A stretch of 50,272 bases of DNA from Acidobacteriota bacterium (GTDB lineage: Bacteria > Acidobacteriota > Terriglobia > Bryobacterales > Bryobacteraceae). How positions within the stretch are numbered: the stretch's first letter is position 1; each line of letters starts with the position of its first letter. Shown here piece after piece: positions 1 through 50,272 of the stretch. Under the pieces are notes generated by a model. That model made no database searches, was not told where the DNA came from, and saw nothing but the letters and a program-made list of their open reading frames with translations. The stretch is taken from the NCBI GenBank assembly GCA_947470805.1, contig CANIVU010000058.1:1-50272 (forward strand). Direction: 5' to 3'. The translations under genes were made by a program, and so were the position numbers.

Positions 1-248
1 GCTTAAACGTCCATTTGTTGACGCGATGCCGATAAGTCACGCATCATGATTCAGACCAGCGTCGCTTCGCTCCGATGGCTATCGCCATCAGCCCGGAATG
101 ACTATCGGCATCAAATCGGAATCGTTATCGGCTTCGTCGGAATAGGCACTTTTCCACAGGGGCTTGTATGTTACTAAGTGGACTGGGGTACCGGGGGGAG
201 CGACTGAGGCGTTTGTGAGGTTTTGTTTTCCGCGGAACGGAGGCGCGA
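1..248. other. Window-edge region without a recognisable gene
   Basis: I see no supportable coding region here. The stretch has weak dyad structure: a 10-base inverted repeat (GATGCCGATA at 25-34 and TATCGGCATC at 103-112) encloses a small hairpin (GATGGC at 74-79, GCCATC at 84-89). It lies downstream of the parE remnant and could be the end of a transcript or a degraded intergenic repeat. No U-tract follows, so I do not call it a terminator. Confidence 0.3.
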
Positions 249-554
249 TTACTCGTTTGGAAGCCCGAGGATGCTCTTCAACTCGCGGGCCGCGTGAAGG
301 ACGCGGACAATTTGGAGCGGCTGGGAGTCAACCCGGTAAACGATCAAGTAGGAATAGACCAGCCAGAACCGGTGCGGACCGCCGGCCAACTCCTCGCGGC
401 GGTGACCGATGCCGGGCGCTGCAGCCAGTTTGTCCATCGCGAATTCCAGGGCATCGAGGACGCGGTCGGCAGCCTCGATGCTGTCGGTCGCGATGTAGTC
501 TCAGATGCCGTTGAGGTCCCGTGCGGCACTGGGGGTGAGAACGTAGCGCTTCAT
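249..554 (-). pseudogene. parE: ParE/RelE-type toxin, interrupted by an in-frame TGA at codon 18
   Basis: Reading from ATG at 554 gives MKRYVLTPSAARDLNGI, then TGA (503-501), then DYIATDSIEAADRVLDALE and continues in the same frame to position 249 (about 101 codons, normal ParE length). ParE/RelE proteins usually carry a Trp exactly here (the 'I-W-D-Y-I-A' motif), so the simplest reading is TGG mutated to TGA. The C-terminal half is well preserved (PGIGHRREEL, then a segment with FWLVYSYLIVYR and a conserved core ending KSILGLPNE), so the lesion looks recent. The start overlaps the ParD stop as ATGA, the normal arrangement for translational coupling. A truncated 62-residue product from an internal ATG is possible but would lack the N-terminal helix hairpin. 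Readthrough or a sequencing error are alternatives. Confidence 0.85.
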
Positions 555-817
555 CCCCTGGTGCGTTTTCGCTCGGCGCTCCGCTTGCGGATTGCGGAGA
601 ACGTCTCTTCGGCGTCTACGAACTCGCCTCGATCGGCTTCGGCAACTCCGATAGCGATCTCTTTGCGTAGTTCGGCGAGGCGCAGTTGCCGCAGTTCTTC
701 CTTTTCTTTGAGGAGCCGCAGACCTTCCCGGATGATCTCACTTTGGGTCTGGTAGTGGCCGGTTTTGAGGAGATCGGCTACGAACTGGTCAAAGACGGGG
801 CCGAGATTCACGTTCAT
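551..817 (-). CDS. parD: ParD-like antitoxin (type II toxin-antitoxin)
   Basis: This 88-residue protein has the layout of the ParD/CC2985 antitoxin family: an N-terminal ribbon-helix-helix DNA-binding segment (MNVNLGPVFDQFVADLLKTG, then YQTQSEIIREGLRLLKEKEE) and a charged, probably disordered tail that would wrap the toxin. It should bind its own operator and neutralise ParE. The stop codon overlaps the toxin start by four bases (ATGA at 554-551). The antitoxin is intact while the toxin carries a nonsense codon, so today it may act only as an orphan autorepressor or as an anti-toxin against related ParE proteins. The start at 817 coincides with the predicted transcription start, and there is no Shine-Dalgarno sequence. 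Confidence 0.88.
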   Translation of the reverse strand: MNVNLGPVFDQFVADLLKTGHYQTQSEIIREGLRLLKEKEELRQLRLAELRKEIAIGVAEADRGEFVDAEETFSAIRKRSAERKRTRG

Positions 818-823
818 ATGGGT

Positions 824-861
824 ACAGTAGTTGGTCTGTCAATGGTTGTCAACTGTTGACA
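824..861 (-). promoter_or_regulatory. parD promoter with palindromic operator
   Basis: On the minus strand a perfect -35 box TTGACA (plus positions 852-847) is followed after 17 bases by a -10-like TACTGT (829-824). The -35 lies inside a perfect 7-base palindrome, TGTCAAC-T-GTTGACA (847-861), a good size and place for a ribbon-helix-helix autorepressor site. The expected transcription start falls on or next to the A of the parD ATG, implying a leaderless mRNA. The -10 matches consensus at only three of six positions, so the promoter is a prediction. Confidence 0.6.
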
Positions 862-950
862 GTGTTCTCTTTCGAACTTCATTTCAGAAGCGTGTGACGC
901 AGTGTTTCGTTTGACTTCGGGCCGGTTGGACTGATCTGTCTCGGGGGCAG

Positions 951-1938
951 TCACCGGAGTAGCCGGTGGTGATTTTGATTGACGGAGGTCAAGAATGCCG
1001 GGTAGTCCTTCGTCTCATGGATTCGGCATTCGATCATGGCACCGCGGATGACTTCGCCCGCTTTGGGGGACGGGACTTGTGTTCGCGGATTTGTCATCCA
1101 TGCGCGGTGCGCGCAGTAGGGCGGTGCCTGAAAGTCGAGTAGTGATTCAAAGGCCGCGAGCGCAGCGGGGTATCTATCCTTCATTTTTTTTGCAGATTGT
1201 CTCGGTGTAATACTGTGCGATGCCTTCGACAATGTGAATGTCGGCCGAGGCGAACGCATTGACGTCCCAGCGATTGGCGTCGATATCGCGGCCACGATGG
1301 CTGTAGGCGTGGGCCAGTTCGTGGAGGAGCACAACAGTTGTGAGGGCTTCCGGGTCGATGTTGAGTGTTCGTGAAATGAGGCCGATGGCCATCCAGTAGA
1401 TCTGGATCGCAGGGACGCGGAAGAAGTAGGCCCCGAGTATGTCCTGATGGATTGCGGCTAGTTGTTTCTGCAATTCGATCCTTTGCAGTTGCTGGAGATG
1501 GGCCCTGACAATGCGCTCCGCGGCGGCCAGTTGTGTTGTGTCCGGTTCGGGGCTGTGCCGGGCGAGAAAAGCGAGGCCGTCCGCAGTGGTGTTGAGGAGG
1601 GGGAGGTTGAGCATCAGGCGCAGCGTCGTGGTGTCGAGGGGCTGAATGATCGCGGCCAAAGGGCGCGGCAGACCGGGGACGATCTTCATCGGGATCGACT
1701 CTGAATCGTCTCCGACGGTCAGCCGAAACGCCATCTCCGTGCGCAGGTAGTCGCGGAGGATGTTGTTCCATTGGCGAATTGTCCGGCTGACGCGCTCTTC
1801 GAGTTTGGGGTCGAAGTCCGCGAGCAGCGCTTCCAGCTTTCTTTCTTCTTCGGACTGTTTGCGGTTTCCGGGAAGGCTATGTGCCGCGTAGTGGTGGTTG
1901 TGATCCCCAAAGGGAGCAGGCTGTTTTTCAGACGGCAT
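951..1938 (-). pseudogene. HExxH metallopeptidase-like protein, frame broken at an A8 run
   Basis: From ATG 1938 the frame encodes about 250 residues with a zinc-peptidase motif HELAHAYSHRG (about residues 206-216) and a downstream IVEGIAQYY segment whose Glu (about 238) could be the third zinc ligand, as in gluzincins. The frame ends abruptly after TETICKKNEG. Dropping one A from the run of eight A (plus T8 at 1184-1191) continues as CKKMKDRYPAALAAFESLL and on to 951 for about 80 more residues, composed like normal protein. I therefore treat 951-1938 as one gene of about 328 residues that is frameshifted, or corrected by polymerase slippage on A8. It begins 6 bases after the YgjP-like gene and belongs to the hsdR operon. 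I do not recognise the family beyond the zinc motif. The 254-residue truncated form may also be the real product. Confidence 0.6.
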
Positions 1939-1944
1939 TGATGT

Positions 1945-2664
1945 TTAGTATTCCCAGGATTCGTGGCGGACGGGGAGGCGGTTGAGGGTTTGGCGGTGGT
2001 AGCGCCACTTGGGTAGATAGTGGTCCATTAGCGCGATGAAGCGGGCGTTGTGGGTGGGCTCGATGAGGTGGGCGAGTTCGTGGACGATCAGGTATTCGAG
2101 GCACTCGGGGGGCTTTTTTGCCAGGTCTGTGTTCAGGCGGATTCTTGCGGCGGTGTGGGTGCAACTGCCCCACTTGGTTTTCATCCTCTGGATGAAAACC
2201 TGGTTCACCTTTACGCCGAGGATTGGTTCCCACTTCTGCAATAGGGCCGGGATCGCTTCGCGGAGCTGGCGGCGGTACCAGTCGTCCAGGATTTCCTGGC
2301 GGCGCGGTTCGGGGGTGTTGGGTCGCACCCTCAGGATTAGCTTGTTGTGGGATCGGTCGACTGCGGGCGGGGCGTTGTGTTCGATCACCTTCAACAGGTA
2401 GCGCTTGCCCCAGAGGTAGTGGCTTTCGCGTTCGATGTACTCGCGCGGGGTCTCTCGCTCCTGGGCTTGCATCTTGCGCTGCTGCTGTTTGATCCAGGTC
2501 AGTTTTGATATTGCATAGACGCGGATGGTGTCCAAGTCCATTCGCAATGGCGCGGCGATTTTGACTATGCCGTTGGGTGGGTAGACGCTGAGGTGCACGT
2601 TCTTGATGTCCTTGCGGGTGACGTCTACCGTGATGGCGCCGAGCTGGATGGTGGTGGCGGCCAT
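1945..2664 (-). CDS. YgjP-like (DUF45/WLM-related) metallopeptidase
   Basis: The 239-residue protein matches the YgjP/COG1451 family of predicted zinc-dependent hydrolases. It has a beta-rich N-terminal half, the family hallmark KTKWGSC (about 162-168), then LIVHELAHLIEPTHNARF with the HExxH zinc site at 195-199 and a third His near 205, and a C-terminal HRQTLNRLP. The start codon overlaps the hsdR stop (TAATG), so it is translationally coupled to the restriction subunit. Genes of this family often sit beside hsdR in type I R-M loci; their role there is not established, and proteolysis of HsdR is only a hypothesis. The molecule has no signal peptide and should be cytoplasmic. Confidence 0.9.
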   Translation of the reverse strand: MAATTIQLGAITVDVTRKDIKNVHLSVYPPNGIVKIAAPLRMDLDTIRVYAISKLTWIKQQQRKMQAQERETPREYIERESHYLWGKRYLLKVIEHNAPPAVDRSHNKLILRVRPNTPEPRRQEILDDWYRRQLREAIPALLQKWEPILGVKVNQVFIQRMKTKWGSCTHTAARIRLNTDLAKKPPECLEYLIVHELAHLIEPTHNARFIALMDHYLPKWRYHRQTLNRLPVRHESWEY

Positions 2665-5600
2665 TAGTACTCTTTTTGCTGCTGGATGATGAGGAAGACT
2701 CGCTCGACTTCGGCTTTGTCGTTTAGTTCCTGGTAGAGCGCTTGTTTGATTTTGTTCTCTCGCGCCTGGACGCCTCGCCAGGCGTCGGGGCGCACTTTGA
2801 GGATTGCTTCGTGGAGGCGGATGGCCTGTTCTTCGTCGTTGCCCAGATTGCTATAGAGGGCGCGGAGGCCTGGCGTGTTCAGCCGCTCCGGGGTGTCTTC
2901 GGCTTTGCCGGCGTTGACGCGGCGGATGAGCTTTTCGATCTCCTTCAGGTAGGCCTCGTAATCCAACGCTTTCGACTTGCGGGCGGCGATGACTTCGTTC
3001 AGGAGCGCCGACATCTTTTCGTAGAAGGCCGGGTCACTGAGATGCTCCTTGACGATCTTGCTGCGGACGTTGTTCTCGATGGTCTCGGCGATGGCGTCCT
3101 TGTTTCCTTTGACCCCGTTGAGCTTGGAGGCGATCCCGTCGGCGATGCCGGTCTTTACGATGAGATCGAGGAGGCCGATGTTGTCGAAGTCCGATATCGT
3201 GCGGGGGACGGCGGCATCAATGTACGTATCGATCAGGTGGCGCATGTCGGCTTCGTAGGCCTTCAAGTCCAGCACTTCGTCGGCGGCGGTGCGGATGGTG
3301 TCGCGGACCTTGATGTAGTGTTCGAGCTGCCGCTTGATGCGGGCGATGTCGGCTGGGGTATAGCCGGCCTTTTCAAGCTCGTCGGCGATGTTGGCATAGG
3401 CGCGGACGAGGGTGGCGGTGGCCTTGTAGAACGCGGAGCGCTGGGGCTCGCGTTCGGCCAGATCGGAGGCGATTTCGGTGTTGCCGCAGAAGTAGCGGAT
3501 GTGTTCGGTTTCGCCTTTGGGGGGCTCGACTGGCTCGCAGAGGAGGGCGGTGGCTTCGAGGGCATCATCGAGTTGCTGGCGCCCCTTCTCCATGCGGTCC
3601 TGCATGATGACTTCCGGATTGGCGCCGGGGGCGGAGGCGTCGAGTTCCGAGGTATAGACGGCGATGGCTTTTTCGACGTGTTTGAAGAGGTCCTTGTAGT
3701 CGACGATGTATCCGAAGGTCTTGTCGTCGCCATCGAGGCGGTTGGTGCGGCAGATGGCCTGGAAGAGGCCGTGGTCCTGCATGGACTTATCGATATAGAG
3801 GTAGGTACATGACGGGGCGTCGAAGCCGGTGAGGAGTTTATCGACCACGACGAGGAGGCGCATGTTGGCCGGTTCCTTGAGGAAGAGGCGTTTGGCTTCT
3901 TCTTCGTAGGATTCGGTTTTGGTTTTGCCGGGCTGGGCGGCGACGGATTGGAGGAGGTCGGTGTAGGTGTTGTAGATGAACTGCTTGTCGGTTTCGGTGT
4001 TGGCGCCGGTCTCTTCCTTGGTGATGTGGCTGGTGTCCGGGTTGTAGGACGTGATGACGGCGCAGCGGCCCTTGAACGGGGTTTTCTTCAGCAGTTCGAA
4101 GTATTTGCAGGCTTCGTAGATGCTGGAGGTGACGAGGATGGCGTTGCCGCGACCGCTGGAGAGGCGGGCCTTGGTGGAGAAGTCGAACGTGATGTCGGTG
4201 ACGACGCGATCCATGCGGGAACGGGAGGAGAGGACGACCTGCATGGTGCCCCACTTCTTTTTCAGTTCGTCGCGTTGCCAGGCGTTGAGGCCGCGGGTTT
4301 TGGCGTCGAACCATTCGTCGATCTTGTCGGTGGAGCTGAGTTTTTGATCGATGTCGCGGGCCTCGTAGACGAGGTCGAGGACGACTTTGTCTTCGACGGC
4401 TTCGCTGAACTTGTAGGTGTGGATGTAGCCGCCGAAGACTTCGAGGCTGGTGGCTTTGTCCTTCTTGAGGAGTGGGGTGCCGGTGAAGCCGATGAAGACG
4501 GCGTTGGGCATGATGGCGGTCATGACCGTGTGGAGCTTGCCGCTTTGGGTGCGGTGACATTCGTCAACGAAGACGAAGCATTCGCCGACGGCGGTGCTGG
4601 GTTTGGATTCGAGTTCCCGGAGGAAAGCGTCGAAATCGTCGACGTTGCGCTGGCCGAATTTGTGGATGAGGGAGCAGAGGAGGCGGGGGGAGGGCTGGCT
4701 GAGCTGGGTGATGAGGTCGCGGCCGCTTGAGGTGCGGCTGATTTGTTCGCCGGCGTCGGCGAAGACGCGGGCGATCTGGGTGTCGAGTTCGTCACGGTCG
4801 GTAATGATGACGACGCGGGCGCGGGGGTTGTTTTCGAGAATCCACTTGGCGAGGAGGACCATGACGATACTCTTGCCGCTGCCCTGGGTGTGCCAGATGA
4901 TGCCGCCTTTGCGTTGGCGGACTTGTTCCTGGGCGGCCTTGATGCCGAAGTACTGGTGGACGCGGGGGACCTTTTTCCTGCCGGCGTCGAAGAGGATGAA
5001 ATCGTGGATGAGTTCGAGGAGGCGGGCTTTGTCGCAGATTTTGAGGAGGTATTTGTCGAGTTTGCACCGGGTGTTGTCGGCTTCGTCCTCCTTCCATTGG
5101 AGGAAGAACTTTTCTTCCGTTTTGATGGTGCCGTATTGGAGGCCGGCGGAGTCGTTGCCGGCGAGGACGAGTTGGACGGTGGAGAAGAACCAGGAGTGGA
5201 ATTGGTCTTGCTGGTTGGAGAGATTCTGGCGGATGCCGTCGCCGAGGGAGACGCGGCTGTTTTTCAGTTCGAGGACGGCGATGGCGATGCCGTTCAGGTA
5301 GAGAACGATATCGGGGCGGCGTTCGTGGTTGCCCTGGAGGGTGACTTCTTCGGCGATGGCGAAGTGGTTTCGTTCGGGGTGGGCCCAGTTGATGAGGTGG
5401 ACGGTTTCGGTGGTTTGGCGGGCTTCGAGTTTGACCTTCGCGCCGTAGCGGAGGAGGTTGTAGACGGCGTGGTTGTTGCCGTAGAGGTTGCGGGCGTGGT
5501 TGTTGGCTTCTTTTTGCAGTATGTCGATGGCGCGAGCAATCTGGGCGGCGGAGTAGCGGTCTTTGAGGTGGTCGGCGAGGAGGTTTTCTTCGATGTTGGA

Positions 5601-5711
5601 GTTGGCGGCGCGGTCGCGCCAGTCGCCCACGTATTCGTAGCCGAGTTCGTTTTTGAAGAGGTTGATTACGCGCTCTTGGGTGGCGCGTTCGGATTTGCCG
5701 ATGTCGCTCAT
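2664..5711 (-). CDS. hsdR: Type I restriction enzyme R subunit (HsdR)
   Basis: The 1015-residue motor and nuclease subunit of a type I restriction enzyme. From ATG 5711 the order is: a PD-(D/E)xK nuclease site (Asp near 134 in RRPDIVLYLN, then ELK at 148-150), Walker A TQGSGKS (275-281), DECH Walker B (383-386), motif III GFTGTP (408-413), later superfamily-2 helicase motifs (VVDKLLTGFDAPS, ICRTNRLDG), and a helical C-terminus for binding HsdM/HsdS. I chose ATG 5711 because typical HsdR proteins start close to SDIGKSERATQERV. An open frame runs on for 81 codons to 5954 but encodes a decayed regulator fragment. The gene should assemble with HsdM and HsdS encoded about 4 kb upstream on the same strand; toxin-antitoxin genes separate them. 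All catalytic motifs look intact. Confidence 0.96.
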   Translation of the reverse strand: MSDIGKSERATQERVINLFKNELGYEYVGDWRDRAANSNIEENLLADHLKDRYSAAQIARAIDILQKEANNHARNLYGNNHAVYNLLRYGAKVKLEARQTTETVHLINWAHPERNHFAIAEEVTLQGNHERRPDIVLYLNGIAIAVLELKNSRVSLGDGIRQNLSNQQDQFHSWFFSTVQLVLAGNDSAGLQYGTIKTEEKFFLQWKEDEADNTRCKLDKYLLKICDKARLLELIHDFILFDAGRKKVPRVHQYFGIKAAQEQVRQRKGGIIWHTQGSGKSIVMVLLAKWILENNPRARVVIITDRDELDTQIARVFADAGEQISRTSSGRDLITQLSQPSPRLLCSLIHKFGQRNVDDFDAFLRELESKPSTAVGECFVFVDECHRTQSGKLHTVMTAIMPNAVFIGFTGTPLLKKDKATSLEVFGGYIHTYKFSEAVEDKVVLDLVYEARDIDQKLSSTDKIDEWFDAKTRGLNAWQRDELKKKWGTMQVVLSSRSRMDRVVTDITFDFSTKARLSSGRGNAILVTSSIYEACKYFELLKKTPFKGRCAVITSYNPDTSHITKEETGANTETDKQFIYNTYTDLLQSVAAQPGKTKTESYEEEAKRLFLKEPANMRLLVVVDKLLTGFDAPSCTYLYIDKSMQDHGLFQAICRTNRLDGDDKTFGYIVDYKDLFKHVEKAIAVYTSELDASAPGANPEVIMQDRMEKGRQQLDDALEATALLCEPVEPPKGETEHIRYFCGNTEIASDLAEREPQRSAFYKATATLVRAYANIADELEKAGYTPADIARIKRQLEHYIKVRDTIRTAADEVLDLKAYEADMRHLIDTYIDAAVPRTISDFDNIGLLDLIVKTGIADGIASKLNGVKGNKDAIAETIENNVRSKIVKEHLSDPAFYEKMSALLNEVIAARKSKALDYEAYLKEIEKLIRRVNAGKAEDTPERLNTPGLRALYSNLGNDEEQAIRLHEAILKVRPDAWRGVQARENKIKQALYQELNDKAEVERVFLIIQQQKEY

Positions 5712-5783
5712 GGTGTGGTTGGTTCGTCCTGCGGCGGGCGGGTAACCTGATGTTGCTCGGCTGTTATTTGATGATACTAAGGT

Positions 5784-5954
5784 CTGGTTTGTGAAAACGG
5801 TTTGAGACGAAACGAATCTGTACCCATCGTAATCGGCCCCTTCGAGGCGAGAGAAGGCAGACTTGGCCGTGCCGACGCGTGCCGCGAGTTCTAGTCCAGC
5901 CTTCGTGCGAAGAACTTCAGTCAATGGCTCGTCTGCTTCGGCGGAGGCCGGCAA
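5784..5954 (-). pseudogene. Remnant of an XRE-family HTH antitoxin, in frame with hsdR
   Basis: The 57 codons from 5954 read RTKAGLELAARVGTAKSAFS followed by RLEGADYDGY. This is clearly a copy of the helix-turn-helix in the intact XRE protein at 7322-7645 (NTKAGLTQQELAACVGTTKS, then TISRLEDADYDGH), with a three-codon deletion (TQQ) inside the HTH and loss of everything after DGY. The nucleotide match is strong over about 95 bases (5821-5915 versus roughly 7418-7520). The deletion removes the turn region, so it should not bind DNA. It follows vapC by 15 bases and stays open into hsdR without a stop, so an N-terminally extended HsdR cannot be excluded but is not expected. Confidence 0.75.
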
Positions 5955-5969
5955 TTGCGATGCGCCCGA

Positions 5970-6401
5970 CTACGGCCGAATCGCAACTATGCCAGGAAAA
6001 CGCTTGAAGTCATCCACGTTAAACGTAAGAACATGAGTCACCTTGTTCACATTCATGGCTGCGACGAGCCGGGCGTCGTGGCTCTTTTTACCTGAGACGC
6101 CATTCGAGGCGACGAGCGTTTTCCATTCCCCATAAACCGCGTCGGTGTCATCGGCGAGCCGCAGGGCCGAACTCTCGATCCGCGAAAGGATACGGCTGGC
6201 CTGGGCCGGAAGAAGGCCAAGACCGTTGACTTCGACCGGCCTTGTGCAGACCGCCCAGAACTCGATCAGGTTCTGGGCGGTGACACACAGCACGTCGCCG
6301 CGCTGGACAATCTCCGCTATGGCTTCGCTCGTTTGGCGATGTTGAGGGTGGCTTCGGTGAATCCTGCGCAGAAGAATATTGGTATCAACTAAGATCTGCA
6401 C
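5970..6401 (-). CDS. vapC: VapC-type PIN-domain toxin
   Basis: This 143-residue PIN ribonuclease has the expected acidic residues: Asp in QILVDTNILLRR near the N-terminus, Glu in LIEFWAV, Asp in SHDARLVAAM and Asp in LTFNVDDFKRFPG. VapC toxins cleave tRNA or rRNA when freed from antitoxin. I place the start at GTG 6401 rather than the upstream ATG 6440: GTG lies 4 bases after the antitoxin stop and puts the first catalytic Asp at position 5, as in most VapC proteins. It forms an operon with the antitoxin at 6406-6669. Confidence 0.88.
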   Translation of the reverse strand: MQILVDTNILLRRIHRSHPQHRQTSEAIAEIVQRGDVLCVTAQNLIEFWAVCTRPVEVNGLGLLPAQASRILSRIESSALRLADDTDAVYGEWKTLVASNGVSGKKSHDARLVAAMNVNKVTHVLTFNVDDFKRFPGIVAIRP

Positions 6402-6405
6402 ACAG

Positions 6406-6669
6406 CTACCATTCGTCTTCGCGCGTGTAGATGCTCTCACGGCTCATCGCTTCATCAGAAAGGGGCGGTACCCCGGCAGGAATCAAATCCGCCGCTTCAT
6501 CAAGGAGCCGGTTCACTTCCTCTACTGATAGCCGTGGCCGCTCCATGCCGGGCTGACTGGAGCCCGTCAGGTATTCCTGAACATACGCACCGACGGAAAT
6601 TCCAAGTGCATTTGCTCGAGCAAGAAACCGCTCTTCAATCTCCGGAGGAAGCTCAACAGTGATGGTCAT
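6406..6669 (-). CDS. VapB-like antitoxin paired with the PIN toxin
   Basis: The 87-residue protein begins MTITVELPPEIEERFLARAN and continues ALGISVGAYVQEYL, a ribbon-helix-helix-like N-terminus typical of small antitoxins. The C-terminal half is acidic and likely unstructured (NRLLDEAADLIPAGVPPLSD, then IYTREDEW), the part that would occupy the toxin active site. It sits immediately upstream of vapC with a 4-base gap. The start at 6669 lies about 30 bases beyond the HEPN remnant stop at 6703. The exact antitoxin family is not certain. Confidence 0.82.
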   Translation of the reverse strand: MTITVELPPEIEERFLARANALGISVGAYVQEYLTGSSQPGMERPRLSVEEVNRLLDEAADLIPAGVPPLSDEAMSRESIYTREDEW

Positions 6670-6702
6670 AAGGCCTCAACTTCAATGATATCAATGCTGA
6701 TT

Positions 6703-6884
6703 CTACGCAGGTTCCTGGTTCCAGGTGAAAAGGGCCTTTCGCGCCTTTTCGGCGCATGCTGCGAATGGAAGAGGGCTTCTGAAGGCAATTCGGCGGCGCT
6801 GAGGGCGGAGCAGGCACCCAAATCGCCGCGGGCTCGATCGAGCCATTCCCGCGTCTCCTTGACGAGCGCTTCATGCGGACTCAT
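6703..6884 (-). pseudogene. HEPN-domain protein, frameshifted and truncated
   Basis: From ATG 6884 the frame reads MSPHEALVKETREWLDRARG, then DLGACSALSAAELPSEALFH SQHA in one continuous run, the usual first helices of a HEPN protein. The expected continuation ('Q-A-A-E-K-A-L-K-A-F') appears only after a one-base shift near 6740: EKARKALFTWNQEPA, then TAG at 6705-6703. One base seems lost from a GCC codon. The restored protein would be about 61 residues, roughly half the normal HEPN length, so the RxxxxH ribonuclease site region is missing. The start overlaps the MNT gene by 14 bases, the normal arrangement of the HEPN-MNT toxin-antitoxin family. I call it a dead toxin. Confidence 0.72.
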
Positions 6885-7206
6885 AGAGAAGCCTCCCCTC
6901 GCGAAGGACGGTTGCCGGGAGGGAAGACCGTACATAGGCGGCGCGCGTTTCAAAGTCTGTTTGCCGCAACGGGATTACAGCTTTTGGCATGCCAAGGCCA
7001 GAGAGGCGCGAATAGGCTTCGCTGGTGCGCATCCTATTGTCCGGCGTGTCGTCGGGCACCACGACGAGGAAATCGAGATCGCGGTCCGGACCCGCTTCGC
7101 CGCGCGCTTCGGATCCAAAAAGGTAGATTCGCACGGGGCGGTAGAAGTCTACCAGCCGCCGCGTCATTTCTTCGATCACTTCCTGCCGGGTGAGTTGCGT
7201 CTGCAT
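6871..7206 (-). CDS. MNT-type nucleotidyltransferase (minimal NTase, antitoxin of a HEPN/MNT pair)
   Basis: The 111-residue protein carries the nucleotidyltransferase fold signature: IYLFGSEARGEAGPDRDLDF (about residues 28-47) with GS, the RGE-type loop and the D-x-D metal-binding pair. In HEPN/MNT modules this enzyme AMPylates or otherwise neutralises the HEPN RNase. The C-terminal part (FETRAAYVRSSLPATVLREG, RLLYESA) is typical. The start codon of the HEPN remnant lies inside its last codons. With its toxin partner inactivated the gene may be a bystander, yet it shows no damage itself. Confidence 0.9.
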   Translation of the reverse strand: MQTQLTRQEVIEEMTRRLVDFYRPVRIYLFGSEARGEAGPDRDLDFLVVVPDDTPDNRMRTSEAYSRLSGLGMPKAVIPLRQTDFETRAAYVRSSLPATVLREGRLLYESA

Positions 7207-7321
7207 GGGGGGGGCGATGGCCGTACTCGGAGGTTATCGCAATTTCCGGGTTTCCGAGGGGGGGCGCGGGATTCGTTTCCCGGCGGCGACTCGGTGCGCC
7301 GGAGCGAAGGCCCCCGACAGG

Positions 7322-7645
7322 TCAGGCAACCCGTGGTTTTCTGGCGGAGACGAAGCAAATCTGGACTCGCTTGTCGAGAGCTTCCGCGATGCGATTCAGC
7401 ATGGAGAGTATGTGCCCGTCGTAGTCGGCGTCTTCGAGGCGGGAGATGGTGGACTTGGTGGTGCCGACGCATGCGGCGAGTTCCTGCTGCGTTAGTCCGG
7501 CTTTCGTGTTGAGATCGTAGATCTTCCGCGCCATTTCGGCGTTGATCACAGCTTCCTCATATGCCTGTTCCCGCGCGGAGTCGCCGGCGATGTATCGCGT
7601 GTAGAGATATGCGGAGGCCTTTGCACTGTGTGATTTCTTCCCCAT
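7322..7645 (-). CDS. XRE-family HTH regulator, HigA-type antitoxin
   Basis: The 107-residue protein (start ATG 7645, MGKKSHSAKASAYL) has a helical N-terminal half and a C-terminal XRE helix-turn-helix: TKAGLTQQELAACVGTTKST, then ISRLEDADYDGHILSMLNRI. The order matches HigA/RelB-type antitoxins with a C-terminal Cro/C1 domain. No RelE/HigB toxin is adjacent; the gene just upstream on the same strand is an MNT nucleotidyltransferase ending 57 bases before. A TTG at 7705 would extend the protein by 20 residues and overlap the MNT stop, but the extension has no conserved look. A decayed copy of this gene lies at 5784-5954. Confidence 0.82.
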   Translation of the reverse strand: MGKKSHSAKASAYLYTRYIAGDSAREQAYEEAVINAEMARKIYDLNTKAGLTQQELAACVGTTKSTISRLEDADYDGHILSMLNRIAEALDKRVQICFVSARKPRVA

Positions 7646-7701
7646 GTTTGCGTCCGTTATCGCTCCGGTTTCGAGGTGTGCTGCTTTTGGCGAGGCATTT
7701 T

Positions 7702-8007
7702 TCAAAAGACAAGTGCGCGGTCCCTGTCGATCTGGTTCTGGAACAGTTGATTGCGCACTGGTTCGGTGATGATATCGACCTTGCAGTCGAGCAGTCGCGA
7801 GAGGTGGTGCTCCAACTCGTCCAATTGGTAAAAGTAGTCAAATCCGCCCACTGAAAAGTCGTTGGTTAGACGGACGGCGACATCGAGGTCACTGGGCGCG
7901 GTCTCGTCGCTTGCTGTAGAGCCGAAGAGGGAGATGCTTTCGACCCCCGCCGCTTTCAACTTGGGTTCGCAGCGGCGCAAGACGGCGATGACCTGCGCTC
8001 TATCCAT
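7702..8007 (-). CDS. MNT-type nucleotidyltransferase domain protein
   Basis: This 101-residue protein shows GVESISLFGSTASDETAPSD then LDVAVRL: the G-S motif plus D-x-D pair of the DNA polymerase beta-like nucleotidyltransferase superfamily, as in MNT antitoxins. The C-terminal part (HHLSRLLDCKVDIITEPVRN) fits the same family. I use ATG 8007; ATG 8034 would add nine residues. It lies upstream of the XRE gene on the same strand, with no HEPN gene beside it. It may be an orphan antitoxin, or it may form an unusual pair with the XRE protein. Confidence 0.85.
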   Translation of the reverse strand: MDRAQVIAVLRRCEPKLKAAGVESISLFGSTASDETAPSDLDVAVRLTNDFSVGGFDYFYQLDELEHHLSRLLDCKVDIITEPVRNQLFQNQIDRDRALVF

Positions 8008-8201
8008 GATTTCATTTTGCCGACGGTGATTCATGGGGTCAAGCTTCGGCCTCTTGATTTGGCTACGCGGCTACAAGGACGTTTCGCGGACGCGAGGGTT
8101 GGCTCCCGCACTTCGAACGCATTCCAGTAGACGGCGGCGGACTGTCGTGCCGGGTGACATAGGGGATTGTTTCCGCTACGCTGATGGAAGAGGCAGGTCC
8201 C

Positions 8202-8447
8202 ATGACGACGCTACAAATAGAGCTTCCTGACAATCAGGCTGCCAGCCTGAAAGCGATCGCGGCGGCGCATGGCATGACCCTTAGCGCGTGGCTTGGAAAA
8301 CTCGCCGAGGAGGCGACAGAACCGGCAGCGCGAAAACCGCTCAAGAGCGGTCGCGGGATGTTCGCCAAGTACGGGCCAGCGCCGACGGCGGAAGAGATCG
8401 ACGAGAATCGTCAGGAGATGTTTCGGAATTTCGCACAGGACGAATAG
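8202..8447 (+). CDS. Putative VapB-like antitoxin
   Basis: The 81-residue protein begins MTTLQIELPDNQAASLKAIA and AAHGMTLSAWLGKLAEEA, a ribbon-helix-helix-like N-terminal half, followed by a proline/charge-rich tail (KSGRGMFAKYGPAPTAEEID) of the kind that binds PIN toxins. ATG 8202 is preferred over ATG 8184 because the conserved beta strand begins here and a GAGG lies upstream. Its stop codon overlaps the GTG start of the PIN gene (TAGTG). With its partner it forms a plus-strand insert among minus-strand genes. Confidence 0.82.
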   Translation: MTTLQIELPDNQAASLKAIAAAHGMTLSAWLGKLAEEATEPAARKPLKSGRGMFAKYGPAPTAEEIDENRQEMFRNFAQDE

Positions 8448-8848
8448 TGTACGCGCCGATTGCTGACACCCATACCGCGATTTGGTACCTATTCAACGAT
8501 GCCCGTCTGTCCAAAACTGGCAGTGACTTTATGGATAGAGCGGCGGGGGACGGGTTAGGGATCGCGATTTCGTCCGTGAGTCTCGCTGAGACCGTCTATC
8601 TTGTCGAGAAGGGACGAATTCCGGCGAATGTGTACGTAGAATTGAAGGCTGCGCTTGCTGACCCTGAGCACGTTTTTCGAGAGGCACCGTTTACGTCAGA
8701 GATGGTGGATGCGATGCGAGCGGTTCCGCGGGAAGCTGTCCCTGATATGCCGGACCGGATGATCGCTGGGACTGCCGTCTATCTTGATGTGCCAGTGATC
8801 AGCCGGGATGGGAAAATCCGGGCTGCCTGTGTCCAGACTATTTGGTAA
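8447..8848 (+). CDS. vapC: VapC-type PIN-domain toxin
   Basis: The 133-residue protein starts at GTG 8447, overlapping the antitoxin stop by one base. It has the PIN signature residues: Asp in IADTHTAIWYLFND (about 7), Glu in VSLAETVYLVEKGRIP, and the C-terminal acidic pair in MPDRMIAGTAVYLDVPVISR DGKIR. Its N-terminal 'ADTHTAIWYL' is typical of the VapC subgroup with D-x-H. It should be an RNase inhibited by the preceding protein. All core residues look present. Confidence 0.88.
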   Translation: MYAPIADTHTAIWYLFNDARLSKTGSDFMDRAAGDGLGIAISSVSLAETVYLVEKGRIPANVYVELKAALADPEHVFREAPFTSEMVDAMRAVPREAVPDMPDRMIAGTAVYLDVPVISRDGKIRAACVQTIW

Positions 8849-8956
8849 CGCAGGGCTTGGGGCGTTGGATTGCCGGCCAATTTCGCCAGCCGACGCACTG
8901 GTGTCTACGCCGGGTGGAGGCGCGTGGGTTTGACGCGTGGATTGGTGTCTCATGTG

Positions 8957-9469
8957 TCATAGCCGCTCGTGGCCGAATCCGATGGGGATCTTGATGAGGT
9001 TCTTTCCGGGTCCTTCCCACTCCGCGGACTCCCGGTCTTTAAGTACCGTGATTGCATCGCTCTCGATGATGTTCCAGATGAAGGCGGCGGGGAGTCCGCT
9101 GGCTGCCGCTATCTCGTCGACGCCCGCGAACGCAGTTTGGGCTCTTCCCTTGACCTTTGCCTTGAATGCGGCCATGAGGCGGCCGAGATTTTGATTGAAT
9201 TGCTCTGTTTCGGTGCGGCCGCCGTCCTGCATGGCGGTTAGCCAGCCGTGGCCGGTCAGCGTGAAATGGCTGGCGCCTCCGAGGTAGCTGGTGATGTCGA
9301 TCATGCCGTATTCTTCGAGAGTTGGCCAGCTTGTCGGCAGGATTTCGTCGAAGGGAGGCTCCCCGGGATTGAACAGGACCCGATTGAGTTGACGGTCGCC
9401 GAGTTGTTCGAGTATGAGGGCCAGCGCCTTTTCTAAATCGTCCATGCGCTGCTGTTTGGAAAGGGTCAT
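8957..9469 (-). CDS. Hypothetical protein linked to hsdS
   Basis: I do not recognise this 170-residue protein. It has a helical start (MTLSKQQRMDDLEKALALIL EQLG), an aromatic, winged-helix-like middle (MIDITSYLGGASHFTLTGHG WLTAM) suggestive of a small-molecule or nucleic-acid binding fold, and a C-terminal stretch FIWNIIESDAITVLKDRESA. It has no signal peptide or membrane segment. It begins 30 bases after the hsdS stop on the same strand and is probably co-transcribed with hsdM-hsdS. It could be an accessory or anti-restriction-type protein of this R-M system; that is inference from position only. Confidence 0.75.
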   Translation of the reverse strand: MTLSKQQRMDDLEKALALILEQLGDRQLNRVLFNPGEPPFDEILPTSWPTLEEYGMIDITSYLGGASHFTLTGHGWLTAMQDGGRTETEQFNQNLGRLMAAFKAKVKGRAQTAFAGVDEIAAASGLPAAFIWNIIESDAITVLKDRESAEWEGPGKNLIKIPIGFGHERL

Positions 9470-9499
9470 TGGCTCTTTGCTCGTGGGGGCTGGGTGCTT

Positions 9500-10801
9500 T
9501 CAGACGCTGCTGCCTGTTGCCTCGGATTGATCGACGGGTGGGACGAGGCGGATTTTGCCGGTTAGGAGTTCCTGCATCATGGCCTGTTTGAGGTGGCGGG
9601 CTTTGGTGAGTTTGGCTTCGAGGGCGTTGATTTCGCCGTCCATGTCGGAAAGGACGGCGGCGATGGATATCTGTTCCTGCAACACTGGTAGCTCGAATTG
9701 CGTTTTCATGAGAGCCGTTTTTGAAAGATTGTAACGGGTTGCGCCCTGGGCCAATGATTTCAGTAGTTCCCGGCCTTGTTGACTTCGGAAGTAGTAGGCC
9801 AGGTAAAGCCCGTCCGCTCGATTTGGGTCCCGAAGTCGATACCCAAAGCAAAAACTGTTCAGGAATACACTCCGAGCATCTTTTGTCAAAACCGAGCACA
9901 TACCGACTTCTTCAGGGGTCTCGGACGAGCCGTTGAAAAAGAGATCGCCCTTGCATACCGAGTTCTGGCTTTCAGTTGGCTGGACGTCCACGGATTCAAA
10001 TGTTGTGGAATCGACCACTACGTTAGACATGATGTTCATGAAGGTAATGTACTTGGCCGAGCCAGTTCCGAAGTGACGCTTACTCTTTCCCGTTAGCCCG
10101 CCGTAAGTAGTCCCTAGCTTACCCAGTTGAACAGTCTCCCATGCACTGCTAAAGCCGGGGAGGCGTTTTTTGCCGGTGAGCAATTCCTGCATGGCGCCTT
10201 GTTTGAGGAGGCGCTTTTTGGCGAGGAGTTGCTCCAGGGATTCGATGAGGGCGTCCGCGTCGGTCAATGCCTCGGCGATGGCTTCTTGTTCCACCCGAGT
10301 TGGGGGAAGTGGGACCTGCAGATGCTTCAATGAACCGGCGTTTACGTTTTTCTGCCCGCCACCAATCTGGTTCTGCGCGAAGTACAGTTGACCTATTTCA
10401 GAATTGATAAAACAGCACAGGTAAGTTGAATCAACGGCACCCTTGCGTGGTCGAATGATTAACGTTGTAAAGCTCTGTGCTCCCTCATGTTTTTGCGGGA
10501 CGATTGCCGTAGTTCCGGGGTATCCAGTTCTCGCGGTCAACAGGTCGCCTGCCCGAAGTCGCTTGTTCTTGAAGGTCGCCTCATAGGACTCGGAAATGTG
10601 AAGGATATCCGAATCATCGAGATGTCCTGGCTTAATGTTTTGGTTTCTGAACAAAACGATGCCGTTGTCCCGGTATGCATGCGTTGCCGCACTCGCAATC
10701 CCGACCATGATTTTGTCGGCGATCTGGTGTAACTCTGCTACCGACCAATCGGCCGGGATAACTCCGACCTCTGTGCGTTTGTAGCCGGGCTTCAGTTCCA
10801 T
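9500..10801 (-). CDS. hsdS: Type I restriction enzyme specificity subunit (HsdS)
   Basis: The 433-residue protein has the two-TRD design of HsdS. TRD1 is about residues 15-170. A central conserved helix contains KKRLLKQGAMQELLTGKKRL. TRD2 begins near WETVQLGKLG, and the second conserved helix has KARHLKQAMMQELLTGKIRL. The near-identical 'LKQ-MQELLTGK-RL' repeats are the coiled-coil spacers that set the distance between the two half-sites. The start overlaps the hsdM end by 10 bases, showing translational coupling. HsdS directs both methylation by HsdM and cleavage by HsdR. The target sequence cannot be inferred from the protein. Confidence 0.95.
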   Translation of the reverse strand: MELKPGYKRTEVGVIPADWSVAELHQIADKIMVGIASAATHAYRDNGIVLFRNQNIKPGHLDDSDILHISESYEATFKNKRLRAGDLLTARTGYPGTTAIVPQKHEGAQSFTTLIIRPRKGAVDSTYLCCFINSEIGQLYFAQNQIGGGQKNVNAGSLKHLQVPLPPTRVEQEAIAEALTDADALIESLEQLLAKKRLLKQGAMQELLTGKKRLPGFSSAWETVQLGKLGTTYGGLTGKSKRHFGTGSAKYITFMNIMSNVVVDSTTFESVDVQPTESQNSVCKGDLFFNGSSETPEEVGMCSVLTKDARSVFLNSFCFGYRLRDPNRADGLYLAYYFRSQQGRELLKSLAQGATRYNLSKTALMKTQFELPVLQEQISIAAVLSDMDGEINALEAKLTKARHLKQAMMQELLTGKIRLVPPVDQSEATGSSV

Positions 10802-13191
10802 TCGAACCCCATCTTGATGAAGTGGATCCGCACGGATTCCTCTAAAGTGACCACACGAGCGGCCATTTGCGATACGGGCCCGTCATATCTCTCTGCCCAG
10901 GTCAAGATTCGCCGGGCGAGTTCCTGGCTGACTTGGTCTACTTCAGTGCTCGACGATCGGCCTATGGCGCCGAGCCACTTATCCTCAACGACGAGCGTCT
11001 TTATCTCAGCCTCGGAGAGCGTCGGGTAATGGGCGTAAGCCTTTGCGTCGAGTTCAGCTTCAGCCTCCCTGAGCCGCCGTTTGTAATCGGATTCCTTGTC
11101 GTTGAGCGAAATCCATTCGGAGAGCACAGCAGCCTCGACGGCCGCGTCCTTATCGCGCTTGATTTCCCTGAGCCGAACGGCGACGCTGGCCTTGTTGACC
11201 TTATCGAGCTCCGAGAACGCCCCCTCGTCGCCACCGTGCTCCTCTTCGAGTTCGGTCAATCGCGCGGTGACGGTTTCGAGTTCGGCGGTGAGATCGTCGA
11301 TGGCAGCCTGTTCGGCGGCGTAGTAGCGGGCAACAATTAGCGATTTGGGAATGAGGTCGCAGGCCCAGCCTTTGTCCTTCTCCTTGCCGTTCTTCTTCTC
11401 GATGACGCGATAGGTCTCCGCCTTCCAGCCATCGGCGGCGATGAGGTAGCAATCGTCCTGCATGGTTTCGGCCCAGTAGTCCATGAGGTGCTGGTAGACA
11501 TCGTAGGCGTCGATGAGGGGCTTATCGAGATAGTGCTTCAGCAGATCCTCTGCTAACGCGGCGATGACCTGTTTGGGATGGCAGCCGGGTTCGAGCGCTT
11601 TCAAGGTGGCGGCGGCGCGATCGCGCCAGATAGCGAAGTGCGCATTCATTCCGGCGATGAAGGCGGAGAACTCCGGGTGGGTGTAGATGGTCGCCTTGAT
11701 GGCGGACTGTTCCACGGCGAGATCGACGTAGCCGGGGCGGTTGGGTTTGAAGAGCGCCTCGCGGAGAGTGGGGCAGACGGCCCAGTAGGGGGCGAGCGAA
11801 TCGATATCGCGGACGGGGACGCCGCCGCGGAGGTGGGCGTCGATATCTTGGAGGTCCTCTTCCTGCTGGCTATCAATGTAGCGTGGCAGGTTCAAGTTGA
11901 AATCGTTCTTTTCGATTTCCTCGAAGGGGACGAGGCGGGAGAACCTGGGGACATCGAGCTGGCGGTTGAAGACATCGACGATGCGGTGGATATCCTGGGC
12001 GCGGAGGCGGTTTTTGGGGCCATCTTTGGCGTATCCGGAGCTGGCATCGACGAGGAAGATGCCTTTGCGGGTGTGGGCTTCCTGCTTATCGAGCACGACG
12101 ATGCAGGCGGGGATGCCGGTGCCGTAGAAGAGATTGGCGGGGAGGCCGATGATTCCTTTTATGTAGCCTTTGCGGACGAGGTTGCGGCGGATTTCGCCTT
12201 CGGCGTTGCCGCGGAAGAGGACGCCGTGGGGGAGGATGCAGGCGCCTTTGCCGGTGTTTTTGAGGGAACGGACGATGTGGAGGAGGTAGGCGTAATCGCC
12301 TTGTTTGGCGGGCGGGATGCCGAAGGTTTGGAAGCGGTTGAAGGGGTCGTTGGCGGGGTCGAGACCGGTGGACCAGCGTTTGTCGGAGAAGGGGGGATTG
12401 GCGACGACGTAATCGAAGGTTTTGAGCTGGGTGCCGTCGGTGAATTTGGGGTCGGTGAGGGTGTTGCCGGGGAGGATGAGGGCTTCGGAGTTGTCATGCA
12501 GGTGCATGTTCATTTGGGCGAGGCCGGAGGTGGCGGCGTCCTTTTCCTGGCCGTAGAGGGTGAGTTTGGCGGGGGCGACTTCGTCGGCGACTTTGAGGAG
12601 GAGGGAGCCGGAGCCACAGGTTGGGTCGTAGACCGTGGTATCGGCAGTGATTTTGGCGGTGCGGACGCCGAGGATTTGGGCGATGATGCGGCTGACTTCG
12701 GCGGGGGTGTAGAACTGGCCTTTGCTTTTGCCACTTTCGGTGGCGAAGTGGCGCATGAGGTATTCGTAGGCGTCGCCCAAGATGTCGTCGCCGTCGGCGC
12801 GGTTTTTGGAGAAGTTGAGTTCGGGCTTTTCGAAGATGGCGATTAAGTTGGTGAGACGGTCGACCATCTCTTTGCCGGAGCCGAGTTTGGCGGGGTCGTT
12901 GAAATCGGGGACGTTGGCGAGTTTATTGGCTTGGGCGAGGGGGGCGATGATGCGTTTGTTGATCTGGTCGCCGATGTCGGGTTTGCCTTTGAGGGCGACC
13001 ATGTCGGCGAAGCTGGCGCCATCGGGGATGGTGACGGGGGCGAAGGGGAGGCCGGCGTATTTATCGCTGACGTATTTGATGAAGAGGAGGACGAGGACGT
13101 AGTCCTTGTACTGGCTGGCGTCCATGCCGCCGCGGAGTTCGTCGCAACTTTGCCAGAGGGAGCTGTAGAGTTCGGATTTCTTGAGGGCCAT
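10792..13191 (-). CDS. hsdM: Type I DNA methyltransferase subunit (HsdM), long form
   Basis: The 799-residue N6-adenine methyltransferase subunit. The N-terminal helical HsdM domain (YKDYVLVLLFIKYVSDKYAG, about 29-48) is followed by QFYTPAEVSRII, motif I DPTCGSGSLL (189-198) for AdoMet binding and catalytic motif IV NPPF (265-268). It is some 250-300 residues longer than classical HsdM. The extension includes a strongly charged predicted coiled coil (IDDLTAELETVTARLTELEE, then a KRDKDAAVEAA region). The hsdS start overlaps its 3' end. It methylates the host target and forms the core with HsdS. No clear Shine-Dalgarno precedes ATG 13191. Confidence 0.95.
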   Translation of the reverse strand: MALKKSELYSSLWQSCDELRGGMDASQYKDYVLVLLFIKYVSDKYAGLPFAPVTIPDGASFADMVALKGKPDIGDQINKRIIAPLAQANKLANVPDFNDPAKLGSGKEMVDRLTNLIAIFEKPELNFSKNRADGDDILGDAYEYLMRHFATESGKSKGQFYTPAEVSRIIAQILGVRTAKITADTTVYDPTCGSGSLLLKVADEVAPAKLTLYGQEKDAATSGLAQMNMHLHDNSEALILPGNTLTDPKFTDGTQLKTFDYVVANPPFSDKRWSTGLDPANDPFNRFQTFGIPPAKQGDYAYLLHIVRSLKNTGKGACILPHGVLFRGNAEGEIRRNLVRKGYIKGIIGLPANLFYGTGIPACIVVLDKQEAHTRKGIFLVDASSGYAKDGPKNRLRAQDIHRIVDVFNRQLDVPRFSRLVPFEEIEKNDFNLNLPRYIDSQQEEDLQDIDAHLRGGVPVRDIDSLAPYWAVCPTLREALFKPNRPGYVDLAVEQSAIKATIYTHPEFSAFIAGMNAHFAIWRDRAAATLKALEPGCHPKQVIAALAEDLLKHYLDKPLIDAYDVYQHLMDYWAETMQDDCYLIAADGWKAETYRVIEKKNGKEKDKGWACDLIPKSLIVARYYAAEQAAIDDLTAELETVTARLTELEEEHGGDEGAFSELDKVNKASVAVRLREIKRDKDAAVEAAVLSEWISLNDKESDYKRRLREAEAELDAKAYAHYPTLSEAEIKTLVVEDKWLGAIGRSSSTEVDQVSQELARRILTWAERYDGPVSQMAARVVTLEESVRIHFIKMGFEWN

Positions 13192-13382
13192 GGGGTGGGG
13201 GGAGAGTGTGAATGTCTATTCTCTCGCAGTGGGGGACGGGGGAGGGGAATGTGTTCGGGTTGGCGTGTCCGTAGGACCGCAATTTGGAAGTGAAATGAAC
13301 GATTACTCGAAGTCGTCCTGAGGGAAGTTGCGCCCCATTTCGGCTTGCGCGGCGCTTCAGGGCGGTTTGGCGTCTTTGTCCT

Positions 13383-13952
13383 TTACAGAGCGGGGAGGGA
13401 GATACTGGAGACCTCACAGAAGTAGACGACGAAGGCTGGGATGGCCTTGTGGAGGACGCGGAGTTGCGCCGGGAGAGTTCGCCGGATATCGGCGGCCTGT
13501 TGGTGGAGGACTGTGGTTACGGCTGTTGGGTCCGCTTGGTGGAGCGCTTTAAGGAAGGCGCTGGGGCCTACGGCGGTGACGCGCCACGGGTGCGTAGCGG
13601 CCGGCGGGAAGTGGCGGAGATTGTAAGTGAGGAGCGTCGGGGCGGCGGCGTGGGCCGCGGCGGCTAGGACGTGGCGGTCCTTGTCGTCATTGGTCATGCG
13701 GGGGGTGAGGGCGTCGAAACCGGTGAGCCACGATTCCGGGAAGTGCTCCCGGAGGACGTTTTCCAGACGAGCGATCCGGTTCGGTGGGATTCCGAATTGA
13801 TTCTGGAGGGTGCGGCGGACCTCTTCGAATATCTGCTCCGACCAAAGGGGCCGGAAGAGTTGGGGGCCTTCGGCGAGGCGAAGAAGTGTGTCTCGTAGCG
13901 GGGCTTGCACGAGGACATTGGCGTCCAAGAGAACAAGCGGCGATGCGCGCAT
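13383..13952 (-). CDS. PIN-domain toxin (PIN_3-like) partner of an excisionase-type HTH protein
   Basis: The 189-residue protein starts MRASPLVLLDANVLVQAPLR, with the first PIN Asp in LDANVL. Conserved features follow: EEVRRTLQNQFGIP, then MTNDDKDRHVLAAAAHAAAP with the central acidic cluster, and LLTYNLRHFP near the end of the domain. ATG 13952 lies 11 bases after the stop of the HTH gene upstream. The frame is open far upstream but only this part is protein-like. PIN proteins next to excisionase-family HTH proteins are a known toxin-antitoxin arrangement. The last 50 or so residues are less conserved. Confidence 0.85.
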   Translation of the reverse strand: MRASPLVLLDANVLVQAPLRDTLLRLAEGPQLFRPLWSEQIFEEVRRTLQNQFGIPPNRIARLENVLREHFPESWLTGFDALTPRMTNDDKDRHVLAAAAHAAAPTLLTYNLRHFPPAATHPWRVTAVGPSAFLKALHQADPTAVTTVLHQQAADIRRTLPAQLRVLHKAIPAFVVYFCEVSSISLPAL

Positions 13953-13963
13953 GCGTTTGGCCG

Positions 13964-14392
13964 CTATTCGTCCTGGGCACCGGGGGGGAGGATGACGGCG
14001 TCGTAGGTGCCGGCGGTCACGTCCTCCCGCGCCAGGGTGCGTATGGCGGTGTGTCGGGCACGGTCGCGACGGGTTTTGTAAGCCAGCAGGTCCCGATACA
14101 TGACGCGGCGGTGCGTTCCTACCTTGTGGAACGGCAGGTGGCCCGCTTCCAACAGGCTGACCAGATAGGGGCGCGAAACGCCTAGCAGGCCGGCCGCGCG
14201 CTGGGTGGTTAACTCCTGCTGCTCGGCGATGACAGAGACCGACATGCCGGCTTCCATGCTTCTGGCGATTTGGGATAGGAGTGTTTGTACGTCTGGCGGC
14301 AGGGCCACACTCTTCCCGCCCTTGCCGACCAGCTTGGGAGTGGTTGTCTGCAAAAGACGGCGGAGCTGACTGTACTGATTGGCGGTTGCCAT
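13964..14392 (-). CDS. Excisionase-family HTH antitoxin
   Basis: The 142-residue protein contains an MerR/excisionase-type helix-turn-helix: LTTQRAAGLLGVSRPYLVSL LEAGHLPFHKVGTHRRV, about residues 61-97, the fold seen in the 'excisionase family DNA-binding domain' (TIGR01764). Its N-terminal part (QYSQLRRLLQTTTPKLV) and acidic C-terminus are typical for antitoxins that precede PIN_3-type toxins. A GGAG sits just upstream of ATG 14392. The region above has a repeated ATTTCG and a TTCGAA core (about 14417-14437) that may be its operator. Confidence 0.85.
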   Translation of the reverse strand: MATANQYSQLRRLLQTTTPKLVGKGGKSVALPPDVQTLLSQIARSMEAGMSVSVIAEQQELTTQRAAGLLGVSRPYLVSLLEAGHLPFHKVGTHRRVMYRDLLAYKTRRDRARHTAIRTLAREDVTAGTYDAVILPPGAQDE

Positions 14393-14564
14393 GGGAGCCT
14401 CCGCTTACAGTGTTGCATATTCGAAATAAGCGAAATGGAAGCGAGGGCTCCCAGCGCAGGGTTCGGGCGGATGGCGGGGCGACGGTTTGGTTGGGGCGGT
14501 TGACGGATATGGCGGGTTTCGGGAGGATGAGAGTCTTCCGCTTTTGCGTTGGGACCCTTTCGTT

Positions 14565-15257
14565 ATGACTCCTTCTTTTCGGCTTTTTGGCGGTTTTCTG
14601 CTTTGTTGCTTCCTGGCTGCTTGTGGCGGCGGGGGGAAGGAGGCGAAGGCACCGGCTCCCTCTTCCGCCGCCTCGCCCGCTCCGGCCGCGGAGGTTTCTC
14701 CGCTGGTTTTTGCCGGTGGGAAACGGCCGAATCCGCCTATGGGGTGTCAGTGGGTGATGCAGTCCCTGGAGATGCCGGGGGATGAGTTTTTGTTTTACCT
14801 GGGGGCTGAGTGCCAGGGGAAGATTCGGAGGTTGGAGTACAACGGCGGGGCGCATAAGGCGGAGTTGAAATTTGATGAGAAGAGCCCGGCGGTGGTGGAG
14901 ATCTGGAGCGCGGAGCCGGGGCAGGGGCCGAAGGCGGTTGAGGGTCATGTACGGGGAATGTTAAAGAAAGCCGAGGCCGCCAAATGCTTTGTGCGGCCCG
15001 CTCGGAATGAGTTCTTCCCCGCCGATGCGCTGGTGGTGGACGTCAGTGACGCCGAGGCGGCGAAGGCTCCGAAAGATGAGCCTCGGAATGCTTGCGGACA
15101 GTATGGGTTGGATGAGGATTCACAGTCCTTCTGGCGCGTGTTTCAGGGGTATGCGTGGTATTTCAATTTGGGTCAGGATGAGCCGGAGATTGATCCGGGT
15201 TCGCTGACGCTGGCTCGGAAGGATGTGAACGGGAAATGGGTGGCCGTGGGGCGGTAG
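14565..15257 (+). CDS. Putative lipoprotein of unknown function
   Basis: The 230-residue protein begins with a lipoprotein signal peptide MTPSFRLFGGFLLCCFLAAC; the lipobox LAAC places the lipidated Cys at 20. A low-complexity Gly/Ala/Pro/Ser linker follows (GGGGKEAKAPAPSSAASP), then a compact domain with several Cys (MGCQWVMQSLEM; YLGAECQGKIRRLEY; KCFVRPARNEFFPADALVVD). It is likely anchored in the inner or outer membrane facing the periplasm. I do not recognise the domain. ATG 14565 is chosen because it begins the signal peptide. Confidence 0.75.
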   Translation: MTPSFRLFGGFLLCCFLAACGGGGKEAKAPAPSSAASPAPAAEVSPLVFAGGKRPNPPMGCQWVMQSLEMPGDEFLFYLGAECQGKIRRLEYNGGAHKAELKFDEKSPAVVEIWSAEPGQGPKAVEGHVRGMLKKAEAAKCFVRPARNEFFPADALVVDVSDAEAAKAPKDEPRNACGQYGLDEDSQSFWRVFQGYAWYFNLGQDEPEIDPGSLTLARKDVNGKWVAVGR

Positions 15258-15293
15258 GGGCTGGCCTTCTTTGCTCATGCTTCCCAATTCCTC

Positions 15294-15361
15294 GGTGCCT
15301 GGCACCGGGGAGAGAGTTTCGGTCGCGGTGGTTGCGTCGGACAGGCCCGGTGCCAGGCACC
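15294..15361. repeat. REP/BIME-like inverted palindromic element
   Basis: GGTGCCTGGCACCGGG (15294-15309) and its exact reverse complement CCCGGTGCCAGGCACC (15346-15361) enclose a 36-base spacer. Each arm is itself a palindrome (GGTGCC-T-GGCACC), so the element can fold as two small hairpins or one long one. It lies between the lipoprotein and the beta-lactamase-fold gene, outside coding sequence, the usual setting for REP/BIME elements mobilised by REP-associated tyrosine transposases. I found one copy in this window. It might also act as a terminator for the lipoprotein gene. Confidence 0.8.
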
Positions 15362-15409
15362 CATCGCGGCTCGGTGTTCTGGGGCCGGATGGCGGTAGGA
15401 TGGATAGCT

Positions 15410-16258
15410 ATGAAACCGCTTATCGCACTTCGGGTTGGGTTTGGTTTGCTGGCTCTGGGGAGCGCCTGGACGGCGTTCACGCAGCAGGGTGGGGGATTGC
15501 AACCGCCGCCGCCACTGGCGCTGGTTAAGGTCGCCGATGACCTCTATTCCATTGAGGGCAGCGGCGGGAATGTCGCCGTCTACTTGACCGATGAAGGGGC
15601 TATCGTCATCGACGATAAGTTTGAACGGAACTACGACGAGATCGTGGCCAATGTGAAGAAGATCACCGATAAGCCGGTGCGGTATGTGTTGAATACGCAC
15701 CACCACGGCGATCATACGGGCGCCAATGCGAAGATGCTGGGCGCCGGGTATGAGGTGCTGCTGCACAAGAACGCACGGGCCAATATGGTGAACGGGAAGA
15801 TGCCGGGGATTCCGCGGATTGCCTTCGCCGATGAGGCGCAGGTGGTGCTGGGCGGGAAGGAAATCCGGGCGAAACACTTCGGGCGGGGCCATACCAATGG
15901 CGACGCGGTGGTGTTCTTTCCGGCGCGGCGGGCGATTCATACCGGCGACTTGATGGCCGGGGCGACGCCGCTGATTGATTACCCCAATGGAGGGAGCGTG
16001 GTGGAGTTTTTGAAGACGCTGGATGGGATTCTGGCGAATGACTTCGACGTCGTGATTCCGGGGCATGGGGCCGTGCAGAAGAAAGCTGATTTGCAGGCTT
16101 ATCGGGATAACTTTAGTAAGTTAGTGGCCGCGGCGCGGGAGCAGGTGCGGGCAGGGAAGAGTAAAGAAGAAATCGGGAAGTTTATGGCGGCGAACTATGG
16201 GTGGGGGGCGATGCAGGCGCGGCTGTCGCTGGATGGGATGATGGCGGAGTTGAAGTAA
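15410..16258 (+). CDS. Secreted metallo-beta-lactamase-fold hydrolase
   Basis: The 282-residue protein has an N-terminal hydrophobic export signal (MKPLIALRVGFGLLALGSAW) and a metallo-beta-lactamase fold with the full metal site: THHHGDH (96-102, ligands H97, H99, D101 and H102), H161 in RGHTNGDAV, D180 in HTGDL and H219 in IPGHG. The general layout matches the large MBL-fold hydrolase group near subclass B3/quinoprotein-relay proteins. The substrate is unknown: lactones, thioesters or beta-lactams are possible. The real start is ATG 15410; the upstream open frame runs through the palindromic repeat. Confidence 0.9.
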   Translation: MKPLIALRVGFGLLALGSAWTAFTQQGGGLQPPPPLALVKVADDLYSIEGSGGNVAVYLTDEGAIVIDDKFERNYDEIVANVKKITDKPVRYVLNTHHHGDHTGANAKMLGAGYEVLLHKNARANMVNGKMPGIPRIAFADEAQVVLGGKEIRAKHFGRGHTNGDAVVFFPARRAIHTGDLMAGATPLIDYPNGGSVVEFLKTLDGILANDFDVVIPGHGAVQKKADLQAYRDNFSKLVAAAREQVRAGKSKEEIGKFMAANYGWGAMQARLSLDGMMAELK

Positions 16259-16268
16259 GTTTGCTGTG

Positions 16269-17405
16269 TTAGTGGCCGAGGAGGAAGCGGCGGCAGGGTT
16301 TTTCCACGGCGAAATAGAGAATCGCCGCAGCGCCGGCGGCGCACGCTAAGCACAATGGGGCGGCCAGCCAGAGGGTGGCCGCCGGAAGTGCCTGGCGCGC
16401 GATCAGGGGAAAGATCAGCACCGAGAAGAGCTTGACCACCGGGCCGTGCACCAGATAGAAGGAGTAACCGGTGCGGCCGAAGGCGGCCATGCGGCGCGCG
16501 AGGGGGCGCTGGCCCTGGGCGGGATAGCGGCTTTGCAGGACGATGGCCACGAAGACAATTGTCGTGACCGCGATGAGGCCGGTGGCCACAAAGGAGAACT
16601 GCGCGAAGAGGCCGGGCCAGCCGGCGCCGATGAGATGGCCGTCGAGCAGGGCGCGGTAGAGGACGGCGCCGAGGCAGATGGCGGTGGCCCAACGGAGGAT
16701 GCCGGGGCGATGGTGGGGGAGCCATTCGGCGCGCTTGAGTTCGAATACCAGATACCCGGCTGGGATATAGGCGAAACGGGCCGGGGGCGTCCCCAGGGTG
16801 AGTCCCGCGACGAGAATGAACGCGACGAGAGAGGCCCAGACGGCGTTGCGGACCGGGGCTCCCCAGGCGAGCCGGCGCAGGGCGATGCCTACCAGGGGAA
16901 GGGTGACGTAGCCAGCGACGATGTAGCTGAGCGTCCAGGTGACCGTGAGAAAGGGATGATCGGGAAACAGGCCGGGGAGGAGCAGGGTTTGTTGCAGGAT
17001 GTGCCGCCAACTGAGGGCTTCGGGCGGGAGACGGGTGTAGCCGGGTGCGAAGGCGGAAAACAGGATGGCCAAGGTGAGGACCGTCAGGTAGGGCACATAG
17101 ATCCGCACGATGCGGAGCCAGACGAAGCGGGCATAGGGAAAGCGGCCGGTGGCAAGGTTGTGGGCCAGGAAGTAGCCGCTCAGTAGTAACAGCAGGTTCG
17201 TGCCCGTGGAGCCGATACGGGCGGCGGTCCATTCAGTGGCGTCCAGCAGCGGCTCGCCCTGCGTGAAGGGAGCGACGAGGCCGGCGTAGTGGTAGAAGAA
17301 GACGAGGAGTGCTGCGACGGCACGAAGGATATCGAAGACCGGTAGGCGGGCGGATTCGATCCGGGTGGGTGAAGGAGTAGGAGTGGAAAGAGCGGTTGCT
17401 GCCAT
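16269..17405 (-). CDS. Acyltransferase-3 family membrane protein (OafA/YrhL-like)
   Basis: The 378-residue protein has about ten hydrophobic segments and the acyltransferase-3 start FDILRAVAALLVFFYHYAGL with the conserved His near residue 37, followed by LLLLLSGYFLAHNLATGRFP and FVWLRIVRIYVPYL, whose Arg residues are characteristic. The C-terminus has GYSFYLVHGPVVKLFS. Such enzymes transfer acetyl or other acyl groups to cell-surface carbohydrates or lipids. ATG 17405 is favoured over 17420. A possible -10 TATAAA lies on the minus strand at 17442-17437. It converges with the MBL gene, with only 10 bases between them. Confidence 0.92.
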   Translation of the reverse strand: MAATALSTPTPSPTRIESARLPVFDILRAVAALLVFFYHYAGLVAPFTQGEPLLDATEWTAARIGSTGTNLLLLLSGYFLAHNLATGRFPYARFVWLRIVRIYVPYLTVLTLAILFSAFAPGYTRLPPEALSWRHILQQTLLLPGLFPDHPFLTVTWTLSYIVAGYVTLPLVGIALRRLAWGAPVRNAVWASLVAFILVAGLTLGTPPARFAYIPAGYLVFELKRAEWLPHHRPGILRWATAICLGAVLYRALLDGHLIGAGWPGLFAQFSFVATGLIAVTTIVFVAIVLQSRYPAQGQRPLARRMAAFGRTGYSFYLVHGPVVKLFSVLIFPLIARQALPAATLWLAAPLCLACAAGAAAILYFAVEKPCRRFLLGH

Positions 17406-17605
17406 GGCGAAAGACTCCAAGGCGGATTACTTTCCCTTTATAACCCGCGGACCGCATAGGACTCTCGCTTTTTTCGGTCGGATTATTCCGGGTTGGGAGC
17501 TCCTGAGGGCGCCGGCGAGGGGTGGGCGCGCCGCTTTTTTTCCGTCGCCGGGATGGGGGTGGTCATCTCTCCTGCTGTGAGGGTTGTTCTGAGCGGGACG
17601 TATCG

Positions 17606-17755
17606 ATGAAGAACGTGAAGAAAGCCGACCTGCCGACGAAGATCTGTGCGGTGTGCCACCTGCCATTTACCTGGCGGAAGCGGTGGGCGCGGGTGTGGGA
17701 CGAGGTTCGCTATTGCAGCGAACGTTGCCGGCGGAACCGGAACGGGCGGGGATGA
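17606..17755 (+). CDS. DUF2256 small protein
   Basis: The 49-residue protein has [20 protein letters not shown] followed by a [17 protein letters not shown] segment, the whole DUF2256 motif. Two Cys pairs (CAVC and CSERC) could bind zinc or an iron-sulfur cluster. Its stop codon overlaps the next start (ATGA at 17752-17755). DUF2256 proteins often neighbour FAD-binding photolyase-like genes, and that holds here; a role as a metal or cofactor partner is inference. ATG 17606 is chosen because conservation begins right after it. Confidence 0.9.
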
Positions 17756-18546
17756 CGGGGCCGTTGCGGGGCGCGTTTGCGACGCGCGAGGAGCTACTGG
17801 CATACCTTCGCGCGGAGTTTCCGCGGGCTGTGGCCGCGGAGTCCGGTTTGAGTCCGATTCGCGGGGGGCGGAGGGAGGCGCTGGCGCGGTTGGGCGCGAT
17901 TGAACCGGTTGGCTATGCGCGGACGAGGAATTTTCTGGAGGGCGGGGTGACACGGCTTTCCCCGTATATCCGGCATGGGGTGCTGACGCTGGGGGAAGTT
18001 TGGCGGCACGCCTGTTCCCTGGTGGGGGAACGGCGGGAACGGGCGGCGAAGTTTGCCAGTGAACTGGCCTGGCGCGACTACTGGCAACGGCTATACGCCG
18101 AGTGGGGCAGCGGGGTGTGGGAGGACCGGGAGGGCTATAAGACGGGCTTTCGCGCCGAGGAGTATGACGACACGTTGCCGGAGGAGATTGCGCGGGGCCG
18201 TACGGGGTTAGCTTGTATAGACGCCTTTGCCACGGAGCTGCGGCAGACGGGTTACCTGCACAACCATGCGCGGATGTGGGTGGCGGCGTATGTGGTGCAC
18301 TGGCGGCGGGTGCGGTGGCAGGCCGGGGCGCGGTGGTTTCTGACGCATCTGCTGGATGGCGATCCGGCGTCGAACAACCTGTCGTGGCAGTGGGTGGCTT
18401 CCACCTTTTCGCATAAGCCGTACTTCTTCAATCGGGAGAATTTGGAGAAGTACACGGAGGGCCGGTATTGCAGCCAATGCCAGGCGGAGTGCCCGTTTCG
18501 GGGGAGTTATGAGGCGCTGGGGGAGAGGCTGTTCCGGATTCTATGA
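17752..18546 (+). CDS. FAD-binding photolyase/cryptochrome-like protein without antenna domain
   Basis: The 264-residue protein matches only the helical FAD-binding domain of the photolyase family: [32 protein letters not shown], the core [20 protein letters not shown] followed by [10 protein letters not shown], and [20 protein letters not shown]. The N-terminal alpha/beta antenna domain of a standard photolyase is missing, so this resembles short photolyase-like proteins. The tail has [13 protein letters not shown], a Cys cluster (C-x2-C-x3-C) that might bind an Fe-S cluster or zinc. It overlaps its neighbours on both sides by ATGA. Whether it repairs DNA or senses light is unknown. Confidence 0.9.
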
Positions 18547-18950
18547 AACTGCATTGGGTACACTCGGATAGCCTGCGCGCCGATTGGCTGGACGCGGCGC
18601 GGGGGCCGGCGGTGTTTGTGTTCGACGACCGGCAGTTGGAGGCGGAGAACTGGAGCCTGCAGCGGATCGGGTTTGTGTATGAATGCCTGCTGGAGATACC
18701 GGGGGTGGAGATCTGGCGGGGGGCGGTGGCGGAGACGCTGGGCCGTTTGGTTGCCGAGCGCAGGTTGGAAGGGGTTGTGGCGGCGCGGACGCCGGACCCG
18801 TGGTTGCAGGCCGAGGGCGCGGCGTTGGCGGCGGCTGGGGTACGGGTGGAGTGGGTGGAGCCGGAGGCGTTTGTGACGCTGCGGGGGCGGGTGGATCTGG
18901 GGCGGTTTTCGCGGTATTGGCGGAAGGCGGAGGGGGCGTTGCTGGGATGA
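18543..18950 (+). CDS. Small protein resembling a detached photolyase alpha/beta (antenna) domain
   Basis: The 135-residue protein starts [20 protein letters not shown], then PAVFVFDDRQL, RIGFVYECLLEIPGVEIWRG and LEGVVAARTPDPWLQAEGAA, ending near VRVEWVEPEAFVTLRG. The order (strand with 'W-V-H-S-D-S-L-R', 'G-P-A-V-F-V-F-D-D', a helix with 'L-L-E', a strand after it, 'A-A-L-A-A-A-G-V-x-V') follows the Rossmann-like N-terminal domain of photolyases. It lies between the FAD-only protein and the full photolyase and overlaps both by ATGA-type junctions. I infer it is the separately encoded antenna-like domain; a structure-based comparison is needed to be firm. Confidence 0.6.
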   Translation: MKLHWVHSDSLRADWLDAARGPAVFVFDDRQLEAENWSLQRIGFVYECLLEIPGVEIWRGAVAETLGRLVAERRLEGVVAARTPDPWLQAEGAALAAAGVRVEWVEPEAFVTLRGRVDLGRFSRYWRKAEGALLG

Positions 18951-20365
18951 TGGAGGTGGTTTGGTTCAAGCGCGATTTGCGGGTGGCCGATCACGCGCCG
19001 CTGGTTGAGGCGAGCCGGCGGGGGGCGGTGCTGCCGCTCTACATTGTGGAGCCGGAGGTGCTGGCGGGAGAGGACTACAGCGCTTGCCACTGGACTTTTA
19101 CGGCGGGGTGTTTGCGCGACTTGCGGCGGGAGCTGGCGGCGCTGGGGCAGCCGCTGGTGGTGCGGGTGGGCGAGGCGCTGGCGGTGTTGCAACAGATCCA
19201 CGCCGAGCATGGCATTGCGAGGCTGTGGTCCCACGAGGAGACGGGGAACGCGATTACCTACCGGCGGGACCTGGCGGTGGGCCGGTGGGCGCGGGCGGCG
19301 GGTATTGCGTGGCAGGAGACGCCGAATGGGGGCGTGGTGCGGCGGTTGCAGGGGCGCGACGGGTGGGCGCGGCAGTGGGAGGCGCGGATGGGGGCGGCGA
19401 TTGTGCCGGCGCCGGAGGGGTTGCGCGGGGTGGGGCTAGAGCCCGGGGCGATACCGGAGGGGCGGGAACTGGGATTGGGGCCGGACCGTACGCAGGGTGC
19501 GCAGGCGGGCGGGGCACGGGCGGGGCGGACGCTGTTAGACAGTTTCCTGGCGGGCAGGGGGGCGCGGTATCACCTGGAGATGTCGTCGCCGGTGACGGCG
19601 GTGAATAGCTGTTCGCGGTTGAGTCCGCATTTGGCGTATGGGACGATTTCCACGCGGATGGTGGTGCAGCGGTTGCGGGAGCAGAAGGGGCGGGCGTGGA
19701 GCGCCTTCGACGCGCGGTTGCACTGGCGGGACCACTTCATGCAGAAGCTGGAGGACGAGCCGGCGATTGAGCTTCAGAACTTCGTGCGTGGGTTCGACGG
19801 GTTGCGGGAGAACGATTTCGATGGGGAGCGGTTCGCGGCGTGGGCGGAGGGGCGGACGGGGTATCCGATGGTGGATGCGTGCATGCGGTGTTTGCGGGAG
19901 ATGGGGTGGATCAACTTCCGGATGCGGGCGATGCTGATGTCGTTTGCGGCGTATCATCTGTGGCTGCACTGGCGGCCGGTGGGGCTGCACCTGGCGCGAC
20001 TGTTTGTGGACTATGAGCCGGGGATTCATTGGAGCCAATGCCAGATGCAGTCCGGCACGACGGGGATCAATACGCTGCGCATTTACAACCCGTTGAAGCA
20101 GGCGGAGGATCACGATCCGGAGGGGGTGTTTGTGCGGCGGTGGATTCCGGAGTTGGACGGGGGCTATCCGGCGCCGATTGTGGAACACACCGAGGCGGTG
20201 CGGGCGGCGCGGGCGCGGCTGGGGGAGTTCCGGCGGCGGGAGGGTGTGTGGGCCGATATTCAGCAGGTGGCGCGGAAGCATGGGAGCCGGAAGGGGCGGG
20301 CGCCGAGGCCCAAACGGATGGCGAAGCAGCAGTTGGGGCTGTTCGACGGCGAGGCGGCGGGTTAG
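18947..20365 (+). CDS. phrB: Deoxyribodipyrimidine photolyase / cryptochrome family protein
   Basis: The 472-residue protein has the complete two-domain architecture: an N-terminal alpha/beta domain ([20 protein letters not shown], then LWSHEETGN) and a helical FAD domain ([85 protein letters not shown]). It should bind FAD and repair UV dimers with blue light. The FAD core '[10 protein letters not shown]' differs from the classical 'H-N-R-x-R' form, so a cryptochrome-like subgroup is possible. ATG 18947 overlaps the preceding stop; 18950 is an alternative. Its 3' end overlaps the convergent aldolase gene by 4 bases. Confidence 0.93.
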
Positions 20366-21378
20366 GCGGAGCGATAGCGCTCGGCCATGGCGGCGAGAGG
20401 GATGGGGGCGTAGTCCCCGGCGTGGCCGGCCTGGCCGAAGGCGGACATGCGTTCCATGACCACCTGTTGCATCGCTTCGCGGGCGGGCTTGAGGTAGGCG
20501 CGTGGATCGAACTCCTCCGGGCTTTCGGCGAGGAGGCGGCGGACGGCGGCGGTCATGGCCATGCGGCCGTCGGTATCGACGTTGACCTTTCGGACGCCGT
20601 TGCGGATGCCGAGTTGAATTTCGTCGAGGGGGACGCCGTAGGTTTGGCGGATTTTGCCGCCATAGCGGTTGATTGCGTCCTGCAAGTCCTGGGGCACGCT
20701 GGAGGAGCCGTGCATGACCAGATGGGTGTTGGGCAGGCTGCGGTGGATCTGGAGAATGAGATCCATGACGAGAGTGGAGCCGGTTGGTTTGCGGGAGAAC
20801 TTGTAGGCGCCGTGGCTGGTACCGATGGCGACGGCGAGGGCGTCGACACCGGTGCGTTCGACGAATTCGACGGCCTGGGCGGGATCGGTGAGGCGGGCCA
20901 AGCCATGGAGCCCGGCGCCGTGGCCATCTTCGACGCCGCCGAGGCAGCCCAGTTCGCCTTCCACGGTGACGCCGCGGGCGTGGGCCATTTCGACGACCTG
21001 GCGGGTGACCTGCACATTGTATTCAAACGACGCGGGCGTCTTGCCGTCTTCGAGAAGGGAGCCGTCCATCATGACGCTAGTGAAGCCCATTTCGATGGAT
21101 TTGCGGCAGGAATCGGGGCTGTTGCCGTGGTCCAGATTGAGGGCGACGGGGACGTCGGGATAGAGTTCGAGGGCGGCGGCGATGAGGTGTTTGAGAAAGA
21201 CGTCGTCGGCATAGCCGCGGGCGTTGCGGCTGGCTTGGACGATGACCGGGGATCGGGTGGCGCGCGCGGCCTCGAAGATGGCCTGGGTCTGTTCCAGGTT
21301 GACGATGTTGAAGGCGCCGACGCCGTAGCCGCCAATGGCGGCCTCGTCCAGCATCTGGCGCATCGAAACTAGTGGCAT
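20362..21378 (-). CDS. fba: Class II fructose-bisphosphate aldolase family protein
   Basis: The 338-residue protein is a zinc-dependent class II aldolase. It has [40 protein letters not shown] with the catalytic-site Asp and zinc His, [19 protein letters not shown] and [10 protein letters not shown], followed by [14 protein letters not shown]. These match the long 'Calvin-type' subgroup. It could cleave fructose- or tagatose-1,6-bisphosphate. The start overlaps the MFS gene end by 10 bases. Together with the dehydrogenase, carrier and PfkB kinase next door it would complete a short catabolic route to triose phosphates, so a specialised substrate is as likely as glycolytic use. Confidence 0.93.
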
Positions 21379-22634
21379 TCGCGGGTGTTTCCTTCGGCGG
21401 GATTTTCAGCGATTAACGGGGTGACGGGGTCCAGAAAGGCCCAGCAGATGGTGCCCAGGAAGTAGACGGCGGCGGAGATATAGATGCAGAGGTTCCAGTC
21501 GTTGTTGGTCCACTGGAGCAGGAACCCGATGATGAGGGGGGAGACGGCGCCGCCGACGTTGCCAAAGCCGGCCATGGCGCCGGAGACGGTGCCCGCGTAT
21601 TTGCCGCCGAGATCGGTGCAGGCGCCCCAGGCGCCGGGCATGACAAGATCGTTGGCGAAGCTGGCGGCGCCCATGGCGAGCATGGAGTGGAGGGGATTCT
21701 CCAGGCGGGCGGCGACGACGAGAAGGATGGCGGCCGAGGTGTAGCCGATGTAGGCCATCATGCGGCGGGTGGCGCCGACGCTGCCGGTGTATTTCGTCAG
21801 CGAGCCGGAGATGCCGCCGCAGAAGAAGGAGCCGAGGCCACCCATGAACAGGGGCAGGCCGGCGAGCAGGGCGCCTTGTTCGAGTTCGACGTGGCGGGCT
21901 TCGCGGAGGTAGCTGGGCAGCCAGGTGATGTAGAACCACCAGCCGTAGGAGGAGGTGAAGTAGGGGATCAGCAGCAGCCAGATTTGGCGGGAAGTGAAGA
22001 TCGTTTTCCAGGGGACATCGGGCGGGTGGGCGGGGGCCTCCGAGCCCGGCGTATCGCGGAACCAGATGTAGAACCAGATGGCCCAGACGACGCCCAGGAG
22101 GGCGAAGAGGAAGAACATGGAGCGCCAGTCGACGTAGCGGAGGACGAAGACGACCAGATAGGGCGTGAAGGCGCCGCCCCAGCGCGCGGCGAGCCAGAGG
22201 AAGCCCTGAGCCCAGTTCTGTTCGGCCGGGGGCAGGCAGAGGCTGAAGGTGCGGTTGATGTTCGGGAACGCGCCCGCTTCGCCGATGCCGAAGAGGGCGC
22301 GCATGACGACCAACGAGGTGAAGTTCCAGGCCTGGCCGGTGGCGGCGGTGAAGAACGACCACCAGAGGACGATGCGGGTGAGGACGTTGCGGGAGCCGAT
22401 GCGGTCCCCGAGCAGGCCGCTGGGGAGTTCAAAGGCGCAGTAGGCCCAGCCGAAGGCGGAGAAGACCATGCCCATCTGGATCTTGTCGAGGTTGAGATCG
22501 CGAGCGATGAGGGGTTGGGCCTGGGCGATGGAGATGCGGTCGATGTAGGTGACGATGGCGAGCGCCATGGCGAAGGCCACCAGATAGCGCCGTTGGCGTT
22601 TGGGCGGATATGTGCGGCCGGCGATGGTCTCCAT
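21369..22634 (-). CDS. MFS transporter (anion:cation symporter-like)
   Basis: The 421-residue protein has about 12 membrane segments and the N-terminal pattern of the ACS subgroup of MFS carriers: [20 protein letters not shown] followed by [20 protein letters not shown] and the loop [21 protein letters not shown] also fits that family. ACS carriers usually import sugar acids or organic anions by H+ symport. ATG 22634 is chosen since it sits one base after the dehydrogenase stop, and the 26 residues further upstream would overlap the dehydrogenase gene. It is co-transcribed with the dehydrogenase and aldolase. Confidence 0.92.
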
Positions 22635-22635
22635 G

Positions 22636-23652
22636 TCAGCCTTGTGGCAGGATCTGGACCTTGACGCCGGCGGCGCCCGAGGCCTGGGCGGCGAAGGCGC
22701 TTTCGAAATCATCGATGGTGAACTGGGTCATCGGCATGAGGTCCAGGCCCAGGCGGGGCAACAGATGGACGGCCCGTTCGTGGGTGTAGGGGTTGATGAC
22801 GGAGCCGATGATCGAGATTTCGCGGACGAAGATATCGAACTGGGGGATGCGGGCGACGGCACCCATGGGGGCGACGCCGAAGACGAGGATTTTGGCGCCG
22901 CGGGCGGCGACTTCGACGGCGAACTCAAGGGTGGCCGGGGTGCCGGCGGCTTCGATGATGGAGTCGAAGCCGGCGCCGTTGGTGATGTCGGCGAGTTGTT
23001 CGCGGAAGGTTGGGGATTTGGGGTCGAGGGCGAAATCGGCGCCAAAGGAGAGGGCGGTGGCGCGGCGGGTGGCGTCGGGCTCACTGACGACAATGGGGGC
23101 GGCGCCAGCGAGGCGAGCCAGGCGGGTGAGGATGAGCCCGGCGGGACCGGCGCCGATGACCAGTAGCGGGTGGCCGGATTTGGGGGCGAGGCGGTCCATG
23201 CCGTGGACGCAGCAGGCGGTGGGTTCGACAAGGCAGCCGAGGCGGGCATCGAAGCCGGGCGGGAGTTTGTAAACGGTGCGTGCCGGGACGACGAGGGCTT
23301 CGGCAAGGCCGCCGTTCAAGTGGACGCCGAAGGCCTGTTTGCGGAGGCAGAGGTGTTCCTGGCCGCTGCGGCAGTAGCGGCAGCCGGTGCAGTAGACGTG
23401 GGGTTCGACGGTGACGATGTCGCCTTCGCGGACTCCGTGGACACCGTGGCCGAGCGCTTCGACAATGCCGGCGATTTCGTGGCCGAGGACGATGCCGTGC
23501 GTGGCGGGGAACTCGCCGCGGAGGATATGGGTATCGGTACCGCAGATGCCGACGACCTGCGGGCGGAGGCGGACTTCACCGGCAGCGGGGGAGGGAAGGG
23601 GCAGGTCCTCCAGATGAAGCTCCCCGGGCGAGTGGAAGACGACGCCTTTCAT
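22636..23652 (-). CDS. Zinc-dependent medium-chain alcohol/polyol dehydrogenase
   Basis: The 338-residue protein has the catalytic zinc site of the MDR superfamily (C37 in VGICGTD, H58-E59 in LGHEIAG) and a complete structural zinc lobe (Cys 88, 91, 94 and 102 in VYCTGCRYCRSGQEHLC). A Rossmann motif VIGAGPAGLI follows for NAD(P). Its closest recognisable type is sorbitol/threonine dehydrogenase. It should oxidise a sugar alcohol or sugar to the keto form. ATG 23652 gives a normal MDR N-terminus (MKGVVFHSPGELHLEDLPLP). It leads the minus-strand operon dehydrogenase-MFS-aldolase, and the divergent PfkB kinase starts 63 bases away. Confidence 0.93.
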   Translation of the reverse strand: MKGVVFHSPGELHLEDLPLPSPAAGEVRLRPQVVGICGTDTHILRGEFPATHGIVLGHEIAGIVEALGHGVHGVREGDIVTVEPHVYCTGCRYCRSGQEHLCLRKQAFGVHLNGGLAEALVVPARTVYKLPPGFDARLGCLVEPTACCVHGMDRLAPKSGHPLLVIGAGPAGLILTRLARLAGAAPIVVSEPDATRRATALSFGADFALDPKSPTFREQLADITNGAGFDSIIEAAGTPATLEFAVEVAARGAKILVFGVAPMGAVARIPQFDIFVREISIIGSVINPYTHERAVHLLPRLGLDLMPMTQFTIDDFESAFAAQASGAAGVKVQILPQG

Positions 23653-23715
23653 GCGCGGGACTCGGGGACGGTGACGTGGAATTGCATAGGGAACTTGGAG
23701 AGAATAGCCATCATA

Positions 23716-24669
23716 ATGCAAGCCGGGCTTTCGGTAGTATGTGTCGGCGTGGCGACCCACGATGTGATTGCGGTGGCGAGCGATCCGCTGTTGCCGGATG
23801 GGCGGATTGTGGCCGAGGCGATTGTGGACGCCGGCGGGGGAAACGCGGCGACGGCGGCGGTGGCGCTGGCGCGGCTGGGTGTGGCGGTGGAGTTTGTGGG
23901 CCGCATTGGGGACGACGCGGTGGGCGCGACGATCCGGAAACGGTTGGGCGAGGAAGGGGTAGGGATTGCGGGGCTACGGGAGGTGGTTGGGGGGCAATCG
24001 CCGGCGAGCGTGATTGTGGTGAATCCGGCAACGGCGCAGCGGTCGATTGTGACGTTGCCGGCGGCCGGGCTGGCGTTGGAGTTGGGGCCGGCGGAGTTGG
24101 AGGCGTGCCGGCGGGCGGCGTGGATTCACGTCGATTACGCGGGGCACCGGGCGATTGGGCAGATCCGGCGGGCGGGGATTCGGACGCCGGTGTCGCTCGA
24201 CGCCGGCAACGCGGTGGCGGACCTGGACCTGCGGGAGATTGCGCTGTACGCGCCGACGCGGAGTGAGCTGTGCCGTGTGATGGGGACCGGGGATGTACGG
24301 GAGGCGATTGAGTTGGCGATCGCGGCGGGGCCGCGGATGGTGGCGGTGACGATGGGGGAAGAGGGTAGCGTGGCGGGGGTGCGGACGGCCGAGGGCGGCG
24401 TGGCGTTTCTGCAGGCGCCGGCGTTTCCGGTGGCGCGAATGGGGAGCACACTGGGGGCGGGCGATGTGTTTCATGGTGCGCTGGTGGCTGGGTTGGCATT
24501 GGGGCGCGGGGAGGGGGAGGCGCTGTTGTGGGCGAACGCGGCGGCGGCACTGGCGTGCCGGGGAGTGGATGGGCGGTCGGCGATTCCGGTGTTGGCGGAG
24601 TTAGAGGCGTTTCTGTCTGGCGGTGGCGGGCGGAAGTTATCCGACAGTCATAACTGCGACCTGCGATAG
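23716..24669 (+). CDS. PfkB-family carbohydrate kinase
   Basis: The 317-residue protein is a ribokinase-fold sugar kinase: AGGGNAATAAVALARLGVAV EFVGRIGDDAVG near the N-terminus (the first PfkB signature), and STLGAGDVFHGALVAGLALG near the C-terminus, with the catalytic Asp in GAGD. It should phosphorylate a keto sugar or sugar derivative with ATP. It is divergent from the dehydrogenase-MFS-aldolase operon and likely shares its control region (23653-23715). Combined with the aldolase, the enzyme would supply its phosphorylated substrate. ATG 23716 is chosen as the first start before VVCVGVATHDVIAV. Confidence 0.92.
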   Translation: MQAGLSVVCVGVATHDVIAVASDPLLPDGRIVAEAIVDAGGGNAATAAVALARLGVAVEFVGRIGDDAVGATIRKRLGEEGVGIAGLREVVGGQSPASVIVVNPATAQRSIVTLPAAGLALELGPAELEACRRAAWIHVDYAGHRAIGQIRRAGIRTPVSLDAGNAVADLDLREIALYAPTRSELCRVMGTGDVREAIELAIAAGPRMVAVTMGEEGSVAGVRTAEGGVAFLQAPAFPVARMGSTLGAGDVFHGALVAGLALGRGEGEALLWANAAAALACRGVDGRSAIPVLAELEAFLSGGGGRKLSDSHNCDLR

Positions 24670-24740
24670 TTCGGTTATGTTTTTGGTACTATTTTTTTTC
24701 TTCCTGCCGAGGAGTATTGTTGGAGTAACCGGAGAACCTA

Positions 24741-27335
24741 GTGGTCCTGCGTCCGGGAAGTGTCGCTTTGCTCGTTGTTCTCGCTGGCGCGTTGGGCGCC
24801 GACGAGACAGGTGGTGTTGTTTCTCAGCCGCTGCGAAGTGCGGTGGCGGTCCACAGTTTGACGGTGGCCGAAGCGAGGCGGGGGCTGGCGGTGGAGCTGG
24901 ACTCCGTGGTGGTGTTAGTGCCACTGGCCGAAGATGAGGCCTATTTCACGGCGGATGCATCGGGCGGAATCTTTGTGCAAGCGCCGCCAGGGAAGTTTGT
25001 GCCGGCGCGAGCGGGGGACCGGCTGCGAGTGCGCGGGAAGAGCGGTCCGGGGGATTTTGCGCCGGTGGTGACGGCGAGCGTGGTGGAGCGCATTGGCACC
25101 GGAGCACTGCCAAAGCCACGGCAGGTGACGTTGGAACATCTGTCGACGGGGAAGGAAGACGGCCAGTGGGTGGAGGTTGAGGGGACCGTGCGCGCAGCGA
25201 CGCAACGGAGTTCCCGCGTGACGCTTCATTTGGCGAGCGGCTGGTCGCGGATGGAGGTGGAGTTGCCCGACGAGGATGTGACCCGGGCGCGGCAGTTTTT
25301 GGGAGCGCGAGTGCGGGTGAAAGGGGCGGCGGGGCCGGTGTTCAACCAGCGGCGGCAGGTGATCGGGGTGAATCTGTATTCGCCGGGCTTGGGGGTGCTC
25401 GAGAAGGTGTCGGCGAAGGATCCCTTTTTGTTGCCGGTGCGGCCGCTGAACCGGCTGCGGGAGTATGCGCCGGAGAGTACGTTCGATGACCCGGTGCACA
25501 CGCAGGGTGTGGTGACGGCAATCTGGCCGGGGAAGGCGGTATTCCTTACCGATGGGACGCAGAGCGTAGGATTGCCGACGGGAGAGGATACTTCCCTGCG
25601 AGTGGGTGACCGGGTGGAGGTCGTGGGATTTCCGTCGCTGGGGGATGCAATCCACAGTATGCAGGACGCGATCTTTCGGCTACTGGGGCGGGCTTCGGCG
25701 CCGTCCCCGAAGGCGGTGACGGTGGGGCAGGCGTTGACAGGGGATCACGAGGCGGAGTTGGTGCAGTTGGAAGGGCGGTTGGTGACGCGGCAATGGGCTC
25801 CGGGACACTATACGCTGCTGCTGGATGCTTCGCCGGACGGGAGCGGGAGTTCCAGGGCGCTGGTGTTTTCGGCAATCCTGCCGACGGCGAACCCGATTGC
25901 CGCCGTGGAGGAGTTGGATGACAATACGCGGGTGCGGCTGACGGGGATCTGCATCTCTCAGGATGTCGAGCCGGTGCGGCACTTCCGGATGCCGCGAGGG
26001 TTTCAACTGCTGTTGCGGGATGCCGCCGACGTGACCGTCGTGGAGCGGCCGTCCTGGTGGACCTTGGGGCATGCGGCGTGGGTTCTGGGCGTGGTGGCGG
26101 TTCTGGCCGGCGTGGCGATTGTGTGGGTGGTTTCGCTGCGACGGCGGGTGCGATGGCAGACGGCGCAGATTCAGAATCAGTTGGACGAGGCGGCGGCATT
26201 GCGGGAATCCGCTGAGCAGGCCAACCGAGCCAAGAGCGAGTTTCTGGCCAACATGAGTCACGAGATACGGACGCCGATGAACGGGATCATCGGTTTGACG
26301 ACCTTGTTGCTGGGGGCCAAGACCAGCAGCGAAAGCCGGGAGGACCTGGAGGGGATCAAGTTTACGGCGTATTCGCTGCTGCATTTGTTGAACGATATTC
26401 TGGATTTCTCGAAGATCGAGGCGGGGAAGCTAGACCTGGCGCCGGTGGAGTTTTCCATTGCCGAGACCGTGGGCGGGGTGGTACGAAGTTCGCGGATTAC
26501 GGCGGAGGTGAAGGGGTTGGCGCTGCGGATGCGGGTGGCGGAGGGAGTGCCGCCGTACGTGTTCGGCGACGACATGCGGCTACGGCAGGTGTTGATCAAC
26601 CTGTTGAACAATTCGATCAAGTTCACCGAGGCGGGGGAGATTGTGTTGGCGGTACGGTCCGGAAAAGCGGGGGAGATTCACTTTGCGGTGGCCGACACGG
26701 GGATGGGGGTTCCTGCGGACCGGCAAGAGAAGGTATTTGAAGTTTTCCAGCAGGCCGATGGTTCGACGGCGCGGCGGTTTGGGGGCTCGGGGCTGGGATT
26801 GAGCATCTGCCGGCGGCTGGTGGAATTGATGGGGGGGCGAATCTGGCTGGAGAGTCCGGACCCTGCGACGGGGGTGGGGTCGGTATTCCATTTTACGGTG
26901 CAGATGCCGGCGGTGCGTGGACCCAATGCGGTGCCGAAGACGCCGGTGGCGGCCGGGGCAGTGGCACCGTTGCGCATCCTGTTGGCGGAAGACAACCGGC
27001 TGAATCAGGTGGTGGCGGTGCGGCTATTGGAGAAGGCCGGGCATACGGTGACAGTGGCCGGAGATGGGGCCGAGGCGCTGGCAAAGCTGGGCGCGGACGC
27101 CTTTGATTGTGTGCTGATGGATGTGCAGATGCCGGGGATGGATGGGATGGAGGCGGCGCGGCGGATACGGGCGGCGGGGAACGGGATTCCGATTGTGGCG
27201 CTGACGGCGAATGCGATGCGTGGCGACCGGGATGAGTGCCTGGCGGCGGGGATGAATGGGTATATTGTGAAGCCGTTTGAGATGAGCGCGGTGGAAGAGG
27301 CGTTGCGGGAGTGCGTAGGGGACGGCGCGAAGTAG
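24741..27335 (+). CDS. Hybrid sensor histidine kinase/response regulator
   Basis: The 864-residue protein has a signal peptide, a large periplasmic region (about 25-435) made of repeated beta-rich segments of OB-like look ([63 protein letters not shown]), one transmembrane helix near 440-465, a HisKA domain with phospho-His 507 in [15 protein letters not shown], an ATPase domain (N box near 613-625, ADTGMGVP near 650, [12 protein letters not shown] near 683) and a C-terminal receiver (phospho-Asp about 794 in [13 protein letters not shown]). All catalytic residues appear intact. No output regulator is adjacent. The start is GTG 24741, with GGAG about 8 bases upstream. A T-rich stretch near 24691-24700 lies before it. 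Confidence 0.94.
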
Positions 27336-27338
27336 GGG

Positions 27339-28832
27339 TTACTGACCGTCTTTGATGGCAAGCAGGAGCGGGGCGGTGGGAGGGGTCTCGCCGATGACGA
27401 CAGAGATAGGGGACTGCAAGGAGGCGGGGATTTCGCCGGGGATTTTGACGTTGAGCTGCAGCAGACCGATGGTGCCGGGGGCGAGGCCGGCGAAGAGGAT
27501 CTCGGCGGGCTGGCCGGCGATGGTGACCGCGACGGGGGCGATGGGGGCGGCAAACGGTGGGGCCATGGGACTGAGAGAACCTGTTTCGACGGGAGGGGTG
27601 GTGAGGCCTTGGCCGGTGAGGAAGAGTTGGATGACATCCCCCTTTGCCGCGGGGGTCTCGGGGGTGTTGTAGCTGGAGTCCTGATTGAGGGCGACGACGC
27701 GGACGCCATCGGCGGAGAAGAGGCCGGGGGCTGCGGTGGTTACCGGAGTTTCGACGGGATCGGAGACGGCGTAGCCGGCCGATTCGACGGTGATTTTGAC
27801 CGATTTACGGGTGGCGACTTCGATGGGGACTTCGACGTTGATCTGGTTGGCGGAGGCGTACAGGATGGCGCCGGGGGTGTTATCAAAGAGCACGCGCGTG
27901 CCGCCGAGGGAGGTGGCGAAGCGGCCGGAATCCGGGTTGGGGCGGGCTGCGATGCCGTTGCGGGGGCCGAGGCGTTCGCCGGCGATGGTGAGGAGTTCAC
28001 CGGGGGCAATAGGGCCGGGGAGGAGGCTGGCGGCATTGACGATGCCGCGGGGGGCGATGAGGGAAGACTGGCGGTCGATGGAGAAGAGAACGGGGAGCTG
28101 GACGGCGGGATTGGTGGCACCGGGGGCAAGCAAATTGATGCGGCCGGAGTAGACGCCGGGGGCGAGATCGGCCGGGGACGGGGTGACGACGAATTCGCCG
28201 TCGCCTTTGCCGGCGGCGGGAGAGACGGAAAGCCACGGGCCGCCGTTGAGTGTGGTGGCCGAGACGGTCCAATTGGGCGTAGTTTCGCCCTCCATGCGGA
28301 CGGTGATGCGCTGCGGGGTGACCGAGGAGGGGGTGGCTTCGCGGCCGGTGAAGGTGAGGTTCAACGGGGTGAGGCGAACGGCGGAGGGGATGGGGTCGCG
28401 GACGAGGAGGGTGACGTTTACGGTGGCCGAATTGTTGGCGGGCAGGGCGGCGGTGATGGTGATTTTGGCGTTGTAGGTGCCGTTTTTCATGGAGGCGGTG
28501 TTGCCGAAGACGCGGAAAGAGCCTTCGCCGGTGCCTTGGAGGGTGGAAAGGGAGAGCCAATCGCCCCCGGAGGTGGTTTGAAACTCGGCGCGCCACGGGG
28601 CGGAGATGCCGGAGAAGGAGACGGGGATGGGTAGACTTTGGACGCCGGGGGTGCCGTTGGCGACTTCGAGGAAGACCTGATTGAGGAAGACGTAGAGCCC
28701 GGGGCCGGGGGCTGGCGGCAAGTTGAGGGGGAGGCCGGGATCGCACTCGGAGAGTTGCGGGAAGTTGGGGCAGTGCGCCCAGGCGGAGGCGGCCAGGAGA
28801 AGCGATAGCAGTAGCTGCGGGCAGCGGCTCAA
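27339..28832 (-). CDS. Secreted TIGR03437-type acidobacterial protein
   Basis: The 497-residue protein has a signal peptide (MSRCPQLLLSLLLAASAWAH). Two BACON-like or Ig-like beta segments follow (FQTTSGGDWLSLSTLQGTGE; LNGGPWLSVSPAAGKGDGEF), then the C-terminal domain typical of Solibacter-type proteins (TIGR03437): GIVNAASLLPGPIAPGELLT, ASANQINVEVPIEV, and GDVIQLFLTGQGLTTPPVET followed by GLLQLNVKIPGEIP. These proteins are exported and likely attach to the cell surface or to glycans; the function is unknown. The start is TTG 28832 with AAGGA upstream. It follows the VWFA-related gene by 39 bases and may be in the same operon. Confidence 0.88.
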   Translation of the reverse strand: MSRCPQLLLSLLLAASAWAHCPNFPQLSECDPGLPLNLPPAPGPGLYVFLNQVFLEVANGTPGVQSLPIPVSFSGISAPWRAEFQTTSGGDWLSLSTLQGTGEGSFRVFGNTASMKNGTYNAKITITAALPANNSATVNVTLLVRDPIPSAVRLTPLNLTFTGREATPSSVTPQRITVRMEGETTPNWTVSATTLNGGPWLSVSPAAGKGDGEFVVTPSPADLAPGVYSGRINLLAPGATNPAVQLPVLFSIDRQSSLIAPRGIVNAASLLPGPIAPGELLTIAGERLGPRNGIAARPNPDSGRFATSLGGTRVLFDNTPGAILYASANQINVEVPIEVATRKSVKITVESAGYAVSDPVETPVTTAAPGLFSADGVRVVALNQDSSYNTPETPAAKGDVIQLFLTGQGLTTPPVETGSLSPMAPPFAAPIAPVAVTIAGQPAEILFAGLAPGTIGLLQLNVKIPGEIPASLQSPISVVIGETPPTAPLLLAIKDGQ

Positions 28833-28871
28833 CTTGTTACGGGGTCCTTGGAACAGTGTAACGCCACTGTC

Positions 28872-30845
28872 TTATAGGAGGGTAAAGTCGATCCACTGGG
28901 ATAGGGTAATGGGTTTGCCGGTGGTGGTGACAGCCTGGACTTCGAGGAGGTATTCCCCAGGGAGGGTATTTTCGCCGAGGGTGAGGATGCCGCCGGCGGG
29001 GAGGCGGCGGATGTCGAGGCCGGGGCGGTGGACGACGGGAATGGGCTTGCCCTGCCAGACGACCTGATCGCCGCGGATGAGGCGGGGGAGGAGGTGGACG
29101 GCGGGTTGGTTATTGGTGATGGGGGCGTTGAAGACGGTGAGGCCGTAGGAGAAGACGCGGCCGCGGGGGAAGGAGCGGATGGCTGGGGAGAGATCGTCGG
29201 GGTTGGGTTCGGATTGGCGGAGGTCGCCCGCTGCCATGGTGAGGCTGGAGAGGGCGAAGGTGTTGCGGGCGAGGTTGGGAACTTCCAGGAAGCGGGAGGC
29301 CGAACCGGTGTTGCCGGAGCCTGTATCGACGACGGCGACGCGGAGCTGGTAGGGGCCGGGCTTTTTGATTTCGAGTTCAATGGACTGGACGAAGCCGCCC
29401 TGGGCGAGGCGAGCTGCGGCCTGTTCGGGGACGCGGATGTTGTAGGTTTTCTGGGTGGAGTAGCGGGTGTCGCCTTCGGCGGTGACGATGCTGTTGAGGG
29501 TGGCGGAGCGGAAGCCCTGGGAGTCGGGCGGGGAGAGGGGGAGGCCGGCGGCGCTGATGTGGACGAGCGCGCGGATGACCGGTTGGCTGCGGTCGTTGAG
29601 CATAAAGCTTGGGGTGAAGCGGAGGGAGAGGCCGGAGGCGGCGAAGGGGGAGTTGAGGGCGGCGAGGAGGCGCTGGTTGGGGGAGACGGGCGGGGGTGGG
29701 GGAGCTGCTTCGCCGAGGAAGCCTTTGCGGTGGCGGACGGTGAGGCCGGGGCGCTTTACGCGGACCTGGAGGCGGTGGTATTTGCCTTCGCGTTGGAGGC
29801 GCTGGGCGGCGTCCTCACCGGGTTGGAAGCCGAGGAGATAATAGCCGGACTGATCGGCCAGGACATGGGAGAGCGAGTCGTTCATGTCGTTGGAGTTGAG
29901 TTGGGCCAGGCCTCCGGTTTCGGCGGCGAGGAAGCGGAGCGTGGACTGGGTGCCGCGGAGGGTTTCCAGCCGCTCGTAGACCTGGTCGCGGATCTCGCCT
30001 TGTTCGAGGTTGGAGACATCGTCCTTGGCCTGGAGGCCGGGGTAGACTACTCCGCGCGGGTCGACGGCGTAGATGACGACGGAGGCGCGGTTGGCCGAGT
30101 CGGAAACGCGCCGGACCTCGTTGACGTCGACAGGGGGCTCCTCGCGGACCATGTCGCGATTCATGCGCATGCCTTCGGAAAACAGGACGACAGATTTGCG
30201 GCCGGGCATGTGGCGCATGCCTTCGGCGATGTGGCGAACGGCGCCAAGGGTGCCGACGGCGAAGCGGCGGCGGCTCATGGCCTGGACCAGAGGATCGTCC
30301 CCTTCGCCGCCGCCGATGGATTTGATGGAATCGGCGGGGCCGCCGCCGGTGAGGGTGGCGCGGAGGCGGTCGACGGCGGCGCGCATCTGTTTGGTATCGG
30401 TGGTGAACTGGCCGAAGGCGTTGGTGACGCCGGAGGTGGTTTGGATGGCGACGAGGTCACCCGGGGCGATCTGTTTGGCGATGAATTTGTGGAGGGCCTC
30501 GCGGGTGTAGTGGAGGCTTTGGACGGACATCTTCAGGTCGTCGACGACGATGGCGATGGTGCGGTGGACGTCCTGGCGCTGGAGGGTGGGGACGGCGGGG
30601 GCCGTGCGGGTTGTTGGCGTGTTCGTTGGTTGGTTGGGCTGGGTGGGGGTGATCTGGACGAAGGAGAAGGAGCGGATGTCGCGGGGCTTGCCGTCTTCGA
30701 GGATTTCGAAGTCGTCGCGGGTGAGGTCGGTGACCGGGCGGCCATCTCGGGTGGTGACGACAGCGTCCACTTGGACGAGCGTCGTGGTGACGGAGATTTG
30801 GGAGTGGAGGGCTGCGGCGAGGAGGAGGAGCAGGCGGGGCCGCAT
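28872..30845 (-). CDS. VWFA-related acidobacterial protein (TIGR03436 type)
   Basis: The 657-residue secreted protein starts MRPRLLLLLAAALHSQISVT and has the core of the acidobacterial VWFA-related family: VDAVVTTRDGRPVTDLTRDD FEILEDGKP, a VWA-like domain (TIAIVVDDLKMSVQSLHYTR; KSVVLFSEGMRMNRDM) and a beta-rich C-terminal half ending in GEYLLEVQAV. Its Rossmann-like VWA portion keeps a partial metal-binding look (IVVDDLKMS). Members of this family are abundant in acidobacteria, and their role is unknown. The start is ATG 30845, 11 bases after the SDR stop; the frame continues upstream without protein-like character. Confidence 0.88.
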   Translation of the reverse strand: MRPRLLLLLAAALHSQISVTTTLVQVDAVVTTRDGRPVTDLTRDDFEILEDGKPRDIRSFSFVQITPTQPNQPTNTPTTRTAPAVPTLQRQDVHRTIAIVVDDLKMSVQSLHYTREALHKFIAKQIAPGDLVAIQTTSGVTNAFGQFTTDTKQMRAAVDRLRATLTGGGPADSIKSIGGGEGDDPLVQAMSRRRFAVGTLGAVRHIAEGMRHMPGRKSVVLFSEGMRMNRDMVREEPPVDVNEVRRVSDSANRASVVIYAVDPRGVVYPGLQAKDDVSNLEQGEIRDQVYERLETLRGTQSTLRFLAAETGGLAQLNSNDMNDSLSHVLADQSGYYLLGFQPGEDAAQRLQREGKYHRLQVRVKRPGLTVRHRKGFLGEAAPPPPPVSPNQRLLAALNSPFAASGLSLRFTPSFMLNDRSQPVIRALVHISAAGLPLSPPDSQGFRSATLNSIVTAEGDTRYSTQKTYNIRVPEQAAARLAQGGFVQSIELEIKKPGPYQLRVAVVDTGSGNTGSASRFLEVPNLARNTFALSSLTMAAGDLRQSEPNPDDLSPAIRSFPRGRVFSYGLTVFNAPITNNQPAVHLLPRLIRGDQVVWQGKPIPVVHRPGLDIRRLPAGGILTLGENTLPGEYLLEVQAVTTTGKPITLSQWIDFTLL

Positions 30846-30855
30846 GCCCCCTAGG

Positions 30856-31551
30856 CTATCGCGGTTTGAGGGTAGCGAGGCCGCCATCGACGCCGAGGAC
30901 CTGGCCGGTGACCCAGCTGTTTTCGGGGTTGAGGAACCAGGCGATGGCGGAGGCGACGTCTTCCGGGCGGCCAATGCGGCCGAGGGCGTGCATGGCGGTG
31001 GAGGCTTGGAGGGCGGCGGGGTTGGAGGTGATGCGGGCGGCGAGCGGAGTATCGACGAGTCCGGGGGCGACGCAGTTGACGCGGATGTTGCGAGGGGCGT
31101 AGGTGGCGGCGGCGGAGAGGGTGAGGCCGATGACCCCGGCCTTGGCGGCGGCGATGGCTTCGTGGTTGGCGAAACCGGCGCGGGCGGCGGCGGTCGAGCA
31201 CAGGACGATGGAGCCGCCGGTGGCCATCATGGCTTTGGCGCCGATGCGGACGGTGTGGAAGGCGGTGGTGAGGTTGGTTTCAATGGTGTGGTTCCACTCG
31301 TCATCTGTGGTGAGGTGGGCGGGTTTGAGGAGGATGGAGCCGGCGCAGTTGACGATGCCGGTGATGGGGGTGTTGAGCTGGTCCAGGGTGATGGCAGGAG
31401 CGGCGAGTTCGGCGCTGAGCGCGGCGAGTTTTTCGGGCGTGCGGGAGATGAGAACCAGGTTCGCGTTTTGCGCTTTCAGACGGCGGGCGAGGGCGGATCC
31501 GATGGCGCCGGAAGCGCCGATGATGGCGATGGTGGAGTTGTGGAAAGGCAT
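30856..31551 (-). CDS. Short-chain dehydrogenase/reductase lacking the catalytic Tyr
   Basis: The 231-residue protein has the SDR cofactor motif IIGASGAIGSALARRL, NCAG (68-71) and the catalytic-region Ser (S119 in VLCSTAAA). The usual YxxxK appears as NHEAIAAAKAGV: Lys 137 is kept but the Tyr position is Ile 133. A DGG near the C-terminus and VNCVAPGLVDTP are normal. Without the Tyr it may not be a standard reductase; it could be a divergent SDR subgroup using another acid. It starts 5 bases after the NmrA-like gene stop and is followed closely by the VWFA-related gene. Confidence 0.9.
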   Translation of the reverse strand: MPFHNSTIAIIGASGAIGSALARRLKAQNANLVLISRTPEKLAALSAELAAPAITLDQLNTPITGIVNCAGSILLKPAHLTTDDEWNHTIETNLTTAFHTVRIGAKAMMATGGSIVLCSTAAARAGFANHEAIAAAKAGVIGLTLSAAATYAPRNIRVNCVAPGLVDTPLAARITSNPAALQASTAMHALGRIGRPEDVASAIAWFLNPENSWVTGQVLGVDGGLATLKPR

Positions 31552-31556
31552 GGGTG

Positions 31557-34464
<2,908 letters not shown>

Positions 34465-34473
34465 TTTTCTAAC

Positions 34474-35187
34474 TTAAATGCCGGCGAACCAGGAGTAACT
34501 GCCTTCGCCGGCAACTCCCTTGAGTGAGTCCGTTAGGGTGATTTTGTTGAGGAATTTGAGGCTTTTGTAGCCGAGTTGGCGGGGGACGCGGAGGCGGAGC
34601 GGGCCGCCGTGGCCGATGGGCAGCGGGGCGTTGTTCATGGTGTGGGTGACGATGGTTTGGGGGTGCAGCGCATCGTTCATGTCGATGGCGTCCACCCATT
34701 CGTCCATGGCGGAATAGACCACGTAGCGGGCGGCGGGTTTGGTGCCCGCGAGTTGGAGGAGGTGCGAGAGCGGCACGCCAGCCCATTGGGCGATGTAGGA
34801 CCATCCCTCCTCGCAGATGAGCTGCGTGATCTGGGAACTGGTGGGCTGGGTTTTGAGTTGGTCGATGGTCAGGGTTTGGGGCGTGGTGACGAGGCCGTCG
34901 ATCTGGAGTTTCCAGTCCGCGAAGCCGTTGGCTTTGAGTTGCTGGAAGGTTTGCCCTTTGGGGTAGTTGTCCTTGGGATGGTTGATGGCGGAGATTTGGG
35001 AGGGCGGGAATTCACGGGCTCGGGCGTTGCCGACCAGGAGCTTCTGGGCGGCATAGGTGAGGGTATGGCCGCAGCCGTAGAGTCCGGCGGCGTCGGGCGG
35101 GATGAGGTCGCTGGCTTTCGCCGCGGCGAGCGCGGCGGCCCCGGCGCCCAGGCCCAGGAGGAGATTGCGGCGGTTGGGGTTGGCCAT
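34474..35187 (-). CDS. Sulfite-oxidase-fold molybdopterin oxidoreductase
   Basis: The 237-residue protein has a twin-arginine export signal (NRRNLLLGLGAGAAALAAAK) and the sulfite-oxidase/YedY fold: ADWKLQIDGLVTTPQTLTID, then the molybdenum-ligating Cys in LICEEGWSYIAQWAGVPLSH and the conserved PLPIGHGGPLRLRVPRQLGY KSLKFL segment. It should be assembled with molybdopterin in the cytoplasm and exported folded to the periplasm. Its substrate is unknown; MsrP-type sulfoxide reductase or a sulfite oxidase relative are possible. ATG 35187 is right before the Tat signal. Its end lies 9 bases from the argG end. Confidence 0.92.
   Translation of the reverse strand: MANPNRRNLLLGLGAGAAALAAAKASDLIPPDAAGLYGCGHTLTYAAQKLLVGNARAREFPPSQISAINHPKDNYPKGQTFQQLKANGFADWKLQIDGLVTTPQTLTIDQLKTQPTSSQITQLICEEGWSYIAQWAGVPLSHLLQLAGTKPAARYVVYSAMDEWVDAIDMNDALHPQTIVTHTMNNAPLPIGHGGPLRLRVPRQLGYKSLKFLNKITLTDSLKGVAGEGSYSWFAGI
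34480..34512. terminator. Possible bidirectional terminator hairpin at the argG/molybdoenzyme convergence
   Basis: GCCGGCGAA (34480-34488) and TTCGCCGGC (34504-34512) form a perfect 9-base stem with a 15-base loop, 15 bases after the argG stop. It overlaps the last codons of the convergent molybdoenzyme gene. No T-run follows on either strand, so it would need Rho help or just limit RNA read-through. The amino-acid coding of the region may explain it. Confidence 0.3.
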
Positions 35188-35209
35188 GGGGAAAGGATAG
35201 CAGGGAAGA

Positions 35210-35959
35210 CTAAGGGGTGAACTCCGCCACGGCGTTGCGGAAGCCTTTGGCGAGCAGGCCGCGGTCGGACTCAATGGCGATGACGGAGTAGCCGAGTTGC
35301 TTGTATTTGGCGGCTTGCTGCTGGGTGCGCGCGAGGATGCCGGCGGCTTTGCCATTCGCGCGGGCGGCTGCGGCGATGGTTTCCAGGGCTTGCTGAAAGG
35401 CGGGGCTCGCGTCTTCTACGTTCATGCTGATGGATAGATCGGTAGGGCCGACGAAGAGGACGTCGGCGCCATCGATGGCGGCGATTCGGTCGACGTTCCC
35501 GACGGCGGTTTGGGATTCGATCTGCAGCATGGTGACCAGGGTCTGGTTCGCTGTTTCCAGGTAGTGCTGGTATCCGAAACCGTAGCGGCTGGCGCGTGTG
35601 GAGGAGGCGGCGCCACGGTCGCCGAGCGGGGGGATGCGGACGGCGCGGACTACCTGTTGGGCCTGGTCGGCGGTATCGATGGATGGGACCATAATGCCGG
35701 CGGGGCCGAAGTCCAGGGCGCGTTTGATTTCGGCCGGGTTGACGCCGGAGACGCGGACGATGGCGGCAGTGTTGCCGCACTGGGCGGCCATGATCTGGAA
35801 GGCGAGCGCGTTTTCATCGCCGGAGCCGTGTTCGCGATCGAGCAGGACCCAGTGGAAACCGGCGAGCCCGGCGATTTCGGGCGTGAAGGGGGAGCCGAGG
35901 TTGAGCCAGGTGCCGAGCTGAGTGTCGCCGGCGAGGAGGGATTGGCGGGTGAAAGCCAT
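35210..35959 (-). CDS. HpcH/HpaI-family aldolase
   Basis: The 249-residue protein has the class II metal-dependent HpcH/HpaI (2-keto-3-deoxy sugar acid or hydroxy-oxo-acid) aldolase pattern: LGTWLNLGSPFTPEIAGLAG, HWVLLDREHG, ALDFGPAGIMVPSIDTADQA, MLQIESQTAVGNVDRIAAID and GADVLFVGPTDLSISMNVED. The Arg-containing VRVSG, the Glu of IESQ and the Asp of PTDLS are active-site residues. It should cleave a 2-keto-3-deoxy acid to pyruvate plus an aldehyde. It is transcribed away from the GntR regulator, 52 bases apart, and is probably part of the sugar-catabolism locus it controls. Confidence 0.92.
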   Translation of the reverse strand: MAFTRQSLLAGDTQLGTWLNLGSPFTPEIAGLAGFHWVLLDREHGSGDENALAFQIMAAQCGNTAAIVRVSGVNPAEIKRALDFGPAGIMVPSIDTADQAQQVVRAVRIPPLGDRGAASSTRASRYGFGYQHYLETANQTLVTMLQIESQTAVGNVDRIAAIDGADVLFVGPTDLSISMNVEDASPAFQQALETIAAAARANGKAAGILARTQQQAAKYKQLGYSVIAIESDRGLLAKGFRNAVAEFTP

Positions 35960-36011
35960 GGGTTGATATTACAACTTGCGTCTGTGACATGCCAGTTGAT
36001 AGGATGCGCGC

Positions 36012-36719
36012 ATGGCGGCCCCGAGTGAGAATCTGACGGAAGTGGCCTACCGGCACGTGCTGGAGCGGATCCTGGGCGGGGCTTTGGCGCTGGGAGCGGA
36101 GATCTCGCGGCGCGAGGTGGCGCGGGAGTTGGGGATGAGCGTGTTGCCGGTTTCGGAGGCGCTGCAGCGGTTGGAGCAGGAGTGGCTGGTGGAGAGCGAC
36201 CGGCGGGTGGGGACGCGTGTTCGCGTGCCGACGCCGCAGGATATTCGCGGGTACTGTACGGTGCGGGAAGCGTTGGAGACGGAGGCGGCACGCCTGTTCA
36301 ACGAGCGGGCCCGTGGGGCGGAGCGGGAACGGTTGAAGATGCTTGCGGGGAAGCTGGACAAGCTATACGAAAAGAGCGCGGAGCATCCGGAGCGGCTGTA
36401 CAAGCTGCGCCTGGAGCACAAAGAGTTTCATTTGCTGATCGCGAAAGGGGCGGCGTGCCCGTACCTGGAGCACCAGATTGAGAAAAATCAGAACCTGGTA
36501 TTCAGCTCGTTCTATGACCGGCTGTTTGGGGATCGCCGGTTGCCGTACCAGTGGCATGGCATGTTGGCGGCGGCGGTGTGCGACGGGGACAAGGAGGCGG
36601 CCGACCGGGCGACGCGACGGCATGTGCGGCACCATTTGGAGGAAATTATGTACCGGTTGGAGCCGTTCTTCAGTTTGGATGCCGGGCAGATTGCGGCTTC
36701 GATTGGGAAGGGGCGATGA
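36012..36719 (+). CDS. GntR-family (FCD-type) transcriptional regulator
   Basis: The 235-residue protein has a winged-helix DNA-binding domain ([31 protein letters not shown], about 35-70) and a C-terminal FCD ligand-binding helical domain ([51 protein letters not shown]). FCD regulators usually respond to sugar acids or organic acids; a metal-binding pattern (Asp/His with HxxxH-type spacing) seems present. It precedes the sialidase-like genes by 1 base and lies opposite the aldolase. It likely represses both from the 35960-36011 intergenic region, which holds no clear operator that I could define. Confidence 0.92.
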
Positions 36720-36720
36720 C

Positions 36721-37944
36721 ATGATACGGCTGGTTTGTAGCATGTTGTTGGTGGCCGGGTTGGTTTGCGGACAGGCGTTGGAGCTGACGCCGGAGCAGAC
36801 GCGGGCGTTTGAGATTGCAGTGATGGAGAAGATTGCCGATCTGGCGCTCATTCCACCGCGGCTGAACACGTCGCCGTTGCCGCAGTACGACTACGATCAG
36901 CTGGATTATGGGATGACGATCGGAATCACGCGGACGCCGAAGGGGCGCCTGTGGGCGGCCTGGGTGGCGGGCGAGGACGGGCCGAAAGCGTTTTTCGTCT
37001 TGGCTTCGAGCGATGACGATGGCGTGACGTGGTCGAAGCCCCGGTTGGTGATCGACGGACAATCGAAGAACCTGCCCATGTACCGGAGCGTGCTGGTGGG
37101 GAATTTGTGGACGGATCCGAATGGGAAGCTATGGCTGTTTTTCAACCAGTCCATGATGCAGTTTGATGGGAGGAGCGGGGTGTGGGCGGCGGTGTGTGAA
37201 AATCCCGATGACCCGGAACCGCGCTGGAGCGGGTCACGGCGCATCTGGCATGGGTTCACGTTGAATAAGCCGACGGTGCTTTCATCGGGCGAGTGGCTGT
37301 TGCCGGTGTCCTTGAACCCGAAGGGTTTGGGCCCGTTTGAGGGGGCGTTCCGGGAGTTGGATCCGGTGCGTGGGGCGAACTGGTTTGTCTCCCGGGATCA
37401 GGGTGCGACGTGGTCGCGGCACGGGCATGTCCTGTTTCCGAATGCCACCTGGGATGAGCACATGGCGGTGGAGCGGAAGGACGGCAGCCTGTGGATGCTG
37501 GCGCGGACGACGAAGGGGCTGATGCAGAGCACGTCGACCGACAGGGGGAAGACGTGGACCACGCCCGCGGAGACGGCGATCGTGCATCCGGTGGCAAGGT
37601 TCCACTTGCGACGGCTGGCTTCGGGCCGGTTGCTGCTGGTGAAGCACGGGGAGACGATCGGCACCCACGAGGGGCGGAGCAAGCTGACGGCGTGGCTATC
37701 GGACGACGACGGGGCGACTTGGGCCGGCGGGCTGATGCTGGACGAGCGGACGGGCATCTCTTACCCCGATGGGTTCCAGGCGCCGGATGGCTCCATCTAC
37801 ATCTCCTACGACCGGAACCGGGCGGTGGACGGGGAGATACTGTTTGCCAAATTTACAGAGGAGGATGTGCTGGCGCGGGCCCTGGTTGCCCCGCGATCAC
37901 GGTTGAAGAACCTGATCAGCCGGCCGTTGAAAAAACGTCCATGA
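36721..37944 (+). CDS. Secreted sialidase-fold (exo-alpha-sialidase family) protein
   Basis: The 407-residue protein has a signal peptide ([20 protein letters not shown]) and a six-bladed sialidase/BNR-type beta-propeller. Four Asp-boxes can be read: [25 protein letters not shown] and SDDDGATW. It also has [19 protein letters not shown] and [20 protein letters not shown] at the end. Families like this include sialidases but also rhamnosidase- or glycosaminoglycan-type hydrolases, so substrate is open. It ends by overlapping the second sialidase-like gene (ATGATGA at 37941). A lipobox is not seen. Together with the next genes it should release a sugar for import. Confidence 0.85.
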
Positions 37945-39080
37945 TGACACGACGGGAAGCACTGTATCTGGCCGGCGCGATGGGCGCCGCGGCGCGGGAA
38001 CGCGATTGGGAAAAAGAGGCGGCGCGGGACGCGAAGCTGGATCGTACCTCGATTGCCTACGACGGGAAGAAGCCGAACAGCATGGTGTGCGACACGACAC
38101 TACGCCAGCTGGCCGATGGGTCGTGGGTGCTGTTCCTGCTGGCCGGCGGGGACACGGAACCTTCGCCGGAGAACTACACGGGGCTGGTGCGGAGCCGGGA
38201 CCAGGGGCGGACGTGGACGCCGTTGGAGACGGTGAACGTTGGCTTCCCACGGAGCGGGAAGACGATCGGCCAGGGGCCAACGGAGTTGATCGTGCAGGGA
38301 CGGCGGGCGACGTTGTATTTCTCCACGCACTCGCACCATTGGCGGAACGATTGGCGGTCATGGGTGATGGTCAGCGACGACCTTTGCAAGACGTGGAGCA
38401 AGCCGGAGCCGGTGCCGGGGCGGCTGCAGAACCGCACGTTCATCCGGAACCACATCGTGACGCGGGACGGGCGGATTCTGATGCCATTCCAGCACTACAT
38501 CGGGCCGGTGGCCGAGGCGGGGAAGGCGCCGTTGGAGCGGGCGCTGACGAATCCGCGGAACGGGGTGCTGATGAGCGCCGACGGCGGAAAGAGCTGGACG
38601 GAGCATGGGGACATCCGGATCACCACCGACGACACCTATTTCGGTTGGGCGGAGAACAATCTGGTGGAGCTTGCAGATGGGCGGATTGCGATGATCATTC
38701 GCGCCGACAAGCTGGGCGGGGTGCTGTACTACGCCGAATCGAAGGATGGCGGCCGGACGTGGCCGGAGTTCGCGGTGAAGTCGGCGATTCCGAATCCGGG
38801 GTCGAAGGCGACGCTATATGGTTTGGGCGGGGACGCGGTGGCGATCTTGCACAATCCGAATCCGGCGCATCGGAGCCCGATGGCGTTGTGGATCAGCGTG
38901 GACGGGATGAAGACGTGGCCATACCGGCGGGTGCTGCAGGCCGAATCGGTGGACGGGCCGAAGGCTCGGATGAACTATCCGGACGGGTTTGTGAGCAAGG
39001 ACAAACGCTGGCTGCACTTTGCGTTTGACGACAACCGGCACCGGGCGGTGCACTATAGCGCGCGGTTGCCGAAGCTATGA
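37941..39080 (+). CDS. Sialidase-fold protein, second copy
   Basis: The 379-residue protein begins [20 protein letters not shown], a twin-arginine-like export signal. It contains five Asp-box-like repeats: [32 protein letters not shown] and SVDGMKTW, and a typical propeller segment ([20 protein letters not shown]). It is only distantly similar to the preceding protein in sequence. The two may share a substrate or act on successive residues of one glycan. The start overlaps the upstream stop by 4 bases and the end overlaps the kinase start by ATGA, so all three are translated together. Confidence 0.85.
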
Positions 39081-40408
39081 TTCTGATCATCGATCTTGGG
39101 ACGCAGAGCTTTCGGGCGACCGTGCTGGACCGGGCGGGGCGGCGCGTGTGGGAGTTCTCGCGGCCGGTGGAGACCCATCGGGACGGGGTGATTGCCGAGC
39201 AGGATCCTCGGGTGTGGCGGGCGGCGCTAGCAGAGGCGCTCGCGGGCGTGGACCGGGAGGCGATTCGGGTGGTGGCGGCGACGGCGACGCTCTCCGGGCT
39301 GGTTTGTGTGGGGACCGACGACGAGCCGATGCGGCCGGCGATCCTGTATGGCGACCGGCGGGCGGCGGGGCAGTTGGCGGGGATTGCCGCCAGTGCCGAG
39401 TACCAGGCGAGCCCGTTTCGGGCCTATTCCGGGGACTTTCTGCCCCAGTTGCTGTATGTGCGGGAGGCCGAGCCGGAGAATTTTGCGGGGGCGAAATATC
39501 TGCTGGATGCGACCGGGTATCTGAACTATCTGCTGACGGGCGAGGCGACGCTGGACCGGTATACGACCTTTACGTGTTACGGCGACCCGACGGCGCGGTT
39601 TCCCAAAGTGGGGCGGATTGTGGAACCGGAGGAGACGATCGGGCGCGCGTTGGGTTTTCCGGACGCCCGAGTGGTGAGCGTGAGTTACGACAGCGCGGCG
39701 GCCTATCTGGGGACGCGGTTCGCGGAGGCGGGGGAGGCCCTCGATATTTCGGGGACGGTGACATCGTTCGGGGTGTTGTGGGACCGGGAGATTGTGGACC
39801 CGGCGCGGCGGGTGTTTTCGATTCCGTACGGGGAGAAGTGGCTGGTGCGGGGATCGACGGCAATGTCGGGCGGGGTGTTGGAATGGGCGCGGGCGCAGTT
39901 GCTGGGGTGTACGTTCGAGGAGTTTGACGCGATGGTGTTGGCGACGCCAGCGGGGGCGAATGGCGTGACGTTTCTGCCGTTCCTGGCCGGGGCGCGGGCG
40001 CCGATCTGGGAGCCGGGGGCGACGGGGACGTTTCACGGGTTGACGGCGCAGACGACGCGAGCGGATCTGGCACGGGCGGTGTATGAGGGGCTGTGCTTTT
40101 CTTTGCGGCACATTGTGGTGGTGATGGAGGAGTTGGGGGTGCGGGTCGGGGAGATCCAGCTGGGGGGCGGGCTGTCGCGGAACGGGCTGTTGAACCGGAT
40201 GAAGGCGGAGGTTTTGGGAACGCCGGTGCGGGCGCAGTTGGACACGGAGGTGACGACGCTGGGGGCGGCCACGGTGGCGGCGAGGGCGTTGGGTTGGTTG
40301 GGGAGCGAGGAATCGTATTGCGCGGTGGGGGAAGTGTATATGCCCCAGATGGCCTATAGGGAGGCTTTTGCGCGCTATTTGGCGGTATTGGAACGGGTGC
40401 TCCCGTAA
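39077..40408 (+). CDS. FGGY-family carbohydrate kinase
   Basis: The 443-residue protein starts [20 protein letters not shown], the phosphate-binding loop of the FGGY kinases. It ends with the adenosine-binding segment [20 protein letters not shown] and [14 protein letters not shown]. Middle blocks ([40 protein letters not shown]) match xylulose/fuculose-type kinases. It should phosphorylate the sugar freed by the two propeller hydrolases. It lies last in the GntR-propeller-propeller-kinase operon, overlapping its upstream neighbour. The exact sugar is not shown by sequence alone. Confidence 0.9.
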
Positions 40409-40447
40409 GTTTGGTCCCTGTTTCCGAGCGATGACGCCTCTGGGGCC

Positions 40448-41656
40448 ATGTTGATTTCCAGGTTGATGTTGGCCTTGGTATTGGCCGGGCCGTTTGTATA
40501 TGGGCAGTTGCCCTCGATTGCCGAGCGCGCGTTGAAGCGGCAGAAGCAAAAGGAAGAGAACGACGCGCGCCACGCGGCCGCGGTCGAGAAACAGAAGGCG
40601 AACGAAGAGGCGCGGCAGAAGGCGCGGGAGGAAGGCGTCGCCGCCGGGCAGGAACGGCGGGCGAAGGCGGCCGAGGAAAACGCGGATGCGGCGAAGTTAC
40701 GGGACGCTGCGGCGGCGCGGCGGTCGGCGTCGCGAACGTCGAAGCCGGATCCGAATGCCGAGCAGGGGGTTACGGGGCCGCTGCATGAGAAATACATGAA
40801 GAAAGTGGTGTTTTTGAAGTCGGACCGGGTGTTGGAGGACGTCGTGGAGTCCGAGTTCACGAACGAGTTCACGCTGGGGCAGCCGGTGTATTTCCGGGTG
40901 TACATGGAGCAGACGGGGCCGAAGGCGCTGGTGAAGGCCGGAGCGGCGAATCCGTTGGAGGAGTTGGCGCTGGGGATGTTGTACTCCATGCGGATTACTG
41001 TGGACGGGAAGGCACCGATCGAGTTGAAGTTCACGGGGTTTAATTCCAAGTCGAACAATTTGAGCTGGACGAGCTGGCGCGGGTATTTCATCAAGGAGCC
41101 GAACGCGGAGGTTACCAGTGATCAGGGCGGGGCGATCTTCCGGGAGTTCGTGGCGCGGGCTTCGCAGAAGGGACTGTTGACGCCGGGGAAGCATGCGCTG
41201 AAGGTGGAGATCTATCCGTCCTACGATGTGCGGGACCGGCCGAAGGTGGTTGGCGAGGTCGTGGGGAGCGGGGAAGTGACGATGAATGTGCCGGCCGGTG
41301 TGATTACGGCGTCGAACCCGGATTTGTGTATTTCGTATAAGACGGTTACGCCCAAGGATGCGGCGTTAGAGGCGCAGATTTTGAAGACGGCGCAGGCGGT
41401 TTGGCCGGATAAGGTGAACCGGCCGGTGTATGTGCAGATGGCGTCGCCGGTGTGGCGGATTGAGCGGCATCCGGTGTCGGGGATCATCCTGCACCGGAAG
41501 ATTGACACCGTGGTGGCGACGAAGGGGCCGGAGTATTGTGAGTTCCGGGGGTATCACTTCCAGCAGGTGTTTGAGGGGAATTCGTATGCTCCGGGCACGT
41601 TGTTGCATGCCGAGCGGAGCGGGTTCTACATGCCTTGCGCTTGTTTGGCGAAGTAA
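40448..41656 (+). CDS. Secreted protein with coiled coil, unknown function
   Basis: The 402-residue protein has a signal peptide (MLISRLMLALVLAGPFVYGQ), a very charged coiled-coil (about 25-95: ALKRQKQKEENDARHAAAVE KQKANEEARQKARE) and a C-terminal beta-rich domain (KKVVFLKSDRVLED; SMRITVDGKAPIELKFTGFN; GYHFQQVFEGNSYAPGTLLH). The C-terminus contains two Cys (PCACLAK). I do not recognise a family. It is likely exported and could be a surface or scaffold protein. It is 40 bases downstream of the kinase and faces the DUF1552 gene across 4 bases. Confidence 0.7.
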   Translation: MLISRLMLALVLAGPFVYGQLPSIAERALKRQKQKEENDARHAAAVEKQKANEEARQKAREEGVAAGQERRAKAAEENADAAKLRDAAAARRSASRTSKPDPNAEQGVTGPLHEKYMKKVVFLKSDRVLEDVVESEFTNEFTLGQPVYFRVYMEQTGPKALVKAGAANPLEELALGMLYSMRITVDGKAPIELKFTGFNSKSNNLSWTSWRGYFIKEPNAEVTSDQGGAIFREFVARASQKGLLTPGKHALKVEIYPSYDVRDRPKVVGEVVGSGEVTMNVPAGVITASNPDLCISYKTVTPKDAALEAQILKTAQAVWPDKVNRPVYVQMASPVWRIERHPVSGIILHRKIDTVVATKGPEYCEFRGYHFQQVFEGNSYAPGTLLHAERSGFYMPCACLAK

Positions 41657-41660
41657 GTAA

Positions 41661-42953
41661 CTAGAGCGAGGTGAGGCGGCCGGTGGAATCCCCGAGGGTC
41701 TCCGGCCGCACGCCCGCGTGGTCTAGGAGCGAGAGGTAGAGATTGGTCAGCGGGGTTTCCTTCGCGTAGCGGAGGTGGCGGCCCATTTTTAGCTTGCCGT
41801 TCGCGCCGCCGGCGACCAGGATCGGCAGGTCGTGGTGGGTGTGGCGGTTGCCATCGGCGAGGCTCGAACCGTAGACGATCATCATGTGGTCGAGGAGGCT
41901 GCCGTCGCCGTCTTTGGTGGCGGCGAGCTTCTGGAGCCACTTGGCGAAGAGTGTGGCGTGGTACTCGTTGATCTTGGTCAGCTTCTCCACCTTTTCGGCG
42001 TCGCCGCGGTGGTGGGAGATGCCGTGGTGGGCGTCGGGGACGCCAATTTGACGGTAGGTGTTATTCGACCCTTCGCGGCCCATCATGAAGGTCGCCACGC
42101 GCGTCGAATCCGTTTGGAAGGCGACCGTCATGAGGTCGAACATCAGGTTGACGTGCTCTTCGAAATCGACGGGGATGCCTTCGGGTTTATCCATCTCCGG
42201 GCGGGGGAGGGAGAGGGCGTTTTTCTCCGACAGCTCGATGCGCTTTTCGATTTCGCGGACGCCGGTCAGGTACTCGTCGAGCTTGCGCTTGTCGTTCGCG
42301 CCGAGCTTGGATTGGAGGGTGGAGGCGTCTTCGCGGACGTAATCCAGGATGGATTTGCGGAAGGGGTTGGCCAATTGGTCACCAGAGCCGAAGAGGCGTT
42401 CGAAGACCTGTTTGGGATTGACTTCCGGGGGGAGCGGGGTTTCGGCGGAGCGCCAGGCGATGGAGTTGGAATAGGCGCAGGAGTAGCCGGAGTCGCAGTT
42501 GCCGACGATGCGGCCGTGTTCGATGCCGAGTTCGAGTGAGGCGAAGCGGGTGGTGGTGCCGATGGACTGGGCGGCGACCTGATCGGCGGAGATGCCGTTC
42601 TTGATGTCGGCGCCGGCGGTTTTGCGCGGGTGGACACCGGTGAGGAACGTGGCGGCGGCACGGGCGTGATCGCCGGGGCCATCGCCCAAGGCGCGGCCGT
42701 TGACGTGAGCCAGGCCGGAGAGGAGGAGCGTCTTGTCCTTCACAGGCTGGAATGGCGCGAGAACCCTCGGGAGGTCGAACGCCGCGCCTTCGGCGGTGGG
42801 CGTCCAGTGTTCCATGATGATGCCGTTGGGCACGTAGGCGAAGGCCATTCGCAGAGGCGCCGCTGACACCCTGGCGGGTGTCATTGCATCGAGAGCGGGC
42901 AGGGCGATGGCGGCACCAAGGCCGCGGAGGAGGGTTCGGCGGTTCATCGTCAT
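41661..42953 (-). CDS. DUF1552 protein, Tat-exported
   Basis: The 430-residue protein starts with a twin-arginine signal (MTMNRRTLLRGLGAAIALPA) and has the DUF1552 pattern: MAFAYVPNGIIMEHWTPTAE, LLLSGLAHVNGRALGDGPGD HARAAATFLTGVHP, FASLELGIEHGRIVGNCDSG and PDAHHGISHHRGDAEKVEKL. DUF1552 proteins resemble a sulfatase-like fold and are abundant in Planctomycetes and Acidobacteria; their reaction is unknown. The start codon overlaps the upstream DUF1592-type gene end by 4 bases (ATGA). The two are typical partners. Confidence 0.92.
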   Translation of the reverse strand: MTMNRRTLLRGLGAAIALPALDAMTPARVSAAPLRMAFAYVPNGIIMEHWTPTAEGAAFDLPRVLAPFQPVKDKTLLLSGLAHVNGRALGDGPGDHARAAATFLTGVHPRKTAGADIKNGISADQVAAQSIGTTTRFASLELGIEHGRIVGNCDSGYSCAYSNSIAWRSAETPLPPEVNPKQVFERLFGSGDQLANPFRKSILDYVREDASTLQSKLGANDKRKLDEYLTGVREIEKRIELSEKNALSLPRPEMDKPEGIPVDFEEHVNLMFDLMTVAFQTDSTRVATFMMGREGSNNTYRQIGVPDAHHGISHHRGDAEKVEKLTKINEYHATLFAKWLQKLAATKDGDGSLLDHMMIVYGSSLADGNRHTHHDLPILVAGGANGKLKMGRHLRYAKETPLTNLYLSLLDHAGVRPETLGDSTGRLTSL

Positions 42954-45091
42954 TTTCGGTATTGGAACGGGAGGCTCTCGACGATTCCGTCAATCAGGGA
43001 CGACATGCGGTAACCGTCTGTGGTCAGTTTATTACAGATTTTTGAGACAGTGGGGCGATCGAACTTTTCGAGGCCGCGGCCGAGGGCGTAGGTCATTAAC
43101 TTCTCGGTGAGGCAGCGGGAGAAGTACTTGGGATCGGCCTTGATGAGGGCGCGGAGTTCGGCGGGGGTTTTGAAGGTTTTGTTGCCGGGGAGGGCGCCGC
43201 CGGGCTCGATGGGGAAGTTGCCATCTTTGGTGCGCCACTGGCCGACGGCGTCGAAGTTTTCCAGGCCGAAGCCGAGGGCGTCCATCTTGTTGTGGCAGAC
43301 GGCGCAGGTGGCGTTGGCACGGTGCTTTTCCATCTGCTGGCGGAGGGTGCCGGTGTTGCCGACCTCGCTGGTGTTTAGTTCGGGGACATTGGGCGGAGGC
43401 GGGGGCGGCGGGGTGCCGAGGATGTTCTCCATGATCCACTTGCCTCGAAGGACGGGGGAGGTGCGGGTGGGGTAGCTGGAGACGGTGAGGATGCTGGCGT
43501 GGGTGAGGACGCCGCCGCGGGTGTTATCGGGCAGGGTGACCTTGCGGAACTCGTCACCGGTGACGTTGGGGATGCCGTAGTGGGCGGCGAGGGGCTCGTT
43601 GAGATACGTGTAATCGGCGTCGAGGAATTCGAGGATGGAGCGGTCCTCCTTGATGATTCCCTCGAAGAAGCGGCGGGTTTCCTGGCCCATGGCGGCGGCG
43701 AGGGTTTCGTTGAATTTGGGGAACTTTTCGGGGTCGGGTTTGTGGACTTCGAGGTTGCGCAGTTGGAGCCATTGGCCGCCGAAGTTTTCGACGAGGGCGG
43801 CGGCTTTGGGGCTGGTCATCATGCGGCGGACCTGGGCGCGGAGAACGGCGGGTTGCTGGAGATCGGCCTTGGCTAGCTCGTCGTCGGGCATGGTGCTCCA
43901 GAGGAAGTAGCTCAGGCGGGTGGCGAGTTCGGGGTTGGTGAGTCTGCGGGTTTCGGGGCCGGCGGGCTCGATGCGGAAGAGGAAGTTGGGGGAGACGAGC
44001 ATGGCCTGGAGGCTGTACTGGACGCCCTGTTCGAGGGGTTGGCCGGCGGCGATGGCTTTCGTGGTGAAGCTCGCGATTTTCGAGATTTCGGCGGGGGTGA
44101 CGGGGCGGCGCCAGGCTTTGGGAAGGAGATTGGCGGTGATCTGTTCGGCGCAGGCTGGGGTGGCGTCCCGGCAGGTGACTATGCGCTTGTGGGTTTCGGG
44201 GAGGCCGAGCCCGTCCTTGGCGAATGGGCCGCGGACTTCGATGTAGTCGATCTGGTAGTCGCCTTCGGGGCGGTTGAGGAAGATGGCGCTGAGCTTATGT
44301 TCGCCGGGGGCGATGGCGGCTTTGTAGGTGAAGGCGCGGACGGCGGGGAGGATGGGGAGTTTGGCGGATTTGACCTGTTTGCCGTTGATGGCGAGGGCAA
44401 CTTGGAGGTCGGGGCCTTCCTTGCGGCGATCGACGACGCGGACCTGGATCTCGTATTCGGCCCAGGCGGGGAAGGTGTGAATGGGGTTTTTGACCTTGTC
44501 GGAGGGGTAGCGGTTGAGGGTGGGCTTGCCGGGTTTGCCGGTGATGATGGCGAGGCGGGAGATGTTTTCGGCGGCGTTGAGGTACTTCTCCATGAGCACG
44601 GGGCTGAGGGATAGGACGTCGCCGATGTTGTCGAAGCCGTAGCCGGAGTCGTCATTGGGGAAGTCGGCGGCGGGCTGGAAATCGAGGCCGAGGAGGTCGC
44701 GGATGGTGTTGTTGTATTCCACCTTATTGAGGCGGCGGGCGGTGACGCGGCCGGGCTCGGGGGTGGCTTTGGAGTCGTGGGCGATGACCTGGGCGTCGAC
44801 CCATTTGGTGAGGTTCTGGAGCTCGGCGGCGGAGGGGCGGGGAAGGCCGGGCGGGGGCATTTCGCCGTTGCGGAGTTTGTCGGCGACGTCCTCCCAGACG
44901 TTGCGTTCGGCGAGGGCTTCCTGGGGCGAGCGGAGGCGGGCGAGGTTGAGGTCGGCGTTTTTGAGTTTGTCGTTGTGGCAGGCGACGCAGCGCTTGGCGA
45001 GGAACGGGGCGACGTCCTTTTGGAAGGCTTTGAGATGGGCGTCGTTGGACTGGGCCAGGAGGGGGAGGGAGAGAATCAGCAGGTACCGCAC
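42950..45091 (-). CDS. DUF1592/DUF1588/DUF1585 c-type cytochrome protein
   Basis: The 713-residue exported protein has an N-terminal signal and a cytochrome c-type heme motif CVACH (35-39). Consecutive planctomycete-style domains follow: DUF1587 (RVTARRLNKVEYNNTIRDLL), DUF1592 (AKADLQQPAVLRAQ; FPKFNETLAAAMGQETRRFF), DUF1588 (RANATCAVCHNKMDALGFGL, a second CxxCH) and DUF1585 (LTEKLMTYALGRGLEKFDRP). Two hemes would be attached in the periplasm. Its partner is the DUF1552 protein. It is divergent from the Gfo/Idh/MocA gene, with 29 bases between starts. Proposed roles in polymer oxidation are unproven. Confidence 0.93.
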   Translation of the reverse strand: MRYLLILSLPLLAQSNDAHLKAFQKDVAPFLAKRCVACHNDKLKNADLNLARLRSPQEALAERNVWEDVADKLRNGEMPPPGLPRPSAAELQNLTKWVDAQVIAHDSKATPEPGRVTARRLNKVEYNNTIRDLLGLDFQPAADFPNDDSGYGFDNIGDVLSLSPVLMEKYLNAAENISRLAIITGKPGKPTLNRYPSDKVKNPIHTFPAWAEYEIQVRVVDRRKEGPDLQVALAINGKQVKSAKLPILPAVRAFTYKAAIAPGEHKLSAIFLNRPEGDYQIDYIEVRGPFAKDGLGLPETHKRIVTCRDATPACAEQITANLLPKAWRRPVTPAEISKIASFTTKAIAAGQPLEQGVQYSLQAMLVSPNFLFRIEPAGPETRRLTNPELATRLSYFLWSTMPDDELAKADLQQPAVLRAQVRRMMTSPKAAALVENFGGQWLQLRNLEVHKPDPEKFPKFNETLAAAMGQETRRFFEGIIKEDRSILEFLDADYTYLNEPLAAHYGIPNVTGDEFRKVTLPDNTRGGVLTHASILTVSSYPTRTSPVLRGKWIMENILGTPPPPPPPNVPELNTSEVGNTGTLRQQMEKHRANATCAVCHNKMDALGFGLENFDAVGQWRTKDGNFPIEPGGALPGNKTFKTPAELRALIKADPKYFSRCLTEKLMTYALGRGLEKFDRPTVSKICNKLTTDGYRMSSLIDGIVESLPFQYRK

Positions 45092-45120
45092 CGCCTCAGT
45101 TTATCGTGGATAATGCCTGT

Positions 45121-46173
45121 ATGGATTTGATCTCACGCAGGGCTCTGTTGGCTGGCGCGGCGGCGGTGAAGTTGCCGCGGAAGTTGCGGTTGGGGATGGT
45201 GGGCGTGCTGGGGCATGCGGGGGAGATTTTGACGCCGTTGCCGCAGTTGCCGGATGTGGAATTGGTGGCGGTGGCGGAGAGCGACCCGGCGGAGTTGGCG
45301 AAGATCAAGAAGCGGCCGGTGGCGGCGAAGGCGACGTTTTATTCCGATTACCGGCGGATGCTGGATGCGGAGAAGTTAGACGTTGTGGGCGTGTGCACGT
45401 CGAACGGGGACCGGGCGGCGAGTGTGATCGCGGTGGCTGAGCGCGGTTTGCCACTGATTGCTGAGAAGCCGCTGGCGTTGAAGCGGTCCGATTATGAGTT
45501 GGCGAAGAAGGCAGTTAGTAAGTCGGGTAAGCCGATTTGGTTGATTTTGCCGATGCGGTATGAGCCGCATTACTTAGCGATGCGGCAGATGGTGAAGGAT
45601 GGCGTGGTTGGCGATGTGGGGATGGTGTCGTCGCAGAAGTCGTATAAGGCGGGGGAGCGGCCCGTTTGGATGAAGGAGCGGGCGACTTATGGGAGCACGA
45701 TTCTCTGGATCGGGATCCATATGTTCGACCTGATGCGGTGGACGACGGGGCGTGATTTCACGGAGGCGTTTTCGTATCAGTCGCAGGTGTCGGCGCCGAA
45801 GGGGATCGGGCAGATGGAGAATACGACGACGACCATTTTGAAGATGGATAACGGGGGGACGGCGTCGTTGCATATGGACTATTACCGGAGCGAGGCGGCG
45901 CCGACGCATGGGGATGACCGGGTGCGGATTGCGGGGTCGAAGGGGGTGTTGGAGTATATGGCGGCGACGGGGCTGACGGTGTTGCGGCAGGGGTCGAAGG
46001 TGGAGATTGTGAAAGAGATGCCGGAGCACCGGCAGATTTTTGTGGAGTTCTTGCAGGCGGCGTTTGCGGGGAAGGCGAATGATATGCCGCTGGATGACGT
46101 TTGGAAGGTGAATGAGATCACGATCGCGGCGCATGAGGCGGCGGAGTTGGGCCGGGTTGTGCGGGTTGGGTGA
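45121..46173 (+). CDS. Gfo/Idh/MocA-family oxidoreductase, Tat-type N-terminus
   Basis: The protein (350 residues) starts MDLISRRALLAGAAAVKLPR, a twin-arginine-like start, then an N-terminal Rossmann (KLRLGMVGVLGHAGEILTPL) and the family's EKPLA motif (AEKPLALKRSDYELAKKAVS). The C-terminal alpha/beta domain has STILWIGIHMFDLMRWTTGR. It should be an NAD(P)-dependent sugar or inositol-like oxidoreductase that acts outside the cytoplasm. ATG 45121 is preferred over GTG 45106. GATAAT sits 7 bases before ATG 45121, so transcription may begin at the start codon. The divergent neighbour is the DUF1592 gene. Confidence 0.9.
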   Translation: MDLISRRALLAGAAAVKLPRKLRLGMVGVLGHAGEILTPLPQLPDVELVAVAESDPAELAKIKKRPVAAKATFYSDYRRMLDAEKLDVVGVCTSNGDRAASVIAVAERGLPLIAEKPLALKRSDYELAKKAVSKSGKPIWLILPMRYEPHYLAMRQMVKDGVVGDVGMVSSQKSYKAGERPVWMKERATYGSTILWIGIHMFDLMRWTTGRDFTEAFSYQSQVSAPKGIGQMENTTTTILKMDNGGTASLHMDYYRSEAAPTHGDDRVRIAGSKGVLEYMAATGLTVLRQGSKVEIVKEMPEHRQIFVEFLQAAFAGKANDMPLDDVWKVNEITIAAHEAAELGRVVRVG

Positions 46174-46177
46174 CGTG

Positions 46178-46208
46178 TTTTCAACGACATCTGGGACGGT
46201 GCGCTTGT
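46178..46208. repeat. 31-base direct repeat, copy 1
   Basis: The sequence matches 46444-46474 at 28 of 31 positions (mismatches near the middle: GACAT against ACCTT). It lies just past the Gfo/Idh/MocA stop codon, downstream of the gene at 46355-46972 on that strand. The reverse complement encodes SAPSQ followed by a Lys codon, as in the C-terminal tail of the 205-residue protein, suggesting a duplicated 3' end. Nothing else is identifiable between 46209 and 46354. Confidence 0.6.
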
Positions 46209-46354
46209 GTGGCCCACTTTTTGGGGCGCCGCTCCCGGCCTTTGTTGATATTCAGTTTTCAAATAGCTGGTGGAGCGGGGCGACGATGGCCGATTCCAAG
46301 ATCGCTGCTCCGTGTTTTTGGGTTTGCGGTTTCCGTTGGTTGTGTTCTGTTCGC

Positions 46355-46972
46355 TCATTTGCGATGAACTTGATGCTGGTGGCGCGGCCGGGCCAGGGGT
46401 AGCGGCGTCTTTTCGACGAGCTTGGCGTAGGGCTGGGTGTTTATTTTCAACACCTTCTGGGACGGTGCGCTTGTAGCGGGTTGCTTTTCGAGGCGGAGGA
46501 GTTCGCGCTCGAGGCGGGCCCGGGTGCGGAAGCAGGCGGCGAGGCGGGCCTGGAACCGGGCGGCCGTGCCGCAGCAGGTGTTCATGGCGAGCTGTTGCGC
46601 TTCGATGATGAGCTTGGCCGGTTCGTCCGCGTAGGGGGAGTTGGCGGCCAGGGTGTCGGCGAGTTCGCTCATGTAGAGGTTGTAGCCGGACTGTAGGAGT
46701 CGGATGTCCCAGAGCACGGTGATGAGCTGGTTGACATGGATTTCAGCCTGGCTGGTTTGGGGCTGCCAATAGGCGAGGAGACGGGCGTGGAAGGGGAGGA
46801 AGGCCTCGTTCGATTCCGGGCAGATTCCAGAGACACTGGTGGTGTAGAGGCCGGACTTTATGCTGGCGGTACGGGCGCGGTGGAGACCGGCGGCGGTTTT
46901 GGGGCCGCGGCTTTTGGCGCCGTTGGCGCGGGCGCGCTGGGCGCGTGCGGTGCGTTGTTGTGCGGTTGGCAT
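46355..46972 (-). CDS. Conserved acidobacterial protein with 'ANGAKSRGPKT' N-terminus
   Basis: The 205-residue protein begins MPTAQQRTARAQRARANGAK then SRGPKTAAGLHRARTASIKS GLY, a motif I recognise in a multi-copy family of acidobacterial and planctomycete hypothetical proteins ('AN-x-x-K-S-x-G-P-x-T'). The middle is helical (EIHVNQLITVLWDIRLLQSG; EPAKLIIEAQQLAMNTCCGT) and the end is basic. The short basic N-terminus could bind nucleic acid. It has a strong Shine-Dalgarno (AAAGGAGG) 7-8 bases before ATG 46972. Its mRNA leader carries a 13-bp hairpin (47005-47037), and its last codons are partly duplicated at 46178-46208. Function unknown. Confidence 0.75.
   Translation of the reverse strand: MPTAQQRTARAQRARANGAKSRGPKTAAGLHRARTASIKSGLYTTSVSGICPESNEAFLPFHARLLAYWQPQTSQAEIHVNQLITVLWDIRLLQSGYNLYMSELADTLAANSPYADEPAKLIIEAQQLAMNTCCGTAARFQARLAACFRTRARLERELLRLEKQPATSAPSQKVLKINTQPYAKLVEKTPLPLARPRHQHQVHRK
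46444..46474. repeat. 31-base direct repeat, copy 2 (inside the 205-residue protein's 3' part)
   Basis: This copy lies within the coding region and encodes part of TSAPSQKVLKIN near the C-terminus of the minus-strand protein. It shares 28 of 31 bases with 46178-46208, 266 bases away in the same orientation. The flanks do not match further. Confidence 0.6.
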
Positions 46973-47004
46973 GTGGGTGCCTCCTTTCTTAGGTTTTGAA
47001 ATGC

Positions 47005-47037
47005 GAAAAGCCCTCGTGGGTAACGAGGGCTTTTCGC
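47005..47037. promoter_or_regulatory. 13-bp leader hairpin upstream of the 205-residue gene
   Basis: CGAAAAGCCCTCG (47005-47017) pairs perfectly with CGAGGGCTTTTCG (47025-47037) around a 7-base loop. Reading on the minus strand it lies 33 bases before ATG 46972, with AAAGGAGG in between. The inner A4/T4 arms and a G+C core look like a Rho-independent terminator for either strand, although the U-run is short. It may attenuate the leader of the 205-residue gene, or end transcripts arriving from 47267 in the minus direction. Confidence 0.6.
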
Positions 47038-47227
47038 GGGCGAGGTATTCCTGCCCGATTCCAGACTAGCATGGCGGTCAAGCGGTTTGAGGGGTGGATT
47101 TTTTCAGGTTGTTGATTTGGCGGGAAATATAAACTTTTTCGGGGCGTGACTGGGGTTTGCTGGGTGTCGTTTTTGCTGCGTTGACAAAATAAATCGAAAA
47201 ACTGTGTCTTCCTTATCAAAAAAACTA

Positions 47228-47258
47228 TTGACAGAAGGCCCGGAGGGGGGGGCATAAT
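47228..47258 (+). promoter_or_regulatory. Candidate promoter for the 140-residue secreted gene
   Basis: TTGACA (47228-47233) and CATAAT (47253-47258) flank a 19-base spacer in an AT-rich intergenic segment that contrasts with the rest of the window. The expected start (about 47265) falls 3 bases before ATG 47268, predicting an almost leaderless mRNA. The spacer is 2 bases longer than ideal and contains a G8 run. A second TTGACA at 47181-47186 has no good -10 partner. Confidence 0.5.
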
Positions 47259-47267
47259 TGCCTGGTA

Positions 47268-47690
47268 ATGCGAATGATATTCACTCTTATATTCGCTGCC
47301 GGTGTGACTGTATTGTCACAGAATGCCCACATCGGCGGGGCGCAGGGGAAGGCGCTACTTACTGTCCCGATGATTGGTACCGGAAAATGGGATGACCCGA
47401 AGCGACCCGCGCTGGTGCGCGAGGCGGGCGTGCCATTTCAGTTTCAGATTTCCGATGATGGGCAGACGGCCATTGTGCAGGTCTCGCCTAGGAATCTGGC
47501 CGAAGTTGCAACGCTGGATGACTTGGTGAAGAAGGAGCCGCGCGCGAAGTTGTACCGGGCGGAGAAAGATTCGCAGGCGGATGTTGTCGCCGCGTTGAAG
47601 GCGCTAAAGAAAGACTTTGATGGGGCGTCGTTCACCCATCCGGGACCAGGCACAGCGAAGCCGGCTCCCGCCGTTATTCCCGCAAACTGA
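47268..47690 (+). CDS. Small secreted protein, unknown
   Basis: The 140-residue protein starts MRMIFTLIFAAGVTVLSQNA, a signal peptide, followed by a compact mixed domain (ALLTVPMIGTGKWDDPKRPA; FQFQISDDGQTAIVQVSPRN; YRAEKDSQADVVAALKALKK) and a Pro-rich end. It is close upstream of the RHS-like gene (27 bases) and on the same strand, so it may be an accessory or chaperone-like lipid-free partner. I do not recognise the fold. An in-frame ATG at 47274 is an alternative start. Confidence 0.65.
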   Translation: MRMIFTLIFAAGVTVLSQNAHIGGAQGKALLTVPMIGTGKWDDPKRPALVREAGVPFQFQISDDGQTAIVQVSPRNLAEVATLDDLVKKEPRAKLYRAEKDSQADVVAALKALKKDFDGASFTHPGPGTAKPAPAVIPAN

Positions 47691-47717
47691 TCCATTTTAT
47701 CCGCCGGAGACTTCTAT

Positions 47718-50234
47718 ATGCGAAGAATCTCGTTTATTTCTATCCTTGTTTCTCTATTGGCACTGCCTTTACTTGCCGCCTATACCTACTTTGTGACCGA
47801 TTCGTTTGCGTCGATCAATTCGACGAATTGGCAGTCAAATGGGACGATTTCCGGCAGTTCCACCATCGGGCTGAACAGTTCGGCCACGAATGGCGGTTCG
47901 GTAATCTATAAAGGTGTCGTTACCGACGGCGTTTTGGGAAACGATGTGGCGTATGAGGTGCGGGCCACTTTGAAGATTGCCGCCAGCGGCGGCACGTTCG
48001 TGTTGTATTCGCATGCCTCTACGGACGCGTTGACGGGACCGGCTACGCAGGGTAGCTACTATGCGGCGGAGTTTACGCCGACGCTGGTCTCCGGTGGATG
48101 TACGATGGCGGCGAACTACTATAAGCGGGTGTCGGGATCGGTGACGTGGATGGGGAGCCAGTCGCTGGCGTGTGCGGATGGTATGACGCTGCGGTGGACA
48201 CAGCGGAATGGGTACTTTTCGGTCTACACGAGCCTGAATGAGTTGGTGGTGATCGGGGACGGGAGTCTGAGTTCGGGCAAGCCGGGGTTTGGCGCGCGGG
48301 CGTTGCCGTCGGGGAGCGGGATTTCGGAAGGGCGGCTGGGGAATTTGGAATATGTGGCGCCGGGGACGATTTCTTCGACCTCGCTGCGGACGGCGCTGTT
48401 TGATACGCGGGTGGACCTGGCGTGGACGGGAGTGGTGGACGATGCGAACGGGAGCGGATTGCTGCTGTATCAGGTGCACCGGAACGGGGCGTACATGGGG
48501 AATGTGCGGGGTGCCTATTTTACCGACACGACGGTTTCGCCGGGGACCAGTTACACCTATACGATTTACCCGCATGATGTGCATTTGAACTATTCGTCGC
48601 GGTCGGTGAGTGTGACGACGCCGGCATCGGGGATGAAGAACCCGCGACGGACGGGGGTGCGACCGCTGGGGACGTATTGGGGTGCGTCGCCGGAGAACAT
48701 CGATCTGCAAAGCGGGAATCTGTCGTTTTCGCTGCCGACGGTGACGGCGCAGGCGCGCGGCGGGGCTGCGGTGCCGTTCCGGTTGTCCTACAATTCGCAG
48801 AACTGGCGGAAGGATCCGAGCGGGACATGGCTGCTGGGGACCGACGTTGGGTTTGGGTTCGGGTGGAAGATGCTGGCGGGGTCGTTGACGCCGGTTTATA
48901 GCGATTGGTACACGATTCACCACTACGTTTATACCGATTCGACCGGGGCCGAGTACGACCTGGACGTGAACACAAGCGGGGTGTGGTCCTCGAAGACTGG
49001 GACCTTCATCGAGTATGATGCGACGGCGAAGCGGCTGTACTTTCCGGGCGGGACTTTTTGGGAGTTTGACTGCGTGGCGAATGGGACGGAGGCCGATGCG
49101 GGGACGTTGTATCCCACGCGGCTGGTGGATACCAACGGGAATCTGATCAAGGTGCGGTATCAGGGCGGGATTGCGTATGGCGGGACGAACGGGAGCGCGC
49201 GGGTATCGGAGGTGGAGGATGTGCGGGCGGCGTATGTTTCCGGGGTGTACAAGACCTATTCGTTTACTTACAACGGGGATGCGATTCCGCATTTGACTGA
49301 TATCACCTCGCATATCGGCGATGGCGTGACCTACTATTTGACGTACTCTGGCGCGGTGGCGCTGAGTGATCCGTTCACGAGCGGGTCGTTCGGCACGGTG
49401 CAGAAGCTGAACACGGTGACAGTGCCGGGGAGCGGCGGGCTGCAATTCGCGATGGATTATGTGACCGGGTCGCTGGAGCTGAGCAAGGTGACGATGCCGT
49501 ACGGCGGGACGCTGGAGTGGACGTATGCGGCGAAGACGCTGGCCGGGACGCGGACGATGATGGAGGTGCAGTACCGGAAGCTGAACGCGCAGGACGGGCA
49601 GGGGACGAAGACCTACACGCTGTATCACGACGATACGGCGGATGCGTCGTTGCTGGCGCATGCTTATACGGTAGTGGTGGATGCTTCGGGCGCGGCGGAC
49701 AAGGCGTACTATTTCCACACGGCGGCGGATTTTAAGCTGGGGTTGTTCTCGTCCCTTTATGAGCGGAGCGCTACAGGCGGGGCGCCGGTGGCGAATCTAC
49801 GTTCGAATTTGTTGACGTGGGAGCAGACGGGGAACGGGAATCCTTATATCGGCGCGACGGTGGAGACGATTGACCCGGGGCTGAGCGGGGTGGAGAAGGC
49901 GTCGAAGGTGGAGCAGACCGTCGACAATCATGGGAACATGACGGAGCGGAAGCAGTATGGCTATTACACGCCGGGCGGGACGCCGGCGCTGCTGCGGACC
50001 TTTACATATACGTATCTGGCGACGAGCGACTATTCCTCGCGGCATATCTGGAACCGCGTGTTGACGGCCAAGGTGCAGAAGCCGGGCGGCAGCCTGATTA
50101 CGCTAGTTACCAATACGTATGACCCTAAATCCGGCAGTCGGCTGAGCCCTCCGAGTTGCATTTTGGCGGAAGATGTTGAAACTGGGAGGGATGTGGGAAG
50201 ACAATCCAGGGATGGAGATTCACCCTGCGGGTGA
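47718..50234 (+). CDS. RHS/YD-repeat-type secreted surface protein, N-terminal part
   Basis: The 838-residue reading frame has a signal peptide (MRRISFISILVSLLALPLLA) and a laminin-G/beta-sandwich-like segment (SFASINSTNWQSNGTISGSS), a fibronectin-type-III-like segment (TRVDLAWTGVVDDANGSGLL), and an RHS-core start (NIDLQSGNLSFSLPTVTAQA; GAAVPFRLSYNSQNWRKDPS; RLVDTNGNLIKVRYQGG). These resemble RHS/YD-repeat proteins of acidobacteria that carry a C-terminal toxin or wall-binding part. Recognisable RHS sequence stops near LITLVTNTYD (about 50123). The final 36 or so codons (PKSGSRLSPPSCILAEDVET) look unlike the family before a TGA at 50232-50234. The gene may be truncated by an insertion or frameshift near 50125. 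GGAG lies before ATG 47718. Confidence 0.78.
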   Translation: MRRISFISILVSLLALPLLAAYTYFVTDSFASINSTNWQSNGTISGSSTIGLNSSATNGGSVIYKGVVTDGVLGNDVAYEVRATLKIAASGGTFVLYSHASTDALTGPATQGSYYAAEFTPTLVSGGCTMAANYYKRVSGSVTWMGSQSLACADGMTLRWTQRNGYFSVYTSLNELVVIGDGSLSSGKPGFGARALPSGSGISEGRLGNLEYVAPGTISSTSLRTALFDTRVDLAWTGVVDDANGSGLLLYQVHRNGAYMGNVRGAYFTDTTVSPGTSYTYTIYPHDVHLNYSSRSVSVTTPASGMKNPRRTGVRPLGTYWGASPENIDLQSGNLSFSLPTVTAQARGGAAVPFRLSYNSQNWRKDPSGTWLLGTDVGFGFGWKMLAGSLTPVYSDWYTIHHYVYTDSTGAEYDLDVNTSGVWSSKTGTFIEYDATAKRLYFPGGTFWEFDCVANGTEADAGTLYPTRLVDTNGNLIKVRYQGGIAYGGTNGSARVSEVEDVRAAYVSGVYKTYSFTYNGDAIPHLTDITSHIGDGVTYYLTYSGAVALSDPFTSGSFGTVQKLNTVTVPGSGGLQFAMDYVTGSLELSKVTMPYGGTLEWTYAAKTLAGTRTMMEVQYRKLNAQDGQGTKTYTLYHDDTADASLLAHAYTVVVDASGAADKAYYFHTAADFKLGLFSSLYERSATGGAPVANLRSNLLTWEQTGNGNPYIGATVETIDPGLSGVEKASKVEQTVDNHGNMTERKQYGYYTPGGTPALLRTFTYTYLATSDYSSRHIWNRVLTAKVQKPGGSLITLVTNTYDPKSGSRLSPPSCILAEDVETGRDVGRQSRDGDSPCG

Positions 50235-50272
50235 ATGGGAAGAAGCACCGAGCCAGCCGATTCCGGACGGAC

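Follow-up and report, generated by a model that had tools for sequence, protein, structure and literature searches.

A probable two-chain photolyase whose antenna-type domain is encoded by a separate gene

The window analysed here, a stretch of 50,272 nucleotides from an Acidobacteriota bacterium, carries on its plus strand, between positions 17606 and 20365, a block of four genes that encode a DUF2256 protein, an FAD-only photolyase, a small protein and a full photolyase. This locus raises the question of whether the second and third genes together specify a single photolyase made in two pieces. A first-pass annotation, made from the DNA letters, had described the four genes as joined by three ATGA overlaps; all four reading frames, their domains and the overlaps were confirmed.

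16269-17420, minus strand: acyltransferase gene, one flank of the block, on the opposite strand to it
17606..17755, plus strand: DUF2256 gene, 49 aa, two cysteine pairs, zinc-ribbon-like (PF10013, E 7.5e-23, 80.8 bits against a cut-off of 25)
17752..17755, plus strand: ATGA stop/start overlap between DUF2256 and the FAD-only protein (sequence)
17752..18546, plus strand: FAD-only photolyase of the SPL / Phr4 type, 264 aa (PF03441, E 3.4e-27; no PF00875)
18543..18546, plus strand: ATGA stop/start overlap between the FAD-only and small proteins (sequence)
18543..18950, plus strand: predicted stand-alone photolyase alpha/beta (antenna) domain of the Phr5 type, 135 aa (family profile, predicted fold)
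18947..18950, plus strand: ATGA stop/start overlap between the small protein and the full photolyase (sequence)
18947..20365, plus strand: full two-domain protein of the photolyase/cryptochrome family, 472 aa (PF00875, E 4.7e-24; PF03441, E 1.6e-55)
20362-21378, minus strand: class II FBP aldolase gene, the other flank, on the opposite strand to the block

The arrangement was judged to be more than chance, because a second copy of the four-gene set (L034; proteins 68-78% identical) was found on contig C30 of the same assembly, which could be a foreign contig (8.7 Mb in 220 contigs, 3.1% contamination listed), and because the order DUF2256, FAD-only gene, small gene was found again in other genera of the window's family. 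The neighbourhood was also conserved more widely. Among the 80 relatives of the small gene that were kept from 358 in the genome collection, 68 had an FAD-only gene upstream on the same strand; the remaining 12 were one locus at a contig edge (L044) and 11 cyanobacterial loci.

The product of the fourth gene is a photolyase/cryptochrome-family protein with the ordinary layout, and the gene is probably co-transcribed with the others. It has a second in-frame ATG at 18950, an Arg at the position of the catalytic Glu of the aligned enzymes, and IHWSQ where 2e0i has INNGN.

In the FAD-only protein, PF03441 spanned residues 101-225 of 264 and the N-terminal PF00875 domain was absent by Pfam. Its closest PDB relatives were 1tez and 1owl (E about 3e-22) together with 4u63, which is named class III. 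Conservation was read from a 97-row alignment (96 distinct sequences plus the window's own again) from which identical copies and FAD-only matches of <215 residues or <200 bits were left out.

18061..18072, plus strand: ELAW, Glu104 to Trp107, aligned with ELAW of 1owl (Glu in 95/97 rows, Trp in 95/97)
18214..18216, plus strand: codon of Cys155, first of four putative Fe-S ligands (Cys in 93/97 rows)
18262..18276, plus strand: NHARM, Asn171 to Met175, aligned with NRCRM of 1owl (Asn in 97/97 rows, Met in 96/97)
18469..18492, plus strand: codons of Cys240, Cys243 and Cys247, the remaining putative Fe-S ligands (Cys in 93, 94 and 93 of 97 rows)

We take Glu104 and Trp107 of the ELAW motif to be the catalytic Glu and Trp of CPD photolyases; Asn171 and Met175 are presumably the CPD-type pair, at which eukaryotic (6-4) enzymes have His. 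The cysteine cluster that had been noticed in the window proved to be a family trait, with the four cysteines kept in 93-94 of the 97 rows. L051, L057, L060 and L103, the four rows in which the set is missing, formed one tree group with an SH-aLRT of 90, where 95 counts as strong. The spacing of Cys155, Cys240 and Cys243 equals that of the Fe-S cysteines 169, 254 and 257 of the cyanobacterial protein Phr4 (PMC9426592; this and the other papers are cited from the available portions of their text). In the tree, the FAD-only protein of the window grouped with the C30 copy and with that of Candidatus Sulfopaludibacter sp. SbA3 (Acidobacteriota; L035).

The small protein of the window gave no Pfam match at E up to 1. 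At the same threshold PF00875 was matched in 15 of 30 members of its family (best E 1.2e-5), and the family profile aligned by hhalign with 22 class-I-like N-domains (Prob 97 over 130 columns) and with 15 N-domains of the fourth gene's family (Prob 75.8), against a Prob of 0.9 in the control comparison with the FAD-only family. When the structure of the product of 18543-18950 was predicted with AlphaFold2 (pLDDT 92.4), Foldseek rows 1-24 and VIA rows 1-26 were all photolyases or cryptochromes, so that the nearest folds were not of an unlike kind. The same family profile gave seven matches in 249 Pseudomonadota genomes, of which five fell in the N-terminal region of photolyases of the ordinary type (E 8e-5 to 1e-3; open frames of 466-499 aa). 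Profile and predicted fold thus identify the small protein as a photolyase alpha/beta (antenna) domain; the likeness proposed in the first-pass annotation is supported both by fold and by evidence of sequence ancestry.

Co-occurrence of the two proteins was counted in an order sample (150 genomes of the window's order) and a cyanobacterial sample (194 genomes of the phylum of G150). The small protein was present in 29 genomes of the order sample and the FAD-only protein in 28, and both were found in 28 of the 29 that had either; the odd genome, G103, had a diverged small-protein copy beside other genes. The corresponding cyanobacterial figures were 34, 35 and 34, the odd genome being G187, which had a weaker FAD-only match alone (43% identical, E 8.7e-47). 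Fisher tests gave 1.5e-29 for the order and 3.7e-37 for the cyanobacteria, values that ignore kinship. Over both samples, the partner domain was present, separate or fused, in 62 of the 63 genomes with an FAD-only match, with G187 as the exception. By these counts, the small protein goes with the FAD-only protein.

The association did not depend on adjacency. Ten of the 11 cyanobacterial small-gene loci that lacked a neighbouring FAD-only gene were searched (L074 was left out), and in 10/10 the FAD-only gene lay elsewhere in the genome. Linkage was counted on 34 cyanobacterial genomes, G187 being out because it has no small protein: the pair was adjacent (gap <600 bp) in 16, separated by 0.9-1.9 kb in three and unlinked in 15, either on different contigs (seven genomes) or on one contig but 34 kb or more apart (eight genomes).

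Natural fusions were also found. Six of the 80 named loci held both parts in one reading frame with the FAD domain first (five distinct proteins, since L112 = L113), and the same order was seen in three of four Deinococcus plasmids, the fourth having two genes with an ATGA overlap. The fused forms (L054, L058, L105, L063, L112, L113, L144, L145 and L147) came from some Acidobacteriaceae, picocyanobacteria and Deinococcus. In a quickly built tree based on the FAD-only part, these three sets fell in different places; the well-supported branches are nevertheless compatible with a single origin of the fusions. An AlphaFold2 model of the fusion L063 had a pLDDT of 90.0 and a pTM of 0.90, and the two domains were therefore predicted as one body. 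As a pair or a fusion, the system was found in six phyla: Acidobacteriota, Cyanobacteriota, Chloroflexota, Planctomycetota, Pseudomonadota and Deinococcota. It was rare in Pseudomonadota (2/249 genomes, one being the genome used as centre). Locus L041 carries the title Acidimicrobiia but was left out of the phylum count, since its pattern of matches is close to that of the acidobacterial L040.

Taken together, these data make it likely that a single photolyase is encoded in two halves by 17752-18546 and 18543-18950, as separate polypeptides that bind each other and carry out light-dependent repair, likely of CPDs. The proposal that the two proteins rebuild one enzyme in trans, already made at first pass, is well supported at the level of sequence by the co-occurrence, the unlinked pairs and the fusions. 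The two chains would be made from one message by coupled translation, with a restart at the ATGA. The catalytic half would contribute the FAD, the substrate pocket and probably a structural [4Fe-4S] cluster; the small half would be the alpha/beta domain that is N-terminal in ordinary photolyases. We infer that the halves bind most likely much as they do in the fusions, with the small domain behind the FAD domain. The small half would close off the enzyme on its FAD side and might carry a light-harvesting pigment. Using blue or near-UV light, the pair would repair UV lesions, most likely cyclobutane pyrimidine dimers, with DUF2256 as a probable helper.

The suggestion that this was an undescribed system had to be withdrawn, since the split arrangement is already known from marine Synechococcus, in which Haney et al. 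2022 described phr4 and phr5 and, in two Cyanobium strains, their fusion phr6 (PMC9426592). Like the window, Phr4/Phr5 has a separate FAD-domain gene followed by a photolyase-domain gene, which is the reverse of the usual order, four Fe-S-type cysteines and a fused form in some strains; the ATGA overlap of the window is replaced by a 7-bp spacer (PMC9426592). The window differs further in that the pair is preceded by DUF2256 and followed by a full photolyase, and in coming from another phylum. Synechococcus and Cyanobium copies, other than the RS9916 genes, fell in the same family tree. The present analysis adds to this the occurrence in six phyla, the unlinked gene pairs, fused forms from Acidobacteriaceae and Deinococcus, and a statistical association with DUF2256. 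None of these was met in a literature search whose reach excluded most subscription papers, and the available text of PMC9426592 makes no mention of unlinked copies of the Phr4/Phr5 genes. Within the same reach, the search returned PMC9426592 only for a reverse domain order in photolyases and a baculovirus paper only for a split photolyase.

The FAD-only half belongs, by sequence, to the SPL class of Xu et al. 2021, with which it shares a class I/III-like FAD domain and the lack of an N-terminal alpha/beta domain (PMC9649867, PMC9178010, PMC9498864). SPL proteins are described as lacking that domain, whereas here 62/63 genomes with an FAD-only match encoded it as a partner, either separate or fused. 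NewPHL, or Phr7 (Emmerich et al. 2020), resembles the present system in having the FAD domain first and a small domain second (PMC13274461, PMC9426592), and has been equated with SPL, both being given an inverted topology (PMC13274461). The presumed NewPHL plasmid proteins are single chains of about 390-410 aa, unlike the split pair, and their C-terminal part matched the small protein weakly (hhalign Prob 23 over 45 columns, with seven sequences). That set comprised seven of eight frames (L189 was left out) from 10 non-Deinococcus plasmid matches; the tree used six. Class I CPD photolyases (1owl, 1tez) have both domains and the aligned catalytic residues in common with the pair, but are single chains with the opposite domain order. 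To our knowledge, the four-cysteine set is not characteristic of class I CPD photolyases. It is shared, as are the folds of both parts, with the FeS-BCP (6-4) photolyases (4dja PhrB, 3zxs CryB; PMC9426592 for the cysteines), which are again single chains with the opposite domain order.

An alternative is that the FAD-only protein is active alone, SPL being a minimal photolyase, as the class is interpreted in the literature, and that the small protein is an accessory such as an optional antenna or stability factor. A repair assay reportedly carried out on a Rhodococcus SPL counts for this reading. So do accounts of SPL as a class of CPD repair enzymes without an alpha/beta domain (PMC9649867) and as possible ancestors of the photolyase family (PMC9649867, PMC9498864). 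The near all-or-none co-occurrence is hard to fit with an optional part; moreover, the two genomes that keep only an FAD-only remnant behind DUF2256 (G069 and G085) yielded no small gene either. We consider this alternative unlikely.

It is likewise unlikely, on present evidence, that the pair repairs (6-4) photoproducts, as predicted by Haney et al. (PMC9426592), a possibility that concerns the lesion and overlaps in its odds with the preferred reading. The four cysteines resemble those of Fe-S (6-4) photolyases, and loss of phr4 in Synechococcus lowered survival after UV-C and not after UV-B (PMC9426592). When phr4/phr5 were expressed in E. coli, UV-C protection was about equal in light and dark (PMC9426592). 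Against (6-4) repair, the active site matched that of class I CPD enzymes at all four positions (Glu in 95, Trp in 95, Asn in 97 and Met in 96 of 97 rows), and the FeS-BCP entries 4dja and 3zxs were not among the 44 PDB sequences that matched the FAD-only protein at E up to 1e-3. The active-site residues of the FeS-BCP prokaryotic (6-4) photolyases are other than those of the FAD-only family.

Haney et al. left undecided whether the two genes give two chains or a frameshift product (PMC9426592). The second option, one polypeptide made by programmed frameshifting across the FAD-only/small junction, would agree with the existence of true fusions and with the adjacent marine Synechococcus genes and their strictly kept spacer (PMC9426592). 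It is very unlikely given that 15/34 cyanobacterial genomes have the two genes on separate contigs or 34 kb or more apart, and that the junction in the window consists of an ATGA restart signal, no slippery heptamer being present in 18461-18560.

The description of the operon as a light sensor, also made at first pass, was not upheld. Some members of the photolyase/cryptochrome family are sensors, and a blue-light sensor (cryptochrome) system is favoured by family membership alone. No signalling domain or regulator was found in the block by Pfam, the catalytic Glu, Trp, Asn and Met were kept in 95-97 of 97 rows, and the Synechococcus phr4 mutant has a UV-C survival phenotype (PMC9426592). The conserved CPD-type active-site residues, together with the four Fe-S-type cysteines, therefore lead us to expect CPD photorepair, and a sensor is highly improbable. 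Least credible is a role of the small protein as antenna or regulator of the full photolyase 18947-20365 in place of the FAD-only protein, since, although the two genes adjoin with an ATGA overlap, the full photolyase has its own PF00875, was seen behind the pair in 9/28 order-sample pair genomes (flanks of about 1.5 kb, some ended by the contig) and is not the protein to which the observed fusions join the small domain.

DUF2256, which is frequent among very small proteins (PMC11796252), had been proposed as a cofactor or metal partner of the pair. The partnership is supported as a genomic association only. In the order sample, DUF2256 was found in 34/150 genomes and in 26 of the 28 with the pair (absent from G054 and G067); it adjoined the FAD-only gene of the pair in 22 genomes and lay elsewhere in four (G049, G058, G098 and G106). 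In the cyanobacterial sample it occurred in 89/194 genomes, including 35/35 with an FAD-only match, and by the listed coordinates in none of them next to the FAD-only gene. Fisher tests of DUF2256 with the FAD-only gene gave 6.4e-20 (order) and 1.6e-14 (cyanobacteria), again ignoring kinship. From the counts in both samples, presence of the pair therefore almost implies that of DUF2256, but DUF2256 does not imply the pair. Two genomes of the order sample, G040 and G052, lack the pair but have DUF2256 directly in front of a gene related to the fourth one, a hint that its role with this enzyme family may be wider. As for the cofactor or metal role itself, a function in maturation or in cluster or metal handling is our guess. 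No paper joining DUF2256 and photolyase was found by the literature search, most subscription papers being outside its reach.

The SPL class was delimited by its lack of the antenna domain and has been proposed as a possible ancestor of the family (PMC9649867, PMC9498864), while in both samples that domain was encoded by the adjacent gene, by a gene at another place in the genome or, in fused form, behind the FAD domain. If the preferred reading of two halves of one enzyme is true, assays of SPL proteins should include the partner, the unlinked pairs would favour two chains over the frameshift product left undecided by Haney et al., and DUF2256 would gain a lead to its function. Tentatively, and as a possibility only, SPL proteins may be photolyases of two obligate subunits (or permuted fusions) across six or more phyla, not one-domain enzymes, in which case the proposal of a one-domain ancestor would fall; DUF2256 may likewise be an assembly factor dedicated to this enzyme and to some related ones.

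The DUF2256 gene was also found without the split pair of FAD-only photolyase half and stand-alone antenna-domain protein. At two fetched loci (L175 and L178), from which the pair was absent, a relative of the fourth gene, the full photolyase, immediately followed DUF2256. In two sampled genomes, G085 (L169, about 1247-1629) and G069 (L170, about 1486-1742), a short FAD-only gene remnant lay behind DUF2256, and a search of the order sample (150 genomes) returned no small-protein match in either. The FAD-only and small parts therefore seem to have been lost jointly from these genomes, with DUF2256 kept.

In G103, a small-protein homologue that is diverged and stand-alone (L033, 1453-1905, minus strand) adjoins a gene judged by eye to be MiaB-like; no FAD-only gene was found when this genome was searched. 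Pairs with a FAD-only half that lacks the four-cysteine set of putative Fe-S ligands were observed at L051, L057, L060 and L103, from Chloroflexota and Planctomycetota.

Upstream of an SPL (FAD-only class) or NewPHL-like (single-chain) gene, three loci, derived from one alphaproteobacterial MAG and two Asticcacaulis plasmids, carried a gene for an oxidoreductase that depends on FAD or NAD(P):

L055, 2192-3211, upstream oxidoreductase gene
L149, 1695-2639, upstream oxidoreductase gene
L188, 549-1493, upstream oxidoreductase gene

Elsewhere in the window, genes of a type I restriction-modification system encode HsdS (9500-13191) and HsdM (2664-5954), both on the minus strand, and a nearby 1096-aa frame may be HsdR. 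These genes are adjoined by a 521-aa frame (13383-14948, minus strand), in which a PIN domain was matched at residues 339-444 only.

A complete second copy of the four-gene block was located in the same assembly, on contig C30 at about 1302-3833 (L001, L004 and L034).

In the sampled same-genus genomes that carry the pair, the FAD-only gene was more distant in form and the fourth gene was absent behind the pair; for this reason, lateral acquisition may account for the window's form.
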